Shown one piece after another: positions 1 to 42,140 of a stretch of DNA of 42,140 nt. How positions within the stretch are numbered: the stretch's first letter is position 1; each line of letters starts with the position of its first letter. The notes beneath the pieces are model-generated. The model searched no databases. It was given only the letters and a program-made list of their open reading frames with translations, and was not told the origin of the DNA. The position numbers and the translations under genes are program-made. This DNA comes from an uncultured Elusimicrobiales bacterium (GTDB lineage Bacteria; Elusimicrobiota; Elusimicrobia; Elusimicrobiales; Elusimicrobiaceae), in assembly GCA_944324675.1 (NCBI GenBank), contig CALUXE010000009.1, forward strand, positions 1 to 42,140, read 5' to 3'.

Positions 1-21
1 GGTATTTATTTTTTTGTTGTA

Positions 22-115
22 GGTTTTGTCGTTTTCCCAACCCGCCCGAGCGATTGACTTGTTTTTTTTTTTGATAAAGTACTCCTGTAATCCACTGAGG
101 AACAGGGGTATTTTT
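22..115 (+). repeat. Pilin leader repeat, copy 1 (11-T tract)
   Basis: First of three near-identical leaders that precede the tandem pilin genes. It contains TTGACT (54-59), an uninterrupted run of 11 T (62-72), GATAAAGTACTCC, a -10-like TGTAAT (86-91) and an AGGGG ribosome-binding site (104-108). The distance from TTGACT to TGTAAT is 26 bases, too long for a standard sigma-70 promoter; TTGACT to TAAAGT (75-80) is 15 bases. Which -10 is used cannot be settled from sequence. Bases 22-72 match 637-687 in copy 2. Confidence 0.85.
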
Positions 116-619
116 ATGTCAAAGAGGAAAGGATTTACTCTCATAGAGATGTTGGTCGTGGTACTTATAATCGGGATAATTGCGGCTATCGCCTTGCCGA
201 AGTATCAAATTGCGGTACTAAAAAGCCGATATACCCAATTAATGGTAATGGGCGACGCTATACACCGTGCGCAAGATGCTTATTATTTGGCCCACGGTAA
301 ATATTCTTTAAAAATAAACGACCTTGATATTACAATTCCGGGCGATTGTACCCTTTCCAATAAAGGCGGCACTATCACTTGTTCAAAATTTAGGTGCGTG
401 GTGAATGACGGATGGGTCAATGCAGATATTAACGGTATTGCCTATTGCAATACGCCAAAAGGAACGATTTATTATATGATTTACCCATTGCGTCGTAATA
501 CTAAGCGCTATTGTACGGTAAGTCCTGATAGTGATTTGGGTAAAAAAGTGTGTGAAAGTTTTGGCGGAAGATTTGCCTTTGTAGGCTCAGCAAACGGCCT
601 TTGGTATTATCAGTTATAA
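116..619 (+). CDS. Type IV pilin-like protein, tandem copy 1
   Basis: Major-pilin-type or pseudopilin-type subunit of a type IV pilus or related fibre. The protein is 167 residues. It begins MSKRKG, followed by the class III signal FTLIEMLVVVLIIGIIAAIA: prepilin peptidase would cut after Gly6 and methylate the new Phe, and Glu5 of the mature protein is present. One N-terminal hydrophobic helix precedes a soluble C-terminal half with six cysteines, including a conserved KKVCESFG segment near the end. I chose ATG 116 over an in-frame upstream start at 26 because AGGGG lies 7 bases before it, the pilin signal begins there, and the same start is conserved in the next two genes. The upstream extension would place 30 unrelated residues before the leader. 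Which filament it builds (pilus, type II secretion or uptake) is unknown; no assembly gene is in the window. Confidence 0.9.
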   Translation: MSKRKGFTLIEMLVVVLIIGIIAAIALPKYQIAVLKSRYTQLMVMGDAIHRAQDAYYLAHGKYSLKINDLDITIPGDCTLSNKGGTITCSKFRCVVNDGWVNADINGIAYCNTPKGTIYYMIYPLRRNTKRYCTVSPDSDLGKKVCESFGGRFAFVGSANGLWYYQL

Positions 620-636
620 TTGTATTTTTTATTGCG

Positions 637-732
637 GGTTTTGTCGTTTTCCCAACCCGCCCGAGCGATTGACTTGTTTTTTTTTTTTTGATAAAGTACT
701 CCTATAATCCTCCGAGAAGCAGGGGTATTTTT
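637..732 (+). repeat. Pilin leader repeat, copy 2 (13-T tract)
   Basis: Second leader copy. TTGACT is at 669-674, 13 T at 677-689, a perfect TATAAT at 703-708 and AGGGG at 721-725. The TTGACT-to-TATAAT distance is 28 bases, and TTGACT to TAAAGT is 17. The start of this copy also contains an inverted repeat, GCGGGTT (634-640) with AACCCGC (654-660), that could fold at the end of the copy 1 pilin mRNA; no T run follows it directly, so it is at best a weak terminator. Confidence 0.85.
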
Positions 733-1224
733 ATGTCAAAAAAGAAAGGTTTTACTCTCATAGAGATGTTGGTCGTGGTACTTATAATCGGGATAATTGC
801 GGCTATAGCTTTGCCGCAGTATCAAATTGCGGTATTAAAAACACGCTACACCCAATTAATGGTAATGGCTGACGCTCTCCGCAAAGCCCATGACGCTTAT
901 TATTTGGCTAACGGGAAATATACTATAAAAATAAACGACCTTGATGTCACCGTTCCCAATAATTGCACTCTTAGCGCTAACGGAAGTAGTATAACTTGCC
1001 CTCATTTTTCTTGTACGGTGTATGACGGCTATCAATATGCTGAAACTTTGGGAATGCTTTATTGTAAGCTTAGACCTGCGACAATTGGTTTTTCCGCCGC
1101 GCCCAAATGGGGGGCGAAACGATATTGTTTTTCTAATACCGATATGGGTAAGAAAGTATGCGAAAGTTTCGGGGCGAGATATGCTTTCCCCGGCAATGGA
1201 AATAGCGAATGGTATGAAATGTAA
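733..1224 (+). CDS. Type IV pilin-like protein, tandem copy 2
   Basis: A 163-residue paralogue of the preceding pilin. The leader MSKKKG, cleavage site and hydrophobic helix are nearly identical at protein and DNA level (more than 50 consecutive identical bases across the helix), while the C-terminal half has diverged. Six cysteines are kept in matching positions: NCTLS, ITCPHFSC, LYCKL, RYCFS and KKVCESFG. The start at 733 sits 7 bases after AGGGG; an upstream in-frame start at 688 would fall inside the T tract and is unlikely. The layout of shared 5' end and variable 3' end is what recombination between pilin genes would produce. The function is inferred from the leader and helix only, and the exported filament type is unknown. 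Confidence 0.9.
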   Translation: MSKKKGFTLIEMLVVVLIIGIIAAIALPQYQIAVLKTRYTQLMVMADALRKAHDAYYLANGKYTIKINDLDVTVPNNCTLSANGSSITCPHFSCTVYDGYQYAETLGMLYCKLRPATIGFSAAPKWGAKRYCFSNTDMGKKVCESFGARYAFPGNGNSEWYEM

Positions 1225-1307
1225 TTTCCTTTTATTTTTTGAGTGTTTTATGGTATTGTGTGTTTTAGTTGTTTAATATTGAGTAGTAAGGCTTAAATTA
1301 GTTAAAT

Positions 1308-1382
1308 CGCCCGAGCGATTGACTTGTTTTTTTTTTTTGATAAAGTACTCCTGTAATCCTCCGAGGAGCAGGGGTATTTTTT
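1308..1382 (+). repeat. Pilin leader repeat, copy 3 (12-T tract)
   Basis: Third leader copy, shorter on its 5' side: it begins at CGCCCGAG and lacks the GTTTTCCCAACC part of copies 1 and 2. TTGACT is at 1319-1324, 12 T at 1327-1338, TGTAAT at 1352-1357 and AGGGG at about 1370-1374. The TTGACT-to-TGTAAT distance is 27 bases; TTGACT to TAAAGT is 16. The three copies therefore differ from one another mainly by one T each. Confidence 0.85.
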
Positions 1383-1889
1383 ATGTCAAAGAAGAAAGGT
1401 TTTACTCTTATAGAAATGTTGGTCGTGGTATTGATAATAGCCGTCTTGGCGGCAATAGCGTTTCCTAAGTATCAGATAGCCGTGGACAAAGCCAATTATA
1501 TGCAGATTGTTACGTTGGTTACGGCTGTGAAAGAGGCTCAGGAAAGATATTATATGGCTAAAGGAGAATACACCACCAACTTTAATAATTTGGATATTAC
1601 CATACCGTGGTATGTAGATGTAACAGGTTCTTCTATCCGAAAGCCTGGTAAATGGGAAGTACGAATTGGTAGCGTAAATAATTTTGTTTCCGGGGGAATT
1701 GTCAGTGCCTCTTATTATCCGGCTAAAGTGTCTTATATAGTTTATTTGGACAGACGTCCTACTTATGCCGGAGTAAGGCAGTGCCGTTCAGTAGACAGAG
1801 GGGAAAGAGGAAAGAAGCTTTGTTTAAGTTTGGGCGGCGTCTATGAGACTGAAAACGAGAATAACGGAACCATTTATATTCTTCCTTAA
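1383..1889 (+). CDS. Type IV pilin-like protein, tandem copy 3
   Basis: A 168-residue pilin-like protein with the same leader (MSKKKG, then FTLIEMLVVVLII) and Glu5. It is more diverged than copies 1 and 2: the helix reads VLAAIAFPKYQIAVDKANY, and the C-terminal half keeps only two cysteines (RQCRS and KKLCLSLGG), which would form the single C-terminal disulfide loop common in pilins. The start is fixed by its own leader repeat and AGGGG. It may be a minor pilin or an alternative major pilin; the sequence does not decide. An inverted repeat, CCGCTTA (1896-1902) with TAAGCGG (1926-1932), follows the stop. Confidence 0.88.
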   Translation: MSKKKGFTLIEMLVVVLIIAVLAAIAFPKYQIAVDKANYMQIVTLVTAVKEAQERYYMAKGEYTTNFNNLDITIPWYVDVTGSSIRKPGKWEVRIGSVNNFVSGGIVSASYYPAKVSYIVYLDRRPTYAGVRQCRSVDRGERGKKLCLSLGGVYETENENNGTIYILP

Positions 1890-1956
1890 AAAATTCCGCT
1901 TAAAAGAGCGTATTAAGCAATAAAATAAGCGGCGCAGGGCAGGTTTTGCGGGAGGT

Positions 1957-1986
1957 TTGACTTGTGTAATAACCTCGTCTTGTAAT
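1957..1986 (+). promoter_or_regulatory. Promoter resembling pilin leader, without T tract
   Basis: TTGACT (1957-1962) and TGTAAT (1981-1986) are separated by 18 bases, close to the sigma-70 optimum. The sequence around them (TTGACTTG, TGTAAT, then TCCGAGAGACGGCGGAGTTTTT) parallels the pilin leaders, but the T tract is missing and no pilin gene follows. It would drive a short transcript from about 1993 to the terminator at 2029-2058. Confidence 0.55.
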
Positions 1987-1992
1987 TATCCG

Positions 1993-2058
1993 AGAGACGG
2001 CGGAGTTTTTCGTTCATCTGGAAAATGGAACCTATCCCGCTTGAGGGATAGGTTTTTT
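1993..2058 (+). ncRNA. Possible short RNA or relic of a fourth pilin leader
   Basis: The stretch between the promoter-like element and the terminator is about 66 bases and has no open reading frame. Its first part resembles the untranslated leader of the pilin mRNAs, with the ATG position altered to CGTTC. It could be a small RNA sharing the pilin leader, or simply the remains of a lost fourth pilin gene. No expression evidence is available from sequence. Confidence 0.3.
2029..2058 (+). terminator. Rho-independent terminator
   Basis: The stem AACCTATCCC (2029-2038) pairs with GGGATAGGTT (2045-2054), with a 6-base loop and T6 (2053-2058). It closes the pilin region and separates it from the sec operon. 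A second hairpin without a T run, TATCCCTG/CAGGGATA, lies at 2089-2109. Confidence 0.9.
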
Positions 2059-2133
2059 ATTGCCGGCCTCGCCCTCTTAATGCCGGGATATCCCTGCCCG
2101 ACAGGGATAGCGATATAAAACGCTTTCATAATA

Positions 2134-2142
2134 TGCTAAAAT
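2134..2142 (+). promoter_or_regulatory. Extended -10 of the yajC-trxB operon
   Basis: TGC-TAAAAT (2134-2142) fits an extended -10 element with its TG motif; no convincing -35 is visible. The predicted start is near 2149, giving a leader of about 23 bases that includes GGAGG (2163-2167) in front of yajC. Confidence 0.45.
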
Positions 2143-2171
2143 CAATATATATATAACATTATGGAGGAACA

Positions 2172-2513
2172 ATGGAAACAACTACAGCGGCCGCAGCCAC
2201 AACCGCAGCAGCGGGGCAGGGCATGGGCTTTAATGGGATGTTCTTGATAATAATAGTGTTTTTCGTCGTGTTCATGTTTTTGACTAGCAGAAGCCAAAAG
2301 AAACGTGAAGAGGAACAGAAAAAGGCTATCAGCAGCCTGGAAAAGGGCGATAAAGTGATTTTGATGGGCGGTATCGTCGGTACGGTAGCCGGCTTTAACG
2401 ACCAAATTATAGAAGTAAAAGTAGCGGAAAATGTTAAGTTTTCCGTATTACCAAGCGGTATAGTTTCTGTTTTTAAGGACCAACCTCTTGACAACGGAGC
2501 CAAATCTAAATGA
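2172..2513 (+). CDS. yajC: Preprotein translocase accessory subunit YajC
   Basis: Small single-pass inner-membrane partner of SecDF in the Sec translocase. The protein is 113 residues: an Ala/Thr-rich N-terminus, one membrane helix at about 18-37 (MFLIIIVFFVVFMFLTSR), then the family's basic segment RSQKKREEEQKKAISSL and the conserved SLEKGDKVILMGGIVGTVAGF region. GGAGG stands 4 bases before ATG 2172. Its last four bases overlap the secD start (ATGA), so the two are probably translationally coupled, and the order yajC-secD-secF is the classical one. Its length is normal for the family. Reverse-strand open frames over this gene are coding shadows. Confidence 0.95.
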   Translation: METTTAAAATTAAAGQGMGFNGMFLIIIVFFVVFMFLTSRSQKKREEEQKKAISSLEKGDKVILMGGIVGTVAGFNDQIIEVKVAENVKFSVLPSGIVSVFKDQPLDNGAKSK

Positions 2514-3916
2514 ACAAGCTTGCCATTAAATGGACAATAATATTAGCAGCATTATTCGGCGCCGTCGCTTTGCTTTGGCCCAGCTATGAGTGGTATTCAA
2601 AAACTCCTCAGGAAAGGGAAAAGCTTGAAGCCAGCGGCGACAGACCAAAGAGAATACTTAACCTTGGTCTTGATTTGAGGGGCGGATCCTCGCTTCTGTT
2701 GGAGCTTGACGTATCGAAATTAAGCGGCAAAGAAAGTCTAAACGAAGCGATGCAGCGCGCCATAGAAATTGTACGCAACAGGATTGACCAGTACGGCGTA
2801 GGGGAAATACCAATAACCCGCCAAGGCGAGAAATGGATTTCCGTCCAGCTGCCCGGTATAGCCAACCCCGAACAGGCCGAGGCTTTAATAGGCAAGACGG
2901 CGATGTTGGAGTTTAGGATAGTCAAAGACGACGCCGCCGCGCAGGAGGCGATAAACAAGTTAAACGAGCTTGACGAGCCTTTCAATCCCGACGGCACTCT
3001 TACGGAAGAAGCCGCGAAGCTCGTTCCCGAAGGCATTACGGTAATGCGCGACAAGCAGGGCTTTTTGGTAGCCTTGACCGATACCGCCGCGGTTACCGGC
3101 GCCGATCTTGAAGACGCCAGAGTAACCACCGGCGAATACGGTTATCCCGCGGTAAGCTTCCAGTTTAATGGGGAAGGCGCGAAGAAGTTCGGCAATCTTA
3201 CGGGCGCGAATTTAAATAAAAATTTGGCCATAATCTTGGATAATACGGTGCAATCCGCGCCGTCAATCAAGGCGAGAATTACCAGGGACGGACAGATAAC
3301 GGGCCAATTCACCATGGAAGAAGCCAGACAGCTGGCCATCGTACTTAGAGCGGGCGCGCTTCCCGCGCCGGTGAACATTATAGAAAAACGCACCATCGGC
3401 CCCAGCTTGGGCGAAGATTCCATTAAGAGCGGTATCAAAGCGTCTTTGGTGGGTTTCATATTTATCGTATTGTTCATGAGCATTTACTACAGGTTCTCGG
3501 GTATCATTTCCAGCGTGGCTTTGTTCTTGAACTTGGTATTCTTGTTGGCGCTGATGTCGTATTTCTCCGCCACTTTGACGTTGCCCGGCATAGCGGGTAT
3601 CATACTCTCGCTGGCTATGGCCGTAGACGCGAACGTTCTTATTCTTGAACGTATGAGAGAAGAAAAAGACAAAGGCGAACCTTTGCCGATTATCATTAAG
3701 GAAGGTTACGAGAAGGCTTGGAGCGCTATTTTCGACTCCAACCTCACCACCTGGATCGCGTCTATATTGTTGTTCCAATTCGGCACCGGCCCGGTAAAAG
3801 GTTTCGCTTTAACGCTGACCTTGGGTTTATTCGTCGGTGTGTTTACCTCGGTATTCGTAACGAGGGCCATCTACGAGTTGCTGCTTACGGCCAACCCGAA
3901 GGAGATTAGTATATGA
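2510..3916 (+). CDS. secD: Protein translocase subunit SecD
   Basis: Inner-membrane subunit that uses the proton motive force to pull preproteins through SecYEG on the periplasmic side. The protein is 468 residues: an N-terminal membrane helix, the motif LGLDLRGGSSLLLELD, a large periplasmic P1 region, then the C-terminal bundle of about five helices with the hallmark AMAVDANVLILERMREE. It is shorter than E. coli SecD (615) because the periplasmic region is reduced, which is usual in many non-proteobacterial forms. It overlaps yajC and secF by four bases each (ATGA junctions). No damage is seen. Confidence 0.97.
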   Translation: MNKLAIKWTIILAALFGAVALLWPSYEWYSKTPQEREKLEASGDRPKRILNLGLDLRGGSSLLLELDVSKLSGKESLNEAMQRAIEIVRNRIDQYGVGEIPITRQGEKWISVQLPGIANPEQAEALIGKTAMLEFRIVKDDAAAQEAINKLNELDEPFNPDGTLTEEAAKLVPEGITVMRDKQGFLVALTDTAAVTGADLEDARVTTGEYGYPAVSFQFNGEGAKKFGNLTGANLNKNLAIILDNTVQSAPSIKARITRDGQITGQFTMEEARQLAIVLRAGALPAPVNIIEKRTIGPSLGEDSIKSGIKASLVGFIFIVLFMSIYYRFSGIISSVALFLNLVFLLALMSYFSATLTLPGIAGIILSLAMAVDANVLILERMREEKDKGEPLPIIIKEGYEKAWSAIFDSNLTTWIASILLFQFGTGPVKGFALTLTLGLFVGVFTSVFVTRAIYELLLTANPKEISI

Positions 3917-4908
3917 AATATTTTAAAATGCTTCCAAAAACAAATATAGACTTCGTCGGAATAAGGAAGATATTCTTCGTAATTTCGGGTTTGCTGATGG
4001 CGGCGTGTCTGCTTTCGGTAATATTTAAAGGCCTTAACTATGGTATAGACTTCACCGGCGGAACGGTTATGCAGGTGGGATTTGAAAAGAGCGTGGACAT
4101 TAAAGATCTGCGCGCGGCCTTAACCGAAAAAGGCATCAAAGCCGACATCCAAACTTTCGTCGACAGAAACGCCTTCTCCATTAAAGTAAAAGGCAGTCAG
4201 GAAGACGTCAACGCCGTATCAAACAACATAGAGGCGGCTTTGAACACGCTTAATACTCCTTTCGTGGTTGAACAGAAGGATTTCGTCGGGCCGACGGTGG
4301 GCAATCACTTGGCCAAGAAAGCGATAATGGCTTTCATTCTGGCGATGGCGGCTATGGTGATATACATAGGTTTCCGCTTTCAGAATATCATATGGGGCGC
4401 CATGGCGGTGGTGGCCTTGTTCCACGATGTGCTTTTAACAGTGGGCGTATTTTCCATACTTCAGTTGGAGGTTGACTTGGTAATTGTGGCAGCTTTGCTG
4501 ACCATTGCGGGTTTCTCCGTCAACGATACCATAGTAATCTTTGACAGAGTGAGGGAAAATATCGGCCTTCACCCCAAATGGAGCATAAAAGAGTTGCTGA
4601 ACGTCAGTGTAAACGATACTCTTTCCAGGACGGTAATCACTTCGCTTACGGTAATAGCGGCCGCGGCCATACTATATTTTATGGGCGGCGAAGTGCTTAA
4701 CAACTTCTCTTTCGCGATACTTATCGGATTGATTTCCGGTACGTATTCCACGATGGTGTTGGTGCCGGGGTTGGTGTATCAGTGGACGAAAGAGGGCAAT
4801 TACAGCGTAGGTGCGCCTTCCGACGAGAAAGCGCCCGCCGCCGAACCTAAGAAAAGCGAAGTAAAAAAGAAATCTTCTTATAAAAGGAAATCCAAAGCCG
4901 GTAAATAA
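3913..4908 (+). CDS. secF: Protein translocase subunit SecF
   Basis: Partner of SecD in the inner membrane. The protein is 331 residues, with an N-terminal helix, the GIDFTGGTVMQV motif, a short periplasmic domain, and the C-terminal bundle carrying ALFHDVLLTVGVFS and FSVNDTIVIFDRVREN, both diagnostic for SecF. After the last helix comes a cytoplasmic tail of about 35 residues rich in Lys, Ala and Ser (PAAEPKKSEVKKKSSYKRK), which could touch ribosomes or acidic lipids; that role is inference. It is coupled to secD through an ATGA overlap, and the next gene begins six bases after its stop. Confidence 0.97.
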   Translation: MKYFKMLPKTNIDFVGIRKIFFVISGLLMAACLLSVIFKGLNYGIDFTGGTVMQVGFEKSVDIKDLRAALTEKGIKADIQTFVDRNAFSIKVKGSQEDVNAVSNNIEAALNTLNTPFVVEQKDFVGPTVGNHLAKKAIMAFILAMAAMVIYIGFRFQNIIWGAMAVVALFHDVLLTVGVFSILQLEVDLVIVAALLTIAGFSVNDTIVIFDRVRENIGLHPKWSIKELLNVSVNDTLSRTVITSLTVIAAAAILYFMGGEVLNNFSFAILIGLISGTYSTMVLVPGLVYQWTKEGNYSVGAPSDEKAPAAEPKKSEVKKKSSYKRKSKAGK

Positions 4909-4914
4909 AAGCCG

Positions 4915-5538
4915 ATGAGGAAAATTAAGAAGTTTAAAGTAGCGATACATTTAAAGGAGATACTCCGCCGCGTAAAATTGGCCAATATAGATATGGCCGC
5001 GGCGGGGTTTCCCCTTGAAAGCGATCTGGCCGTATTTATAGCTTCTTTGCACGAGGCTTTGCGGCCGGGCGTTGTTTATGAATTTGTAGAAGGACAGTGT
5101 TTGGAGCTCTCTTCCGCGGGGATCAAGCAGGAGGAGCGTTTTTCTTTATGCGTAATAACATTGGGCGGCGAGATAGAGAAAGCGGCCGCCATTGACAATA
5201 TGCAGGCCGCGGCGACGGCAAATATAGTCATATACGATTTTCTGCGCACGGCAGTCGGCTTTATAGCGGATCTGATAAAAGAAGACGCCGAAAAGGAAGA
5301 GTGCGTAACGCAGGGCTATGAACTGTTGTATGCGCCGGCGTTTTCCTACGGGCCTTTGCCGAAGTTTTTGAGGGAAGCCTCCAAGGTGGAGCCGGAAAAG
5401 GCCAAGGCGGCCCTGCCGGCGGTTTTTGAAAGATTAAACGCCTCCAAAATAAACGTAACGATTGAAGACGGACAAGTAAAACCCAAGGCGACGATAGTTT
5501 TTATAATGCCGTGGTATAAGAAGAAAGGTAAAAAATAG
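4915..5538 (+). CDS. Unassigned protein, weak MetH activation-domain likeness
   Basis: A 207-residue soluble protein that I do not recognise with confidence. The central stretch CVITLGGEIEKAAAID followed by a helix ending DFLRTAVGFIADLI, and later LYAPAFSYGPLP, recalls the layout of the vitamin B12-dependent methionine synthase activation domain (an ITLG-type motif, a helix, then an RFSPGYGDWPL-type motif). A short motif near the C-terminus, ATIVFIMPWYKKKG, could correspond to the SAM-binding end, but the match is loose and the family's Arg/Pro-Gly motif is absent. There is no signal peptide. No clear ribosome-binding site precedes ATG 4915, which lies 6 bases after secF, and the gene abuts the next one exactly, so it is read as part of the operon. 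Nothing in its neighbours (Sec, LPS) explains a methionine-related job. Confidence 0.6.
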   Translation: MRKIKKFKVAIHLKEILRRVKLANIDMAAAGFPLESDLAVFIASLHEALRPGVVYEFVEGQCLELSSAGIKQEERFSLCVITLGGEIEKAAAIDNMQAAATANIVIYDFLRTAVGFIADLIKEDAEKEECVTQGYELLYAPAFSYGPLPKFLREASKVEPEKAKAALPAVFERLNASKINVTIEDGQVKPKATIVFIMPWYKKKGKK

Positions 5539-6198
5539 ATGCCTAAGATTATCAGAAGCAAGAGCAGCAAACTTAAGTACGCGATTGTGGCGAATTTGAT
5601 TTCATTTTATGTCCGTCTGTGCGGATTTTTTACCAAATACATACGCGGAGGCGATAAAAACGCCATAGAAATAGATAAGCGCCAGCGCGTCATATACGCC
5701 TTTTGGCATAATCAGCAAACATTTCTTTTATATCCATACCGGAAGCAAGGCAAGATATGCGTACTTGTCAGCATGAGCAAAGACGGTGAATATATAGCCA
5801 GAGCCTTGCCCAAATTTAAGATGAAGGCCATGCGCGGCTCTACCACGCGCGGCGGCTATTCCGCCCTTAGGGGGCTTATGGACATATCGCAGGCGGGCTA
5901 TAACCCCGCAATAACGCCGGACGGGCCCAGGGGGCCGATATACAAGGCGCATTCGGGCATTATATATTTGGCGCAGAAAACGCAGCTGCCGATAATACCG
6001 GCGGGCGTGGCGAGCAGCAATAAATTTTCGGTCAACTCTTGGGATAAGTTCCAAATACCTTTGCCGTTTGGCAAATGCGCGATAATTTACGGCCATCCGC
6101 TTTGGGTGGGCGAGGACGACAGTATAGAAGAGTGCCGAATAAAACTCACCGAGTATCTAAACGAAGCTACCGCCGAGGCGGTAAAGGCGGTATCTTAA
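5539..6198 (+). CDS. Lysophospholipid acyltransferase-like protein, DUF374 family
   Basis: A 219-residue protein of the DUF374 branch of lysophospholipid/LPS acyltransferases, probably moving an acyl chain onto lipid A or a lipid precursor at the inner face of the inner membrane. It has a hydrophobic N-terminal segment and a candidate catalytic His in FWHNQQTFL; the segments SMSKDGEYIA, RGSTTRGGYSAL and AITPDGPRGP are typical of DUF374 proteins, and PIIPAGVAS follows. The ATG comes directly after the preceding stop codon and its own stop overlaps the waaA start by one base (TAATG). Placement immediately before the Kdo transferase fits a role in lipid A/LPS assembly; the actual acceptor is inference. 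Confidence 0.85.
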   Translation: MPKIIRSKSSKLKYAIVANLISFYVRLCGFFTKYIRGGDKNAIEIDKRQRVIYAFWHNQQTFLLYPYRKQGKICVLVSMSKDGEYIARALPKFKMKAMRGSTTRGGYSALRGLMDISQAGYNPAITPDGPRGPIYKAHSGIIYLAQKTQLPIIPAGVASSNKFSVNSWDKFQIPLPFGKCAIIYGHPLWVGEDDSIEECRIKLTEYLNEATAEAVKAVS

Positions 6199-7472
6199 TG
6201 GGTTATGTGATTTTGTTTATTCTCAATTTATGCGCCCCGTTTGCCGCTTTGGGAGTGGTAATATTTTTCCTGATTTCGCCTCGCCGCAAACTTTTAAGGA
6301 ATTTGCGCTATGAACTGAGCCAGCGTTTTGTTCTCAAACGGCAAGGCCAAAAAATCAAGAAAAGTTTGTGGATACACGCCGCCAGTGTGGGGGAAGTGCG
6401 TTCCGTGATAAAGTTGGCGAAACTTTTAAAGGATTATTACGGCTGCGAGCTTATAATAACGACCTCTACGGCGGCGGGGCAGAATACGGCATTGAAGGAA
6501 TCCTTGTTCGACAAAGCCTTGCTTATGCCGGTGGATTGTTATCCTCTTATAAAAAGATTTATCAAGTTTTATAATCCCAAATATTTGTTTATAGTGGAAT
6601 CGGATTTGTGGCCCAATATGATAGCGGCCTGCGCCAATAACGGGATAAAGGTTGCCGTAGTAAACGGCAGATTGTCTAAACGTAGCGCGAAGAGATATAA
6701 ACTTATTTCGCCTTTGGTAAAAATGCTGTTTAAAAAGATGTCGTTTATTTGCGCCCAGACGCAGGAAATAGCGCAAAGGTATGTATCTTCCGGCGCGGCG
6801 GGTGATAAAGTGTATTCTTGCGGCAACATAAAGTACGATTTGCTTAATGACAGTCCTTCTAAAGTTGAAGAAGTGGAAGATGTCTTCCGCGCCCTTGGCT
6901 GGGAAAACGCTTTTGTAACGGTATGCGGCAGCACTCACGAGGAAGAAGAACGGATAATAATATCTGCCGCCAAGGAATTAAAAGAGATAAAATTTGTTGT
7001 AGCGCCGCGCCATCTAGAGCGCAGGAAGCAGATCTTGCATGCTTTAAAGGAGAGCGGCCTTAAATATACTTCGCTTAGTTCTTATAAGCGGGAAATGGAT
7101 TTGAAAGAGTGTCAGATACTGCTGGCCGACGCCATGGGCTGGCTTGGCGCTTTTTATAAGAAGGGCACCGTATGCTTTGTAGGGGGCAGCATAAGCAAAT
7201 GCGGGGGGCACAATTTTTTGGAAGCGGCGGTATTCGCCAAGCCCGTGATATTCGGGCAATACTATTATAATACGCCTGATGTGGCGGGGGCTCTGCTTAA
7301 GAGCGGGGGAGGAATATTGGTGGGGGCGGAAAATTTCGCCTCGGAACTTAAAAATTTGTTTGATGACAAGGCTTTGCTCGCCGCAAGCGGCGCCGCGGCC
7401 GGAGAATGTTCTTTATCTTTTAAAGGAGCTACCAATAAAATTTTAAAGGTGGTTGAAAAATATGGAAAATAA
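6198..7472 (+). CDS. waaA: 3-deoxy-D-manno-octulosonic acid (Kdo) transferase
   Basis: Glycosyltransferase family 30 enzyme that adds Kdo from CMP-Kdo to the lipid IVA precursor on the cytoplasmic face of the inner membrane. The protein is 424 residues from ATG 6198: an N-terminal membrane anchor (about 4-26), then LWIHAASVGEVRS, in which Glu66 is the expected catalytic base, TTSTAAGQNTA, and the C-terminal nucleotide-binding lobe with VCGSTHEEEE and GGSISKCGGHNFLEAA. Length matches the family. An upstream in-frame extension to 6075 would lie inside the acyltransferase gene and is rejected. It overlaps the next gene by 11 bases. Its presence is strong evidence that this bacterium makes LPS. 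Confidence 0.95.
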   Translation: MGYVILFILNLCAPFAALGVVIFFLISPRRKLLRNLRYELSQRFVLKRQGQKIKKSLWIHAASVGEVRSVIKLAKLLKDYYGCELIITTSTAAGQNTALKESLFDKALLMPVDCYPLIKRFIKFYNPKYLFIVESDLWPNMIAACANNGIKVAVVNGRLSKRSAKRYKLISPLVKMLFKKMSFICAQTQEIAQRYVSSGAAGDKVYSCGNIKYDLLNDSPSKVEEVEDVFRALGWENAFVTVCGSTHEEEERIIISAAKELKEIKFVVAPRHLERRKQILHALKESGLKYTSLSSYKREMDLKECQILLADAMGWLGAFYKKGTVCFVGGSISKCGGHNFLEAAVFAKPVIFGQYYYNTPDVAGALLKSGGGILVGAENFASELKNLFDDKALLAASGAAAGECSLSFKGATNKILKVVEKYGK

Positions 7473-8988
7473 AAACAATAAAGTGTTGGTTTTAAGATTA
7501 TCTTCTTTGGGCGATATAGTATTGCTCTCGCCGGTGTTTAAGAATATAAAGGCCAAATGGCCCGAGAGCAAGATAACGTTACTGGTAAAAGAGCAATTTG
7601 CTCAGGCTTTGGCGGGACATCCGGATATTGATGAGATAATGGTCTTTAAAGGTTTCATACCCACTTTGAGAGAGATAAGAGCCGCGCATTTTACCCACCT
7701 GCTTGATTTGCACTCAACGTTAAGGACGATGCTGCTTTCTTTATTTTCCGGCATACCGAACAAACAGCGCTACAACAAAAATTCTTTGGCTAGGAGATTG
7801 TATGTAAAGTTTAAGATGCCCAGCCCCGCGTTGGAAAAACATACTCTTGAAAAATATCTTGAAGCGCTCAAACCCTGGGATATACCGATAAAATATAAAA
7901 CGCCCGATTTGAACGATTGGAAGTTCCAGACGGTAGATTTGTCCAAGAAGGAAGTACAGAACATCTGTATATTCCAGACTTCGTTTTTGGGCGATTCCGT
8001 ATTAACTACGCCGCTTATCCAAAAGACGGCGAAGATGTTCCCGCAGGCCAAGATTTTTGTAGTAACGCGCCCGGCAAACGTGGAGATTTTCCAGCATTTA
8101 AAAGAAGTCCACCAAGTAATTATCGACGATAAAAGAGGCTGGGGCAAGATATTCGGCGTATTTAAAACCGCCAAAAATATCAAGAAGTGCAATATAGACG
8201 TCATTTTAGTCCCGCACAGAAGTTTTAGGAGCGCTTTGATAGCCAAATTAAGCGGCGTAAAAGTACGCATCGGTTTTACCAACAGCGAAGGACGCTTCTT
8301 GTTTACGAAAACTGTTCCATTTACCTGGATGATACACGACGCGGAGCGCAATTTGTATCTTTTGCAGGGTATAGTAAACGAGAACTTCAAATCCGCCAAC
8401 TTGAATATGCAGGGTGCGGGCGCCAATGCGGAGGACAGCGTCAGAGAGATGATAAAAGAGGCTGGCTTGGAAGGCAAAACATTGGTGGGAGTGCACCCCG
8501 GTTCCGTCTGGCCGACGAAATGCTGGCCGCTTGAGAATTACGCCAAACTTATAACCAGAATGGAAAAGGAACTTGGCGTAACTTCGGTAATAGTAGGCGG
8601 CAAGGCGGATTTGGATTTGAGCGAGCAGGTATGCCGACTGTCTGACGCGCACCCCGTAAATTTCGCCACCAAGACCACCTTGACGGAGCTGATGGCGCTT
8701 ATGAAACATTTCAGATTGTTCGTTACGAACGATTCCGGGCCTATGCATATAGCTACGGCTTTTGGCGTGCCGACATTGGCTATTTTTGGCCCGACGACGA
8801 AGGAACTTGGCTTTTTCCCGTACGGCGAGGGCAACAGAGTGGTGGAAGTTAAAGGCTTGCCCTGCCGCCCGTGCGCTTTGCACGGCGGGAAGAAATGTCC
8901 GCTTGGCCATTTTAAATGTATGAAAGACATAACGGTAGACGAAGTTTTTGATACCGCTAGGGAAATGTTGAACATACACAACGGCTAG
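7462..8988 (+). CDS. GT9 heptosyltransferase-like protein with a doubled N-lobe
   Basis: Protein of the ADP-heptose:LPS heptosyltransferase family (GT9), 508 residues instead of the usual 330-360. The extra length is a second N-terminal lobe. Residues 7-145 form one lobe (KVLVLRLSSLGDIVLLSP, later DLHSTLRT); residues 167-310 form another (NICIFQTSFLGDSVLTTP, later VPHRSFRSALIAKLSG); residues 335-505 are the C-terminal nucleotide-sugar lobe (GVHPGSVWPTKCWP, VTNDSGPMHIA, IFGPT). The acceptor Asp of the SLGD motif is present in both N-lobes (Asp18 and Asp178). A Cys cluster, CRPCALHGGKKC, is near the end. ATG 7462 is preferred over TTG 7453 because AGGTGG lies 9 bases before it. It probably adds heptose or another sugar to the LPS core; the acceptor is unknown. 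It could also have arisen by fusion of a truncated GT9 gene to a complete one. Confidence 0.88.
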   Translation: MENKNNKVLVLRLSSLGDIVLLSPVFKNIKAKWPESKITLLVKEQFAQALAGHPDIDEIMVFKGFIPTLREIRAAHFTHLLDLHSTLRTMLLSLFSGIPNKQRYNKNSLARRLYVKFKMPSPALEKHTLEKYLEALKPWDIPIKYKTPDLNDWKFQTVDLSKKEVQNICIFQTSFLGDSVLTTPLIQKTAKMFPQAKIFVVTRPANVEIFQHLKEVHQVIIDDKRGWGKIFGVFKTAKNIKKCNIDVILVPHRSFRSALIAKLSGVKVRIGFTNSEGRFLFTKTVPFTWMIHDAERNLYLLQGIVNENFKSANLNMQGAGANAEDSVREMIKEAGLEGKTLVGVHPGSVWPTKCWPLENYAKLITRMEKELGVTSVIVGGKADLDLSEQVCRLSDAHPVNFATKTTLTELMALMKHFRLFVTNDSGPMHIATAFGVPTLAIFGPTTKELGFFPYGEGNRVVEVKGLPCRPCALHGGKKCPLGHFKCMKDITVDEVFDTAREMLNIHNG

Positions 8989-9034
8989 CCGTTTCGCATG
9001 GATAATTTTAAAAATATAAAAAGTTGAGGTAACT

Positions 9035-9265
9035 ATGAAAGGCATCAGAAGCGTAATATTTGTAGTGATATTTTTCATATTGGCGGGGCTTATCGGATAC
9101 GGTTTGGAGAAGGTTGTGGTAGCGATACTGCCGTCCGACGCTGTAGGGAGTTTGGTGAGGGTATTTGACATTGGGGTTCATGCCCTGTCGTTTAACTTCA
9201 ACGTATGCGGGATAATAGGCTTGATACTGTCTTATCTGATAGTAAGCTATTTGATGAAGAAATAA
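9035..9265 (+). CDS. Small membrane protein, DUF4321-like
   Basis: A 76-residue protein with two membrane helices: residues about 6-29 with the glycine-rich run ILAGLIGYGLEKVV, and about 52-73 (FNVCGIIGLILSYLIVSYL). Between them is the segment ILPSDAVGSLVRVFDIGVHALSFNFNV, which fits the DUF4321 pattern (GxxxGxxL...P...L.....F......N...IIGL). GAGGT lies 6 bases before ATG 9035. The function of the family is not known. The gene sits in the operon 46 bases after the GT9 gene and one base before maf, an arrangement that I believe recurs in other phyla, though I cannot check this here. Confidence 0.75.
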   Translation: MKGIRSVIFVVIFFILAGLIGYGLEKVVVAILPSDAVGSLVRVFDIGVHALSFNFNVCGIIGLILSYLIVSYLMKK

Positions 9266-9266
9266 A

Positions 9267-9824
9267 ATGCGTCTAATATTAGCGTCATCTTCGCCCAGGC
9301 GCAGGGAAATACTTAAAAGACTGGGGTATAAATTTGACGTAATATCCTCCGACATTGAGGAAAGTACGGACAAAAAACTGCCCCATGCCCGCGTTATGGA
9401 CATAGCATTAAAAAAGGCTTTTAGCGTAGCGGCGTTGTATCCCGCGGCGGTAGTGATAGGCGGGGATACGATAGTATATTGCAAAGGCGAGGTGCTGGGC
9501 AAGCCGAAGGGCGAAAAGGACGCTATGAGATTATTGCGTAAAGAAAACGGCAGCTGGCAGAGTGTATACAGCGGTTTGGCGATAGTCTGCAAAGAAAAGA
9601 AAAAGATACTTAGAGGCTACGACGTTACCAGATGCAAAGCGCGCAAACTCGGCGAGGACGTTTTAAAAAGCCTTGCGGGCAAGCATTTGGATAAGGCGGG
9701 CGCCTACGCCATGCAGGATAAAGACGATATGTTTATAGAAAAATTTAAAGGGTCTTCGGATAATGTGGTGGGGTTTCCTTCGGAGCTTTTTCTGGAGATG
9801 ATAAAGGAGTTTGAAAATGATTAA
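9267..9824 (+). CDS. maf: Maf-family nucleoside triphosphate pyrophosphatase
   Basis: House-cleaning enzyme that hydrolyses non-canonical or modified pyrimidine nucleotides such as dTTP/UTP analogues. The protein is 185 residues: the N-terminal LILASSSPRRREILKRLG motif, the conserved Glu-Glu in SDIEES, then VVIGGDTIVYCKGEVLGKPK with the catalytic Asp, and AGAYAMQDKDDMFIEKFKGSSDNVVGFP near the end. Length is normal. It begins one base after the preceding stop and overlaps the trxB start by 8 bases, so it is in the same operon. Which nucleotides it prefers cannot be judged here. Confidence 0.95.
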   Translation: MRLILASSSPRRREILKRLGYKFDVISSDIEESTDKKLPHARVMDIALKKAFSVAALYPAAVVIGGDTIVYCKGEVLGKPKGEKDAMRLLRKENGSWQSVYSGLAIVCKEKKKILRGYDVTRCKARKLGEDVLKSLAGKHLDKAGAYAMQDKDDMFIEKFKGSSDNVVGFPSELFLEMIKEFEND

Positions 9825-10746
9825 GACAGATGTTTTGATTATAGGCGCCGGCCCGGCGGCATGCGCGGCGGCGGTATATACTTTACGGGCTGGTTTAAAG
9901 ACGATAATGCTCGGCGGCGCGAATTTGGGCGGACAGCTTTTGCAGACCAACGACATAGAAAATTATCCAGGCTTTATAGACCCGATATCCGGTTTTGAGA
10001 TAATGGACAAAATGCACAAACAGTGCAAACGTTTGGGGGCTGAGATATTGGGGGAAACGGTAATAAAAATAGAAGGGGCGCAAAGTCCTTTTAGAGTATC
10101 GGCGGAAAGCGGAGAGCGCTACGAGGCCTTAAGCGTGATAATAGCCACTGGCGCGGCGGCGCGCTGGTTGGGCGTCAAAGGCGAAGGCGAGTATAAAGGC
10201 AAGGGCGTATCGGCTTGCGCGACTTGCGATGGATTTTTCTTTAAAGGCAAGGAAGTGGCCGTAATCGGCGGGGGGAATACCGCCTTTGAGGATGCTTTAT
10301 TTTTGACCAATTTCTGCTCCAAGGTGTATTTGGTGCACAGACGCGACGGTTTTAGGGCCGATAAGCTAACCATAGAGAAAGCGAAAAACAATCCGAAAAT
10401 AGAAATGCTTATCCCCTATGTCGCGGAGGAAATAAAAGGCGAAAACGGCAGCGTAACTTCCGCCGTGTTTAAGAATGTTAAGGACGGATCCTTAAAAGAG
10501 ATAAAAGTAAACGGCGTATTTATTGCGGTGGGTTCTATCCCTCAGACTGGATTTTTGAAAGATAGCGGGGTAAACCTTAGCGACGGCGGATACGTAAAAA
10601 CGGACGAGAAGATGTCTACCACCGTCAAAGGGATTTTCGCGGCGGGCGACTGCGCCGACGAATTCTACAAGCAGGCCATAGTAGCCGCGGGCAGCGGCGC
10701 TAAAGCCGCGATAGAGGCGATAAGTTTCGTTAATTTGATAAAGTAA
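9817..10746 (+). CDS. trxB: Thioredoxin reductase
   Basis: FAD-dependent, NADPH-using flavoenzyme that reduces thioredoxin in the cytoplasm. The protein is 309 residues: FAD Rossmann motif IIGAGPAACAAAVY at about 8-21 (the usual GAGPAG has A in place of the last G), GGANLGGQL, the redox centre ACATCDG, the NADPH motif VIGGGNTAFEDA, HRRDGFRAD, and the C-terminal FAD site FAAGDCAD. HRRD followed by R favours NADPH over NADH or ferredoxin. AAGGAG (9804-9809) stands 7 bases before ATG 9817, so this start is preferred over TTG 9811. It is the last gene before the terminator at 10753-10817. The thioredoxin partner is not in the window. Confidence 0.95.
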   Translation: MIKTDVLIIGAGPAACAAAVYTLRAGLKTIMLGGANLGGQLLQTNDIENYPGFIDPISGFEIMDKMHKQCKRLGAEILGETVIKIEGAQSPFRVSAESGERYEALSVIIATGAAARWLGVKGEGEYKGKGVSACATCDGFFFKGKEVAVIGGGNTAFEDALFLTNFCSKVYLVHRRDGFRADKLTIEKAKNNPKIEMLIPYVAEEIKGENGSVTSAVFKNVKDGSLKEIKVNGVFIAVGSIPQTGFLKDSGVNLSDGGYVKTDEKMSTTVKGIFAAGDCADEFYKQAIVAAGSGAKAAIEAISFVNLIK

Positions 10747-10752
10747 AATACG

Positions 10753-10817
10753 AAGCGGATTTCGTTCGGGGCGATTGCCAAGAGGCGGTTTTGCCGATTA
10801 AACGAAATCCGCTTTTT
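10753..10817 (+). terminator. Terminator of the yajC-trxB operon
   Basis: Stem AAGCGGATTTCGTT (10753-10766) pairs perfectly with AACGAAATCCGCTT (10801-10814), followed by T5. The 34-base loop has its own GC-rich imperfect pairing. Confidence 0.85.
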
Positions 10818-10943
10818 ATTGTCTAAAAGTCTGCCCTATTTATTTTGAGGATAAAATATCGAGGTATTTTGAAGTTGGATGGTATAGCTTCCCACATTAA
10901 GCGCCCGTGGATAGTCATTATGGTAAACATAAATGGGATAATG

Positions 10944-10949
10944 TAAAAT
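10944..10949 (+). promoter_or_regulatory. -10 box placed for a leaderless mRNA
   Basis: TAAAAT ends 6 bases before ATG 10956, so transcription would begin at or next to the start codon. No ribosome-binding site is present. The stretch 10818-10943 has no gene; I see only a small inverted repeat, AAAATATCGAGGTATTTT. Confidence 0.5.
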
Positions 10950-10955
10950 ATAAGT

Positions 10956-12914
10956 ATGAGGAATTTTAGAATACCGCGCCGTTTCAGCGCTTTTTTGATA
11001 TTCGCTTTTTGTAATGCCGTTTTTTTCGGCTTGCTTAGAGTAGTGTTTTATTTTGCCAACAAACCGCAGGAGGCTTTTGCGTCCTCCTTGCTTGAACGCG
11101 CTTTTTTTATAGGCTCCAGATTTGATTTGAGAATAGCGTTTCTTTTCGCTTTGCCTTTGGGCATAGCCTTTTTATTTCCGTATAGAAAATGGTTGAAACA
11201 TACGCTTCTAACTCTTTACACTTTGGCGTTTGGCGCGATAATGTTGGTGTATTTTGTGGATTTCGGATACTTCGCTTATTTGACCGAAAGGTTAAACGCT
11301 TATATTTTTGAATTGGCGGCCAATACCGTAACTTCGGCGGAGATGGTCTGGCAGAGCTACCCCGTGGTAACTTTGGCTTTTGCGCTTTTGCTCTTAATGA
11401 CGGCTTTTTGGTTTTTATTCAGGGCCTTGCTTAAATTCGCTTACGGCGGAGCGCAGCCCCGCAAGAGGGATTATTGGTTCGCGCTGCTCGCGCTTTTGAT
11501 AGCGGCGGGCTTTGTTCACGGTCGGTTTTCGCAGTATCCGCTAAGGTGGAGCAATGCCTATTTCAGCCAAAACGCCTTTATATCGGCTTTGGCTTTAAAT
11601 CCGCTGCAGAATTTGTTTGACACGTACAAATTCGCCAAGGGCGGAGTCAGCTTTGACGAAAATAAGACAAGGGAATATTATGACATCGTGGCCGATTATC
11701 TGGGCGTGAAAGAAAAGGATTCCGATAAACTTAATTTTGAGCGTATCGTAACGCCCGCTCCTAAGGATAAGGACTACAATGTGGTATTGATACTTACGGA
11801 ATCTTTCTCATTTGATAAATCCTCGTTTAACAATCCCGAACTTCAGACTACGCCCGAAATGGCGGCTTTGGCGCGCAAAGGGCGCTTATTTACAAGCTTT
11901 TTTACCCCCACAGCGGGTACTGCTCGAGGGGTGTTTACATCAATAACCGGTTTGCCCGATACATCAACCGTTAAGACTTCCTCTCGCAATCCGATGATAG
12001 TAAGCCAGCACACTTTGATAAACGATCTTAAGGGCTACAACAAATTTTACTTTATAGGCGGCAGCACGAGCTGGGGCAATATCCGCGGGCTATTGCAGTA
12101 CAATATTGAAGGCCTCAAGATTTACGAAGAAGGCACTTATGAAGATGTGGAGCGCAATGACGTTTGGGGGCTTTCGGATTTGGATATGTTCCGTTACGCG
12201 GCGAAAACTCTTTCGGAAACTAAGGAGCCTTTCTTCGCGATGATACAGACGTCGGGTTTTCACCGTCCGTATACGATACCCGAAGACAGGGGCGATTTTG
12301 AAGTGATAAACCAAGATGAAGATTTGCTTAAAGAATACGGTTTCAGCGGGAATGCGGAATACAACTCAATGCGGTTTCAGGATTATGCTATGGGCGAATT
12401 TTTCAGGCTGATAGAAAACGAGCCATTCTATAAAGACACTTACTTTTTGATATATGGAGATCACAGCCTTACCACGCGGCAATCGCGCAATACTCCCAAA
12501 GGGATAATAGATTTGGAGCTTACCACGAATAATACTCCGTTGATAGTGGTGGGGCCCGGCATAGCACCTTCGCTAGACGATAAGCCCGCAAGCCAGGTTG
12601 ATATAACGGCGACGATGTCTGGCCTGTTGGGCAAGCCCTACAGGGAAACGGCTTTGGGCCGCAATCTGTTTGACGAGAATATAAAACGCGGGGCTTTCGT
12701 ATTGGCGTCGTCTGGCGCGCCATTGCGGATAGGTTTTGTGGAGGATGATTTCTACTACACGATATGGCCCTCCAAACAAGGAATGTTCAAATATCGTTCC
12801 GACGACGGGGAAAAGGACTATTGCGGTCAATATCCGCAAAAGTGCGAGAGAATGAAGAACTTGGCGCAAGGCCTTTACGAAGCCGCCAAATATATAACAT
12901 ATCATAACAAATAG
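10956..12914 (+). CDS. LtaS/MdoB-like membrane sulfatase-fold phosphotransferase
   Basis: Inner-membrane protein of the alkaline phosphatase/sulfatase superfamily, 652 residues: five predicted N-terminal membrane helices (about 10-30, 58-75, 82-102, 138-157, 175-188) and an extracytoplasmic catalytic domain from about 270. Metal and catalytic residues match the LtaS pattern: Glu282 in LILTESFS, the nucleophile Thr322 in TAGTARGVFTS, DVWGLSD at 402-408, His436, and Asp502-His503 in YGDHS. In Gram-positive bacteria such enzymes polymerise glycerol phosphate; in Gram-negative ones the relatives transfer phosphoglycerol or phosphoethanolamine to periplasmic glucans or lipids. The substrate here is unknown; with LPS genes nearby, decoration of an envelope glycan is the likelier job. 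Transcribed from its own -10 box, probably leaderless. Confidence 0.88.
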   Translation: MRNFRIPRRFSAFLIFAFCNAVFFGLLRVVFYFANKPQEAFASSLLERAFFIGSRFDLRIAFLFALPLGIAFLFPYRKWLKHTLLTLYTLAFGAIMLVYFVDFGYFAYLTERLNAYIFELAANTVTSAEMVWQSYPVVTLAFALLLLMTAFWFLFRALLKFAYGGAQPRKRDYWFALLALLIAAGFVHGRFSQYPLRWSNAYFSQNAFISALALNPLQNLFDTYKFAKGGVSFDENKTREYYDIVADYLGVKEKDSDKLNFERIVTPAPKDKDYNVVLILTESFSFDKSSFNNPELQTTPEMAALARKGRLFTSFFTPTAGTARGVFTSITGLPDTSTVKTSSRNPMIVSQHTLINDLKGYNKFYFIGGSTSWGNIRGLLQYNIEGLKIYEEGTYEDVERNDVWGLSDLDMFRYAAKTLSETKEPFFAMIQTSGFHRPYTIPEDRGDFEVINQDEDLLKEYGFSGNAEYNSMRFQDYAMGEFFRLIENEPFYKDTYFLIYGDHSLTTRQSRNTPKGIIDLELTTNNTPLIVVGPGIAPSLDDKPASQVDITATMSGLLGKPYRETALGRNLFDENIKRGAFVLASSGAPLRIGFVEDDFYYTIWPSKQGMFKYRSDDGEKDYCGQYPQKCERMKNLAQGLYEAAKYITYHNK

Positions 12915-12958
12915 CTCTTCGGCATAGCGTTTTTGTAGGGGAGCGAATTGGGGAAAGG

Positions 12959-14455
12959 ATGATAATAAGCGCCGAAAATTTTTTGTTGATAGCGTCAATC
13001 CTGCTGTTTGTAAGCATAATAGCTGGGAAGACGGGCTATCGTTTCGGCGTACCTGCGCTGCTATTGTTTTTGGTAGTGGGGATGGTATTTGGTAGCGAGG
13101 GTTTCGGGCTTCAGTTTTCCAGCTTTAAACAAGCGCAGTTTGTGGGTATGGCGGCGTTGAGCGTCATATTGTTTTCGGGCGGTATGGAAACGAAAGCCTC
13201 AGACATTAAACCCGTCGCGGCGGAGGGGATAGTTTTATCTACGGCGGGCGTGCTTTTGACGGCGGTAATAACCGGTCTGTTCATCTACGCCATGGTGGGA
13301 TTATTCCCGAAGTATTTATCGCTCAGTTTCGGGGGGTGTATGTTGTTGGCTTCGGTGATGTCGTCAACGGATTCGGCCTCCGTATTTTCCATTTTACGAT
13401 CCAAGAATTTATATTTGGCGCAGAATATGCGTCCGTTGCTGGAGCTTGAAAGCGGTTCCAACGATCCCATGGCGTACATGCTTACGATAATATTTATACA
13501 GGTTGTTCTTTCAACCAGCGCAAGCATAGACGTCATGCTGTGGACTTTGGTTATACAATTTGTATTGGGGATAGTGTTCGGTTATCTTCTTGGCCGATTG
13601 GCGGTATTTGTAATGAACGTCATCAACTTAAACTATTCGGCGCTATACGCGATATTGCTGCTGTCGTTTGTATTCTTCATATTTTCGTTTACGGACTTAT
13701 TGGGCGGCAACGGCTATTTGGCGGTGTATATAGCAGGTTTGGTGGTGGGCAACAACAAGATGATATACAAAAAAAGCGTGATAACGTTTTTTGACGGACT
13801 AACATGGCTGTTCCAGATAATAATGTTTTTGATATTGGGATTATTGGTAAACCCGAGCGAGCTTTTGTTTGTATGGGCGCCGGCGGTAGCGATAGGAATA
13901 TTTATGATAATAGCGGCCAGGCCGATAAGCGTATTTATATGTTTGTGGCCTTTTAAGAAGATGACGCGCAAGGCCAAATGGTTTGTATCGTGGGTCGGAC
14001 TTAGGGGTGCGGTTCCGATAATATTCGCGACGTATCCCTTTGTGCAGGGCGTTCCGCATTCTCGGGAGATATTTAATATAGTGTTTTTTATAACTATAAT
14101 ATCTTTAGTGGTGCAAGGTACGACGGTGCCCTACAGCGCGAAATTGCTGGGGTTGCTGAGCGAGCCGGAATTTACCAAAGATTTTTCCGTGGAAGTGCCG
14201 GAGGACATAGCCGTAACCGCGGAGTTCAAAGTGGACGGAAAGTTTAAAGAAAACCATAATACCGTAGGTGATATGGGCGTCGGCGAAGGCGTAATGATAA
14301 TGATGATAAAGCGCGGGGGGAAATTTTTCATACCCAACGGCAATACCGGATTGGAAGTCGGCGACAAGCTGCTTATTATAGGTTCAAAAGAAGAGGACTT
14401 GCAGGACTATTGCGGCAGAGCCGGCATGGAAAAATACGAAATATACAACAGTTGA
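12959..14455 (+). CDS. CPA1-family cation/proton antiporter with TrkA-C domain
   Basis: Inner-membrane Na+/H+ or K+/H+ antiporter of the NhaP2 (CvrA) type, 498 residues. About 12 hydrophobic helices occupy residues 1-400. The ion-binding segments are visible: SSTDSASVFSILRS, ELESGSNDPMAYML (the ND motif) and WVGLRGAVPIIFATYPF. Residues about 415-495 form a TrkA-C-like regulatory domain (EGVMIMMIKRGGKFFIPNG, VGDKLLIIGSKEE). The start ATG follows GGGGAAAGG with short spacing; an alternative start is not obvious. It is 44 bases after the sulfatase-like gene, and lemA follows 11 bases later, so a joint transcript is likely. The ion specificity is not deducible from sequence. Confidence 0.88.
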   Translation: MIISAENFLLIASILLFVSIIAGKTGYRFGVPALLLFLVVGMVFGSEGFGLQFSSFKQAQFVGMAALSVILFSGGMETKASDIKPVAAEGIVLSTAGVLLTAVITGLFIYAMVGLFPKYLSLSFGGCMLLASVMSSTDSASVFSILRSKNLYLAQNMRPLLELESGSNDPMAYMLTIIFIQVVLSTSASIDVMLWTLVIQFVLGIVFGYLLGRLAVFVMNVINLNYSALYAILLLSFVFFIFSFTDLLGGNGYLAVYIAGLVVGNNKMIYKKSVITFFDGLTWLFQIIMFLILGLLVNPSELLFVWAPAVAIGIFMIIAARPISVFICLWPFKKMTRKAKWFVSWVGLRGAVPIIFATYPFVQGVPHSREIFNIVFFITIISLVVQGTTVPYSAKLLGLLSEPEFTKDFSVEVPEDIAVTAEFKVDGKFKENHNTVGDMGVGEGVMIMMIKRGGKFFIPNGNTGLEVGDKLLIIGSKEEDLQDYCGRAGMEKYEIYNS

Positions 14456-14466
14456 CGGGAGGATAT

Positions 14467-15036
14467 ATGAGCATTTTATTGGCTTTAGGGCTGGTAATAG
14501 CAATAATATTGGTTTACGTAGCGGTATCTTACAATATGCTTATAAGTTCAAAGAATATGGTAAACGCGGCGTGGAGCGACGTCGAGACCCAGATAAAGAG
14601 GCGTTATGATTTGGTTCCCAACTTGGTGCAGACGGTGAAGGGGTACGCTTCTCACGAGTCTTCAGTTTTAGAAGACGTGATGAAAGCGCGCAGCGCTGCG
14701 ATGGAAGCCAAGGGCGGGGCGGAAAATCACTCATCTGCGGAGAAGAATTTAACGAAATCTTTAAGGACGCTTATAGCCGTATCGGAAAAGTACCCCGAAT
14801 TGAAGGCGAGCGAGAACTTTTTAAAGCTACAATTTGAGCTTACCGACATTGAAGACAGGATAAAAGCCTCCCGCCGTTTTTACAATACGAAAGTAATGGC
14901 GTTCAATACCAGGATGGAGCAGTTTCCCTGCAATCTTATAGCGAAATACTTCAAATTCAAGCAAGCTGGTTTTTTTGAGCTTCCGCACGAAGAATCGGCC
15001 GCGGCGCAGAACCCCGCCGAGGTAGATTTTAAATGA
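14467..15036 (+). CDS. lemA: LemA family protein
   Basis: A 189-residue membrane-anchored protein: one N-terminal helix (about 2-21) followed by a long helical extracytoplasmic or cytoplasmic domain with the family motifs YNMLISSKNMVNAAWSDVE, QIKRRYDLVPNLVQTVKGY and FELTDIEDRIKASRRFYN. The start at 14467 has GGGAGG 4 bases upstream, and the hydrophobic helix begins there; a longer frame from 14410 lies within the antiporter gene. Biochemical function of LemA is not settled. The gene overlaps htpX by four bases (ATGA); the lemA-htpX pair occurs widely, suggesting a joint role in membrane protein quality control. Confidence 0.93.
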   Translation: MSILLALGLVIAIILVYVAVSYNMLISSKNMVNAAWSDVETQIKRRYDLVPNLVQTVKGYASHESSVLEDVMKARSAAMEAKGGAENHSSAEKNLTKSLRTLIAVSEKYPELKASENFLKLQFELTDIEDRIKASRRFYNTKVMAFNTRMEQFPCNLIAKYFKFKQAGFFELPHEESAAAQNPAEVDFK

Positions 15037-15968
15037 ATATCCACGAAGAGATAAAAGCCAATAAAATAAAAAGCGTTTTGATAATACTCTTGTTCCCGCT
15101 TGTTCTTGGCGCTTTGATTTACGCTTCTTTATGGCTTGTTTTGTCTTTTGGCCATACGCCGCAATCGCCCAGGCCTTTATACGCAGAGGTCCATTATTGG
15201 GCGGGTATGATATTGCCCATAATAAGCGTATTATCAATATTGTGGATGGTAATAAGTTATTATACCGGCGGCGATATGATGATGCGCGCAGCCGGCGCTA
15301 GGGAAATAAACCGCGAATCGGCGCCGGAGATTTACAGCCTTGTACAGAATGTCGCGGCAACGGCGGGCTTGCCGGTACCGAGGGTGTTTATAATGAACAC
15401 TAAGGCTTTAAACGCTTTTGCGACTGGGCGCGATCCCGAACACGCGGCTATAGCTTTGACGATAGGGATAATAGAAAAACTCGATCGGCCCGAACTTGAG
15501 GGAGTAATAGCGCATGAAATGGGGCATATTCTCAACAGGGACATACGCCTTATGATGCTGGTAAGCACGGGTATAGGGGTATTGACGCTTTTGGGGCAAA
15601 TTCTTATCAGGGTGCGCGGGCGCGGCAAGAACGGGCAGGGCGCCTTGGTTTTGAATATCGTCGGTATAATTTTATTGATATACGGCAGCTTTTTGGCGCC
15701 TGTAATAATGTTTGCGCTTTCAAGGCGCAGGGAGTTCCAGGCTGACGCGACATCGGCGTATCTTACCAGAAACCCCGAAGCGCTCGCCCGCGCCTTGGAG
15801 AAGATAAGCGGTAACAGCGTGGTGGAAAGCCTAAAGAACAATTCTTTGGTGTCGGCCTCATGCATAGAAAAGGCGGACGTATCTTCCGAGATGTCTTTGG
15901 CGGGTTTGTTTTCTACCCATCCTCCGATAGCGGAGCGCGTAAAGGTGCTTAGGGGCATTAAAGCCTAA
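15033..15968 (+). CDS. htpX: HtpX-like M48 zinc metalloprotease
   Basis: Membrane-bound zinc protease that degrades misfolded membrane proteins at the cytoplasmic face. The protein is 311 residues: two N-terminal helices (about 15-38 and 58-76), the zinc site HEMGHILNRD with His161, Glu162 and His165, then two further hydrophobic segments (about 175-195 and 207-228) and the third zinc ligand in RRREFQADATSAYL. Its closing part, LFSTHPPIAERVKVL, is typical of the family. Length matches (E. coli HtpX 293). Translationally coupled to lemA. Confidence 0.94.
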   Translation: MNIHEEIKANKIKSVLIILLFPLVLGALIYASLWLVLSFGHTPQSPRPLYAEVHYWAGMILPIISVLSILWMVISYYTGGDMMMRAAGAREINRESAPEIYSLVQNVAATAGLPVPRVFIMNTKALNAFATGRDPEHAAIALTIGIIEKLDRPELEGVIAHEMGHILNRDIRLMMLVSTGIGVLTLLGQILIRVRGRGKNGQGALVLNIVGIILLIYGSFLAPVIMFALSRRREFQADATSAYLTRNPEALARALEKISGNSVVESLKNNSLVSASCIEKADVSSEMSLAGLFSTHPPIAERVKVLRGIKA

Positions 15969-15990
15969 ATGCTGTTTTGTTATTTAGCGG

Positions 15991-16025
15991 AGCGGGGCTT
16001 GTCCAATACGGATAAGCCCCGCTTT
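15991..16025. terminator. Hairpin between convergent htpX and msrAB
   Basis: A 14-base stem, AGCGGGGCTTGTCC (15991-16004) with GGATAAGCCCCGCT (16010-16023), one G-U pair and a 5-base loop. Only TTT follows on the + strand, so it may act more as an mRNA end-stabiliser than an efficient terminator. Confidence 0.6.
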
Positions 16026-16050
16026 ACGGTGATAATATTACGGTATAAAC

Positions 16051-17145
16051 TTAATTTTTAAATTCTTTTTTCAGTTCGCCGTAACCTTCTTTTTCCAAAT
16101 CCTCATAGGGTATAAAGCGCAAGGCGGCGCTGTTTATGCAGTATCTTGTGCCCGTGGGGGAGGAGGGATCTCCCTCGAATATGTGGCCCAGATGGGAATC
16201 GCCCGCTTTGCTGCGCACTTCTGTTCTTTGCATACCGTGCGAGTTATCAGCCTTAAACACCAAGGAAGAGTTGCTTATTGGCGCGCCGAAGCTGGGCCAG
16301 CCCGAAGAACTTTTATATTTCTGTTCCGACGAAAACAAAGGTTCTCCCGTAACAATATCTACATAAATTCCTTTTTTGTCTAAATTCCAATATTCATTTT
16401 TGAAAGGCGGCTCCGTAGCGGCGTTTTGGGTAACCTCGTATTGTTGTTTTGTAAGTTTCTTTTTAAGATGTTCCTGGGAGGGTTTTGAATATTGTGCGTC
16501 GCTTTTGCCGTCGCCGCCGAATTTGGCGGCGCATATCGATATTTCTCCGCCGGAGATATGGCAGTATCCGCCGGGGTTTTTCTGTAAGTATTTTTGATGG
16601 TATTCTTCCGCGGGGTAAAAGACGGTAAGGGGTTCTATCAGCACTTTAAAAACGGGCTGGGATAGTTTAACCTCGTCCGCCGCGGCGTTAATTGCGGGCA
16701 GCTCGGCTTCATCTGTGTAAAATACGCCCGTCTGATATTGGGTGCCGCTGTCGTTGCCTTGTTTATTCTCTACGGAAGGGTCTATAACGTAGAAGTAGGC
16801 TTTTAATATATTTTCCAAGGAGATTACCTGCGGATCATACTCCACTTTTACCGTTTCTTTATAACCGGTATTTCCGGCGCATACCAATTTGTAATCTGGG
16901 ATAATGTCTTTATTGCCGTTTGCATATCCTACCGTCGTGTTGACTACACCGTTTAGGCTGTCCATAAGTTTTTGCATACCCCAAAAACAGCCGCCTGCAA
17001 GGTATATTGTCTTTAAATTTTTGTTTATTTTTGTTTCATTTTTCTGCATATAACGTGAACTCTCTTTTCTATCGTGTATTTTGAAGCCAAAAATCAATAA
17101 GGCGGCAATCAAGGCCCCCAAAGCCGCCGCGGCAGTATATTTCAT
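16051..17145 (-). CDS. msrAB: Exported bifunctional methionine sulfoxide reductase MsrAB
   Basis: Repairs both diastereomers of methionine sulfoxide in proteins. The protein is 364 residues. An N-terminal hydrophobic segment (about 4-21) is a signal anchor, so the enzyme acts outside the cytoplasm. The MsrA domain starts with [14 protein letters not shown] (catalytic Cys53) and contains GYANGN and the [10 protein letters not shown] segment. The MsrB domain, from about 222, has [30 protein letters not shown] and [11 protein letters not shown] (catalytic Cys336). The two CxxC zinc-binding pairs found in many MsrB proteins are missing, as in other MsrB subfamilies. GGAGG stands 7 bases before the ATG. 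An electron donor would be needed in the periplasm and is not seen here. Confidence 0.95.
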
Positions 17146-17224
17146 AATTTACCTCCGCTTAGACAAGCGGGTTTTACCCCTGATTTTATTATAAGGTTAT
17201 TGGCGGATTTTGCAAGCGGATATG

Positions 17225-17248
17225 AAAAACCCCCGTTAAAAACGGGGG
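17225..17248 (-). terminator. Terminator of the GNAT gene
   Basis: On the minus strand, a perfect 8-base stem (CCCCCGTT/AACGGGGG) is followed by TTTTT. It lies just after the stop of the acetyltransferase gene and separates it from msrAB. Confidence 0.9.
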
Positions 17249-17253
17249 GACTT

Positions 17254-17868
17254 TCAATATCTGTTAAAGTTCAGTGGCCTTATTTTGCTTAAAGTCTTTA
17301 GGGCCGAAGGCAAATCCCGGTGTATAACCGCATAGATATTTATTATTGATTTTAAGATGTCGGCATTCGGAATTTGCTTTATATCCCGTTTGAACGGCAA
17401 GAAGTACAAATCCAACTCCAAATCTTTTGTCGCCATCGGGAAGTAGTAACGGAAATCCAAGTTATAAGCGCCTTTTTGCGTATAGAATCTTATTCGCCTT
17501 TCGCTGTTTTTGTTTAGGGGGGAGGGCTTTTCAACTTCTAAAAAGCAACCCCTTGCGCCAAGATATTTTGCCTTAAGCGCTTTTAACATTTTGCTTCCGT
17601 ATCCTTTCCCGTGATATTTTTGCGATACGGCAATGTATTCCAGCCAGATAAAGTTCATTTCTTTATCCTGCCATACAAGCATATATCCTATATCATGGGT
17701 TTTGCCTTTAATATGGCTTTGCGCCAGCCATATATCGTAAGAAGAAGTTTTTGCTATTTCCAGGAAGGTATTTTTTGCTTTTATTTCCACATAAGGAAAT
17801 TGCTTTTTCATATCTTCATAAATAACGTCAAACTCGGCCGCGCCGGCCTTTGATAAAATTATCGACAT
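17254..17868 (-). CDS. GNAT-family N-acetyltransferase
   Basis: A 204-residue acetyl-CoA-dependent acyltransferase of unknown substrate. The acetyl-CoA loop is seen as YIAVSQKYHGKGYGSKMLKAL (Q/RxxGxG pattern) in the middle of the protein, preceded by a beta strand with NFIWLEYI and followed by GCFLEVEKPS and the RIRFYTQKGAY segment typical of the fold's last part. The C-terminal 50 residues have no match that I recognise. A strong AGGAGG site is 7 bases before ATG. A TATAAT-like -10 (17933-17938, minus) is available upstream. The gene is monocistronic. Confidence 0.85.
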   Translation of the reverse strand: MSIILSKAGAAEFDVIYEDMKKQFPYVEIKAKNTFLEIAKTSSYDIWLAQSHIKGKTHDIGYMLVWQDKEMNFIWLEYIAVSQKYHGKGYGSKMLKALKAKYLGARGCFLEVEKPSPLNKNSERRIRFYTQKGAYNLDFRYYFPMATKDLELDLYFLPFKRDIKQIPNADILKSIINIYAVIHRDLPSALKTLSKIRPLNFNRY

Positions 17869-17932
17869 TTCAAACCTCCTTTCACTAAGTTGACGATTGC
17901 GAAATTTATTTTATGCTGCCGCGGTTAATGCA

Positions 17933-17938
17933 ATTATA
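17933..17938 (-). promoter_or_regulatory. -10 box of the GNAT gene
   Basis: Minus-strand TATAAT with TTTAAA 17 bases further upstream as a poor -35. The predicted start gives a leader of about 58 bases. The rest of 17869-18023 holds an imperfect hairpin (AAAGTCACC/GGTAACTTT) and no gene. Confidence 0.45.
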
Positions 17939-18023
17939 TCATTTAATGTAAAGCTTTTAAACAAAGTCACCTTTTTATGGTAACTTTTCGCAAAGGAAAT
18001 TGCCGAATATCTTTTAAAAGAGG

Positions 18024-18029
18024 TAAAAT
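18024..18029 (+). promoter_or_regulatory. -10 box placed for a leaderless mRNA
   Basis: TAAAAT ends 7 bases before ATG 18037, with no ribosome-binding site between them. Confidence 0.5.
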
Positions 18030-18036
18030 ATAATAT

Positions 18037-18384
18037 ATGTATAAACCTATAATACTGCTTGTGATATCGAACATATTTATGACTTTCGCGTGGTACGGGC
18101 ACCTTCGCTTTAAGGACAAAGCCTTGTGGCTGGTAATATTGGTAAGCTGGCTGATAGCTTTTGTGGAGTATTGTTTTCAGGTCCCAGCGAACAGAATCGG
18201 GCACGAATTTTTTTCCGCCGCTCAGCTAAAGGGAATGCAGGAGGTAATAACTTTGGCTGTTTTTGCGGTGTTCAGCATAGTGTATCTTAAGGAGAATTTA
18301 CGGTGGAACCATTATGCGGGGTTCCTGCTGCTGATAATGGCGGCAATGCTGATTTTTAAGAAACAGCCCGATTTTACGGTATAA
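18037..18384 (+). CDS. DMT-like small membrane protein, DUF486 family
   Basis: A 115-residue inner-membrane protein with four predicted helices (about 5-22, 28-46, 70-85 and 94-108). Family-typical pieces are FMTFAWYGHL, WLIAFVEYCFQVPANRIG and the region QLKGMQEVITLAVFA followed by LKENLRWNHY. DUF486 proteins resemble half of a drug/metabolite transporter and may dimerise; the substrate is unknown. Length fits the family (about 110-120). It is read alone from a -10 box almost touching the start codon. In the 87 bases between it and the tRNA gene I see only the tRNA promoter. Confidence 0.88.
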   Translation: MYKPIILLVISNIFMTFAWYGHLRFKDKALWLVILVSWLIAFVEYCFQVPANRIGHEFFSAAQLKGMQEVITLAVFAVFSIVYLKENLRWNHYAGFLLLIMAAMLIFKKQPDFTV

Positions 18385-18429
18385 AACTTTTAGAGTGCAA
18401 AAAAAAATCGGGCAAAGCGCAAATACTCT

Positions 18430-18457
18430 TTGAATAGTTTTGCGAAAATGATATAAT
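18430..18457 (+). promoter_or_regulatory. Promoter of tRNA-Ala
   Basis: TTGAAT (18430-18435), a 16-base spacer and a perfect TATAAT (18452-18457). The expected transcription start is 18463-18465, a few bases before the mature tRNA. Confidence 0.75.
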
Positions 18458-18471
18458 AAATAAAAGTTCAA

Positions 18472-18547
18472 GGGCGTGTAGCTCAGTTGGGAGAGCGCCT
18501 CGTTCGCAACGAGGAGGTCGTGGGTTCGACTCCCATCACGTCCACCA
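18472..18547 (+). tRNA. tRNA-Ala (anticodon CGC)
   Basis: A 76-base cloverleaf with encoded CCA. Acceptor stem GGGCGTG pairs with CACGTCC and contains the G3-U70 wobble that marks alanine tRNAs. D arm is GCTCAGTTGGGAGAGC. The anticodon stem CCTCG/CGAGG holds the loop TTCGCAA, giving anticodon CGC (codon GCG). The T arm contains GGTTCGACTCC. There is no intron or mismatch. An Ala(CGC) gene is typically an extra isoacceptor next to TGC. Confidence 0.96.
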
Positions 18548-18559
18548 TACGATTTGATA

Positions 18560-18587
18560 AACCGGTTACCAGCTAATCGGTTTTTTT
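18560..18587 (+). terminator. Terminator after tRNA-Ala
   Basis: Nine-base stem AACCGGTTA/TAATCGGTT (one G-U), loop CCAGC, then T7. Confidence 0.9.
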
Positions 18588-18626
18588 GTTATATGGGATA
18601 TAAGGCAAACCCGCCAAAGGATATTT

Positions 18627-18635
18627 TGATAAAAT
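18627..18635 (+). promoter_or_regulatory. Extended -10 of asnS
   Basis: TTTGATAAAAT includes the extended -10 TGA-TAAAAT, about 34 bases before ATG 18670. Unlike the neighbouring leaderless genes, this one leaves room for a leader with an AGAGG site (18657-18661). Confidence 0.4.
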
Positions 18636-18669
18636 ATATAAAAACAGGCGGTTGACAGAGGTAAACATT

Positions 18670-19965
18670 ATGTTAAACAAAATTCGCGTTAAGGACGTGG
18701 GCGGCCACGTAGGAGAAGAGATTACTTTAAAGGGGTGGCTGTACAATAAGCGTTCAAGCGGGAAATTACATTTTTTACAATTAAGGGACGGCAGCGGGAT
18801 AATCCAATGCGTAGTTTTCAAGGGCGACGTAACGCCGGAGGTTTTCGAGCTTGCCGATAAAATAACGCAGGAATCTTCCATAGAGGTTACCGGCACTGTG
18901 CGCGAGGATAAGCGTTCGCCTTTGGGTTTTGAGCTTGGCGTAAAGGACATAAAGGTTATCCAGATGGCGAAGGATTATCCGATTTCGCCCAAGGAACACG
19001 GCACGGCCTTTTTGATGGACAACCGCCATTTATGGCTTAGGTCCAGCAGGCAGGTGGCGATACTTAAAATTAGGGACGAGATAATATTCTCGATAAGGGA
19101 ATATTTTAAGAACAACGGCTTTGTTTTGGTGGATTCTCCGATATTGACGCCCGCGGCTTGCGAGGGCACCAGCACTTTGTTTGAAACGGATTATTTCGGC
19201 CAAAAGGCATTGCTTTCGCAAAGCGGGCAGCTTTACGGCGAGGCTTCGGCTATGGCTTTGGGCAAGATATATTGCTTCGGCCCGACATTCAGGGCGGAAA
19301 AATCCAAGACGCGCCGCCACCTTACCGAATTTTGGATGGTGGAGCCGGAAGTCGCCTTTAACGACTTGGACGATAATATGGACTTGGCGGAAGATTTTAT
19401 CTGCTACATTGTCGAGAAAGTTTTAAAGAATTGCCGCGCCGAGCTTGAAGTATTGGGCCGCGACATCAGCAAACTTGAGAATATCAAAAAGCCGTTCCCG
19501 CGCATATCCTATACGGAAGCTATAGAGATATTAAACAAGAACGGCAATCCGACGCAATGGGGCGGCGACATCGGCGGCGACGAGGAGACTATAATATCCA
19601 AAAGTTTCGACAGGCCCGTAATGATACACCGCTATCCCGCCGCCATAAAAGCTTTTTATATGAAGCGCGACCCCAAGGACGAAAAACTCGCCTTGGCAGT
19701 TGACGTAATCGGGCCCGAAGGCTACGGCGAGATTATCGGCGGCAGCCAAAGGGAGGAAGACTACGACGTATTGGTCAAGCGCATACACGAACAAGGCCTT
19801 GACGAAAGCGCGTTTGACTGGTATCTTGATTTGCGCAAATACGGCAGCGTACCGCATAGCGGCTTCGGTATGGGCATAGAGAGGGCGGTAGCGTGGATAT
19901 GCGGCCTTCCGCACGTTAGGGAAACGATACCGTTCCCGAGGCTTATGGACAGGCTTAAACCGTAA
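18670..19965 (+). CDS. asnS: Asparagine--tRNA ligase
   Basis: Class IIb aminoacyl-tRNA synthetase charging tRNA-Asn directly. The protein is 431 residues: N-terminal OB fold for the anticodon ([35 protein letters not shown]), then the catalytic core with motif 2 ([21 protein letters not shown]) and motif 3 ([15 protein letters not shown], ending FPRL). ATG 18670 is preferred over TTG 18652 because AGAGG is 8 bases before it. Direct charging means that the AspRS encoded downstream can be Asp-specific. A terminator follows at 19989-20013. Confidence 0.96.
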
Positions 19966-19988
19966 TCAAGGTTATAGCCATGGATTTG

Positions 19989-20013
19989 AACCCGGCCTCG
20001 CGCCGGGTTTTTT
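19989..20013 (+). terminator. Terminator of asnS
   Basis: Stem AACCCGGC/GCCGGGTT with a 5-base loop and T6. Confidence 0.9.
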
Positions 20014-20071
20014 ATCGTTAAGGTCTTTGATAATAACAAGTCCGCAAGCGGTAAATATTTATAATTTAAAA

Positions 20072-20080
20072 TGATAAAAT
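20072..20080 (+). promoter_or_regulatory. Extended -10 placed for leaderless hisS
   Basis: TGA-TAAAAT (20072-20080) ends 7 bases before ATG 20088. There is no Shine-Dalgarno sequence in between. Confidence 0.5.
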
Positions 20081-20087
20081 ATAATAT

Positions 20088-21317
20088 ATGGCAAAATTGG
20101 TAAGAGGATTTAGAGATATTTTCGGCCCCGAGGCGGCCGCATTGACCGCGCTGGAGTCTTCGGCGCGCAAGGTATTTAAACTTTACGGCGTCAGCGAACT
20201 TCGCATACCTACCGTAGAGCAGAAGGAGCTATTCGTAAAGGCGACGGGCACCACTACCGACATAGTTCAAAAGGAAATGTACAGTTTTGAGGACGCGGGG
20301 CGCCGCCTTTTGGCGCTTAGACCGGAGGGAACACCCGGCGTGGCGCGCGCGTATATAGAGAATAACTTCGCGCAGGGCTCGCCCGTCCAGCAGTTTTTTT
20401 ATATAGGCAATATGTTCAGGGCGGAGCGTCCTCAGGCGGGGCGTTACCGCGAGTTTGAGCAAATCGGCGCGGAATTTTTGGGAAATCCGGCCCCTGCGGC
20501 CGACGCTCAGGCAATATTGCTGTTAAAAGACATTATGAAGGACTTTGGCATAAAGCGTTACAGCGTAAAGATAAATTCCTTAGGCTGCGAAAAATGCCGT
20601 CCTTTATACCGTCAGGCGCTTATAGAATATTTATCCTCTTCCAAAGACGATCTTTGCGACTTGTGCAAAGACCGTTTGGAGCGCAATCCCCTTAGAGTAT
20701 TGGACTGCAAAATCGACGGCCCCAAATTTAAGGAAAGCGCGCCGAAAATGGCTTTGTGCCCCGAATGTGAGGAACATTTTTCTCAGGTAAAGAAACTTTT
20801 GGACGGCAAGATAGACTACATAGTAGATCCTTGTCTTGTGCGGGGTTTGGATTATTATACCAGGACGGTATTTGAGTTCCAGGCGGGGGAAAACTCCCAA
20901 AACGCGATAGCGGCGGGCGGCAGGTATGACACGCTTATAAAATCAATGGGCGGGGCGGATATACCGGCGGTAGGCTGGGCTATGGGCGCGGAACGCACTT
21001 GCGCGGCTTTGGGCGCTCTGCCCGATTGCGGAGAAAAGAAAGTATATGTAGTCAGTTTGGAAAAGGACTGTAACGAATATGCTTTTAACATAATGCAGAC
21101 TTTGAGAGATGCGGGCATCATAACGGAAGGCGGCCTTTTCGATAAGAACATCAAAGGACAGATGAAGCAGGCCGACAGGACTAAAGCGTCTTTGGCGGTG
21201 ATAGTCGGCGGTACGGAAAAGGAACGAGGTACGGCCGAACTTAAAGATTTGACAAGCGGCGAGCAGAAGGAATATTTGATAAGCGAGCTCGCCGCCGCGA
21301 TTAAAAACATAAAATAG
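20088..21317 (+). CDS. hisS: Histidine--tRNA ligase
   Basis: Class IIa synthetase for tRNA-His. The protein is 409 residues: N-terminal VRGFRDIFGPEA (motif 1 region), ALRPEGTPGVARAYIE, motif 2 NMFRAERPQAGRYREFEQIG, the His-binding motif LVRGLDYYTRTVFEF, motif 3 GWAMGAERTC, and the C-terminal anticodon domain with KVYVVSLEKDC and QMKQADRTKASLAVIVGG. Cys pairs in CEKC, CDLC and CPEC in the insertion suggest a zinc site in the insertion domain, as seen in some HisRS proteins. aspS begins 12 bases after the stop, so the two form the common hisS-aspS operon. The mRNA is probably leaderless. Confidence 0.96.
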   Translation: MAKLVRGFRDIFGPEAAALTALESSARKVFKLYGVSELRIPTVEQKELFVKATGTTTDIVQKEMYSFEDAGRRLLALRPEGTPGVARAYIENNFAQGSPVQQFFYIGNMFRAERPQAGRYREFEQIGAEFLGNPAPAADAQAILLLKDIMKDFGIKRYSVKINSLGCEKCRPLYRQALIEYLSSSKDDLCDLCKDRLERNPLRVLDCKIDGPKFKESAPKMALCPECEEHFSQVKKLLDGKIDYIVDPCLVRGLDYYTRTVFEFQAGENSQNAIAAGGRYDTLIKSMGGADIPAVGWAMGAERTCAALGALPDCGEKKVYVVSLEKDCNEYAFNIMQTLRDAGIITEGGLFDKNIKGQMKQADRTKASLAVIVGGTEKERGTAELKDLTSGEQKEYLISELAAAIKNIK

Positions 21318-21329
21318 ACTTGGTGGATT

Positions 21330-23105
21330 ATGAAAAGAACAAATTACTGCGGCGAGATAACCGCCGCGCTTGAAGGAACAAAGCAAACGCTCTGCGGCTG
21401 GGTGCACGGATACCGCAACCACGGCGGCGTATTATTTATAGATTTAAGGGACAGGACGGGCTTTGTGCAGTTGGTTGTGGGGCCCGAGAATAAAGAGGCT
21501 TTTGAAACGGCCTCTTCTTTAAGGAACGAATACGTCGTCCGCGCGCAGGGCGTGGTGGCGCGGCGCAAAGAGGGCTACGTAAACAAAAATATTCCCACCG
21601 GCGAAGTGGAGATAATAGTAGATAAAATAGAAACTTTAAACACCTGCGTGCCTTTGCCTTTTGATATCGATACCGACAAGAATATATCTGAAGACATTCG
21701 CCTTAAATATCGCTATTTGGATTTGAGGAACGCCAGAATGGTGCGCAATTTGACAACCCGCCACCGCTTGGCGCAGGTAATAAGGCATTATTTTGACGAG
21801 CACGGCTTTTTGGAAGTGGAAACCCCTATATTAACGCGTTCCACGCCCGAGGGCGCGCGCGATTATTTGGTGCCTTCCAGAGTGCATAACGGCAAGTTTT
21901 ACGCTTTGCCGCAAAGCCCGCAGATGTTCAAGCAGACTTTGATGGCCAGCGGCATAGACAGATATTTCCAGCTCGCCAGAGCGTTTCGCGACGAGGATCT
22001 GCGCGCCGACAGGCAGCCCGAACACACCCAAGTGGATATAGAGATGTCTTTCGTGGAACTTGACGATATTTTCGAAATAGCGGAAGGTATGATGCAAACG
22101 GCGTTTAAAGCGGTGGGCGAGGAAATAAAAGCCCCGTTTATCCGACTGCCTTATAAAGAGGCTCTTTTGCGTTTTGGCAGCGATAAGCCCGATATGCGCT
22201 TTGATATGGAAATATCGGATATAACTGAAATATTCAAAGCGACCGCATTCAAGGTTTTTGAAGGCGTAATAAAAGAAGGCGGGGCGATAAGGGCTTTAAA
22301 GGCCGATTTGAGCGCGGATAAACTTAGCCGCGGCGTCATTGACAAACTTACCGAACTGGTCAAGAAGAACGGCGGGAAAGGGCTTGTATGGCTCAAATTT
22401 AAGGACGGCAAATTTGAAGGGCCTTCCGCCAAATTCTTTAAGGAAGACGAACTTAAAGCTCTGGCTGAGCATTTTAAGCCTGAGCAAGGCGATACGGTCT
22501 TTATCGGAAGCGACGCCAAAGCCGATACATGCGCTTTGTTTATGGGCGCTTTAAGAAAGGAGCTTATCAAGATTTTGGAACTTAAGCCCAAAGTGAAATG
22601 GGCGCCTTTATGGGTGGTAAACTTCCCGCTGTTGGAATATATTCCCGAAGAAGACCGCTATGACGCGGCGCATAATCCGTTTACCGCGCCCGTGACGGAA
22701 GATATACCGCTTTTGGACAGCGATCCATTGAAAGTAAGGTCCTATCAGTTTGATATGGTGCTAAACGGAATGGAATTGGCTTCCGGTTCTATAAGGAACC
22801 ACAGGCGCGAGATTCAAGAGAAGATTTTGGCTTTGATGAAGCACTCCAAAGAGGAAGCGGCCAGAAGATTTGGTATGCTTTTGAACGCTTTGGAACGCGG
22901 CACTCCTCCGCATGGCGGAATGGGGCTCGGGTTTGACAGGCTTACGGCTTTAATATGCGGGGAAGATTCCATTAAGGAAGTTATAGCTTTCCCCAAGACG
23001 ACGGCTGCCGCCTGTCCGCTTACGGAATCGCCTAATATAGTCGACCAGAAGCAGTTGGACGAACTTGGCATAGCGATAACGCATATGGAGGAAGAGAATA
23101 AATAA
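21330..23105 (+). CDS. aspS: Aspartate--tRNA ligase
   Basis: Class IIb synthetase for tRNA-Asp, bacterial type, 591 residues. N-terminal OB fold (LCGWVHGYRNHGGVLFIDLRD), the catalytic core with GARDYLVPSRV, ALPQSPQMFKQTLM and motif 2 LARAFRDEDLRADRQPEHTQ, the bacterial GAD insertion at about 300-415, and motif 3 GMGLGFDRLTALICG. The closing region IAFPKTTAAACPLTESP is typical. GGTGG precedes ATG 21330. Since asnS is present, the enzyme is likely discriminating. The 526 bases after its stop hold no conventional gene. Confidence 0.96.
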   Translation: MKRTNYCGEITAALEGTKQTLCGWVHGYRNHGGVLFIDLRDRTGFVQLVVGPENKEAFETASSLRNEYVVRAQGVVARRKEGYVNKNIPTGEVEIIVDKIETLNTCVPLPFDIDTDKNISEDIRLKYRYLDLRNARMVRNLTTRHRLAQVIRHYFDEHGFLEVETPILTRSTPEGARDYLVPSRVHNGKFYALPQSPQMFKQTLMASGIDRYFQLARAFRDEDLRADRQPEHTQVDIEMSFVELDDIFEIAEGMMQTAFKAVGEEIKAPFIRLPYKEALLRFGSDKPDMRFDMEISDITEIFKATAFKVFEGVIKEGGAIRALKADLSADKLSRGVIDKLTELVKKNGGKGLVWLKFKDGKFEGPSAKFFKEDELKALAEHFKPEQGDTVFIGSDAKADTCALFMGALRKELIKILELKPKVKWAPLWVVNFPLLEYIPEEDRYDAAHNPFTAPVTEDIPLLDSDPLKVRSYQFDMVLNGMELASGSIRNHRREIQEKILALMKHSKEEAARRFGMLLNALERGTPPHGGMGLGFDRLTALICGEDSIKEVIAFPKTTAAACPLTESPNIVDQKQLDELGIAITHMEEENK

Positions 23106-23146
23106 ATTTCCCGAAGTAAATAAAAACGACTAAAAAGCAGTAAATT

Positions 23147-23152
23147 TATAAT
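23147..23152 (+). promoter_or_regulatory. -10 box before the structured RNA region
   Basis: TATAAT (23147-23152), with ACGACT 15 bases further upstream as a poor -35. A start near 23159 would give a transcript of about 170 bases to the T run at 23326-23331. Confidence 0.35.
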
Positions 23153-23169
23153 TTAAGACTGATTTTTTG

Positions 23170-23331
23170 GCGCCGGTTAACGCCCGGCCATATCAAAGAT
23201 AAAACTTTGATAAGCTTCAACCCCAAAAAATTGTCGCCAGTTATAGAAGCGTTCCGTCTTTAGGAGGGAATCGTTTCGGCGGCATATTTTTTCATGTGGG
23301 TTGAAGCTCATGGAAATTATGCCGCTTTTTT
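23170..23331 (+). ncRNA. Structured RNA candidate with competing folds
   Basis: Several clean pairings occur here. TATCAAAG (23191-23198) pairs with CTTTGATA (23205-23212). Immediately after, AGCTTCAACCC (23213-23223) is an exact complement of GGGTTGAAGCT (23298-23308), enclosing A6 (23225-23230) with T6 (23287-23292), TGTCGCC (23232-23238) with GGCGGCA (23278-23284), and an inner TTCC/GGAA hairpin. In the alternative fold GCGGCATA (23279-23286) pairs with TATGCCGC (23318-23325), followed by T6, a good terminator. The two folds exclude each other. It could be an attenuator or riboswitch, a free small RNA of about 170 bases (6S-like in length), or chance. Confidence 0.5.
23279..23331 (+). terminator. 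Terminator arm of the structured RNA
   Basis: Eight-base stem GCGGCATA/TATGCCGC, extended inward by partial T-A and CATG/CATG pairing, then T6. It may also end hisS-aspS transcripts. Confidence 0.75.
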
Positions 23332-23344
23332 ACGGCTTTATGTT

Positions 23345-23428
23345 ATGCTGATATTAAAAATTATTTTAGCGCTATGGCTTGTTTTGTTTTTGTTTTTCGC
23401 GTTGGTTTTCTTTTCCTCGGAGAATTAA
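23345..23428 (+). CDS. Possible 27-residue membrane peptide
   Basis: An ATG-started frame of 27 codons: MLILKIILALWLVLFLFF, then ALVFFSSEN. It would be a single hydrophobic helix with one Lys near the N-terminus and a polar C-terminus, the shape of many small regulatory or type I toxin peptides. It lies 14 bases after the terminator of the structured RNA. Against it: no ribosome-binding site is seen, and T-rich DNA readily yields hydrophobic frames of this length. The rest of 23429-23631 is AT-rich and holds no feature that I can support. Confidence 0.25.
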   Translation: MLILKIILALWLVLFLFFALVFFSSEN

Positions 23429-23631
23429 ATTTTATTTTTATATGGCTAACCGCGGCGAGCGCTTCCCTGGAAAATATAATTCCTTTGTTTTTTGTTCAAT
23501 TCTGCGATTCTTGAGCGAATTTTAAGGAATTAAGACCATTCGTGAAAAACGCTATTGCCCAAAATATAAATTATTGTTATATTTAATATAAAGGGGAAAC
23601 GCAGTTCGCGAAAAGGGAAAACGGATATTTT

Positions 23632-24738
23632 ATGTACAGATTTTTAGTATCGTTTTTATTTGTTTTATTTTTTGCGCCTTTAAACGCGCAGCATATGGTA
23701 AAGTATGTGACGTTTTATCCCGTACCCTACGGGAGCCATCAGAATCTTAACGTGACGGATACCGCTGTAATAAGCGGACGGGACGGTGGGGAAAGCGTTA
23801 TAGCCGGTACCCTTTCGGTCCCGTCGTCGCCGTTATTGGAAGGCAGCGTTTTATTGAATGTGCAAAGCGGAACCCAGCTTTCCATAAACTCCGCCATTCG
23901 ATCGGGCAATATAGATACCGCTACGACTTATGGCGAGGCGTATATGACGGGGACGGATATTTCCTTAAATAATTTCGACGAAGCGATAAAGGACGTCTAT
24001 GCGGCAGATACGGCAAATGTTAATTCTTCCGTGATATATGACGATAATACCTTGTCCAAATTGCTTGATTGCGGCGATGGAGAACCTTCTTGGAAAGCCC
24101 TGCGGCTTAAAGGCAGCGAGGAATGCAAATATTATTTGACCTGCGGCGGCAGCGGCAACAGCGGCTGCGAAGAAGCGCCGGATTTATCTCAGTGTGAGTT
24201 CGGGCCGTGGATAATTATGGATAGTAACGATAAGTCTGATACTTGCGGCAATTCGCCGAAACAAGGCTGCATACAGATTTCCCGCTGCGGCGCCTCCGAC
24301 AGACCGTGCTCCAAAATAAGAGAAGCGGTTTTTACCCAAGTACCCACGACGTTTAACTGCGGTATGGGGCAAAGTTTAAGCCAATATTGCTATGACAACA
24401 GCGCAAAATGCACGGAGCAAAGCGTAAGTTCCATTTGCCGTCAGCATGATGGCCCTAAGACTATGATAATAGACGGATCTTATACCCCAGTTGAGTATTG
24501 TTCTTTTTCCAATAAAGACGAACCGATGTACTGGTGTCGGGAAAATCCTTCCAGAAAAGGATGTTTGAGTTATTCTTCCTCCGATTCTTCTATGGCGTAT
24601 TCGGCTTGCTCTCAGTCTTATCATTTTAGCGGCGCCGCCTCTTATTGTATAGACGCAACCGTTAACATAATCGGTTATGTTTGCCAAGACGTGGAAGACA
24701 CTTCTACAATGTACTACAGAGTGTGCAACGTCATTTAA
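23632..24738 (+). CDS. Exported cysteine-rich protein of unknown function
   Basis: I do not recognise this 368-residue protein. A clear signal peptide (about 1-20, MYRFLVSFLFVLFFAPLNAQ) is followed directly by HMVKYVTFYPVPYGSHQ, which looks like the start of a defined N-terminal domain. Residues about 21-145 are Cys-free, Ser/Thr/Val-rich and strand-like. From about 148 to the end there are 20 cysteines, an even number, in motifs such as CKYYLTCGGSGNSGC and CSKIRE, suggesting a disulfide-bonded extracellular module. It could be a surface adhesin or fibre tip component. It stands alone: structured non-coding DNA before it, terminator hairpins after it. No strong ribosome-binding site is visible before the ATG. 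Confidence 0.8.
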   Translation: MYRFLVSFLFVLFFAPLNAQHMVKYVTFYPVPYGSHQNLNVTDTAVISGRDGGESVIAGTLSVPSSPLLEGSVLLNVQSGTQLSINSAIRSGNIDTATTYGEAYMTGTDISLNNFDEAIKDVYAADTANVNSSVIYDDNTLSKLLDCGDGEPSWKALRLKGSEECKYYLTCGGSGNSGCEEAPDLSQCEFGPWIIMDSNDKSDTCGNSPKQGCIQISRCGASDRPCSKIREAVFTQVPTTFNCGMGQSLSQYCYDNSAKCTEQSVSSICRQHDGPKTMIIDGSYTPVEYCSFSNKDEPMYWCRENPSRKGCLSYSSSDSSMAYSACSQSYHFSGAASYCIDATVNIIGYVCQDVEDTSTMYYRVCNVI

Positions 24739-24745
24739 GCCTCGG

Positions 24746-24807
24746 TTTTAGCTTAATAAAGGCCTTGGGAAATTTTATTCGAGGCCTTTGTTATTAAAGG
24801 CTAAAAG
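24746..24807. terminator. Long imperfect hairpin after the Cys-rich gene
   Basis: TTTTAGC...TTAATAAAGGCCT pairs with AGGCCTTTGTTATTAA...GCTAAAA. The core AAAGGCCT/AGGCCTTT is perfect; CTTTTT follows. It probably acts on the + strand transcript. Confidence 0.65.
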
Positions 24808-24829
24808 CTTTTTAAACAATAAGTTCCCA

Positions 24830-24854
24830 ATTCCTCTTATAGAGGAATATTTTT
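24830..24854 (+). terminator. Second terminator-like hairpin
   Basis: ATTCCTCT (24830-24837) and AGAGGAAT (24841-24848) with a 3-base loop, then ATTTTT. Confidence 0.65.
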
Positions 24855-24887
24855 ATTTGCTGGAAAAATTTGTGCAATTTCCAAATT

Positions 24888-24915
24888 AAAAACCCGCTTT
24901 AGCAAGCGGGTTTTT
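24888..24915. terminator. Bidirectional terminator before hydG end
   Basis: AACCCGCTT (24891-24899) and AAGCGGGTT (24904-24912), flanked by A5 on the left and T5 on the right, so it can stop transcripts from both sides, including hydG on the minus strand. Confidence 0.9.
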
Positions 24916-24935
24916 ATGTTGATACGTTTGATATT

Positions 24936-26303
24936 TTAGAAGTAAATATCTCTTTCTCCCCGCGCCACTTTTTCAAGATTGGCTTTGGTTTGGGCCGCTC
25001 TGGAAGGGGGGAGGTCCTTCATCATTTTATCTATCAGCGCCAAGCCCTTAGCCTTTAAATCGGGCGAGGCGAAATCGTATAGATATTCGGCGAAGGTAAA
25101 CATAGCGTTGGGCAGACAGTGAGCTTTTATCAACCCCGGTTTGGCCAGGTCCATAAAGTCTTTGCCGACGCGCCCCAGCCTATAACAGCCCGTACAGAAA
25201 GAGGGGATATAGCCGTGGTCGACGATATCGGATATTACGGCTTCCAAAGGTCTATGGTCGCCGCGTGTAAATTGCTCGTCGGCATTATCGTCCTCGTAGC
25301 CGCCAGGGTTGGTTTTGCTGCCGCCAGATATTTGGGATATCCCCAGTTCAAAAGCGGCGCGGCGCATTTGCGCGGTTTCGCGCGTGCTGAGTATTATGCC
25401 TGTATATGGTACGGCTATTCTCAGGACGGCGATAATCTTTTTAAAGTCTTCGTCGCTTACGGCGTAAGGCGGATTTTCGCTTAACGGAGAGCCGCAGGCG
25501 GGTTCTATCCTGGGTACCGAAATGGTATGAGGCCCGATGCCGAATTTGTTTTCCAAATCTTTGATGTGTTGGAGCATGGCCAATACTTCAAATTTATAGT
25601 CGTAAAGGCCGAGTAATGCGCCTATACCGACGTCGTTTAAGCCGGCTTGCAAAGCTCTGTGCATGCCCATAAGGCGGAACTCGTAATCGGCTTTTTTGCC
25701 GGCTATGTGCATTTTGCGGTAAGTGTCTTTATGATAGGTTTCCTGGAATAGCTGGAAGGTGCCTATATTATGTTTTTTTAGTTCCTTAAATTCTTCCAAG
25801 GTCAAGGGCGCAATATTGACGTTTACGCGCCTTATGTTGTTTTTGCCTTCTCTTACAGAGTAAATGGAATCTATGGAATCGAATACGTATTTAAGGCCTG
25901 CGCCGGTATAAGATTCGCCTGCGACCATAAGTATCCTTTTGTGGCCTTGTTTGAGCAGCGCCGAAGTTTCGTGTTTAACTTCGTCTTGGTTTAAAGCCTT
26001 CCTGTGCAGTTCTTTGTTGGAGGCCCTAAACGCGCAGTAGAGGCACTCGTTAAAGCAGACGTTTGAAATATATAAAGGGGCGAAAAGGACCAATCTGTTT
26101 CCGTAAATTTCCGTTTTGATATACTTTGCGGTTTTGTATAATTCTTCCAGCAAATCTTTGTCGGTAAGGTTAAGCAGGGCCGCGGCTTGCTCGAAGGAAA
26201 TGCCTTTAAGTTCGCGCGCCTGTGTAAGAATGTCTAAAATCTGTTGCTTGTCAGCTTTTTGGGTTTTAGATAAATTGTCAAAAATTTCATTTTCTTTTAT
26301 CAT
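24936..26303 (-). CDS. hydG: [FeFe]-hydrogenase maturase HydG
   Basis: Radical SAM tyrosine lyase that makes the CO and cyanide ligands of the hydrogenase H-cluster in the cytoplasm. The protein is 455 residues: SAM cluster motif in SNVCFNECLYCAFR (Cys83, Cys87, Cys90), the TIM-barrel region with GESYTGAGLKYVF, and the C-terminal auxiliary-cluster site SFCTGCYRLGRVGKDFM (Cys370, Cys373) that separates HydG from its relative ThiH. I chose ATG 26303 rather than TTG 26318: minus-strand TACAAT lies 6 bases before it, the same arrangement as at the sulfatase-like gene, and there is no ribosome-binding site. hydE is 4 kb away; hydF and hydrogenase subunits are not in the window. Confidence 0.95.
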   Translation of the reverse strand: MIKENEIFDNLSKTQKADKQQILDILTQARELKGISFEQAAALLNLTDKDLLEELYKTAKYIKTEIYGNRLVLFAPLYISNVCFNECLYCAFRASNKELHRKALNQDEVKHETSALLKQGHKRILMVAGESYTGAGLKYVFDSIDSIYSVREGKNNIRRVNVNIAPLTLEEFKELKKHNIGTFQLFQETYHKDTYRKMHIAGKKADYEFRLMGMHRALQAGLNDVGIGALLGLYDYKFEVLAMLQHIKDLENKFGIGPHTISVPRIEPACGSPLSENPPYAVSDEDFKKIIAVLRIAVPYTGIILSTRETAQMRRAAFELGISQISGGSKTNPGGYEDDNADEQFTRGDHRPLEAVISDIVDHGYIPSFCTGCYRLGRVGKDFMDLAKPGLIKAHCLPNAMFTFAEYLYDFASPDLKAKGLALIDKMMKDLPPSRAAQTKANLEKVARGERDIYF

Positions 26304-26309
26304 ACTTAT

Positions 26310-26315
26310 ATTGTA
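26310..26315 (-). promoter_or_regulatory. -10 box placed for leaderless hydG
   Basis: Minus-strand TACAAT, 6 bases before the ATG; the following bases ATAAGTATG match those at the sulfatase-like gene (10950-10958). No clear -35. Confidence 0.45.
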
Positions 26316-26367
26316 CAACTTTAAAGCGGTTAGGATATATTAAGCCTGCTTCTTATTGCCCTACGAT

Positions 26368-26396
26368 AAAAACCCGCCTGTTAAGGCGGGTTTTTT
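26368..26396. terminator. Bidirectional terminator between hydG and OMP gene
   Basis: AACCCGCCT (26371-26379) and AGGCGGGTT (26384-26392), A-run on one side and T6 on the other. On the minus strand it ends the outer-membrane protein gene. Confidence 0.88.
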
Positions 26397-26410
26397 AATA
26401 AGATCCGTTT

Positions 26411-27283
26411 TTACTTTGCGGCCAGGAACATATGGCTGAAGGAAAAACTTACTCCTACATATAAATTTTCGCCACGCGGGCCAACGTATTTGCCTTGGGC
26501 CGTATAATAATTGATAAAGGGCGCAACCGAAAGATTTTTTAGCACCAAAACATCAAGTCTTGCGTCCAATTCCAAGGAATAGTCCAAGTCGGTAGTCTGT
26601 TTTTCGCTTTCGTGGCAATAGTCCCTGAAGGTCCCGCTGAATTTAGCTTTTACCCCTTCCCTGATGTCGTATTCAAGCCCGATGCCGGCTTCATAACCGT
26701 ATTTTGTAGATTCTTGGGGATAAGTAAAATCGTATTCCATAAAGCCGGAGGCGAATAGAGTTTTAAGATATTTCCCTTCAAACAATTTCGCGCCGGCGCT
26801 GCCTCTTAACACTTTTTTGAGGGGGGAATCCGCGCTGGAGTTAAACTCGGTATCGTAAGCGAGCGAAACGAAAGGTCCGGCCTCAACCCCGCCCAAGAAA
26901 TTTTTTACGTTCCAAAGCCTTAAAGTGTAATCGGAGGAAAGCAAAATTCTGTCTGCGTTTTCGGTGGTAAGTTTTTCTCCTTGTACAGGCTTAATCGTGT
27001 TCTTGCCGTATTCCATAAACAAGGCGTTTGACCACAGATAATTTTTGCCGAAATAATCGCCCGCTAAATGCAGGCGTCCTTGAATGAGCCTTTGCGAGTC
27101 CGAATTTAATTTGGCGTTTGGGAAATCTTCATATTCCTGCGCGTGTTTAACTTCTGTTGAGCTTAAATCCAAAGCCAAGGATTTAAGTTCCACCTGCCAA
27201 CCGGTTTTCTTGTCTTGCTGGGCGTAAGAATTAAGAGCGGCCATTGCCGATAGAGCCAGCGCGATAAACAATTTTTTGTACAT
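26411..27283 (-). CDS. Exported outer-membrane beta-barrel-like protein
   Basis: A 290-residue exported protein. A signal peptide (about 1-21, MYKKLFIALALSAMAALNSYAQ) is followed by alternating polar and aromatic stretches typical of transmembrane beta strands (for example FLGGVEAGPFVSLAYDT and ENLYVGVSFSFSH). It ends MFLAAK, so the classic C-terminal Phe is not at the last position. There is no recognisable catalytic or binding motif. An AGGAGA site lies 7 bases before the ATG. It may be a small outer-membrane porin-like or structural protein; the family is not identified. It is read as a single gene bounded by terminators at 26368-26396 and 27348-27371. Confidence 0.75.
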   Translation of the reverse strand: MYKKLFIALALSAMAALNSYAQQDKKTGWQVELKSLALDLSSTEVKHAQEYEDFPNAKLNSDSQRLIQGRLHLAGDYFGKNYLWSNALFMEYGKNTIKPVQGEKLTTENADRILLSSDYTLRLWNVKNFLGGVEAGPFVSLAYDTEFNSSADSPLKKVLRGSAGAKLFEGKYLKTLFASGFMEYDFTYPQESTKYGYEAGIGLEYDIREGVKAKFSGTFRDYCHESEKQTTDLDYSLELDARLDVLVLKNLSVAPFINYYTAQGKYVGPRGENLYVGVSFSFSHMFLAAK

Positions 27284-27347
27284 TTATTTCTCCTATGTTT
27301 CAAATATTTATAAGTTTAAAAATCCGCGTTTTACGACGGCTAAATAA

Positions 27348-27371
27348 AACCCGCCTAATAAAGGGCGGACT
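27348..27371 (-). terminator. Terminator of mscL
   Basis: Minus strand AGTCCGCC/GGCGGGTT with two wobble pairs and an 8-base loop, then TTTAT. Confidence 0.75.
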
Positions 27372-27377
27372 TTAATG

Positions 27378-27845
27378 TTATTTAATTTCCGAAGTGCAGT
27401 TCGGGCACCTTACGGCATTAATATTGATTGTGGATTTGCAGAAGGGGCATTCTTTTGTGTTTGGCGCGGCTGGCGCGGGCGCGCTTCTTAATTTGCTAAT
27501 TATTTTAACAAGCATAAATACCGCCCAAGCGGTTATTAAAAAGCTGATGGTATTGTTTATAAAAGAGCCTAAATTTAAAATTACCGCCCCCGCGTTTTGA
27601 GCCGCTTCCACCGAAGGGTAAGGCCCTGCCGTATCCGCCCCGTTTTTGAGCGTGAAAAACAGTCCGCTGAAATTTATTTTGCTTAGCAGCAGACTTATGG
27701 GCGGCATTATCAAATCCTTTACTATCGAGTTTACCACCCCGTTAAACGCGGCGCCCAAAATAACACCTACCGCCATATCCACCATATTCCCTTTTACGGC
27801 GAAATTTTTGAAGTCTGTAAAAATACTTTTTATATATGCCGTCAT
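27378..27845 (-). CDS. mscL: Large-conductance mechanosensitive channel with zinc ribbon
   Basis: Inner-membrane channel that opens under membrane tension to release solutes during osmotic downshock. The protein is 155 residues. The MscL core (1-about 118) has NFAVKGNMVDMAVGVILGAAFN as helix 1 and VILNLGSFINNTISFLITAWAVFMLVK as helix 2. In place of the usual amphipathic C-terminal helix it ends in an Ala/Pro linker (SAPAPAAPNTK) and a compact zinc ribbon, CPFC-x10-CPNC, at about 133-151. AAGGAGG lies 6 bases before the ATG. Related MscL-zinc ribbon proteins exist elsewhere to my knowledge; the role of the ribbon is unclear. Confidence 0.95.
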   Translation of the reverse strand: MTAYIKSIFTDFKNFAVKGNMVDMAVGVILGAAFNGVVNSIVKDLIMPPISLLLSKINFSGLFFTLKNGADTAGPYPSVEAAQNAGAVILNLGSFINNTISFLITAWAVFMLVKIISKLRSAPAPAAPNTKECPFCKSTININAVRCPNCTSEIK

Positions 27846-27865
27846 ATTTATCCTCCTTTAATTAA

Positions 27866-27895
27866 AACACCCCTTTGAAAAGGGGTGTTTTTTTT
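27866..27895. terminator. Terminator between lon and mscL
   Basis: AACACCCCTTT pairs with AAAGGGGTGTT; T8 follows on the + strand and TTTTAATT on the minus strand. It separates lon from mscL on the minus strand. Confidence 0.85.
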
Positions 27896-27914
27896 GTTGC
27901 CTATATTTTAGCAA

Positions 27915-30254
27915 TTATAATTTGCCGAATACCACTTTTATCACTTCTTCCATTCTGGTAACGGGGATAAGTTTAAGTTCTTTTCTTATTTGCTCCGGTA
28001 TTTCGGAAACATCCTTCTCGTTTTCCTTGGGATAGAGAATGGTTTTGATATTCTCTCTGTAAGCGGCGAGGAATTTTTCCTTTATCCCGCCTACCGGCAA
28101 TACGCGCCCCGTTATCGTGATTTCGCCCGTCATCGCTATGCCTTTCTTTACCGGTTTATCGGTAATTACGCTGAGCAGGGCGGTGCATATCGCGGTGCCG
28201 GCCGAGGGCCCGTCTTTGGGGACGGCGCCTTCGGGGAAGTGCAGGTGAAAGTCCGTCTTGTCGAAGTTAAACTTCTTGCCGTAGCCTTTGCTTCTTATGA
28301 AGCTTAAAGCCGCGCGGACGCTTTCTTTCATCACGTCGCCGAGTTTGCCCGTAAGTATCAGCTGGCCTTTGCCGTGAAAGGAAGTGGCCTCTATTGCCAA
28401 AGTTTCGCCCCCGACGGAAGTCCAAGCCAAGCCCGTGGCTATGCCGATGCCGTTTTCCTCCGCGAAAGTATTGGAATATCTTGGGATACCCAAGAACTTG
28501 TGCAGATTCTTGGAGGTGACTTTTATCGGCTTTTTATTCTCCAGATATTGCTTTGCGGCTTTGCGGCATATCGTGCCGATTTCACGCTCAAAATTGCGTA
28601 CGCCGCCTTCGCGGACATACTCGCGCATAATAAGATCAAGCGCGGGCACTTCTATTTTAAGGCTCCCTTCCGGCAGACCGTGCTCTTTCATCTGCCTGGG
28701 CAGGAGGTACCTTTGCGCTATTTCCCGTTTTTCGTAATGGGTATAGCCGGAGAATTCTATAATTTCCAAGCGGTCTCTTAAGGTTACCGGTATGGAGCTT
28801 AAAGAGTTTGCGGTAGTTATGAACATTACTTTGGATACGTCAAAGGGAACATCAAGATAATGGTCCACAAAGTCTTTGTTCTGTTCCGGGTCCAAAAGTT
28901 CCAGCAGGGCCGCCGCGGGATCGCCGCGCCAATCGGAACCCATTTTGTCTATTTCGTCTAGCAAAAATACGGGGTTATTGCTTTTTACTTTGCTTATACC
29001 CTGTATTATTCTGCCCGGCATGGAGCCGATATAGGTGCGTCTGTGTCCGCGGATTTCGCTTTCGTCGCGCACGCCGCCTAAAGACATTCTTACAAATTTC
29101 CGCCCTATGGCCTGTGCTATGGATTTGGCGATGGAAGTCTTGCCCGTTCCCGGAGGCCCTACAAAGCAGAGTACGGGGCCCTTGAGGCTTTTGGTCAGCT
29201 GTCTTACGGCTAAATATTCCAAAATTCTCTCTTTGACTTTTTCAAGCCCGTAATGGTCTTTATCCAAGAGTTCTTTGGCTTTGTTTATGTCTAAAATATC
29301 CTCGGTCGATATAGCCCAGGGCATATTTACCAGCCAGTCCAAAAAAGTTCTCGATACGGTCGATTCAGGCGAGAACGGCGCCATTTTTGAAAGTCGCTCA
29401 ATTTCCTTTTCCGCCACTTCGGCCGCGTATTTTGGCAGATTGTTCTTCTTTATTTTGGCTTTAAGGTCATCAATATCCTTTTGGAAGTCGTCTTTTTGGC
29501 GAAGCTCCTTTTGGATAGCTTTCATCTGCTCGTTAAGATAATATTCCTTTTGGGATTTTTCTATTTGGCTTCTTACTTTGGAATGTATTTTTTCTTCCAA
29601 AGTGATGATTTCCACCTCGCTGGCGAGCAGTTTCAACAATTTTTCCAGTCTGGGTTTTACGGCTACGGTTTCCAAGATGTCTTGCCTGTCCTGAGTTTTG
29701 ACTATAATGTTGGAGGCGATGGTATCGGCCAGTTTTGAAGGTTCCTCAATTTGTCTTAAAAAGGATACGCCCTCAATTGCGATGCGTCTTGTAACCATTG
29801 CGTATTCTTCAAATTGGTCGAGCGTTTGGCGCATAAGGGCTTTAAGCTCGGCGTCGGGCTGGGTATTATCGACGGGATACTCTACATTGGCGTACCAGCA
29901 TTTTGCGACGGGATTAAACTGCAAGTCGTTAATTTTTGCGCGCGCTATGCCTTGCAGAAACACTTTCATGCTGCCGTCGGGCATTTTAAGCGACTGCGTA
30001 ATCTCCGCCAATACGCCGAATTTGTAAATATCGTCGGCGGTCGGCTCGTCTATTTCTGCCGCTTTTTGTGATACGGCTATGATATATTTCCCGCTGGTAC
30101 CCAAGGCCAATTCTATGGCCATTACGGATTTTTGTCTGTCCACCGATATCGGCAGCGACATTCCGGGAAACATTACCACGTCTCTTATCGCTATCGCGGG
30201 CAAATTAGCCGGATAGGAAGATGTTTCGTTTTTTATGTCGTCTATTATGTTCAT
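27915..30254 (-). CDS. lon: ATP-dependent protease Lon
   Basis: Cytoplasmic AAA+ serine protease that degrades misfolded and regulatory proteins. The protein is 779 residues, typical for LonA: N-terminal substrate domain ([17 protein letters not shown]), coiled-coil linker ([21 protein letters not shown]), AAA+ module with Walker [12 protein letters not shown] and Walker [12 protein letters not shown], the sensor/arginine region, and the protease domain with DGPSAGTA (Ser684) and GGIKEKFL (Lys727), the catalytic dyad. A promoter TTGTTT-17 bases-TATAAT is present upstream on the minus strand, giving a leader of about 65 bases. I see no heat-shock operator. Confidence 0.97.
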
Positions 30255-30325
30255 ATTTCGGTTTTACCCCGTAAAACTTGCAAATCTGTATATGCGGGCT
30301 TAATTCTGTCTAAAGCCGCAATATT

Positions 30326-30354
30326 ATTATATCCAATTTTAGCAAATAAAACAA
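30326..30354 (-). promoter_or_regulatory. Promoter of lon
   Basis: Minus-strand TTGTTT (30354-30349), a 17-base spacer and a perfect TATAAT (30331-30326). Predicted start near 30319, about 65 bases before the lon ATG. The intervening leader has no clear Shine-Dalgarno site; a GGGGT stretch about 12 bases before the ATG is the nearest candidate. Confidence 0.65.
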
Positions 30355-30418
30355 GAGGTTGCTAATTATAAATCGGGAAACAAGAGATATTTTTAGGCGG
30401 AAGCTATAGGCGGATAAA

Positions 30419-30427
30419 TGGTAAAAT
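30419..30427 (+). promoter_or_regulatory. Extended -10 placed for leaderless hydE
   Basis: TGG-TAAAAT (30419-30427) ends 7 bases before ATG 30435, with only ATATAAA between. No ribosome-binding site and no clear -35. Confidence 0.5.
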
Positions 30428-30434
30428 ATATAAA

Positions 30435-31466
30435 ATGAAACCAATTGAAAAGGCCATAAAAACGCACGCTTTGACAAAGGGTGAGATAATAACCCTTTTA
30501 AACATACAAGACGCTTCTTTATTATATGAAGCGGCCGACCGCGTTCGGCGTGAAAGCGTCGGCGACGGCGTGCATTTAAGGGGGCTTATAGAGATTTCCA
30601 CCGTCTGTAAGCAGAACTGTCTTTATTGCGGGCTTCGGCGCGATAATAAAAAGATATTTCGCAGCCGTATGACACCAAAGGAAATAATAAACCACGCGCA
30701 AGCCGCCGCCAAGGCGGGATATATGACGATAGTCTTGCAAGGCGGGGAGGAAGACGGTTTCGGCGCGGATAAGATGGCGGGCGTCATAAAGGGAATAAAG
30801 CGTTTGGGCTTGGCCGTTACCTTAAGTTTGGGCGAAAAGAGTTTTGAGGAATATTCCCTCTACCGCCAAGCTGGCGCCGACAGATATTTGTTAAGAATAG
30901 AAACTACCGACAAAACCCTATACGAAAAACTGGATCCGGGCATGAGTTTTGAAAACCGCCTTCGCTGTCTTAAGGATTTGGGGCGCTTGGGCTATGAAGT
31001 CGGCTCGGGCTTTATGGTCGGGCTTCCCGGCCAAAGCGTTGATAGTATTGCCGACGATATCTTATTTTTGAAAGCCCTTCCCGCGCATATGGCGGGGATA
31101 GGGCCTTTTATCGCCAACCCCGATACTCCGCTGGCAAACTGCGGCAAAGATAATTTCGATTTGTCTTTAAAGGCGATGGCCGTAATAAGGCTTTTGATGC
31201 CTAATATCAACATACCCGCCACTACCGCTATGGAAACTTTAAGGCCCGACGGCCGTTTTACGGCGTTAAAGAGCGGCGCTAATGTAATAATGCCGAACGT
31301 CGGCGGCGATATGAGCGAGTATTATCGTCTATACCCCGGCAAAGCGAAAGCGGGCGAAGTAAAAGAATATAGGGCGGAATTGGAAAAGAAACTTAAAGCC
31401 ATCGGCCGTTTCATAGACGAAGGGCCCGGCATAAGCAAGGCCTATATAGCGGAGGATAAAAAATGA
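30435..31466 (+). CDS. hydE: [FeFe]-hydrogenase maturase HydE
   Basis: Radical SAM enzyme that acts with HydG and HydF to build the two-iron part of the hydrogenase H-cluster. The protein is 343 residues: ISTVCKQNCLYCGLRRDN with Cys58, Cys62 and Cys65 binding the SAM cluster, then IVLQGGEEDGFG, LSLGEKSFEEYSLYRQAGADRYLLRIET and the GSGFMVGLPGQ segment, all as in HydE and its relative PylB. PylB is less likely because HydG is also present. Its stop overlaps the rimO start (ATGA). The mRNA is probably leaderless. The placement of hydE with rimO, another Fe-S radical SAM gene, is unusual. Confidence 0.93.
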   Translation: MKPIEKAIKTHALTKGEIITLLNIQDASLLYEAADRVRRESVGDGVHLRGLIEISTVCKQNCLYCGLRRDNKKIFRSRMTPKEIINHAQAAAKAGYMTIVLQGGEEDGFGADKMAGVIKGIKRLGLAVTLSLGEKSFEEYSLYRQAGADRYLLRIETTDKTLYEKLDPGMSFENRLRCLKDLGRLGYEVGSGFMVGLPGQSVDSIADDILFLKALPAHMAGIGPFIANPDTPLANCGKDNFDLSLKAMAVIRLLMPNINIPATTAMETLRPDGRFTALKSGANVIMPNVGGDMSEYYRLYPGKAKAGEVKEYRAELEKKLKAIGRFIDEGPGISKAYIAEDKK

Positions 31467-32752
31467 ACTTTTTTTTAATCAGTTTGGGCTGCCCCAAAAA
31501 TCTAACCGACAGCGAGGACTTCTGCGCCAATCTTATGGCGCACGGCCATAAACTCGTGTTTGATTTGCAAGAGGCTGAGGGGATAATCATAAATACCTGC
31601 GGATTTTTGGCTTCTTCGGTAAAAGAAGCCAAAGACAATATCAAAGCGGCTTTAAAACTTAAAAAGAAAGGCCAAATAAAAAAACTGATAGTTACCGGCT
31701 GTATGGTGGATAGGCTTAAGGGCGAAGTCAAAACGGAGTTCCCCGACATCGACTTGGTTTTATCCATATCCGAGCAACCCAAAATAGATAAACTTATCAA
31801 TAGAAAAGGTGAGTACATAAAACCCATCCAAGATAAGATAATACCCTCGCCTTACAAAATGACGCTTACAGCGCCGCACAGCGCTTATTTAAAGATAGCC
31901 GACGGCTGCAATAACCGCTGCGCTTATTGCGCGATACCTTATATAAGGGGGAAATACCGCTCCAAAACCGTGGAGGACATTGTGGCGGAAGCGCGGCTTA
32001 TGGCGCACGGGGGGGTAAAGGAATTTTCCGTAATAGCGCAGGACACCACCTCTTACGGGCAGGACTTGTACGGCAAGCCTCAGCTTGAAAGATTGCTTAA
32101 GAGATTGATAAAAATAAAAAATCTTGAGCGCATAAGAATAATGTACGCCTACCCGCACAGGGTAACGAAGGAACTGGCGGAGATTATGGCAGGGGAAGAC
32201 AAAATCTATCCTTATATAGATATACCGCTCCAGCACATTTCCGACAATATGCTTAAAGCTATGCGGCGCCACTGCGGCGCGGCCCAGACGAAAGAAGTTC
32301 TTTCTATGCTCAGGGAAACGGTGCCCGATATAGCGATACGGACTAATTTTATAGTCGGTTTTCCCGGCGAAACTGAAAAGGATTTTGAAGAACTTAAAGA
32401 TTTCGTTTCGGATTTCAAATTCGACAATGTGGGTGTATTTGAATTTTTCAGGGAGCCCGGCACTCCCGCTTACGAGATGAAAGGGCAAATCCCGGCCCGC
32501 GTCAAAAAAGAGCGCGCCGCCGCTTTGGAGAGCGTTCAAAGCAGAGTCATTGACGAGATAAACAAAAAACTCGTCGGTGCGGAAATAGAGGTGATAAGCG
32601 ACTCCGCTACTTTCGGCCGCACCTATAAAGACGCACCCGATATAGACGGCACGGCGGAATTTGCCGCACCCGTGGAGGCGGGCGAAATATTCAAAGCCAG
32701 GATAGTTTCCGCCAAAGGTTATAAACGCGTGGCCGAGCCGCTTATAAAATGA
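31463..32752 (+). CDS. rimO: Ribosomal protein S12 methylthiotransferase RimO
   Basis: Radical SAM enzyme adding a methylthio group to the conserved Asp of ribosomal protein S12. The protein is 429 residues: N-terminal UPF0004 domain with three cluster cysteines (SLGCPKNLTDSE with Cys10, INTCGFL with Cys46, and VTGCMVDR), the radical SAM motif ADGCNNRCAYCAIPYIRGKYRSK, and a C-terminal TRAM domain (GAEIEVISDS, ending KARIVSAKGY). The LGCPKN and CAIPxIRGxYRS signatures separate RimO from MiaB. It is coupled to hydE by a 4-base overlap and closed by a strong terminator. Confidence 0.95.
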   Translation: MNFFLISLGCPKNLTDSEDFCANLMAHGHKLVFDLQEAEGIIINTCGFLASSVKEAKDNIKAALKLKKKGQIKKLIVTGCMVDRLKGEVKTEFPDIDLVLSISEQPKIDKLINRKGEYIKPIQDKIIPSPYKMTLTAPHSAYLKIADGCNNRCAYCAIPYIRGKYRSKTVEDIVAEARLMAHGGVKEFSVIAQDTTSYGQDLYGKPQLERLLKRLIKIKNLERIRIMYAYPHRVTKELAEIMAGEDKIYPYIDIPLQHISDNMLKAMRRHCGAAQTKEVLSMLRETVPDIAIRTNFIVGFPGETEKDFEELKDFVSDFKFDNVGVFEFFREPGTPAYEMKGQIPARVKKERAAALESVQSRVIDEINKKLVGAEIEVISDSATFGRTYKDAPDIDGTAEFAAPVEAGEIFKARIVSAKGYKRVAEPLIK

Positions 32753-32819
32753 TCGGCGTTTATTCCGTTTAATACAAATTGCGCTTAAACTCCGTTTTAA
32801 ACGGGCAAATCTCAATAGG

Positions 32820-32847
32820 CCCCCGCTAAAAGCGGGGGTATATTTTT
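32820..32847 (+). terminator. Terminator of hydE-rimO
   Basis: CCCCCGCT (32820-32827) and AGCGGGGG (32831-32838) with a 3-base loop, then TATATTTTT. An additional small palindrome, CCGTTTTAAACGG, lies upstream at about 32791-32803. Confidence 0.9.
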
Positions 32848-32879
32848 GCCTATCTGATAAAGAGGAGTCCGAATAATCG

Positions 32880-32908
32880 TTGACAAAATAATTATACGTC
32901 CGTATAAT
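32880..32908 (+). promoter_or_regulatory. Consensus promoter of the tetR efflux operon
   Basis: TTGACA (32880-32885), exactly 17 bases, TATAAT (32903-32908): a perfect sigma-70 promoter, the strongest in the window. Start expected near 32915. Both operators overlap it. Confidence 0.93.
32892..32907 (+). promoter_or_regulatory. TetR operator 1
   Basis: Perfect inverted repeat TTATACG-TC-CGTATAA lying over the spacer and -10 box. Bound repressor would block RNA polymerase. Confidence 0.88.
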
Positions 32909-32910
32909 TA

Positions 32911-32926
32911 TTATACAAGCGTATAA
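32911..32926 (+). promoter_or_regulatory. TetR operator 2
   Basis: TTATACAAGCGTATAA, the same half-sites as operator 1 with one mismatch, centred 19 bases downstream and covering the transcription start. The pair suggests binding of two dimers on nearly the same face. Confidence 0.85.
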
Positions 32927-32939
32927 AAAAGGAGGCTTT

Positions 32940-33572
32940 ATGGGCAGAGTTCCCTCCGGCAATGACGATAAAATGTTAAAAGCGGGCGTCGCTTTGGCCA
33001 AGGCGCGCGGATTGAGCGGATACACGGTCAGGGAGGTATGCGCTCGCAGCAAGGTTAATTTGGGAATGTTCCACTATTATTTCGGCAGCAAAGACAATTT
33101 CGACAGGGCGGTATTAAAAAAGATTTATTCCGTTATGATGGAAAGGATAAACATAAGCATATCTCCTAGCGGCGCGCCAAGGGAGAATGTTAGGGGCGTA
33201 CTGGTAAAGATACTGGAGTTTGTAAAAGAGAACAGGGTGCTGCTGTCGTCGCTTGGCGGGGACGTTCTTTCCGGCAACAGAAAGACTTTAAAATTTATAG
33301 CGGACAATTTTACCAAGCATGTGGAAATACTGTACGGCGAACTTAAACGGGCGCAAGACAGGGGCGAGCTTAAAGGGGCGAGCGCTTCCGACGCGATTTT
33401 GTTTTTAATGCCGTCGATAGTATTGCCGCAGATATTGCTTGGCCTTTTTTTTAGGTTGAAGGTGGATTTCTCATTCAAAATAAAGTCGTCGGGTTTGGGT
33501 CTGGCGGTAGACCGCGGCGCGCTAAGGCGTATAGATATGATGATTGATGCTATATTTGGGGAAGAAAAATGA
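32940..33572 (+). CDS. TetR/AcrR-family repressor of the efflux operon
   Basis: A 210-residue one-component regulator. The N-terminal helix-turn-helix is clear: LSGYTVREVCARSKVNLGMFHYYFGSKDNF, with the typical FHYYFGSKD recognition-helix end. The C-terminal ligand-binding half is helical and not similar to a characterised sensor that I can name. GGAGG precedes the ATG. Being the first gene behind the doubly-operated promoter and overlapping the TolC-like gene (ATGA), it almost certainly represses its own operon, with the inducer probably being a pump substrate. The arrangement is that of E. coli CecR (YbiH) with ybhGFSR; the inducer here is unknown. Confidence 0.92.
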   Translation: MGRVPSGNDDKMLKAGVALAKARGLSGYTVREVCARSKVNLGMFHYYFGSKDNFDRAVLKKIYSVMMERINISISPSGAPRENVRGVLVKILEFVKENRVLLSSLGGDVLSGNRKTLKFIADNFTKHVEILYGELKRAQDRGELKGASASDAILFLMPSIVLPQILLGLFFRLKVDFSFKIKSSGLGLAVDRGALRRIDMMIDAIFGEEK

Positions 33573-34912
33573 AGAAATATACATTATTAATCTTTTTCTT
33601 TTTTTGTTTTACGCTTTTAAACGCGGGCGAGGTAAAGGAGCTAAGTTTAAGCCGATGCGAGCAATCGGCATTGGCGTTTTCGCCCGAACTAAAGAGCAAG
33701 GCTTCGGCCAAGGAAGCGGCTTATTTAAATTATGAAAGCAGCCGCTCGTCATTATATCCGTCATTGTCTTTGGATGCGAAGGGCAGCTGGGTATCGCAAG
33801 TGCCGCAACTGGAACTTGGCCCCGTAAAGATGGAATACGGCGACAATTGGGGCTATGCGGCGGGGCCTTCGCTGGGCTATGTTTTGTTTGACAACGGCGG
33901 GCGGAAGGATTATTCCAAGAGCGCATACAGCGCTTATCAAGCCAAGGAAAAGGAATACGAACTTGCCAAACGGAATGTGCTTTTGGATGTGCGCCGCGCC
34001 TATTTTACCGTCCAGCAGGATTTGCAGAGAATGTATTTTATGAACGAGCAATTAAAAGTGGCGCGCAAACAGCTTGCCGACATAGAGTCCGCCTATAAAG
34101 CGGGCGCGAAAAGCAATATTGACGTTTATATGGCGCGCAAACAGAAACTCAGAGCGGAGATAAATATAGCTTCGGCCAGAGGGGCTTTGGGGGCGCATTT
34201 GCGGGCGCTTTTCAGTCTTACGGGCGACAGCTACGGCATAGACCCGAGTTATCCTCTTGATTGGCGGATAAAGGCGGAAAAGGGGGAGAACGCGCCAAGC
34301 TCAATAGTGAAAGCGGAGGATTTGGAAGTTAGTTTAAAAGCCTTATCCTCAGCAGGGGAGTATGATTTTGACGAGGAATTGCCTGCTTTGGCGGCCCTTG
34401 GCGATATGGCGGGTTATTATGAGAATTTGGCAAATTCTTTGCGTTCGTCTTTGTATCCCTCTCTTTCTTTGAGTGCGGGCGCCTATATGGAATATCCCAA
34501 CGGCCCGATACATGAGAGCGTATTTAACGGCCGCGCGGGGGTAGCGTTTAAACTGCCTTTGTTTGAGGGGGGCAAAAGCAGAAAGGCGGCGGAAGCGAAC
34601 TTAAAGCAAGCTCAAGCGGCGAAATACGATAAAGACAGTCTTTTTGAGGAATTAAGCCAATTGTTTTATTCTTCCAAGAGTTTGCTCTATCCTCTTTCCC
34701 TGCAGGAGAAGCTGACCAAAACCATGATAGACGACAGCGCCAAAACGGCGGATTTGACTTATCAGGCCTATAAGGCCGGCAGCGTGACTTTTTTGGAAGT
34801 GGACAACGCCAATTTAGCTTTGCTTGAAAGCAGGATAGCTTTGACGGATATTTATACCGAACGGTTAAACCGTTTGGCGGTAATGGATAATTTAGGCAGA
34901 GGTAAAAAATGA
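33569..34912 (+). CDS. TolC-family outer-membrane efflux protein
   Basis: Outer-membrane channel component of the tripartite pump, 447 residues. Signal peptide at about 1-19 (MKKYTLLIFFFFCFTLLNA). Two TolC repeats are visible: the first has LSLSRCEQSALAFSPELKSK and, after the strand part, the long helix with ARKQLADIESAYKAGAKSNIDVYMARKQKLRAE; the second has SLSLSAGAYMEYP and the matching helix ending LTYQAYKAGSVTFLEVDNANLALLESRIAL. Length is normal. Coupled at both ends by ATGA overlaps (with tetR and with the adaptor gene). Confidence 0.93.
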   Translation: MKKYTLLIFFFFCFTLLNAGEVKELSLSRCEQSALAFSPELKSKASAKEAAYLNYESSRSSLYPSLSLDAKGSWVSQVPQLELGPVKMEYGDNWGYAAGPSLGYVLFDNGGRKDYSKSAYSAYQAKEKEYELAKRNVLLDVRRAYFTVQQDLQRMYFMNEQLKVARKQLADIESAYKAGAKSNIDVYMARKQKLRAEINIASARGALGAHLRALFSLTGDSYGIDPSYPLDWRIKAEKGENAPSSIVKAEDLEVSLKALSSAGEYDFDEELPALAALGDMAGYYENLANSLRSSLYPSLSLSAGAYMEYPNGPIHESVFNGRAGVAFKLPLFEGGKSRKAAEANLKQAQAAKYDKDSLFEELSQLFYSSKSLLYPLSLQEKLTKTMIDDSAKTADLTYQAYKAGSVTFLEVDNANLALLESRIALTDIYTERLNRLAVMDNLGRGKK

Positions 34913-35628
34913 AAAGAATAATATTAAGCTCGGTTTTAGTTATATTGGTATTGGTGATAGTAAGTTTGCTCTTCTTGCGAAAAGGGGCGTTCCATTACAG
35001 CGGAGTAATGGAAGCGGTGGAGATAGATTTGCCTGCCCGTATAAGCGATACCCTTAAGGAAGTCTACGCCGAAGAGGGGGATAAAGTCGTTAAGGAGCAG
35101 CTCCTGGCGGCCTTTGACTGCGGGGAAATCGGCATAAAAGAGGATATCGCCCGCAAAGAATACGAACGCGCCGCACGCCTGTTAAAAACTACGGCGGGCT
35201 CGCAGGAAAATTACGATTTGAAAAAGAGCAATTACGACCACGCCGCTTTGTATAAAAGCTGGTGCGAGATAAAATCCCCTATAGACGGCAAAGTGCTTTA
35301 TAAATATTACGAGCCGGGGGAATTTGTCGCGGCGGGGCGCAAGGTTTTTACCGTGGCGGATCTTTCTAAGATAGACGCTTGGGTTTATGTGGAGCACAAT
35401 AAGCTTGCGTCTTTAAGGGTGGGAATGAAAGTTAGCGGTTATCTGCCGGAGGCGGACAAAACTTTTGAAGGCGTAATTTTGACGATAAACGACGAGGCGG
35501 AATTCACCCCCAAAAACGTGCAGACCAGAAAAGAGCGCGAGCGTTTGGTCTACGGGGTAAAAACCCGCTTCAAGAATGATGAAGCTCTTACTTTAAAACC
35601 CGGTATGACCTTGGAAGTTTCTTTTTAA
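34909..35628 (+). CDS. Periplasmic adaptor (HlyD/membrane fusion protein), short
   Basis: Adaptor joining the ABC pump in the inner membrane to the TolC-like channel. The protein is 239 residues: N-terminal anchor (about 4-24), biotinyl-lipoyl-like half-motif (DLPARISDTLKEVYAEEGDKVVKEQLLAAFD), a helical hairpin of only about 45 residues (AARKEYERAARLL region), the second lipoyl half (CEIKSPIDGKVLYKYYEPGEFV) and a beta-barrel domain (IDAWVYVEHNKLASLRVGMKV, then GVILTINDEAEFTPKNVQTRKER). The GVI...AEFTPKNVQTxxER signature is that of the YbhG/EmrA-like ABC-2 adaptors. It is about 90 residues shorter than E. coli YbhG, mainly in the hairpin. Confidence 0.9.
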   Translation: MKRIILSSVLVILVLVIVSLLFLRKGAFHYSGVMEAVEIDLPARISDTLKEVYAEEGDKVVKEQLLAAFDCGEIGIKEDIARKEYERAARLLKTTAGSQENYDLKKSNYDHAALYKSWCEIKSPIDGKVLYKYYEPGEFVAAGRKVFTVADLSKIDAWVYVEHNKLASLRVGMKVSGYLPEADKTFEGVILTINDEAEFTPKNVQTRKERERLVYGVKTRFKNDEALTLKPGMTLEVSF

Positions 35629-35637
35629 GGCGGCGTT

Positions 35638-36360
35638 ATGAAAGCTATGGAATTGCGGACCGAAAATATCGGCAAAAAGATGGGTCGCACCCAAGCTTTA
35701 AGCGGGGTAAGCACTCTTTTTGAGGCGGGCAGGGTACACGGAGTTATCGGCCCCAACGGCGCGGGCAAGACCACTCTTATGCGTCTTACCGCTGGCCTTT
35801 TGACGCCCGACGAGGGGTATTTAAAATATAAAGAAGAAGGTAAAGATATATCCGTAAAAGAGGCAAAAAAATATTTGGGTTATTTCCCGCAGGAACCCAG
35901 CCTCTATCCCGATCTAAGCTGTATGGAGCATATGGAGTTCTTTAGGGATCTGTACGCCATAGAACAGAAAGAATTCCAAACCAGGAGCGAAGAGCTTTTC
36001 AAAGCCACCGGCATGGCTGATTTTAAGGATAGACCGGCGGGGAAACTTTCGGGCGGAATGTATAAGAAACTCGGTCTTATGTGCGTGCTTCTAAACAGGC
36101 CCAGATTGCTTTTGTTGGACGAGCCTACCATCGGAGTAGACCCCGTCAGCCGCCAGCAGCTTTGGGATTTGGTTTATAAATACGCGGGCGCCGATATGAC
36201 GGTGATAGTGAACACTTCCTATATGGACGAGGCTCAGCGCTGTTATAAAGTGCATATTTTGCAAAGCGGCAGGCTTTTGGCGGCGGGCGGGCCGAGTGAA
36301 CTTACGGAAAAGTTCAAGCTAAAGAACTTCGCGGATATATTTTTGCAAGATGACAAATAA
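35638..36360 (+). CDS. ABC-2 exporter ATPase 1 (YbhF N-half-like)
   Basis: ATP-binding subunit of 240 residues: Walker A GPNGAGKTTLMRL, Q-loop in YFPQEPSLYPDLS, signature LSGGMYKKLGL, Walker B LLLLDEPTIGVDP and the switch segment, which reads NTSYMDEA and lacks the usual switch histidine. The lack of a canonical His suggests one of the two ATP sites is degenerate. It corresponds to the first half of E. coli YbhF, which is one polypeptide with two ATPase domains; here the halves are separate genes overlapping by 11 bases. ATG 35638 follows AAGGCGG; ATG 35647 is possible. Confidence 0.92.
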   Translation: MKAMELRTENIGKKMGRTQALSGVSTLFEAGRVHGVIGPNGAGKTTLMRLTAGLLTPDEGYLKYKEEGKDISVKEAKKYLGYFPQEPSLYPDLSCMEHMEFFRDLYAIEQKEFQTRSEELFKATGMADFKDRPAGKLSGGMYKKLGLMCVLLNRPRLLLLDEPTIGVDPVSRQQLWDLVYKYAGADMTVIVNTSYMDEAQRCYKVHILQSGRLLAAGGPSELTEKFKLKNFADIFLQDDK

Positions 36361-37279
36361 CATAATAGAAGTAAAAAATTTGACGGTGCGTTTCGGAAAC
36401 TTCAAAGCGGTGGACGGGATTTCGTTTTCCGTAAAGAAGGGGGAGATTTTCGGCTTTCTCGGCGCCAACGGCGCCGGCAAGACCACTACTATCCGCACCA
36501 TTTGCGGGATATTGAATCCGACTTCCGGTCAAGTGCTGGTGGACGGCCATGACGTTTCCACCTCAACGGCGGTTTTAAAATCGAAAATAGGATATATGTC
36601 CCAGAAGTTTACGCTCTATCCGGATTTGACGGTGCGGGAGAATATTTATTTCGCCGGCAGTCTTTACGATATGAAACGCGAGGACATCGCCAAACGCGCG
36701 CGGACGGTTTTTGATTTTATCGGTCTGGAAGAAAAACATATAGGCGGGATAGTAAAAAATCTTTCGGGCGGGGTAAAGCAGATGATAGCGCTCTGCGCCG
36801 CTTTGCTGCCCGATCCGCAACTGGTGTTTTTGGACGAGCCTACCGCCGGCACCTCGCCCAAGACCAGGCGCGATTTTTGGCGGCTTATCAAAAGACTTTC
36901 GGAAAACGGCAAAACGATATTTGTCACCACGCATTATATGGACGAGGCCGAATACTGCGACAGAATAGTCCTTATGGACAGGGGGCGTATAATATCCTGC
37001 GCCAGCCCGGAGGGATTGAAGAAAGAGTTTTTTAAGCAAAATCCGCTTGAGCTTTATATGAGCAAGCCTGATTATCTAAACGGAGTCAAGGCGGAATTTG
37101 ACTCTTTGGGTTTGGGGCTAAGCGCGGTGTTCGGCGCGAATTTAAGAGTATTTCCCAACGATTACGACGCCTTTAAAAACTTCGCCGAGAAAAATAAATA
37201 CAAGTTTACCTATAAAGAGATAGAGCCTTCTTTGGACGACGTCTTTTTAAAAGCCTTAAAGAGCGGGGGCGCGAAATGA
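36350..37279 (+). CDS. ABC-2 exporter ATPase 2 (YbhF C-half-like)
   Basis: Second ATP-binding subunit, 309 residues: Walker A GANGAGKTTTIRT, Q-loop YMSQKFTLYPDLT, signature LSGGVKQMIAL, Walker B LVFLDEPTAGTSP and a canonical switch histidine in FVTTHYMDEAEYCD. About 90 additional residues after the core domain include a region ending EIEPSLDDVFLKAL, typical of DrrA/YbhF-type ATPases. With the neighbour lacking the switch His, the pump probably has one fully active and one weaker site; that is inference. Overlaps the next gene by four bases. Confidence 0.93.
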   Translation: MTNNIIEVKNLTVRFGNFKAVDGISFSVKKGEIFGFLGANGAGKTTTIRTICGILNPTSGQVLVDGHDVSTSTAVLKSKIGYMSQKFTLYPDLTVRENIYFAGSLYDMKREDIAKRARTVFDFIGLEEKHIGGIVKNLSGGVKQMIALCAALLPDPQLVFLDEPTAGTSPKTRRDFWRLIKRLSENGKTIFVTTHYMDEAEYCDRIVLMDRGRIISCASPEGLKKEFFKQNPLELYMSKPDYLNGVKAEFDSLGLGLSAVFGANLRVFPNDYDAFKNFAEKNKYKFTYKEIEPSLDDVFLKALKSGGAK

Positions 37280-38424
37280 ATTTCAGGCGTATATATTCCA
37301 TAGCGGTAAAAGAATACAAGCATATAATGCGCGATCCCTTTACGCTGGCTGTCGCGCTTATATTGCCTATGGTATTTGTGGGGCTTTTCGGGTTTATAAT
37401 AGACTTGGATTATAAGCATATGCCGCTTAAGGTGCGCGACAATGACCAAAGCCCCGTTTCAAGGCGGTTCTTGCAGGAGGTAACTTCTTCGGGCTATTTC
37501 GATTTGAAAGGACTTCACGGCCAAAGCCAAGCGGAAGCCGCGTTAAACGCCAATGACTTTGCTGGTATTTTGATAATAGATAAGGGTTTTGGCCGAAATA
37601 TTATGCGGGGCGATAGTTCCCGCCCAGGCAAGGCGCAGCTTCTGATAGACGGCAGCGATAATGCCCGCGCGGCGATAATGTTAAATTATATGACGGGCAT
37701 AGCGCAAAAGCAAAACGAGCGATACTCCGAAGAAAACACCGACGCCGCGCCCCGGGCGCAGGGCGCTTCAGCCTTGGCGGGGGCGGTGCGCAGCAGATTT
37801 TTGTTCAATCCGGAGCTTAACAGCCGCTGGTTTATAGTGCCGGCTTTAAACACCATAATAATAGGTTTTTTGGCGATAGTGCTTACGGCGCTTACGGTGG
37901 CAAAGGAGTGGGAAAACGGTTCAATGGAGCTGCTGCTTTCTACGCCAGTGCGTCCTTTTGAGATAATATTTGGGAAACTTGCGCCCTACTTCCTGCTGAC
38001 TTTTTTTGACATATTGATAGTATTCGTTTTGGCGATATTGGTGTTCAAGATACCGTTTGTCGGCAGTTTTATGTTGTATATGCTGGCTTGCGCGGTATAT
38101 ATAACGGGCGCTTTGGCTTTAGGGGTGTTTATCTCGGTGGTGACGAGATCTCAGCAAAGCGCGATACAATTCGCTTTCGCGGTGGGGCTGCTGCCGTCGT
38201 TCATATTTTCGGGTTTTATTTTCCCGATAGAAAATATGCCGGAGTTTTTCAGATATTTTACCGGTCTTTTTCCCCAGAGGTGGTTCCTGCTGATAAGCAG
38301 AAATCTATTTTTGAGCGACGCGGGTATAAGTTCCCTTAGCTTCGCGCTTTCGGCGATAGCGATATTCGCCGTTTGTATGATACTGCTGTCCGTAAATAAA
38401 TTCAAAACGGATTTGGAGCCGTAA
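37276..38424 (+). CDS. ABC-2 type permease 1 (YbhS-like)
   Basis: Inner-membrane permease of 382 residues. A first helix (about 25-43) is followed by a large extracytoplasmic domain (about 45-180), then five further helices from about 190, including TVAKEWENGSMELLLSTPVRPFEIIFGKLAPY, the coupling segment between helices 2 and 3 typical of the ABC2_membrane_3 family, and FAVGLLPSFIFSGFIFPIENMP, the characteristic late motif. Forms the membrane part of the pump with the next gene. Substrate unknown. It starts within the previous gene (ATGA). Confidence 0.92.
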   Translation: MNFRRIYSIAVKEYKHIMRDPFTLAVALILPMVFVGLFGFIIDLDYKHMPLKVRDNDQSPVSRRFLQEVTSSGYFDLKGLHGQSQAEAALNANDFAGILIIDKGFGRNIMRGDSSRPGKAQLLIDGSDNARAAIMLNYMTGIAQKQNERYSEENTDAAPRAQGASALAGAVRSRFLFNPELNSRWFIVPALNTIIIGFLAIVLTALTVAKEWENGSMELLLSTPVRPFEIIFGKLAPYFLLTFFDILIVFVLAILVFKIPFVGSFMLYMLACAVYITGALALGVFISVVTRSQQSAIQFAFAVGLLPSFIFSGFIFPIENMPEFFRYFTGLFPQRWFLLISRNLFLSDAGISSLSFALSAIAIFAVCMILLSVNKFKTDLEP

Positions 38425-38425
38425 A

Positions 38426-39535
38426 ATGATAAGGATAAGAACTTTAATCGGGTTTATAAAAAAGGAATTTATACAAATATCGCGCGACCCCAAAATGCTG
38501 GTGGCTATATTCTTTATACCCGTAGTGCAGACGATTATGTTCGGCCTGGCGCTTACAAGCGAAGTTAAAAATATAGAGTTTTTGGTCGTTTCCAAGCCAA
38601 GCCCGATAGCGCGGGAAATAACCCGCCGCGCTTTGGCCAGCGGGTGGTTCAAAGAAGTTAAAGACGTCAACGGCGCACAGGCGGAAGACCCGTCTTCACT
38701 GCTTTTGGATAATAGGGCCGAGGCGGTATTGGTCGCTCCGAAAGAAGGTTTTGAATACGCTCTTGAACACGGAAAGCCTATACAGCTGCTTATAAACGCG
38801 ATAAACGCGCAGCGCGCGCAGCAGGTTGACGGATATGTAAATCAAGTGATAGCGCGCAGCGCCGCAGCGAATGGTTATGACAGCGCTTCGGGATTTATTG
38901 AACTTGACGCCAAAGTAATGTTCAACCACTATATGGACACAACCGATTTTATGGTGCCGGCTTTAATGGTAATGTCTACATTTTTGGTGATGTTGGTTGT
39001 TTGCAGCATGGCTATAACTAAAGAGAAGGAAACGGGCACTATGGAAAAATTGATAGCCTCTCCCGCCGGCGCGGCGGATATTCTTTTGGGCAAGACTTTG
39101 CCCTATTTTATAATAGGTATAGTGATAATATGCGCGATATTTTTTATAGGGGTAATCTTTTTCGGGGTTCCGTTCAGGGGCGGGTTTTGGCAAATATTGA
39201 CGACGGGCTCTCTGCTGATAATATCGGCTTTAGCTATAGCGACTTTAGTGTCCGCCGTCGCCAAAACGCAGCAGCAGGCAATGATGGGAAGTATTTTGTT
39301 TCTTATGCCGGCGATATTGCTTTCGGGCGTATTCTTCCCCGTAGTGAACATACCGCTTGCCTTTCGCTGGCTGTGTTATCTTAACCCGATGATGTATTCC
39401 ATAGTAAACTTCAGAAGCATAATGCTGAAAGGCGGCGATCTTATTATGTTTTGGCAATATTCGGCCGTATTGGCTATAATGTGTTTGATTGCCGCGGCGG
39501 CCGCTTACAAAAAGTTTAAGTCTAAACTGAATTAA
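38426..39535 (+). CDS. ABC-2 type permease 2 (YbhR-like)
   Basis: Second permease, 369 residues, same architecture as its neighbour: first helix at about 25-43 (VAIFFIPVVQTIMFGLAL), extracytoplasmic domain, then helices from about 175 with SMAITKEKETGTMEKLIASPAGAADILLGKTLPYF and LFLMPAILLSGVFFPVVNIP. Paralogous to permease 1, so the channel is a heterodimer. It begins one base after the previous stop and is the last gene of the operon; a terminator follows 25 bases later. Confidence 0.92.
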   Translation: MIRIRTLIGFIKKEFIQISRDPKMLVAIFFIPVVQTIMFGLALTSEVKNIEFLVVSKPSPIAREITRRALASGWFKEVKDVNGAQAEDPSSLLLDNRAEAVLVAPKEGFEYALEHGKPIQLLINAINAQRAQQVDGYVNQVIARSAAANGYDSASGFIELDAKVMFNHYMDTTDFMVPALMVMSTFLVMLVVCSMAITKEKETGTMEKLIASPAGAADILLGKTLPYFIIGIVIICAIFFIGVIFFGVPFRGGFWQILTTGSLLIISALAIATLVSAVAKTQQQAMMGSILFLMPAILLSGVFFPVVNIPLAFRWLCYLNPMMYSIVNFRSIMLKGGDLIMFWQYSAVLAIMCLIAAAAAYKKFKSKLN

Positions 39536-39560
39536 AGGCCTTCTTTTCGGATAATATTTT

Positions 39561-39591
39561 AAAAATGCCTTCGCGGACCGAAGGCATTTTT
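39561..39591. terminator. Bidirectional terminator, efflux operon and sixA
   Basis: Thirteen-base perfect stem AAAAATGCCTTCG/CGAAGGCATTTTT with loop CGGAC, symmetrical A and T runs; it serves the two convergent transcripts. Confidence 0.93.
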
Positions 39592-39617
39592 CATTGTTTG
39601 GATTTATTGTTTTGGTT

Positions 39618-40052
39618 TTAAGATTCTATAATTTTATAATCGCCAGCGCTTAAAGATACATAGTCGCCGCATAACTCCCTGGCCAGGGCGCTTATGGCGG
39701 GATTATGTCCTATCAGTATTACTTTGGAATATCGCGCGCTTAGATTTTTGATTATTTCCCCGTATCCGTTTACGTCCATACTGTCGGCAAGTTCGGGCGC
39801 GGTCTTTATTTTGACCGAAGATTTAAATTCCGCGGCGACTATTTCCGCCGTCTGCATTGCCCTTAAAAGCGGGCTTGCCGCTATTATATCCACTTCGCCC
39901 AAAGTTTCTTTGAGCGTTTTGGCTTGTTCTTTGGCTTTTGTTATGCCTTCTTGCGAGAGCGGACGTTCAAAATCATTTTTCGCTCCGCTTTCGTAAATAT
40001 CAGAAGCTATTGAATGCCTCATTAAAACCAAAGTTTTTTCTGTCATAATCAT
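39618..40052 (-). CDS. sixA: Phosphohistidine phosphatase SixA-like
   Basis: Small histidine-phosphatase-superfamily protein, 144 residues. The catalytic motif LVLMRHSIASD (Arg12, His13) is at the N-terminus, followed by FERPLSQEGITKAKEQAKTL, the second-arginine motif ASPLLRAMQTAEIV and the late histidine in VILIGHNPAISALA, all as in SixA, which removes phosphate from His of phosphotransfer domains. The target here is unknown; no phosphorelay gene is in the window. The ATG overlaps the stop of the upstream Mrp gene (ATGA), so it is coupled; MTEK at 40046 is an alternative start. Confidence 0.9.
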   Translation of the reverse strand: MIMTEKTLVLMRHSIASDIYESGAKNDFERPLSQEGITKAKEQAKTLKETLGEVDIIAASPLLRAMQTAEIVAAEFKSSVKIKTAPELADSMDVNGYGEIIKNLSARYSKVILIGHNPAISALARELCGDYVSLSAGDYKIIES

Positions 40053-40873
40053 TTGGCGATTTTATTTATAAGAGGTTCAAGAGCGGGCTGCTCTATATCG
40101 GCCACTTTGCCTTCGTCGCAAGCTTTTGCGATGGCCGGGTCCATCGGTAGTTTTACCGCGGGGCTTATATTAAATTCGCCCGCCGTTTTGTACAGGCGGC
40201 TCTCGCCGAAGATATTTATCTCTTTGCCGCAGTCCGGGCATTTTAGGTAACTCATATTTTCCGCCAAGCCGAGTACTTTTACGTCCATCTTTTCCGCCAT
40301 TTTTACCGCTTTGTCGACTATCATTCCGACAAGCTCCTGCGGAGAAGTAACTATAATTATGCCTTCTATCGGCAAAGACTGAAACACCGTCATCGTAACA
40401 TCGCCGGTACCTGGCGGCATATCGATAAACAGATAGTCTATATCGCCCCAGATGACGTCCGTCCAGAACTGCCGCACCGCCGAAGTTATTAAAGCGCCGC
40501 GCCATATTACCGGGTCATTTTCCTTTTCCAAAAGCAGGTTAAGCGACATTACTTTTACTCCGTTTTTAGCCGATACGGGCATAATCCCGTCGCCTTCGGG
40601 CGAGGCTTGCGCCTTCTCTTTTATACCGAAAATCTTCGGTATGGAAGGGCCCGTAATATCGGCGTCCAAAACGCCGCATTTAAACCCTTTTTTAGCCAAA
40701 GCGCAGGCCATAAGCCCGCTTACCAAGCTCTTGCCGACACCGCCCTTGCCGCTGAGTACACCTATGACGTGTTTTATGTTGCTCTTGGCGTGCGGTTTAA
40801 ACTTTTCCAGTTCCGTGCGTTCTGCGCAATTTTGCGAACAGGAGGAACAATCGTGATTGCAGTTCTGGCTCAT
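40049..40873 (-). CDS. Mrp/Nbp35-type P-loop ATPase for Fe-S cluster transfer
   Basis: A 274-residue cytosolic Fe-S carrier and ATPase. The deviant Walker A GVLSGKGGVGKSLVSG and DADITGPSIPKIFG place it in the Mrp/ApbC/Nbp35 group. The N-terminus has four cysteines in CNHDCSSCSQNC (Cys5, Cys9, Cys12, Cys16), the arrangement that binds a 4Fe-4S cluster in Nbp35, and the C-terminal part has CPDCGKEINIFG, the dimer-bridging CxxC. It may help deliver clusters to Fe-S enzymes such as the radical SAM proteins in this region; that link is inference. No strong Shine-Dalgarno site; an extended -10 is at 40908-40916. Confidence 0.93.
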   Translation of the reverse strand: MSQNCNHDCSSCSQNCAERTELEKFKPHAKSNIKHVIGVLSGKGGVGKSLVSGLMACALAKKGFKCGVLDADITGPSIPKIFGIKEKAQASPEGDGIMPVSAKNGVKVMSLNLLLEKENDPVIWRGALITSAVRQFWTDVIWGDIDYLFIDMPPGTGDVTMTVFQSLPIEGIIIVTSPQELVGMIVDKAVKMAEKMDVKVLGLAENMSYLKCPDCGKEINIFGESRLYKTAGEFNISPAVKLPMDPAIAKACDEGKVADIEQPALEPLINKIAK

Positions 40874-40907
40874 ATAAAAGGACCCCCAAAGGTTTGATTT
40901 CAGTTAA

Positions 40908-40916
40908 ATTATACCA
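40908..40916 (-). promoter_or_regulatory. Extended -10 of mrp-sixA
   Basis: Minus-strand TGG-TATAAT, perfect -10 with TG extension; leader about 28 bases. The opposite-strand -10 of the aldolase gene lies 24 bases away, so the two promoters are back to back. Confidence 0.6.
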
Positions 40917-40939
40917 TTTAAGAAGATAAATAAAAGTTG

Positions 40940-40945
40940 TAAAAT
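40940..40945 (+). promoter_or_regulatory. -10 box of the aldolase-VOC gene
   Basis: TAAAAT preceded by TTG; predicted leader about 56 bases, with AAGGAG at 40993-40998. Confidence 0.4.
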
Positions 40946-41007
40946 ACTTCTGTGATTTTAAAAATTTTTGCTGTTTGATATACTCGTTTAATAAGGAGAT
41001 TTGCCTA

Positions 41008-41967
41008 ATGAAAAACGATATTTTCGCAGAGATAAATAAAATCGGCCTTTTGCCGCAGTTCACTTTGGATAAAAATTCTGACGCTGTTTCTTTGGCTGAA
41101 GCTTTGAGGCGCGCTTCTCTGCCGTGTGCTGAAATTGGGTTTTCGCCCGATGCGGAGCCTCATATAAAAGCGATAACTTCCAAACTGCCTGATTTTATTA
41201 TAGGCGTAAGGGGGGTAAAAGATGTCGAGGCCTTAAAACGGGCGGTATCGGTCGGCGCAAAATTTTTTACCGGTTTTGACGGGAAAGGTGAACTTGGACA
41301 TTATTGCCTTAAAAATAATATCCCGTTTATTCCCTCGTGCTCTACGGCGGGCGAAATCGAGGCCGCCTTGCAGGACGGCCTGACGACGGTAAAATTCTTT
41401 CCCGCGGAGCAAGCGGGCGGATTGTCCTCTCTAAAGACTTTGGGCGAGGCTTATCCCGAAGTAAAATTCCTCTTGGGGGGAGTATCGGAAGAAGATTTTG
41501 TCAAATATGCCGATTATAAAAAAGTTATAGGTTTTTGCGCGCCTTGGCTTATGCCCGCTAAAGCGGTTAAAGAGGGGGATTTGGCCCAGATGGAAGCTCG
41601 GGCGCGGGAAAGCGTGTCAAAAATGCTGGGCTTCTTTTTAAAGCATGTCGGGATAAACAGCGCGGACGAAAAGGAATCTAACGCCACGGCCGACGCCTTC
41701 GAAAGACTTTTCGGCTTTAAAAAGCAAGATTTCGGCGGCGCTTACTTTAACGATACCTTTGTCGAAGTGATGAAGAAACCCTTTTACGGACGTAACGGAC
41801 ATATCGCCATCGGCGTAAACAATATGGATCGCGCAGTTTACAGGTTTAGAAGGGAAGGCGTGGCGTTTATAGAGGAAAGCGCGGGCTATAATCCCGACGG
41901 CTCATTAAGGGTTATTTACTTTAGGGAGGAAATAGGCGGTTTTGCCGTGCATATAGTGCAAAAGTAA
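41008..41967 (+). CDS. KDPG/KHG aldolase-like protein fused to VOC domain
   Basis: A 319-residue fusion. Residues 1-about 200 follow the KDPG/KHG aldolase barrel (Eda family): AEIGFSPD contains Glu42, the usual acid/base, SCSTAGEIEAALQDG, and TVKFFPAEQAGG with the Schiff-base Lys129. The Arg that normally follows the Glu by four residues (ExxxR, phosphate/carboxylate binding) is replaced: the sequence reads EIGFSP. Residues about 210-319 form a glyoxalase/VOC-like domain (HVGIN with His213, NGHIAIGV with His265, and FREEIGGFAVHIV with acidic ligand candidates at 307-308). AAGGAG is 9 bases before ATG 41008. It may cleave or isomerise a 2-oxo acid sugar derivative; the substrate is unknown. 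Confidence 0.85.
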   Translation: MKNDIFAEINKIGLLPQFTLDKNSDAVSLAEALRRASLPCAEIGFSPDAEPHIKAITSKLPDFIIGVRGVKDVEALKRAVSVGAKFFTGFDGKGELGHYCLKNNIPFIPSCSTAGEIEAALQDGLTTVKFFPAEQAGGLSSLKTLGEAYPEVKFLLGGVSEEDFVKYADYKKVIGFCAPWLMPAKAVKEGDLAQMEARARESVSKMLGFFLKHVGINSADEKESNATADAFERLFGFKKQDFGGAYFNDTFVEVMKKPFYGRNGHIAIGVNNMDRAVYRFRREGVAFIEESAGYNPDGSLRVIYFREEIGGFAVHIVQK

Positions 41968-41988
41968 AATCGTTGCGGCTATCGCTTC

Positions 41989-42018
41989 AAAACCCCCCGT
42001 CCAAAACGGCGGGGTTTT
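41989..42018 (+). terminator. Terminator of the aldolase-VOC gene
   Basis: AAAACCCC-CCGT with ACGG-GGGGTTTT (one mismatch), then a T run. Confidence 0.8.
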
Positions 42019-42033
42019 TGTATGTTGTGAAAA

Positions 42034-42060
42034 CCCCCAGCTAGGCTGGGGGATGTTTAT
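42034..42060 (+). terminator. Second terminator-like hairpin
   Basis: CCCCCAGC (42034-42041) and GCTGGGGG (42045-42052) with a 3-base loop; ATGTTTATTT follows. A third, weaker one (AAACC-GCGG-GGTTT, then T) sits at about 42081-42097. The last 40 bases of the window hold no feature I can support. Confidence 0.6.
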
Positions 42061-42140
42061 TTGTTTGGCTATCCAATCCCAAACCGCGGGGTTTTTTATA
42101 TGGCGGGGGAATATTTATTAACCTGAAAACAGATAATCCG

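Follow-up and report, generated by a model that had tools for sequence, protein, structure and literature searches.

The DNA 3′ of aspS raises the question of whether an RNA that can adopt competing folds regulates a gene behind it or acts as an RNA in its own right. An earlier note on the window (the whole 42,140-nt stretch analysed, from the genome referred to here as G000) had seen in this region the logic of an attenuator or riboswitch, or equally a free RNA in the size range of 6S RNA. We examined the segment 23158–23331 of the + strand. The 11-base long-range pairing was confirmed base for base, with AGCTTCAACCC at 23213–23223 being the exact reverse complement of GGGTTGAAGCT at 23298–23308. 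The other pairings described were also present: the inner pairing of TGTCGCC (23232–23238) with GGCGGCA (23278–23284), the terminator pairing of GCGGCATA (23279–23286) with TATGCCGC (23318–23325) followed by T6 at 23326–23331, and an 8-base hairpin of TATCAAAG (23191–23198) and CTTTGATA (23205–23212) that adjoins the long-range helix.

The predicted minimum free energy (MFE) of the segment is −65.9 kcal/mol, compared with a mean of −41.7 kcal/mol for shuffled sequences (z = −5.67, with none of 200 shuffles as low), and perfect stems of 11 bp or longer were seen in two of 400 shuffles; these figures were computed post hoc, on data that had already been inspected. The MFE structure, defined as fold A, is the long-range hairpin 23213–23308. 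From outside to inside its helices are the 11-bp helix, CA/UG, AAAAAU/AUUUUU, UGUCGCC/GGCGGCA and an apical hairpin (23246–23277) that carries AGGAGGG at 23262–23268. The UGUCGCC strand at 23232–23238 thereby holds the 5′ arm of the terminator (23278–23284). Where the terminator was enforced in a constrained fold, defined as fold T, the energy was −60.1 kcal/mol, 5.8 kcal/mol above fold A. The intrinsic terminator (23278–23331) is longer than first described: its stem in fold T comprises 9 bp plus 8 bp (GGCGGCAUA/UAUGCCGCU and UUUUCAUG/CAUGGAAA), the 3′ arm of the long-range helix (GGGUUGAAGCU, 23298–23308) sits in its loop, and T6 follows.

Fold T also has a closing helix that was absent from the earlier note, formed by GAUUUUUUGG at 23161–23170 and CCAAAAAAUU at 23223–23232, which in the constrained fold encloses a three-way junction with two small hairpins. 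The 3′ strand of this helix is shared, since 23226–23231 pairs with 23286–23291 in fold A. Common to both folds are a small GCCGG/CCGGC hairpin at 23172–23188, the 8-bp hairpin UAUCAAAG/CUUUGAUA at 23191–23212 and the apical hairpin. The two folds are mutually exclusive as nested structures, as had been claimed, but their pairings cross and a pseudoknot is possible. In MFE predictions for the growing chain, the closing helix is present until ∼23295 and the long-range hairpin thereafter; in this model, the shared strands are used in the order expected of a conditional terminator. The equilibrium probability of the terminator (fold T) is near zero. The predicted default is therefore read-through, and a signal blocking fold A has to be postulated for termination.

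The suggestion of a 6S RNA was not borne out. The length and rod shape are those of 6S RNA (RF00013), and 6S RNA is otherwise undetected in these genomes. However, the Rfam 6S model gave no match to the RNA at E values up to 10, and the element is not conserved, being absent from nearly all relatives. In addition, fold A has no large central bubble between closing and terminal stems, its only internal interruption being a 7-nt one-sided bulge. We consider a divergent 6S RNA to be extremely improbable. The same model found nothing in this genome and 39 relatives (40 genomes), with five of 14 control genomes positive, and a literature search for 6S RNA in the phylum, whose name was assumed, produced no match. 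In this lineage, 6S RNA is either lost or too diverged to detect. The other Rfam families were rejected, as there was no real match and the weak ones (e.g. idnO and Spd-sr37) were at chance level.

We searched 90 genomes from the family as well as 60 relatives that extend into the order, and found the block containing the RNA in only one other genome, a member of the family (G008; contig CASEVY010000012.1, uncultured bacterium). The block begins near 23131 and is 97% identical between the two genomes over 23131–23345; the RNA itself is 96.5% identical, with five substitutions and one inserted T. For comparison, aspS is 91% identical (dS 0.51), the next larger gene (23632) is 68% identical, and 23430–23631 is essentially unalignable at 49% identity. 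Among all noncoding 150-nt intervals of the 42 kb, the RNA is the best conserved between G000 and G008 (0.98, compared with a median of 0.81).

The five substitutions in G008 all avoid the paired positions of fold A; the unpaired fraction is 0.353, and its fifth power is 0.0055, again a post hoc figure. The sole changes in the small hairpin (23181) and in the 8-bp hairpin (23199) are in the loops, and the 5′ arm of the long-range helix is identical. Two substitutions in the terminator stem preserve pairs, converting U-G to C-G and A-U to G-U. This is weak evidence because all five changes are transitions; the probability of pair preservation by chance is 0.1–0.2. The changes are compatible with both folds, in a comparison of two sequences that is too small for covariation. 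As regards conservation of the paired segments among relatives, on which the earlier note had staked its reading, these are kept in G008 but the searches detected no such element in the remaining genomes.

Genome G001 is closer to G000 in aspS (∼95% identity) and does not have the block. Its sequence 3′ of aspS (L004:2101–2285) is unrelated, folds slightly better than shuffles (z = −2.5) and was found in no other genome of the genus. Because only G008 has the block and the closer G001 is without it, the element appears from its distribution to be accessory (lost, gained or exchanged) and not a housekeeping RNA. A repeat or MITE-like element was rejected, as there is no second genomic copy, and DNA matches with E values of 0.002–0.2 in other relatives were rejected as short pieces, many of them T-rich. 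Phage and plasmid collections contained no match to the element. When viral and genome contigs were scanned for the pattern, the only ones returned were the contig of G008 itself and a haloarchaeal contig carrying both 11-mers, the latter probably a chance match.

Some further observations concern the window at large. The region from aspS to the next − strand gene (23110–24935) either has been exchanged between close relatives or evolves rapidly among them, and gene 23632 is only ∼70–76% identical to that of G001, compared with ∼95% for aspS. Between G000 and G001, 26301–27500 is 98.7–100% identical in surroundings of 86–95%, a recent recombination tract. At 26–1889, three ORFs in tandem have N-termini of the prepilin type (GFTLIEMLVVVLIIGIIAAIALP), as judged by eye.

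The earlier note had placed the nearest larger gene 300 bases downstream. This is correct for the gene at 23632–24738, but a small ORF directly downstream on the same strand had been overlooked. The ORF runs from ATG 23294 (GTG in G008) to TAA 23426–23428 and encodes 44 aa; an inner start, ATG 23345, lies 14 bases after the T-run and would give 27 aa that are mostly hydrophobic. One membrane span is predicted by eye. The ORF tail from 23345 is 88% identical between G000 and G008, and six of its 10 changes are synonymous (dS 0.477, dN 0.065). The dN/dS ratio is ∼0.14 in the ORF's own frame only, with dN exceeding dS in the other two frames, and the dS resembles that of aspS (0.513). A codon permutation test on the ORF alone gave P = 0.08. 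The conserved DNA stops directly after the ORF stop codon, not at the T-run. Given its dN/dS and this conservation edge, the ORF at 23294/23345–23428 is likely to be coding. A Shine-Dalgarno sequence is lacking at the inner ATG; the outer ATG is in a paired region and is preceded by GGCGG, which is paired in both folds. No family of Pfam or NCBIfam scored above cut-off with the peptide, which also matched no known toxin family and has no second copy in the genome. An ORF on the − strand (23177–23311) was rejected, as the inserted T in G008 shifts its frame.

The next larger gene is on the same strand, and the RNA might be its attenuator. However, a promoter scan gave TTGCCC-17-TATATT at 23555–23583, and this promoter is largely common to G000, G001 (where the first hexamer is TTGTTC), G008 and G017, two of which are without the RNA. 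Because of this conserved promoter of its own, gene 23632 appears to be independent of the RNA, and we rejected its attenuation as very improbable. Its product matched no Pfam or NCBIfam family.

Most relatives carry a terminator 3′ of aspS, and G001 has a similar stem, GGCGGCATA/TATGCCGCC, behind the gene. Both would fit an aspS terminator joined to an inert palindrome, with folds that have no regulatory role. Against this stand the 97% identity between unalignable flanks, the placing of all substitutions at unpaired positions, and the fact that other genomes manage with a simple terminator. A recent block exchange would account for the identity of the block but not for the 88% identity of the adjoining ORF tail. 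We therefore regard a plain terminator as distinctly unlikely.

The conserved block also contains a possible −10 element of an RNA promoter, TATAAT at 23147–23152, with a predicted start near 23159. No −35 is recognisable, and a two-hexamer promoter scan did not report the site. A shared promoter suggested by matches to 23143–23171 (G000, G008 and G017) was rejected, since those inspected were reversed and lay over the ends of unrelated coding genes. Together, TATAAT and T6 bound a 173-nt unit that has a strong fold and a higher identity than the ORF tail (96.5% versus 88%). These features are what would be expected of a free, stable sRNA of ∼173 nt acting in trans, either transcribed from a promoter of its own or cleaved from the 3′ end of aspS. 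The terminator would then be a mere 3′ end and the ORF secondary or spurious. However, the terminator is unformed in the stable fold, and conservation extends past the T-run to the ORF stop codon. On balance, we find a free sRNA rather unlikely.

The small hydrophobic peptide, together with the start region (GGCGG and ATG 23294) that is buried in both folds, could also indicate a type I toxin mRNA, in which long-distance pairing blocks translation of a small membrane peptide and a putative antisense RNA is the antitoxin. In the aapA/IsoA system of Helicobacter, the toxin mRNA encodes a small hydrophobic peptide, its start is buried, and metastable folds are followed by long-distance pairing (PMC6733600). 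The same scheme can be recognised here, with folds that share strands and a patchy presence among close relatives. In contrast to aapA/IsoA-like mRNAs, no antisense RNA was found: a scan limited to consensus-type promoters gave none for an antisense RNA in the conserved block and two − strand candidates in unconserved DNA. An intrinsic terminator within the 5′ part of the ORF is also foreign to the aapA/IsoA scheme, the element is single copy in the genome, and the peptide has no similarity to known toxin families. A type I toxin mRNA is thus unlikely.

The reading we favour, with a rough probability of 0.42, is that of an accessory, attenuator-type two-state leader which would conditionally terminate transcription before the ORF for a small hydrophobic, single-span membrane peptide. 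What was observed or computed in its support are the sequences, both folds as predicted together with their energies, the constraint seen on comparing two genomes, and the ORF. As anatomy, the attenuator or riboswitch logic is supported by two exclusive predicted folds 5.8 kcal/mol apart, one of them including an intrinsic terminator with its T-run, by the pair-preserving changes, and by the conserved ORF behind, which is on the same strand and likely coding. The fold beyond shuffles, the strand sharing, the conserved block and the unpaired substitutions all point the same way. Against a leader are the near-zero terminator at equilibrium, the availability of two sequences only, the codon permutation P of 0.08, the inner ATG without a Shine-Dalgarno sequence, the paired outer start, the lack of a recognisable −35 and the absence from G001.

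Attenuators and terminator riboswitches share with this element a 5′ junction, a closing helix whose 3′ strand is also used by a competing hairpin, an intrinsic terminator and an ORF. In contrast to them, this element has no known ligand class, was found in only two genomes, has read-through as its predicted default, and has a terminator that overlaps the possible 5′ part of the ORF. No described riboswitch or leader class was matched in the Rfam search. It is possible, though doubtful, that this is an undescribed class of two-state leader of the lineage which senses a signal and, by stopping transcription conditionally within the 5′ portion of the ORF behind it, regulates a single-span membrane peptide not seen before.

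In the leader that we favour, transcripts would arise from aspS or from the weak start near 23159. While the nascent RNA is short, the closing helix 23161–23170/23223–23232 would form. Once 23298–23308 has been synthesised, fold A could take over and sequester the 5′ arm of the terminator, leading to read-through into the peptide ORF. If the closing helix were stabilised, or the strand 23213–23232 occupied by a ligand, protein or antisense RNA, the terminator would form and an RNA of ∼173 nt would be released. Transcription, switching, the signal and the role of the peptide are what we infer here.

The element is small and well delimited, and can be tested in a reporter. It would be ordinary if it consisted merely of a terminator and an inert palindrome. 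If the leader reading is true, a bacterial lineage that has been little studied would possess an RNA switch tied to a very small membrane peptide of the kind overlooked by gene finders.
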